A DNA stretch of 14,349 bases from Ruminococcaceae bacterium UBA5391 (lineage in GTDB: Bacteria; Bacillota; Clostridia; Oscillospirales; Acutalibacteraceae). A model generated the notes under the pieces. That model saw only the letters and a program-made list of their open reading frames with translations, did not search any database and was not told where the DNA came from. A program made the translations under genes and the position numbers. The stretch covers positions 9,098 to 23,446 of the forward strand of contig DHOL01000082.1 in the NCBI GenBank assembly GCA_002410755.1, read 5' to 3'. Shown piece by piece: positions 1 to 14,349 of this stretch (position 1 is the stretch's first letter; each line of letters opens with the position of its first letter).

Positions 1-2869
1 ATTTGTAAAGCTGGAATCCGGAAACAGCCGAATCCGCCGGATAGGACCAGGTCAGGCCGACCGAATGATCCGTAGTCAGGTCGCTCGACTGCGCGAAATT
101 GGACGGCAGGCTCGGCGGTGCAGTAACGTCCTTCACAAGATAGCTGACGACCGGGATCGTATTGTCCCCAATCGTGTAGGTATAGGTAAACAGCTTCCAG
201 TCAAATCCATAGCCGTAATTTTCCGCAGACTCGGGCAGATTTTTCACCTTTCCGGTATAGGTATTGCCGTTGGTGGAAACAGTTGCCGTTCCATGCCCGT
301 GGTCACCCCCGCCGACGATTCCAAACGTCCATTCGGCAAGGCCGGCCCCGTATTTGAAATCGATGGACTGGCTGGATTCGAAGCGGCTGCTGTCCTCATC
401 CTTTGTTTCGATTTCCTGCTCAATACTTGCATCCCCGTAACCGACACGCGCAAAATCTTCGTCTTCCCGGTTCTTAAAATCGGAACTATATACGGTGGCA
501 TTGCTGAAGCCTGATTTATCCGATGGATATGTAGAAGGTTCGCCGACTTTATGAGTCAAAACCTTCCCTTCAATTTTCGGTAATGCGGAGTAATCCGCGG
601 CGATCCTCTCATATTGTTCCAAAGAGAGTACGACTGTGGCTGCCTGATGAGGGATGTTGACCGACATGACCTGTTTGTCATATCCCGTCACCTTGCCGCT
701 GCTGTCGAGTTTCGGAATATAGCATTCATAATCGTAATATTCTATTGGGATAGAATAAAACGCTACGGAATCCTGTCCGGCTTCGGTTTCAAAAGAAATA
801 GAGGTTTCCATCTCGCTGGATTTGCTTGTTTCCCATGTAATTTCCAGTTCCGATTCATGTTCAAATTCAGAGCCGGCCACCCTCTTTCCCAGCACTTCAT
901 CTTCGTGCTCATACGCCGTGTACATTCCGCTGTGCACGGAAAATTCATTCGATGATTCATCACCTTTGCCCTGCGAGTTTTTAAGCTCGGTCAGTGAGCC
1001 TTCTCCCCCCAGGTCCTTGAAATACGGCGGCGATGCCAGCACTGCAAGCACCTTCGGATCGGAATAGATGACCCCGTGCTTGCCGCTGTACTGGTAATAG
1101 GAGGTATCCTCGTCGGTATTCAGCGCACAGAAGGATGATGCAAAATCAATATATGTATTCGTCAGGGTATTCACGCTGAAACTGTAGCTTTCTACCTTTC
1201 CGTTATCATTCTTCTGCGGCGTCAATACACCCTGGGCTTTGACATCAGCCGTTTCGGGACAATTGCCTGCTTCGTGCAGATAATTTAGCCGCACTTGGAC
1301 CGACTGTTTTGCGCAACCTGTCAGATCTGCGGAAACCACGCCGTATTCCGTATAATATCTCGAGTCGCCGGGCGAATCATTGCTGCGAATATTGAACGAA
1401 CTATTGTTGTCGAGTGCCGCCAGAATATTCAGCCCGTCATCCCCGTACTGGATAACCAGACTGTCCAGGTAGATATCCGAAGGTTTGCCCATGCCTTCCA
1501 TGTTTACAGCCGCTACATCGGCCTTCATGGTGGGCAGACTGTAGAAAACGTCGTTATGGTCGGCCATCGCCGGATAGACATAGGTTTCATTTCCAGAACT
1601 GTCTTTGGTCTTTAAAAAGAGATCAAAGTTTTTCGCGAGCGTTTGTGAAAACCCGGTGCCGTTATAATCGTAAACAGCCGCAAAACGGGTGTTGTCAACC
1701 CGGCAGTTCTTGATATTGTCATCCACAAGCTGGCCGCCGACAATCAGGTCATTCACGCCGTCGCCGTTGATGTCGCCATAAGCGACGGAAGCACGTACCA
1801 TCGCAGTCCCGTTATAAGTCAGATCCAGGCTCAGCGAGTTCACGGTTCCATCCGAATTCCGGAACATCCGGCCGCCTTTGCCTCCGCAGAGGATGATGTT
1901 CCGGCTGGGCGTATAGCCCTTAAGTCCAGTTGCAGGCTGATAAGCAGTGCCCCAGGTAATGGAAAGATCGTCGACGCCGTCCCTGTTTAAATCTCCGCTG
2001 CACAGCGATACCATGTTCGGCACGGATTCCTGATTCGCCCAGTTGTCTGCCAGAGAATAACTCCAGACTTCCGCCCATTTCGACGAATTGAGATAATAGG
2101 CGGATGCATTATCTGAAAAGGAACCGTCAATTTCCAACTTGTAAACAACCACCCGCGGATTTTTCTGCTCCGGTACATAAACGGCCACTTCATCCATACC
2201 GTCGCCGTCGAAGTCCCCGCAGGTAACCTGCAGATTGTTTTGCAGCAAATCCCAATATTTGTCATACTGCTCGTTGACAGTCGTACCGTCCGGATATTTC
2301 AGCCCGGTGTTTCCAATGGTTTGACTGGGGTTGATGAGCGTAATGGCCGATCCTTTCCGGTCATTCACCGGATCGGAAAAAAACAGATAAAGGCCGCCAT
2401 GCTCCGAATGTACGCCTCCCTTGCCTGACGCGACCGTGACAACCTGGCCTCGGTCTCCGTTTGAAGCTTTCACAAAGTTCCCCGCGAAAGCCGCCGATGC
2501 GCCGTAGGCACCCACAATGGCAACCTTTTTGTCATCGTGCATTGAGGAATTGGTATAAAAATCGTTCCAGGTTCCGTTCAGAGGCTTGTTGTGTCCATAA
2601 AGGATGGCAGACGGCATGAACTGCTCGAAAATTTCCAATACCGGATTTATCGTAACCGTGCTTCGCCCATAAGGGTTATCGGTACTGTTCAGATTCACAC
2701 CGTCAGGAATCTTCGTGGTATCGATGCCAAGTGCCTGCAGGGCATTCTCGTTACCGATATCCGTGCCGTTTGCCGAGGCGGCCGCAACCGGCAACTGAAA
2801 CGCCGGTAGCATCGTGGCCAGCATGCAGGATATCAGGCTAAGCGCAATAAATTTTCTGAGCTTTATCAA
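1..2869 (-). CDS. Large secreted FG-GAP/VCBS-repeat protein with C-terminal fibronectin type III domain (partial, C-terminus outside window)
   Basis: An open frame of 956 codons runs on the minus strand without a stop and leaves the window at base 1. The chosen start is TTG at 2869-2867, because GGAGGAG lies 7-9 bases upstream and this start gives a signal peptide: MIKLRK, then a hydrophobic run, then a VAAASA-type cleavage site near residue 30. The later in-frame ATGs would destroy that signal. Three Asp-rich loops, DFDGDGMDE (about residue 217), DLNRDGVDD (about 291) and DINGDGVND (about 364), fit calcium-binding FG-GAP/VCBS blades of a beta-propeller. The middle (about 630-880) has alternating polar/hydrophobic strands and no domain I can name. 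From about residue 917 a fibronectin type III domain begins (PPSLPSNF...VGLTWSYP...FQLYK). The protein is probably exported and wall- or matrix-associated. Its ligand is unknown. It is divergent from the plus-strand genes. Confidence 0.85.
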   Translation of the reverse strand, partial: MIKLRKFIALSLISCMLATMLPAFQLPVAAASANGTDIGNENALQALGIDTTKIPDGVNLNSTDNPYGRSTVTINPVLEIFEQFMPSAILYGHNKPLNGTWNDFYTNSSMHDDKKVAIVGAYGASAAFAGNFVKASNGDRGQVVTVASGKGGVHSEHGGLYLFFSDPVNDRKGSAITLINPSQTIGNTGLKYPDGTTVNEQYDKYWDLLQNNLQVTCGDFDGDGMDEVAVYVPEQKNPRVVVYKLEIDGSFSDNASAYYLNSSKWAEVWSYSLADNWANQESVPNMVSLCSGDLNRDGVDDLSITWGTAYQPATGLKGYTPSRNIILCGGKGGRMFRNSDGTVNSLSLDLTYNGTAMVRASVAYGDINGDGVNDLIVGGQLVDDNIKNCRVDNTRFAAVYDYNGTGFSQTLAKNFDLFLKTKDSSGNETYVYPAMADHNDVFYSLPTMKADVAAVNMEGMGKPSDIYLDSLVIQYGDDGLNILAALDNNSSFNIRSNDSPGDSRYYTEYGVVSADLTGCAKQSVQVRLNYLHEAGNCPETADVKAQGVLTPQKNDNGKVESYSFSVNTLTNTYIDFASSFCALNTDEDTSYYQYSGKHGVIYSDPKVLAVLASPPYFKDLGGEGSLTELKNSQGKGDESSNEFSVHSGMYTAYEHEDEVLGKRVAGSEFEHESELEITWETSKSSEMETSISFETEAGQDSVAFYSIPIEYYDYECYIPKLDSSGKVTGYDKQVMSVNIPHQAATVVLSLEQYERIAADYSALPKIEGKVLTHKVGEPSTYPSDKSGFSNATVYSSDFKNREDEDFARVGYGDASIEQEIETKDEDSSRFESSQSIDFKYGAGLAEWTFGIVGGGDHGHGTATVSTNGNTYTGKVKNLPESAENYGYGFDWKLFTYTYTIGDNTIPVVSYLVKDVTAPPSLPSNFAQSSDLTTDHSVGLTWSYPADSAVSGFQLYK

Positions 2870-3002
2870 CTTAATTCTCCTCCGTAAATCATAAATTTAT
2901 AAGATGATACGGTTCAGGTATTTGGGCTCTTATGGCCATATTTTCTGTTCTGCAATCTGTAGTATATTTTCATCTGAATTCCGTCAATGTACGAAAGTAC
3001 AG

Positions 3003-3525
3003 AAGTACCCCCTTTCTCCTGTATCGGCTGTTGGAAAAGGCTATCGTGGGATTATAGCGCCAGACTTATTTTATTATGGTGGACATAAGCTATTAAAGGA
3101 AAAATTGGATGATAACATAGATTGGGCAATAACCAGTCGAAATCCTGGCTGCAAAGTTACCGGCCATATAATGATGCAAACGATTCGGGACAGACATATC
3201 GTGCTGCACAGTTGTGACTTAATATTGATGACGGAGGGAAAGGACTATTCCTTAGATGGTCGGCAAAACAGTAATTGGCAGGCAGTTCGTAAAGGAACGC
3301 TCCAACACGAAATTTTTATGGGAGAAAATCCGATTGCTTGGAACAATGATGAGCTTATCATAAAGGTAAACTGTAAAGAAGATGCGGGAAAATTACATAC
3401 AGAAGCAATCCTATTATTGTGCTTTTGTAACTTTTGAGGTCGCAGAAGGGTATATATAGATTTATATGCAGCGGTATCAACAACAATTCGTCCGGCAGCG
3501 TCATGAAAGTCATCAGCAGCGATAA
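3003..3525 (+). pseudogene. Remnant of an S8-family (subtilisin-like) peptidase, internally deleted and frameshifted
   Basis: The reading frame from about 3003 encodes YPLSPVSAVGKGYRGIIAPD followed by LFYYGG. This resembles the block just before the catalytic serine in a class of large bacterial S8 peptidases. Later, AVRKGTLQHEIF and IKVNCKEDAGKL match what I recall of the C-terminal domain of the same class. The GTS-type serine block expected between them is absent, so an internal deletion is likely. The frame closes with TGA at 3435-3437. Shifting at about 3411 gives YYCAFVTFEVAEGYI, the expected C-terminal strand, then an in-frame TAG at 3457-3459 and further sensible residues to TAA at 3523. 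At least one deletion, one frameshift and one nonsense codon imply a dead gene. The stretch looks more AT-rich than its neighbours. Family assignment is from remembered motifs only. An unrelated hypothetical protein starting near 2904 is the alternative. Confidence 0.5.
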
Positions 3526-3620
3526 AAATACTGGAAGCCCCTTTACAAATTTACTTTTTGGCCGTATCATTGCTAACCCTCCACTGAATCAGCGCATTTG
3601 AAAATATCTTTGCAGCTTTT

Positions 3621-3648
3621 TTGCAGTTTTGGCAAATCAGAGTATAAT
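3621..3648 (+). promoter_or_regulatory. Sigma-A-type promoter for the TetR-family regulator
   Basis: TTGCAG (3621-3626) and a perfect TATAAT (3643-3648) are separated by 16 bases, about 90 bases upstream of the regulator's ATG. No other gene lies between, so this is the most likely promoter for that gene. Confidence 0.6.
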
Positions 3649-3678
3649 AGCAATAGAATTTGTTGTTACCATGGTCAT

Positions 3679-3690
3679 TGACTTTAGTCA
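3679..3690. promoter_or_regulatory. Candidate operator, inverted repeat TGACT-TT-AGTCA
   Basis: A perfect 5+2+5 inverted repeat lies 30 bases downstream of the TATAAT box and 47 bases upstream of the regulator start. Short palindromes of this kind in the leader of a TetR-family gene commonly bind the regulator itself. Autoregulation is inferred, and chance occurrence cannot be excluded for ten matched bases. Confidence 0.4.
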
Positions 3691-3737
3691 GTATATTCCA
3701 TTTCAACTGAAAATGCAAGCAAGAAGGACTGTTTTAA

Positions 3738-4361
3738 ATGAAAAAAGAAAAAATGACTGTTCGGAAACTCCAGGCGAACGAAACCAAGAAGAAAATTTAC
3801 CAGTGCGCCGAAGAACTTTTTCGACAGCACGGTTTTGAAAATGTAACCGTAGATGACATCATGAATAAGGTAGGTATGTCTAAAGGAACGTTTTTCGTGC
3901 ATTACGCTTCCAGAGATGCTCTGCTTGCCGCATGCATTACGGAATTTGTTAATCGGGCAGATACGGATTATGAATCTTATCTGGAAACTTTTCCGGAACA
4001 GACGGCAACTTCGGATATTCTGATGGCCATGGTTGGGCGAATTGCCGACAATATTATAGAAAACGTCGGGTATGAACGGATTAAGATTGCCTACCGGATT
4101 CAGTTGGAAAAAACATTTGATACCGGTATGTTATTAAACCATGACCGGAAGATTTATAAAACATTTAGTTCTTTGGTCAATCGGGGAATGCAAACAGGTG
4201 AATTCCGAACGGACATACCCGCCGAAAGCATTGCCAATCATCTTGTCATGGCCATGCGGGGAGCCACCTATGAATGGTGCATCCGATATCCGGATTTCAA
4301 TTTAAAAAATCATCTGCTCCGGCATTTTCAAATACTTCTGTGCGGAATTAGAAAAAGATAG
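3738..4361 (+). CDS. TetR/AcrR-family transcriptional regulator
   Basis: The 207-residue protein has the usual TetR-family length. Residues about 16-62 form the N-terminal DNA-binding domain: KKIYQCAEELFRQHGFENVT (first helix and turn), then VDDIMNKVGMSKGTFFVHYA (helix-turn-helix with the family's GMSKGTFFxHY recognition motif). The remaining 140 residues are helical and would hold the ligand pocket and dimer surface, with no sequence hint of the ligand. The start at 3738 has AAGAAGGA about 9 bases upstream. A second Met at codon 6 is possible but has a poorer ribosome site. The gene stands alone between the peptidase remnant and the IS3 remnant, with its own promoter and a palindrome that may be its operator. 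No efflux pump or enzyme that it would obviously control is adjacent, so its target is unknown. Confidence 0.9.
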   Translation: MKKEKMTVRKLQANETKKKIYQCAEELFRQHGFENVTVDDIMNKVGMSKGTFFVHYASRDALLAACITEFVNRADTDYESYLETFPEQTATSDILMAMVGRIADNIIENVGYERIKIAYRIQLEKTFDTGMLLNHDRKIYKTFSSLVNRGMQTGEFRTDIPAESIANHLVMAMRGATYEWCIRYPDFNLKNHLLRHFQILLCGIRKR

Positions 4362-4507
4362 CACTTTTTGTTCCCAGACATCTTTTTTATGTTTCATTTA
4401 TAAGCCGACGATATTTACGCGCAATGCATGAAAGTACAGTCAAAGTAAATTTCCAGACTTGACCGTTGGCATAGCAATACGGAAAAATTGTGCCCAACGG
4501 CAAGAAC

Positions 4508-4740
4508 TTAGCGGGTTGACCTGCCCCCAAAAGCCGTCCAGATTCGGTTTTCAATGATTTCTTTGGCCTCATAGAGATTTTTAAACAGGTTTTGGTTTAA
4601 GCATTCATCACGAAGTTTTCCATTAAAACTTTCAATATAACCGTTCTGGGTCTGGTGGCCCGGATCAGTAAAAACATGTTCGACATGGTGGTTGTAACTC
4701 CATGCGTTTAGGGAGTTTCGTCTATCCGTATTTATCAGAA
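4508..4740 (-). mobile_element. IS3-family insertion sequence remnant (truncated transposase OrfB plus one terminal repeat)
   Basis: On the minus strand, the frame from about 4740 to the stop at 4508-4510 encodes LNAWSY, then PGHQTQNGYIESFNGKLRDE and CLNQNLF. This is the highly conserved C-terminal part of the IS3-family rve-type (DDE) integrase, including the catalytic Glu of YIESFNGK. The N-terminal bulk is missing. The last roughly 40 residues, normally with an RPHSSLG-type motif, are also missing. The frame passes from EIIENR straight into the sequence complementary to TGACCTGCCCCCAAAAG (4517-4533), which looks like an IS3-family terminal inverted repeat. No partner repeat was seen toward manC. 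The remnant cannot move by itself. Bases 4362-4507 next to it show no gene or motif that I recognise. Confidence 0.75.
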
Positions 4741-4779
4741 ATGCAAAACGCCTTTGAAAAAGCCTTTTGCATTTTGCTT

Positions 4780-4808
4780 AACATTGCCCTACCCTTTGGC
4801 ATAAGATA
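4780..4808 (+). promoter_or_regulatory. Candidate promoter of the manC operon (sigma-K-like, or weak sigma-A)
   Basis: AACA (4780-4783), 16 bases, then CATAAGATA (4800-4808) fits the published Bacillus sigma-K pattern mACm-N16-CATAnnnTA exactly. The same DNA can be read as a weaker sigma-A promoter, TTAACA (4778-4783), 18 bases, TAAGAT (4802-4807). It lies about 35 bases upstream of the manC start and just downstream of the IS3 remnant. Which sigma factor is used cannot be decided from sequence alone. Confidence 0.4.
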
Positions 4809-4841
4809 CTTAAGAGCATAACATCTTTGGGAGGGATTCCA

Positions 4842-5910
4842 TTGGACAGATATGCTATCTTAATGGCAGGAGGCGCAGGATTAAGGCTTTGGCCTTTTTC
4901 CAGAGAGAAAAAGCCCAAGCAATTTATCAGCGCAGATGGATGTCGGTGTATGATGCTCCGGACAATCGAGCGAATCAGCCCGGCCGTGCCCCTGAGTAAT
5001 TGCTTTGTCGTAACCAATCGGAATTTGGCGGCAATGACTGAAGACGCTCTGAAAGGCGTTATTCCCGCGTCCAATCTCATCGTAGAGCCTGAGCGGAAAA
5101 ATACAGCGGCCTGCATTGCGTATTCCACCTTCACCCTCAAAAGCAAAGGAAAGGACGGCGTCCTCTGTTTCTTTCCTGCGGACGGATATGTAAAAGATCA
5201 AACCGCATACCGTCTCGCAGTCAAACAGGCCTGTGAAGCGGCTGAAAAAACAGATGGGGCTCGTTATCATCGGCATTACGCCGAGCTATCCCGCCACCGG
5301 CTATGGATATATTCATGTAGACCTCGGGCAGGAAAATAAAATTTATCCCGTGATTCGGTTCGTCGAAAAGCCGGACCGTGAGACGGCGGAACAATTTCTG
5401 TCATCCGGCAATTACCTGTGGAACAGCGGAATTGTAGCGGGCAGACTTTCTGCGTTTGTTTCTCATATCCAATCGTTTCTTCCCAAACATTATGACGGAT
5501 TTTCCGCATTCAAAGACAATTTAGATGGACAAGACATTTTGCCATTTGTGAAAAAAGCGTATGCTGAAATTCCCGGTATTTCTTTTGACAAAGGCGTACT
5601 GGAAAAGAGCAATGATATCGTCGCAATTAAAGGCGATTTTGATTGGAATGATATCGGCAGTCTGGAAAGCCTTGCGGTTTCGCTCCCTCCGGACATCGAC
5701 GGGAACAAGGTTAAGGGTGATTTCTTCAGCGTTGATACAAAGGACTGCATCATATATGGCGATAAGGCATTGGTTACTGCCATAGGAATGAGAAACGTGG
5801 TGATTGCCATAACAGATGATGCGGTTCTGGTCTGTCCCCGAGACCGGGTTCAGGATGTTAAAATTCTTACGGAGCGGCTGAAAAACAGCCGTTATAAAAG
5901 CCTCACGTAG
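4842..5910 (+). pseudogene. manC: Mannose-1-phosphate guanylyltransferase (GDP-mannose pyrophosphorylase), frameshifted
   Basis: The enzyme makes GDP-mannose from mannose-1-phosphate and GTP. The N-terminal frame has the nucleotidyltransferase signature GGAGLRLWPFSREKKPKQF (residues 10-28), then VEPERKNTAA and FFPADGY. The second frame has TGYGYI, RFVEKPDRETAEQFL, NYLWNSGI and DFDWNDIGS, ending at 5910. Joined, they give about 355 residues, a full-length enzyme without the C-terminal phosphomannose isomerase domain. The frames meet near residue 139, where removing one base from the A6 (5245-5250) or G4 (5256-5259) run restores EKTDG-LVIIG. This may be a true mutation, a phase-variable site or a sequencing error. 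TTG at 4842 is preferred over the in-frame TTG at 4827, because GGGAGGG sits 6 bases upstream and the protein then begins MDRYAILMAGG. It is the first gene of an operon with the E1 pair and the SDR. Confidence 0.85.
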
Positions 5911-5969
5911 TGTTCCTGAACCATTTTTCTATGATTCAAATTCCGGAAAACTTTTTTAGGGGGCCTTTT

Positions 5970-6935
5970 ATGAAAAGCGAGAAGCTCATTGAGCTTTACC
6001 ATACGATGGTCAGAATCAGGATGGTTGAAGAGCGGATTGCCGCGGAATATCAATATGATGAAATCAAAACGCCGATTCACCTTTCCATTGGCCAGGAAGC
6101 CATTGCGGCGGGGGTTTGTATCCATCTGGAAAAAAGTGATTATCTTTTCGGAACGCATAGAAGCCACGCGCAGTATCTGGCCAAAGGCGGAGATCTGAAG
6201 AAAATGATCGCGGAACTATATTTGCGTAAAACAGGCTGTTCCCATGGACGGGGCGGGTCCATGCATCTCGCCGCGCCTGAGGTGGGAATTTTCGGTTCGT
6301 CGGCGATTGTGGGCGGTGACATCCCTCTGGGCACGGGAACAGCCCTTGCGTCCAAACTGAAAAAGGATGGCAGAGTGACCGCTGTATTTTTCGGGGACGG
6401 CGCGGTTGACGAGGGAACCTTCCACGAAAGTCTGGAATTTGCTGCACTGAAGAATCTGCCTGTTCTCTATGTCTGTGAAAACAACCATTATGCCATCAAT
6501 TCCCCAGAGTCCAAGCGGCACAGAAATTTGAACATTGCCCAATGGGTGGAAGGGTACGCTGTTCCAAGTTATAGAATAAACGGCAACGACGTCCTTGAAG
6601 TATCGGAATATGCGCGGGAAGCCATAGACGATTGCCGCAAAGGAAACGGGCCAGTTTTTCTGGAATGCGACACATACCGCTGGAAAGGGCATATCGGCAC
6701 TGTAGATGATGTCGGAAACGGCTACCGGCCAAAGGAAGAATATGACTACTGGCTGTCAAAGTGCCCAATCCAGTGGTACCGGCAATATCTGGAGTCAATC
6801 GGGTTATGGGATGATGCCAAGGAAAAGGCTCAACGGGAGAAAATTGCCGCCGAAATTCAGGAAGCATTTGAATTTGCACAAAAGTCGCCCAAACCTTCAC
6901 CGGAAGACCTAATGGATTGCGTTTATTCCAGTTGA
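5970..6935 (+). CDS. Thiamine-diphosphate-dependent E1 component, alpha subunit (PdhA/AcoA-like)
   Basis: The 321-residue protein has the length and motifs of alpha chains of 2-oxo acid dehydrogenase E1 enzymes: HRSHAQYLAKG, GRGGSMHL, and the thiamine-diphosphate/Mg motif starting at GDGAVDEG (residues 142-149) and ending at the NN pair (171-172). The ATG at 5970 is chosen because AGGGGG lies 8 bases upstream and the protein then starts MKSEKLIELYHTMVRIRM, as alpha chains do. A GTG at 5910 overlapping the manC stop would add 20 untypical residues. The beta chain follows after 19 bases. In a dehydrogenase complex this enzyme decarboxylates pyruvate or a related acid and passes the acyl group to lipoyl-E2. 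No E2 or E3 gene is nearby and the neighbours are sugar-nucleotide genes, so a two-carbon transfer to a sugar is a plausible alternative (inference). Confidence 0.88.
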   Translation: MKSEKLIELYHTMVRIRMVEERIAAEYQYDEIKTPIHLSIGQEAIAAGVCIHLEKSDYLFGTHRSHAQYLAKGGDLKKMIAELYLRKTGCSHGRGGSMHLAAPEVGIFGSSAIVGGDIPLGTGTALASKLKKDGRVTAVFFGDGAVDEGTFHESLEFAALKNLPVLYVCENNHYAINSPESKRHRNLNIAQWVEGYAVPSYRINGNDVLEVSEYAREAIDDCRKGNGPVFLECDTYRWKGHIGTVDDVGNGYRPKEEYDYWLSKCPIQWYRQYLESIGLWDDAKEKAQREKIAAEIQEAFEFAQKSPKPSPEDLMDCVYSS

Positions 6936-6954
6936 ACACAAGGGGGGTAAGATT

Positions 6955-7998
6955 ATGCCACGGACAACAATTCAGGCTGAAAAGCAGGAAAATCCTTTTG
7001 CAGAGGGGAAATCCGGCAAAGGCAGAGCAATATCCTACAAAGATGCCCTTTTTGAAGCAACGGATCAGGCTCTGGCAAGAGACCCAGGGGTATTTGTCAT
7101 GGGCGAAGGCGTGGACGACCCAACCGGCGTGTACGGCTCCATGAAAGGACTGAAAGAAAAATACGGTGCGGAAAGAGTATTTGACACGCCGATTGCGGAA
7201 AATTCCCTGACCGGCTTTGCAGCCGGCGCGGCGATGGCGGGCTTGCGCCCCATCCTAATCCACAGCCGCATGGACTTTATGATCCTGTCTCTGGATCAAC
7301 TGGTGAACCATGCCTGTAAATGGAGTTATATGTTCAACGGGCAGGTAAAGGTTCCTCTCGTCATCCGGACCATCAGTGCGCGGGGATGGGGAGCGGGTGC
7401 GCAGCATTCCCAGTGCATTCAGGGAATGCTCATGAGCGTGCCGGGCCTTAAAATTGCAGTACCGGCAACGCCGTACGACGCAAAGGGGCTTCTGATTTCA
7501 AGCATCATTGACAACAGTCCGGTTTTGTTCGTTGAGCACAGATGGCTTTACAAAACGATGGGAGACGTGCCCGAATCCCTGTATTCCATTCCGTTTGGGA
7601 AAGGCGTCGTCAGAAGGCCGGGGCGCGACGTTACGATTGTTGCCGTGTCCTATATGCAGGTTGAAGCGATGAAAGCCGCTGCAAAGCTGGAAGCTGAAGA
7701 TCATATCTCCGCGGAGGTCATCGACCTCAGAACAATCAAACCCATGGATGAAGAAATCGTGTTTCAATCACTCGCCAAAACAGGGCGGCTGATTGTCGCC
7801 GACACCGGCAATAAAACAGGCGGAGTAGATTCCGAAATATCGGCGGTTGTCGCAGAAAAAGCGTTTTCCCTTCTCAAAAAGCCGATTATCCGGATTGGCT
7901 GCCCAGATGCCCCGACACCGGCAAGCGACGTTTTGGAAAAAGCATATTATCCTGATTCCGAAGTAATTCGCCGAGAAGCCATCCGGCTGATGAAATGA
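6955..7998 (+). CDS. Thiamine-diphosphate-dependent E1 component, beta subunit (PdhB/AcoB/transketolase-like)
   Basis: The 347-residue protein matches E1 beta chains: ISYKDALFEATDQAL near the N-terminus, FDTPIAENSLTGFAAGAAMA with the conserved Glu that activates thiamine diphosphate, the active-site His in GAQHSQ, PGLKIAVPATPYDAKGLL, and a C-terminal transketolase-type domain with VIDLRTIKPMDEE. About 20 N-terminal residues precede the usual start of the family (QENPFAEGKSGKGR) and look disordered. ATG 6955 follows a GGGGGG ribosome site by about 6 bases. It would form an alpha2beta2 heterotetramer with the product of the preceding gene in the cytoplasm. All catalytic residues I can check are present, so the enzyme is probably active. 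Its acceptor is unknown. The SDR gene begins 13 bases after the stop, which indicates co-transcription. Confidence 0.88.
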   Translation: MPRTTIQAEKQENPFAEGKSGKGRAISYKDALFEATDQALARDPGVFVMGEGVDDPTGVYGSMKGLKEKYGAERVFDTPIAENSLTGFAAGAAMAGLRPILIHSRMDFMILSLDQLVNHACKWSYMFNGQVKVPLVIRTISARGWGAGAQHSQCIQGMLMSVPGLKIAVPATPYDAKGLLISSIIDNSPVLFVEHRWLYKTMGDVPESLYSIPFGKGVVRRPGRDVTIVAVSYMQVEAMKAAAKLEAEDHISAEVIDLRTIKPMDEEIVFQSLAKTGRLIVADTGNKTGGVDSEISAVVAEKAFSLLKKPIIRIGCPDAPTPASDVLEKAYYPDSEVIRREAIRLMK

Positions 7999-8011
7999 GG
8001 CGAAAAGGACC

Positions 8012-9070
8012 ATGGATAAAATCATTGCTGAAGACTGTCTCCAATATCTGCCGAAGATTGACCTGTCCCCCATGAAGGGGAAAACTGTACTGATTACAGG
8101 CGCCAACGGGATGATTGGGACGTACCTGATTACTCTTCTGCACATGGCCAACGTCAAGCAGGACGCAGGGATTCGCATTGCCGCCGTCAGCAAGCATCCC
8201 CCCTGCGAAAAGCTATCCGGCCTGTTTCAGAACAGCAGAGAAAAATATCTGTTCCGCGCCGCAGACCTTGCAGACTCCGCAACACTGGACATCCCATGGA
8301 AAACGGACTATATCATTCATGCGGCAACTTATGCGCAACCGGCAATCTTCATGAAAAACTATTCTGAAACAATCCGGCTGAATATCTTCGCGACTGAAAA
8401 TCTGCTGAAAAGGGCAAAAGCCGATGGTTCAAAATTTCTGTTTCTCAGCTCATCCGAAGTCTATGGGAATCCAAACCCGGCCAACATCCCAACCCGTGAG
8501 GATTTTCCCGGGCTCTGTTCCCCACTGAGTATCCGGTCAGTCTATGCGGAATCAAAAAGGATGGGCGAAACCCTTTGCTGTGCTTACCGGAAATTTGAAT
8601 CCGTCGACGCGAAAATTGCTAGGGTTTTCATGAGCTACGGCCCCGGGCTCACAACCCGTGACAAACGCGTTATGGGACAATTCCTGAAACAGGCGCTGCT
8701 CAATAAAAAGATTACCATGCTTGACGATGGGAAAAAAGTTCGGACTTTTTGCTATGTTGCAGACTGCGCCGCAATGCTTCTTTTTGTGTTGTTGTGGGGA
8801 AAAGACGTCGTTTACAATGTCGGGGCAGAAAACCGGATTACCATAAGGCAGCTTGCCGAAGAAATCTGCAGGCAAACAGGGAGTTCCCTGACTGTTGGAC
8901 GTCCGCGTCTCTCCTCGGAAAAAGTGGTGGAGGTTTCGCCGGAAATCGTTGAACCCGATCTAACAAAAATTCGTTCGGAATTTGATCTTCCTCCCTTTAT
9001 GCCGTTCCAAAAAGGACTGGCACGCACAATCGAATGGAACCGGCCCCTGCTGGAAAACAACCCCCGGTAA
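8012..9070 (+). CDS. Extended SDR, NAD-dependent nucleotide-sugar dehydratase/epimerase/decarboxylase family
   Basis: The 352-residue protein has the Rossmann dinucleotide-binding motif TGANGMIG (about residues 29-36), an SSSEVYGNP block, the catalytic YAESK (YxxxK), and the substrate-domain motifs RVFMSYGPGL and VRTFCYVADC. The SSSEVYG and RSVYAESKRMGETLC blocks recall UDP-glucuronate decarboxylase (TSEVYG, RSCYDEGKRVAETLC) more than dTDP-glucose 4,6-dehydratase, which has a DEVYG block. The substrate is not fixed by sequence. Given manC upstream, a GDP- or other NDP-linked sugar is likely. It could act before the E1 pair (making a keto sugar) or after it (reducing a branched product). ATG 8012 has AAAAGGA 5 bases upstream. 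This appears to be the last gene of the manC operon, since a 126-base gap with its own promoter candidate follows. Confidence 0.85.
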   Translation: MDKIIAEDCLQYLPKIDLSPMKGKTVLITGANGMIGTYLITLLHMANVKQDAGIRIAAVSKHPPCEKLSGLFQNSREKYLFRAADLADSATLDIPWKTDYIIHAATYAQPAIFMKNYSETIRLNIFATENLLKRAKADGSKFLFLSSSEVYGNPNPANIPTREDFPGLCSPLSIRSVYAESKRMGETLCCAYRKFESVDAKIARVFMSYGPGLTTRDKRVMGQFLKQALLNKKITMLDDGKKVRTFCYVADCAAMLLFVLLWGKDVVYNVGAENRITIRQLAEEICRQTGSSLTVGRPRLSSEKVVEVSPEIVEPDLTKIRSEFDLPPFMPFQKGLARTIEWNRPLLENNPR

Positions 9071-9088
9071 AATTCTGGGGAAACCTGG

Positions 9089-9133
9089 GCAGGAAAAGAC
9101 TTCCGCATGTCTGTAGAATGGCTTTTCACCTGC
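9089..9133. repeat. Imperfect stem-loop between the SDR gene and the DNRLRE gene
   Basis: GCAGGAAAAG pairs with CTTTTCACCTGC (two-base bulge), and the loop holds a smaller AGAC/GTCT hairpin. It could end the upstream operon or act in the leader, but no T-run follows, so it is not a classical terminator. Confidence 0.3.
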
Positions 9134-9146
9134 TAACATTTGCAAG

Positions 9147-9174
9147 GACTGCATGGGACGTGCGGCATAATATA
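9147..9174 (+). promoter_or_regulatory. Candidate promoter of the DNRLRE gene (sigma-K-like -10 box)
   Basis: CATAATATA (9166-9174) fits the sigma-K -10 pattern CATAnnnTA exactly. The weak -35 candidate is GACT (9147-9150), 15 bases upstream. No convincing sigma-A -35 box stands at 16-18 bases. The box ends 22 bases before the ATG, and AGGGTG at about 9183-9188 serves as ribosome site. Confidence 0.35.
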
Positions 9175-9196
9175 AAGGGGAAAGGGTGATAATTCA

Positions 9197-10315
9197 ATGC
9201 CGACTACAACGGTAAATATTTCAAATACAACTTTTGTCGCATCTGGGCAACCGAACAACAACATGTCTTCCTATTCGGTCATGTATGTAGGCACGAACCC
9301 ACAATTTCAGGACTGCATCGGTTTGATGCAGATTACACTTCCTTCACTTCCTGTGAATCAGGTTGACAGCGCATTCCTTCAACTGGCAGTCGTTGCAAAA
9401 AGCGGCGCCGCGTCGAGCCCGGTTGTCGTTAATCGGGTAGATGAAGCCTTCAGCACTTCTACAGTTACCTACAGCACACGTCCGTCTTTTACGCCTACCG
9501 CATCCACGATCAATGTCAGTACGTCTGATTTGTACACAATCGTGCAGATTGATGTAACTGCTCTGATAAGCAGCTGGCTGAACGGGACGGTGCCGAACAA
9601 CGGCCTTGCACTGACTAACTCGGACGGTTCCACCGTGGTTCACTTCGCCACGAACAATATTATCTACCAGCCGTATTTCCCAACGTTGACGTTGACCTAC
9701 TCCAGTTCTCCTGCAAGCAACACCGCAATCTGTTTCAGTTACGAGCAGCTTGCACATGTGATTACCCAACTGATACAGTTGTATCCGTCAACGGTCATGA
9801 CATTCTATACGACAGGGTTCAACGTCGTTGGAGTCACTGGAATTCCGATTGAGCTTTACGCCTCGCCGGACGCTAGTTACGGGACGCTCGCCGTCATAAC
9901 GGATGCCGGAGTGAATGGAGCCGTGCCTCTTAATCAGATCACGGCGATTGAGTTGCCAGCCGACGCAATTTACAACCAGTCAATCACGTATTTGCCCACT
10001 CCGCAGTTCCCTGCTGGTTGTGACAAAAACCTGATTACCTCATGGCATGACTATCTGCCTGTGTCGACCGCCGCGACGGTTTACACGGGGGCTCTGATTT
10101 CGGAGACCGGCGTGGTTTACAGAAATGAATATGGCCTTCTCGTCATGGCAGATAATGGCACCGGCCTGCACCCGGTCTTTCTGCCCGTTGTTAATATTAC
10201 GGCCGTCACGACGACTGCTCCTGCGGCAGCCCCGGGCAAAACTAAGGATGTATCAAAATCCGGCCTGATCATTCAAGGGAAAAGCGAAAATTACCCGCTG
10301 AATCATCAGCAGTAA
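9197..10315 (+). CDS. DNRLRE-domain protein, Ser/Thr-rich, no signal peptide
   Basis: The 372-residue protein starts MPTTTVNISNTTFVASGQ and has no signal peptide or membrane segment. Residues about 1-170 fit the DNRLRE beta-sandwich fold: paired strands with FLQLAVVAKSG, the VDEAFSTSTVTYSTRPSF signature, VQIDVTALISSWLNG and FPTLTLTYSS. Residues about 172-345 form a second region of unknown type, beginning with CFSYEQLAHVITQLIQLYP and containing two similar strand sets (YGTLAVITDAG... and YGLLVMADNGTG...). The last 30 residues are polar and probably disordered. Ser, Thr and Ala are strikingly frequent, which gives many possible O-glycosylation sites. It is transcribed alone, between its own promoter candidate and a strong terminator, and lies between sugar-nucleotide and glycosyltransferase genes. 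A structural surface protein, perhaps of the spore, is inferred. The ribosome site AGGGTG is 8 bases before ATG 9197. Confidence 0.75.
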   Translation: MPTTTVNISNTTFVASGQPNNNMSSYSVMYVGTNPQFQDCIGLMQITLPSLPVNQVDSAFLQLAVVAKSGAASSPVVVNRVDEAFSTSTVTYSTRPSFTPTASTINVSTSDLYTIVQIDVTALISSWLNGTVPNNGLALTNSDGSTVVHFATNNIIYQPYFPTLTLTYSSSPASNTAICFSYEQLAHVITQLIQLYPSTVMTFYTTGFNVVGVTGIPIELYASPDASYGTLAVITDAGVNGAVPLNQITAIELPADAIYNQSITYLPTPQFPAGCDKNLITSWHDYLPVSTAATVYTGALISETGVVYRNEYGLLVMADNGTGLHPVFLPVVNITAVTTTAPAAAPGKTKDVSKSGLIIQGKSENYPLNHQQ

Positions 10316-10336
10316 CAGTAATTTCAAATTGGATTT

Positions 10337-10372
10337 CCGGCCTTTCCCTTTTGGAAAAGGCCGGTTTTCTGT
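10337..10372 (+). terminator. Rho-independent terminator after the DNRLRE gene
   Basis: CCGGCCTTTCC pairs with GGAAAAGGCCGG (one-base bulge) around a short CTTTT loop, followed by TTTTCTGTTT. The stem is GC-rich and lies 22 bases after the stop codon. It separates the DNRLRE gene from the glycosyltransferase operon. Confidence 0.88.
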
Positions 10373-10386
10373 TTCTATTCATTCTT

Positions 10387-10418
10387 TTTACACAAACTTC
10401 CGGTTCATTCATAATATG
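10387..10418 (+). promoter_or_regulatory. Promoter of the glycosyltransferase operon
   Basis: TTTACA (10387-10392), 17 bases, then CATAAT (10410-10415) is a good sigma-A promoter with one mismatch in each box. The same -10 region, CATAATATG, is one base from the sigma-K pattern CATAnnnTA, with CACA at 10391-10394. It stands directly after the terminator and about 40 bases before the first gene's ATG. Confidence 0.5.
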
Positions 10419-10454
10419 ATATGAATATTTTATTTTGTGGGGTGATTGCAGCGT

Positions 10455-11597
10455 ATGGCGAAAGATAGGTTCCTCCTGATTAAAGCCTGGAGCTATATAT
10501 TATGGGCTGATATAGAGCATGTGCTGAGCCAACTGTTGATTGCGGAATTAACAGACCGCATTCCCGTCGTCTACTGGCCCACTTATTGCCTGCACAATGG
10601 TTTTATCCATACAAACGGCTTTGAACTGTATTTTGAGCCGGTTTCCGATTTCACCATTTTTGATGTGGCAAACCCCGACTATACCTTTTATCCGCCCGTA
10701 TGGGATGAGAACAACCTGCTGGCCGACGATCCCTCAAGGGAAACATGGGTGTATCGGAATATCGGGGATATGCTGACCTGCAACGCCAACGTCCTTGTCG
10801 GAGACGTCTACTTCGACATTTACAATCTGATTCCCTTCATCGGCAAGGATAAAGCGGAGTATGGCATGACGGTGCGGCAGATTTACCGGTATCTATTCAA
10901 AAAGTATATCCACTTAAAGTCCGACATCAAAATTGAAGTGGAAGGCTTTTATAACTCTTGGCTGCGTGATTACGCACCGGTGCTGGCCGTTCATGTTTTA
11001 AGGCCAGATAAGGACCAGGCCATCCTGAAAAGCAACGGCAGGAAAAAATATCAATACCACTCAAAAAGTTATGGAAAGAGTTCAAAAAGCCCAATCGAGA
11101 AAAAAGTTAAAATAAGCCGGCTGCCATGGAGACGGAAAACCATGCTGCCAAACGAAGCATACTACAACGAAATCCGACAGATTATTGAGAAATACGACAT
11201 CAGGAAGATTTTTCTTTTAACAAACAGTGTAGAGGTGTTGAAAGAATATCAGCAAAAATATGGTTCCATGGTCGTTGCAACGGATTGCAAAAGGCTGACG
11301 GCCGACGATGACGCCTCTTTCTTGGAAAGCCCCATGGTAAAAAGGCGCCGTGGCGTCGAAGTGCTGAAAGACACCTACCTTGCCGCAAAGTGCGAATTCT
11401 TTATCGGCAACGACTTTTCCAGCCTGTCTCAGACTGTCGTTAATATGAAGGAATGGGACAGCAGTAACGTGAAGCTGCTTTACTGGCAGGTAGGAAAACT
11501 GAAATATCCGATTAACCAGAAAATCATCACTTCCCGGAAAGGGCGGAGTATTTTCAAAAGGATTGCCGCTTCAATCAGGAAGCATTTTGCAAAATAA
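10455..11597 (+). CDS. Glycosyltransferase-like protein 1, NodZ/FUT8/O-fucosyltransferase-type fold, degenerate donor motif
   Basis: The 380-residue protein is the first of three tandem paralogues. ATG 10455 is chosen over the upstream TTG (10446) because MAKDRFLLIKAW aligns with the starts of the other two and GGGGTG lies 10 bases upstream, whereas it would touch the TTG. Shared blocks are RFLLIK, LTDRIPVVYW, FELYFEPVSD and a C-terminal KDTYLAAKCEFFIGN...SS. In fucosyltransferases of the NodZ/FUT8/POFUT type, an HxRxxDK motif binds GDP-fucose. Here the matching place (residue 180) reads HVLRPDK: the first Arg is Leu, while Asp-Lys are kept. A Lys/Arg-rich insertion of about 36 residues (SNGRKKYQYHSKSYGKSSKS and onward) follows, which the paralogues lack. 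It may be an altered or non-catalytic partner. No signal peptide is seen, so it is cytoplasmic. Confidence 0.65.
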   Translation: MAKDRFLLIKAWSYILWADIEHVLSQLLIAELTDRIPVVYWPTYCLHNGFIHTNGFELYFEPVSDFTIFDVANPDYTFYPPVWDENNLLADDPSRETWVYRNIGDMLTCNANVLVGDVYFDIYNLIPFIGKDKAEYGMTVRQIYRYLFKKYIHLKSDIKIEVEGFYNSWLRDYAPVLAVHVLRPDKDQAILKSNGRKKYQYHSKSYGKSSKSPIEKKVKISRLPWRRKTMLPNEAYYNEIRQIIEKYDIRKIFLLTNSVEVLKEYQQKYGSMVVATDCKRLTADDDASFLESPMVKRRRGVEVLKDTYLAAKCEFFIGNDFSSLSQTVVNMKEWDSSNVKLLYWQVGKLKYPINQKIITSRKGRSIFKRIAASIRKHFAK

Positions 11598-11626
11598 ACC
11601 GAGTCTTTTACGGAGATGAAATCATT

Positions 11627-12688
11627 ATGCCAAAGGAGCGCTTTCTGTTAATTAAAAGCTGGGGCTGCGGATTCTGGTCTGATGTGGACCATGTTATGGG
11701 CCAGCTTCTTGTCGCTGAACTGACAAACCGGATACCGGTTGTCTACTGGGGGCCAAACAGCCTGTATGCAAAATCCTTTCAGACAAACGCGTTTGAACTT
11801 TATTTTGAGCCAATCTCGAAATACACCATTCAGGACCTGGCCTGGCCGGGGTATACGTTTTACCCATCTGTCTGGAATGCGCGGAATATCATGATTGAAG
11901 ACCTCGACAAAATTGCCTGGACACAGCGCAATCTGGGCGACATGATGAGCAGCGACGCAAGCGTGGTCGTCAGCGACGTGCACTATTTTGTTAAGCCGAT
12001 GATTGACTATATTCCGGAAGGCCACTGGGCTTACGGAATGACACCGCACCAAATCTACCGCTGTCTGTTCGACAAATATCTGAAACTGAAACCGGATATC
12101 AAGCAGGAGATACAGAACTTTTACAGCGAAAATCTTGAGGGGAAAGGGCCGCTTCTGGGAGTCCATATCAGGGGCGGAGACAAGATCCGCGAAGTTGAAA
12201 ACCTTGCGCGGCTGAACCAAAGATATTATAAGGAAATCGACCGGTACATTCAGCGCTACGGCATCCGAAAGATTCTTCTCCTGACCGACTGCAAAGATAT
12301 TATAAAAAAGTTCAAACAGCTGTACGGCCCCATGCTGGTATTCACCGACTGTAGAAGGAGCGAACTCAACGACACCCGCAACGCCGCGCACCTGAAACCT
12401 TACCGCGAAAGAAGACGGAAAGGCATCGAAGTCATCAAAGACACATACCTCGCATCAAAATGCGATTTCTTTATCGGTAACGGCTATTCCAACGTCTCCT
12501 ATGCAGTAAAACGCCTCAAGGACTGGCCGGAAGACCATATCGTCCTGTTCTACAGGGACCTGAAAAAGGAGAAGAGATTGGCAAAGAAAAGAACCGCAAA
12601 AGCCGGAAAGCTCAGGAATGCGGAAACGATAAACCACCGGTCCGGGTACCCGGAATTTTATGGAGGTGTAAACACCTATGCCGACTAA
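11627..12688 (+). CDS. Glycosyltransferase-like protein 2, NodZ/FUT8/O-fucosyltransferase-type, intact HxRxxDK motif
   Basis: The 353-residue paralogue starts MPKERFLLIKSW after a CGGAGATG ribosome site and begins 29 bases after the first copy stops. It carries LTNRIPVVYWG, FELYFEPISKYT, and at residue 180 the motif HIRGGDK. This fits the HxRxxDK donor-phosphate motif of GDP-fucose-dependent transferases (H-V-R-R-T-D-K in FUT8). The C-terminal KDTYLASKCDFFIGNGYSNV supplies the usual second conserved region. The tail (about residues 318-353) is Lys/Arg-rich. GDP-linked donors fit with manC in the neighbouring operon. Acceptor and exact sugar are unknown. Of the three copies, this one looks most likely to be catalytically complete. 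Its last 11 bases overlap the third copy, so the two are translationally coupled. Confidence 0.7.
   Translation: MPKERFLLIKSWGCGFWSDVDHVMGQLLVAELTNRIPVVYWGPNSLYAKSFQTNAFELYFEPISKYTIQDLAWPGYTFYPSVWNARNIMIEDLDKIAWTQRNLGDMMSSDASVVVSDVHYFVKPMIDYIPEGHWAYGMTPHQIYRCLFDKYLKLKPDIKQEIQNFYSENLEGKGPLLGVHIRGGDKIREVENLARLNQRYYKEIDRYIQRYGIRKILLLTDCKDIIKKFKQLYGPMLVFTDCRRSELNDTRNAAHLKPYRERRRKGIEVIKDTYLASKCDFFIGNGYSNVSYAVKRLKDWPEDHIVLFYRDLKKEKRLAKKRTAKAGKLRNAETINHRSGYPEFYGGVNTYAD
12664..12677 (+). promoter_or_regulatory. Hairpin enclosing the ribosome binding site of glycosyltransferase 3
   Basis: AGGTG-TAAA-CACCT forms a 5-bp stem with a 4-base loop, ending at the base before ATG 12678 and burying most of the GGAGGTG ribosome site (12662-12668). 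It lies inside the last codons of the previous gene, so ribosomes finishing that gene would open it. This suggests strict translational coupling. Confidence 0.45.
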
Positions 12689-13637
12689 CCGTTTCCTTTT
12701 CATAAAGGCCATCGGCCACAGCATATGGGCGGATGTCGACCATGTCATATGTCAGGTTTTTGCCGCCGAACTTACGAACCGGGTTCCCGTCGTTTACTGG
12801 GGAATGGAAAGCATGTACAGCGCCTCGATGAATGACAATTCGTTCAAGCTGTTTTTTGAGCCGGTGTCGGACTATTCCGTGGAAGACGTTGTGCAGCCGG
12901 AATTTACCTATTTTCCGCCGACGTGGGAATATGGAAACGTTCTGGCGGAAGATACCGACAAGCTGAAAATGGAAAACCGCAGCCTGAAAGAGCTGATGGA
13001 AAGCAATGCCAACGTCGTCGTCAGCGACGTCTACTATCCAATCCAGGCAATGCTGCCATGGGTTAAAAGTGATCACTGGGCCTATGGGAAAACGCCGATT
13101 CAAATCTACCGGCATCTTTTCAGCCGTTACCTGAAGCTTAAGCCGGAAACAAAAAAAGAAATCCAGAAGTATATCAATACCCATCCTGATTTTCGGGATG
13201 AAAGGCCAATCATCGGCGTCCACGTACGGGAAAAAGCCATTGTAAATGAAGTAGCCCAGCTTTATGACCTGAACGAATTTTACAAGCCGCGGATTTGGGA
13301 CTTCATTGTCCGATATAATGCCCGACACATTTTTTTAATCACGGATTCCAGAAAAATTTTCAGGCAGTACAAAAAGCTGTACGATAAAAACGGTCTGCTC
13401 ATGTACACGGACAGCAAAAAAGAGCTGTTTCGGCCGCGCATCATGACCTGCCTCCTGGATTACCCGAACAAACGCCACAAAGGCGTAGAACTGAAAAAGG
13501 ATACCATCGAAATTATCAAAGACACCTACCTTGCCGCGCAGTGTGACTTTTTTATTGGCAATGGGTATTCCAATCTGTCGAATGCGGTTATGCGGCTGAA
13601 GGATTGGCCCGAGACCAACATCAAACTTCTGTATTGA
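12678..13637 (+). CDS. Glycosyltransferase-like protein 3, NodZ/FUT8/O-fucosyltransferase-type, degenerate donor motif
   Basis: The 319-residue third paralogue is the shortest. It starts MPTNRFLFIKAIGHSIWADV and keeps LTNRVPVVYWG, FKLFFEPVSDYSVED, YGKTPIQIYRHLFSRYLKLK and the C-terminal KDTYLAAQCDFFIGNGYSNL, so the fold should be the same. At residue 182 the donor motif reads HVREKAI. The essential-type Arg is kept, but the Asp and Lys of HxRxxDK are Ala and Ile. The surrounding stretch aligns without gaps to copy 2, so this is substitution rather than misalignment. It lacks the basic C-terminal tail of the other two and ends right after the conserved core (IKLLY). It may use a different donor or act as a partner subunit. 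Its start overlaps the end of copy 2 by 11 bases. Confidence 0.65.
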   Translation: MPTNRFLFIKAIGHSIWADVDHVICQVFAAELTNRVPVVYWGMESMYSASMNDNSFKLFFEPVSDYSVEDVVQPEFTYFPPTWEYGNVLAEDTDKLKMENRSLKELMESNANVVVSDVYYPIQAMLPWVKSDHWAYGKTPIQIYRHLFSRYLKLKPETKKEIQKYINTHPDFRDERPIIGVHVREKAIVNEVAQLYDLNEFYKPRIWDFIVRYNARHIFLITDSRKIFRQYKKLYDKNGLLMYTDSKKELFRPRIMTCLLDYPNKRHKGVELKKDTIEIIKDTYLAAQCDFFIGNGYSNLSNAVMRLKDWPETNIKLLY

Positions 13638-13681
13638 CGGTTTGACTAAAACCTGCCGCTTTCAGGAAAGAAGGCTTTGCT

Positions 13682-14349
13682 TTGGATCATAAGGAAAAGA
13701 AATATCTTGATTATCTTAAGGCAAACTGTCCCGGGATTCCGTTACAGGACGTCACGTTTAATTTTCTGGACGGGACGCACAGCGACATCGTAATTGCAAA
13801 CGGAAGCACCGCATTCCGGTTTTCAAAATACGACTGGGCTGTCTGTTATTTGACCAACGCAGTCAGGGCTGTCCGCCTTGCCAAAAAATACGTTGAACTC
13901 CCACTGCCGGATATTATCCCCCTCGAGCCTGGAGTTGTAAAATACGGTTTTATCCCGGGCAAACCGCTGTCGCGGAATAAGCTCCTCCTCAGTAAAAGCC
14001 TGGAACAGGATTATCTGGCAAAACAGCTTGGAACATTTCTCGTTCAGCTGCATTCCGTCCCGCTCGAAGAAGCCAAAAACGCCCGGCTGGAAAGCCGCTT
14101 TGCAGACAGGGATCGCTCATACTGGAAATCCAGGTACCATGAATTGGAAAGGAAGCTCTTCCCCTACTGCGACAATTACACCCGGGAATCAATTCAGCAG
14201 CTTTTCCGGGTTCCCTTTGAAAAGAAGAACTTTTTCGATTATCCCCCATGCCTGGTTCACGCGGACTTAGTTCCACGCCATATTCTCTGTAAAGAAAAAT
14301 CGCTGAGAATCAACGGTATCACCGGATTCGGTTCCTGCGGCATTGGAGA
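13682..14349 (+). CDS. Aminoglycoside-phosphotransferase-like (APH/choline-kinase fold) protein, partial
   Basis: An open frame of 222 codons runs off the right edge. The start TTG at 13682 is supported by AAAGAAGG 7 bases upstream. No in-frame ATG lies between the preceding stop and this point. The N-terminal lobe contains NFLDGTHSDIVIANGSTAFRF (glycine-poor nucleotide loop region). Then come LGTFLVQLHSVPL and the catalytic loop HADLVPRHIL (from residue 193), with the family's HxD but His in place of the usual Asn. The metal-binding DFG-type block reads GITGFGSCGIGD, so its Asp is Gly (residue 215). Such kinases phosphorylate small hydroxyl substrates including sugars. CotS-type spore-coat proteins share the fold. 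It follows the third glycosyltransferase by 44 bases in the same operon. It could modify a sugar or glycan, or be a non-catalytic relative. Confidence 0.7.
   Translation, partial: MDHKEKKYLDYLKANCPGIPLQDVTFNFLDGTHSDIVIANGSTAFRFSKYDWAVCYLTNAVRAVRLAKKYVELPLPDIIPLEPGVVKYGFIPGKPLSRNKLLLSKSLEQDYLAKQLGTFLVQLHSVPLEEAKNARLESRFADRDRSYWKSRYHELERKLFPYCDNYTRESIQQLFRVPFEKKNFFDYPPCLVHADLVPRHILCKEKSLRINGITGFGSCGIG

What the first reader, a model, noticed from the sequence alone, without database searches (positions are those of the whole stretch)
4842..9070. E1 alpha/beta pair inside a GDP-sugar operon: possible two-carbon-branched sugar pathway
Seen: manC, E1-alpha, E1-beta and an extended SDR are packed in one operon, with no lipoyl-E2 or E3 gene anywhere in the window. 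Known: PDH-E1-like pairs are reported in antibiotic clusters (AviB1/AviB2 in avilamycin, and homologues for aldgarose) where they are linked to adding a pyruvate-derived two-carbon branch to a keto sugar. Inference: these genes may make a branched-chain GDP-sugar from GDP-mannose for use in surface glycosylation. That chemistry is not, to my knowledge, described for such a glycosylation locus.
Basis: partly seen in the sequence, partly recalled or inferred. Interest (0 to 1): 0.72.

Follow-up and report, generated by a model that had tools for sequence, protein, structure and literature searches.

The report
Orphan E1 pair, likely sugar-branching enzyme
A gene pair that looks like part of pyruvate dehydrogenase sits, without its usual partners, in a conserved sugar-building gene set of anaerobic bacteria and groups with antibiotic-cluster enzymes thought to add a two-carbon branch to sugars, so these bacteria may make an undescribed branched sugar.

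Summary
manC (frame-broken here), E1-alpha, E1-beta and an extended SDR are adjacent and co-directional; no E2, lipoyl or full-length E3 gene was found in the 71%-complete genome. A contig that overlaps the window's last 24 bases carries gmd and fcl, so GDP-4-keto-6-deoxymannose should be available. All 18 cassette loci compared (16 distinct genomes) keep manC-E1a-E1b-SDR; 16 of 18 keep three NodZ/FUT8-like glycosyltransferases; 11 of 16 genomes lack any E2. In an E1a+E1b tree (support 100/100) the pair falls with pairs from polysaccharide-like loci and a paulomycin-type Streptomyces pair, not with E2-linked dehydrogenases; clade-specific residues agree. [quoted passage not shown] the SDR may finish it and the transferases use it. 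That chemistry is inferred. As far as I know, even for the antibiotic pairs it rests on genetics. New variant of a known kind.

The parts
4827..5910 (+). manC-like mannose-1-phosphate guanylyltransferase, split over two frames (4827-5339 and 5233-5910)
   Evidence: TIGR01479 and PF00483 on both pieces, PF22640 on the second; one 366-aa frame in L007
5970..6935 (+). E1-alpha (ThDP-binding half) of the orphan E1 pair, 321 aa; listed ORF begins at 5910
   Evidence: PF00676 262 bits; PDH_E1_alph_y 324.9 bits, below its 393.85 cut-off; GDG-X26-NN present
6955..7998 (+). E1-beta of the orphan E1 pair, 347 aa
   Evidence: PF02779, PF02780; PRK09212 307.9 bits, below its 321 cut-off
8012..9070 (+). 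extended SDR (NAD-dependent epimerase/dehydratase type), closest solved structures UDP-glucuronate decarboxylase (UXS1)
   Evidence: PF01370; 2b69/4gll E 2.7e-37; S-S-S-E, Y-x3-K and R244 invariant in 8 aligned rows
9197..10315 (+). DNRLRE/CBM96-domain protein, no signal peptide seen by eye; inside the cassette here, at its far end in L008 and L010, not found in the other 16 loci
   Evidence: NF033679 and PF24517
10446..11597 (+). GT1, member of the NodZ/FUT8-like glycosyltransferase set (no own Pfam or NCBIfam hit)
   Evidence: alignment A2, 44% to GT2
11627..12688 (+). GT2, NodZ/FUT8-like glycosyltransferase
   Evidence: FUT8_N_cat 33.6 bits, cut-off 27.6; AlphaFold2 model pLDDT 82.8, best Foldseek hits NodZ with GDP-fucose (3six, E 6.1e-13) and FUT8
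12678..13637 (+). GT3, NodZ/FUT8-like glycosyltransferase
   Evidence: FUT8_N_cat 23.3 bits, below its 27.6 cut-off; 49% to GT2
13682..14347 (+). APH-fold gene, runs off the contig end; role unknown
   Evidence: PF01636 39.1 bits; contig C61 begins with the window's last 24 bases, continues this frame and then holds gmd and fcl

Best explanation
The E1 pair is an E2-independent, thiamine-diphosphate-dependent carboligase of sugar biosynthesis, of the AviB1/AviB2-Pau11/Pau12 type. It decarboxylates pyruvate and adds the resulting two-carbon (acetyl) unit to the keto carbon of a sugar. The likeliest acceptor is GDP-4-keto-6-deoxy-D-mannose, made by ManC and Gmd of the same operon. The SDR then reduces the acetyl branch or otherwise finishes the sugar, and the NodZ/FUT8-like transferases attach the product, with L-fucose from Fcl, to a glycan or protein. 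Shown: gene content, conservation, absence of E2, phylogenetic placement, fold of one transferase. Inferred: two-carbon donor, acceptor, SDR step, glycan.
For: Tree of concatenated E1a+E1b: window, 7 cassette loci, 11 further loci with no E2 in the stretch held and 4 Streptomyces pairs form one side of a 100/100 branch (46 rows chosen from the 69). One of the 4, L120, lies in a paulomycin-type cluster: EF-G, 325-aa E1a, 345-aa E1b, NDP-hexose 2,3-dehydratase, 3,5-epimerase, 426-aa transferase, resembling the pau10-pau16 list of PMC4425429 (passages read). A second, L119, has RmlA- and RmlB-type genes beside it. Clade residues: E1a P35 and R183 in 23 of 23 and 0 of 46 others; E1b R105 23 of 23 and 0 of 46; E1b H103 and W145 each 22 of 23 and 0 of 46. 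ThDP and catalytic residues are kept (E1b E82, H151; E1a H241, GDG-X26-NN). 11 of 16 distinct cassette genomes have no E2, whereas of 9 genomes sampled from the next score tier all 9 have one and in 8 it lies within about 6 kb of the E1 hit. gmd (84%) and fcl (80%) in the same genome on the adjoining contig. PMC10338323 (abstract and passages): other acetyl-branched sugars are hexose-derived, the keto sugar being a 4,6-dehydratase product, which is what Gmd makes.
Against: No biochemistry. Plain identity does not separate the classes: the window is 43-45% to L120 and 44-45% to the E2-linked L051. Two of the four Streptomyces rows (L034, L075) showed polyketide/peptide-type neighbours and no sugar gene in the stretch I read. 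Five of 16 distinct cassette genomes do have an E2 elsewhere (one only a 139-bit hit in a 2392-aa frame), and so do the genomes of clade rows L030, L050, L034 and L075. L011 has manC-E1-SDR but no transferases after the SDR and no gmd/fcl in the stretch held. Gmd and Fcl may serve only GDP-fucose. In the proposal of PMC4425429 the branch is added after glycosyl transfer, not on the nucleotide sugar.
Confidence: 0.6

Rival explanations
1. Same two-carbon chemistry, but the acceptor is not GDP-4-keto-6-deoxymannose: the SDR itself makes a 4-keto sugar (as EvdS6 does for eurekanate), or the branch is added after the sugar is on the glycan.
For: The SDR follows E1b in 18 of 18 loci, while gmd/fcl is farther away and on the opposite strand in 5 of the 6 loci that show it. 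Its nearest solved relatives are UDP-glucuronate decarboxylases. EvdS6 makes the 4-keto pentose thought to be the acceptor in everninomicin (PMC10338323). Post-transfer branching is the proposal of PMC4425429 for avilamycin and paulomycin.
Against: manC stands before E1a in every locus compared, and gmd is a 4,6-dehydratase, the usual source of such acceptors.
Confidence: 0.22
2. The pair does other ThDP chemistry for the glycan: ketol transfer from a sugar phosphate, or glycolyl transfer as proposed for QncN/QncL-NapB/NapD (recalled, no call), giving a chain-extended or acylated sugar.
For: E1-beta also matches transketolase and DXS models weakly; E1b positions 103, 105, 143, 145 differ from dehydrogenases, so donor specificity could differ too.
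Against: Grouping with the paulomycin-type pair, for which transfer of a pyruvate-derived C2 branch is genetically supported (PMC4425429, PMC4802897). The genome has what read by eye as separate split transketolases. I noticed no acyl carrier protein in the cassette.
Confidence: 0.13
3. An ordinary dehydrogenase E1 that works with an E2/E3 encoded elsewhere, or as a free ketoacid oxidoreductase, and is near sugar genes by accident.
For: Five of 16 distinct cassette genomes encode an E2 elsewhere. NCBIfam's best names are PDH E1 subunits.
Against: 11 of 16 genomes lack E2; conserved synteny 18 of 18; separate side of the tree at 100/100; scores below the curated PDH cut-offs; E1b 308 is K/R in 21 of 23 clade rows but D in 24 of 30 E2-near rows, at a position I recall as an E2-binding contact in PDH E1-beta.
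Confidence: 0.05

Closest known systems
Pau11/Pau12 (Plm8/Plm9), paulomycin, and AviB1/AviB2, avilamycin
   Same: E1 alpha/beta pair in a sugar-nucleotide gene cluster; a paulomycin-type pair (L120) lies on the same side of the tree, has no E2 in its locus and shares the clade residues.
   Different: Antibiotic clusters with dTDP/UDP sugars in Actinomycetota; here GDP-mannose genes, NodZ/FUT8-like transferases, Clostridia. AviB sequences not compared. Pau7, the ketoreductase there, is listed as an aldo-keto reductase, not an SDR (PMC4425429).
YerE, yersiniose (branched 3,6-dideoxyhexose of O-antigens)
   Same: Proposed outcome: C2 unit from pyruvate on C4 of a 4-keto-6-deoxy sugar for a cell-surface glycan.
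   Different: YerE is a single ThDP flavoprotein (PMC4425429, PMC4753412 passages), of the acetolactate-synthase type (PMC10338323), not an E1 pair; its sugar is CDP-linked (recalled).
EvdS6 + EvdU5/EvdS3, everninomicin eurekanate
   Same: UXS-type SDR together with a PDH-like heterodimer.
   Different: UDP-pentose route; the heterodimer is untested there too (PMC10338323).
Pyruvate/acetoin dehydrogenase E1
   Same: Domains, ThDP motif, catalytic histidines.
   Different: E2-linked as a rule; other side of the tree; lacks the clade residues.
NodZ and FUT8 fucosyltransferases (GT23)
   Same: Fold of GT2; GT2 passes the FUT8_N_cat cut-off; GDP-sugar donor expected.
   Different: 15-21% identity in the NodZ and FUT8 structural matches listed; NodZ and O-FucT models below cut-off for GT2, FUT8 below cut-off for GT3, no hit for GT1; donor and acceptor unknown.

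Membership tests
AviB/Pau-type two-carbon-branching E1 pairs | E1 alpha and beta as a separate adjacent pair with no E2/E3 in the cluster | tested here: met
AviB/Pau-type two-carbon-branching E1 pairs | Phylogenetic grouping with antibiotic-sugar E1 pairs | tested here: met
   grouped with a paulomycin-type pair identified by context (L120) at 100/100; AviB1/AviB2 themselves not in the set, root not inferred
AviB/Pau-type two-carbon-branching E1 pairs | Genes for a 4-keto sugar nucleotide alongside | tested here: met
   gmd on the adjoining contig and in 6 of 7 relatives long enough to show it
AviB/Pau-type two-carbon-branching E1 pairs | Transfer of a pyruvate-derived C2 unit to a keto sugar | not testable with these tools
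   needs an assay
Pyruvate/acetoin dehydrogenase E1 | Genetic link to E2 | tested here: not met
   none in the locus or own genome; 11 of 16 distinct cassette genomes have none
Pyruvate/acetoin dehydrogenase E1 | Scores above curated PDH E1 cut-offs | tested here: not met
   324.9 against 393.85; 307.9 against 321; the L120 pair also falls below both
Pyruvate/acetoin dehydrogenase E1 | Placement among E2-linked E1s | tested here: not met
NodZ/FUT8 glycosyltransferases | GT23 fold | tested here: met
   model of GT2 only, pLDDT 82.8; NodZ and FUT8 are the top Foldseek hits
NodZ/FUT8 glycosyltransferases | GDP-fucose as donor | not testable with these tools
   needs an assay

The most novel reading that the evidence does not exclude
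One whole side of the E1 tree, generally named pyruvate dehydrogenase E1, is a family of sugar carboligases, here seen in seven phyla; in Clostridia it makes an undescribed GDP-linked C2-branched 6-deoxy-octose, attached in the cytoplasm (possibly in the spore mother cell) by NodZ/FUT8-like transferases.
Probability: 0.38. Interest if true: 0.78.

Novelty: new variant of a known kind. Interest (0 to 1): 0.64.

Why it matters
If right, a branched-sugar chemistry known from some antibiotics and O-antigens is a wider tool for bacterial glycans, in anaerobes with GDP-sugars, and many genes now named pyruvate dehydrogenase E1 are misnamed. The cassette is intact in cultured Ruminiclostridium whose genomes show no E2, so the E1-type branching reaction, inferred from genetics and as far as I know not reconstituted, could be tested directly with a small set of soluble enzymes starting from GDP-mannose.

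Tried and rejected
Literature searches for E1 pairs in O-antigen or GDP-sugar loci and for a spore or DNRLRE link gave nothing on this cassette in the listings seen; the Arcobacter paper (passages) was irrelevant. Papers opened for the E1-E2 contact residue gave the roles of H128-beta and H271-alpha (PMC2663715) but not the E1-beta residue that binds E2, so the K308 argument rests on recall plus the alignment. E1b 308 is an imperfect marker: on the other side of the tree 3 K and 1 R of 16 no-E2-near rows and 2 K of 30 E2-near rows. A spore role was considered: Spo0A is present in 19 of 19 genomes searched (the window's own and 18 cassette genomes, 17 distinct in all), but I ran no matched Clostridia without the cassette, so this is compatibility only. 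Left unused: one structure job, two fold searches, two protein searches; RNA tools were not used. The SDR could be typed from sequence but not its substrate. Rows dropped: of the loci, repeats of the same locus, fragments and many E2-near or Streptomyces rows were left out of the 69-row tree, and 23 of its 46 other-side rows were left out of the 46-row tree. L205-L213 were fetched but used only through the E2 search of their genomes.
Full report
WHAT IS THERE. The window is the right end of contig C79 of a 1.64-Mb, 71%-complete genome. On the plus strand it carries a TetR-type regulator (3738-4361), a manC-like gene in two frames (4827-5339, 5233-5910), E1-alpha (321 aa from 5970; the listed ORF starts at 5910), E1-beta (6955-7998), an extended SDR (8012-9070), a DNRLRE/CBM96 protein (9197-10315), three related glycosyltransferases (10446-13637) and an APH-fold gene cut by the contig end. 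The genome has no E2 catalytic domain and no lipoyl/biotinyl domain; the same searches rang in 10 and in 14 of 14 reference genomes. An E3 protein found only weak partial matches (best 32.6 bits). No E2 or E3 match was found in the window, the rest of its contig, contig C61 or 18 related loci. At 71% completeness the genome-wide absence alone is not decisive. The other three Transket_pyr hits of the genome read by eye as two split transketolases and DXS, so this is the only E1 pair found in it.

THE OPERON CONTINUES. gmd (84% to relative L007) and fcl (80%) lie on a 3549-base contig, C61. Its reverse complement starts with the last 24 bases of the window and continues the APH-like frame before gmd and fcl. 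L007 has the same order APH-gmd-fcl uninterrupted; its gmd passes the curated TIGR01472 cut-off (563.6 against 415) and its fcl comes close (464.2 against 500). So the cell should make GDP-mannose, GDP-4-keto-6-deoxymannose and GDP-L-fucose from genes next to the E1 pair.

CONSERVATION. A class-level search of 391 genomes found 12 (the window's own included) at E 3.7e-184 or better, and then nothing until 1.2e-104; the 8 same-family and 9 same-order genomes listed had no hit at the 1e-60 limit. I compared window genes with L007-L013 and with the 11 other loci of that top tier. manC-E1a-E1b-SDR is in this order and orientation in 18 of 18. GT1-GT2-GT3 follow the SDR in 16 of 18 (L013 ends after the start of GT1; L011 has none in the stretch held). 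A further transferase lies between manC and E1a in 15 of 18 (not L007, L199, L203). gmd and fcl are in 6 of the 7 loci that reach far enough (not L011). Chance neighbourhood is excluded.

NO E2. PF00198 searches: 6 of the 7 genomes of L007-L013 have none and 7 of the 11 others have none; counted once each, 11 of 16. The five with a hit are L008's genome, G658, G529, G485 and G395 (the last a 139-bit hit in a 2392-aa frame). In G658, G485 and G395 it is on another contig than the pair, in G529 about 0.8 Mb away, and L008 has none in its 21 kb. As contrast, 9 genomes from the next score tier all have an E2, and in 8 of 9 it lies within about 6 kb of the E1 hit.

PHYLOGENY. E1a and E1b were taken from the loci held and labelled by whether an E2 lies in the locus. 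A 69-row tree and a 46-row tree with bootstrap give one branch with full support (SH-aLRT 100; then 100/100, in all of 200 bootstrap trees). On one side: the window, the 7 cassette loci, Omnitrophota L014-L017, L018, L020, L030, L038, L050, L055, L074 and Streptomyces L034, L075, L119, L120, none with E2 in the stretch held (short for L055 and L074). On the other: 46 rows, 30 with E2 in the locus. In one search the 23 other-side rows were chosen from those 46. The trees are unrooted. Genome-wide E2 is absent for L014-L018, L020 and L038 and present for L030, L050, L034 and L075; L055 and L074 were not searched.

WHY THE STREPTOMYCES ROWS MATTER. L120 has, around the pair, EF-G (706 aa), an NDP-hexose 2,3-dehydratase, a dTDP-sugar 3,5-epimerase and an EryCIII-like transferase of 426 aa; its E1a and E1b are 325 and 345 aa. 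PMC4425429 (passages) lists pau10 EF-G 709 aa, pau11 325 aa, pau12 345 aa, pau15 426 aa, pau16 2,3-dehydratase, names Pau11/Pau12 as AviB1/AviB2 homologues and reports a pau11 mutant. PMC4802897 (abstract and passages) calls Plm8/Plm9 the system that attaches the pyruvate-derived two-carbon chain. L119 has an NTP transferase of RmlA type and a dTDP-glucose 4,6-dehydratase over its cut-off. L034 and L075 show polyketide or peptide-synthetase neighbours by eye and no sugar gene in the part I read, a result against a simple reading.

RESIDUES. 23 clade rows against 46 others: E1a P35 23/23 against 0/46, R183 23/23 against 0/46, T34 19/23 (C in 4) against G in 43/46; E1b R105 23/23 against 0/46, H103 22/23 against 0/46, W145 22/23 against 0/46, R196 23/23 against 5/46. 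Kept are H151, which aligns with the catalytic H128-beta of the Geobacillus enzyme (roles of H128-beta and H271-alpha: PMC2663715 passages; alignment), E82, E1a H241 and GDG-X26-NN. So the ThDP machinery is intact and a set of positions is changed in common with the antibiotic-type pairs. E1b 308 is K/R in 21/23 and D in 24 of 30 E2-near rows; I recall this position as an E2-binding contact but found no paper here that says so, and exceptions exist. Plain identity is uninformative (43-45% to L120, 44-45% to the E2-linked L051).

OTHER GENES. The SDR is closest to UDP-glucuronate decarboxylase structures (E 2.7e-37), with S-S-S-E, Y-x3-K and R244 invariant in 8 aligned rows; this gives type, not substrate. 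EvdS6, an SDR of that kind, makes the 4-keto pentose thought to be branched by a PDH-like heterodimer in everninomicin (PMC10338323), a suggestive parallel. GT2 was modelled (pLDDT 82.8, pTM 0.78) and matches NodZ with GDP-fucose first (3six, E 6.1e-13, TM 0.57/0.67) and FUT8 next. I noticed no export signal in the transferases by eye.

RELATED LOCI. Most other members of the same side of the tree sit among genes that read by eye as polysaccharide biosynthesis. L014, L015, L016 and L018 have kinases whose best NCBIfam match is HddA (136-165 bits, cut-off 600); L014 and L015 have nucleotidyltransferases nearest to mannose-1-phosphate guanylyltransferase and HddC (below cut-off); L014 and L018 have Fcl-like genes (422 and 416 bits, cut-off 500). 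GDP-sugars therefore seem to recur with this E1 type, though at sub-cut-off scores.

MECHANISM. Most likely: pyruvate + ThDP gives the enamine on E1ab; it attacks the C4 ketone of a keto sugar, most simply GDP-4-keto-6-deoxymannose; the SDR reduces or otherwise completes; the transferases use the GDP-octose and GDP-fucose. Steps up to GDP-4-keto-6-deoxymannose follow from established families (ManC, Gmd). The two-carbon step rests on phylogeny, residues and absence of E2. The acceptor and SDR step are inference. Whether the target is surface, spore or cytoplasmic protein is open; Spo0A occurs in all 17 distinct genomes searched, without a matched control.

NOVELTY. In the searches made (listings, top rows only) I saw no paper describing this cassette or an E1 pair in a GDP-sugar locus; the library holds only open-licence papers. 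I file it as a new variant of a known kind.

Noticed in passing
window 4827-5910: manC is in two overlapping frames; sequencing error or real frameshift cannot be told from one assembly.
   Followed up: partly
L005 309-3297 (own contig C79, left of the window), minus strand: Genes that look by eye like CapF/CapE-type UDP-sugar enzymes and an undecaprenyl-phosphate sugar transferase, i.e. a polysaccharide cluster on the same contig.
   Followed up: no
window 2-2869 and L005 5025-9200, minus strand: A very long secreted-looking repeat protein, partly masked by a run of N.
   Followed up: no
L012, L195, L196, L200, L202 between SDR and GT1; L011 after SDR: A gene read by eye as subtilisin-like (S8) lies inside or at the end of the cassette in several loci.
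   Followed up: no
L007 19456-19983 and the right part of L008, L009, L010, L012, L194, L197; left of manC in L198 and L201: A DivIVA-domain gene accompanies the cassette (PF05103 in L007).
   Followed up: partly
L034, L075 (Streptomyces): Close relatives of the paulomycin-type E1 pair in polyketide/peptide-type clusters without sugar genes seen in the stretch read.
   Followed up: partly
L122, L123, L125, L128 and other Streptomyces hits: E1-alpha hits in open frames of 664-715 aa, with E1-beta next to them, which suggests alpha-beta fusions; not checked. No E2 match in these stretches.
   Followed up: no
window 13682-14347: APH-fold gene scores 42.6 bits against the APH(2'')-Ie/IVa model whose cut-off is 600; its position suggests a glycan-related kinase, not resistance.
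   Followed up: partly
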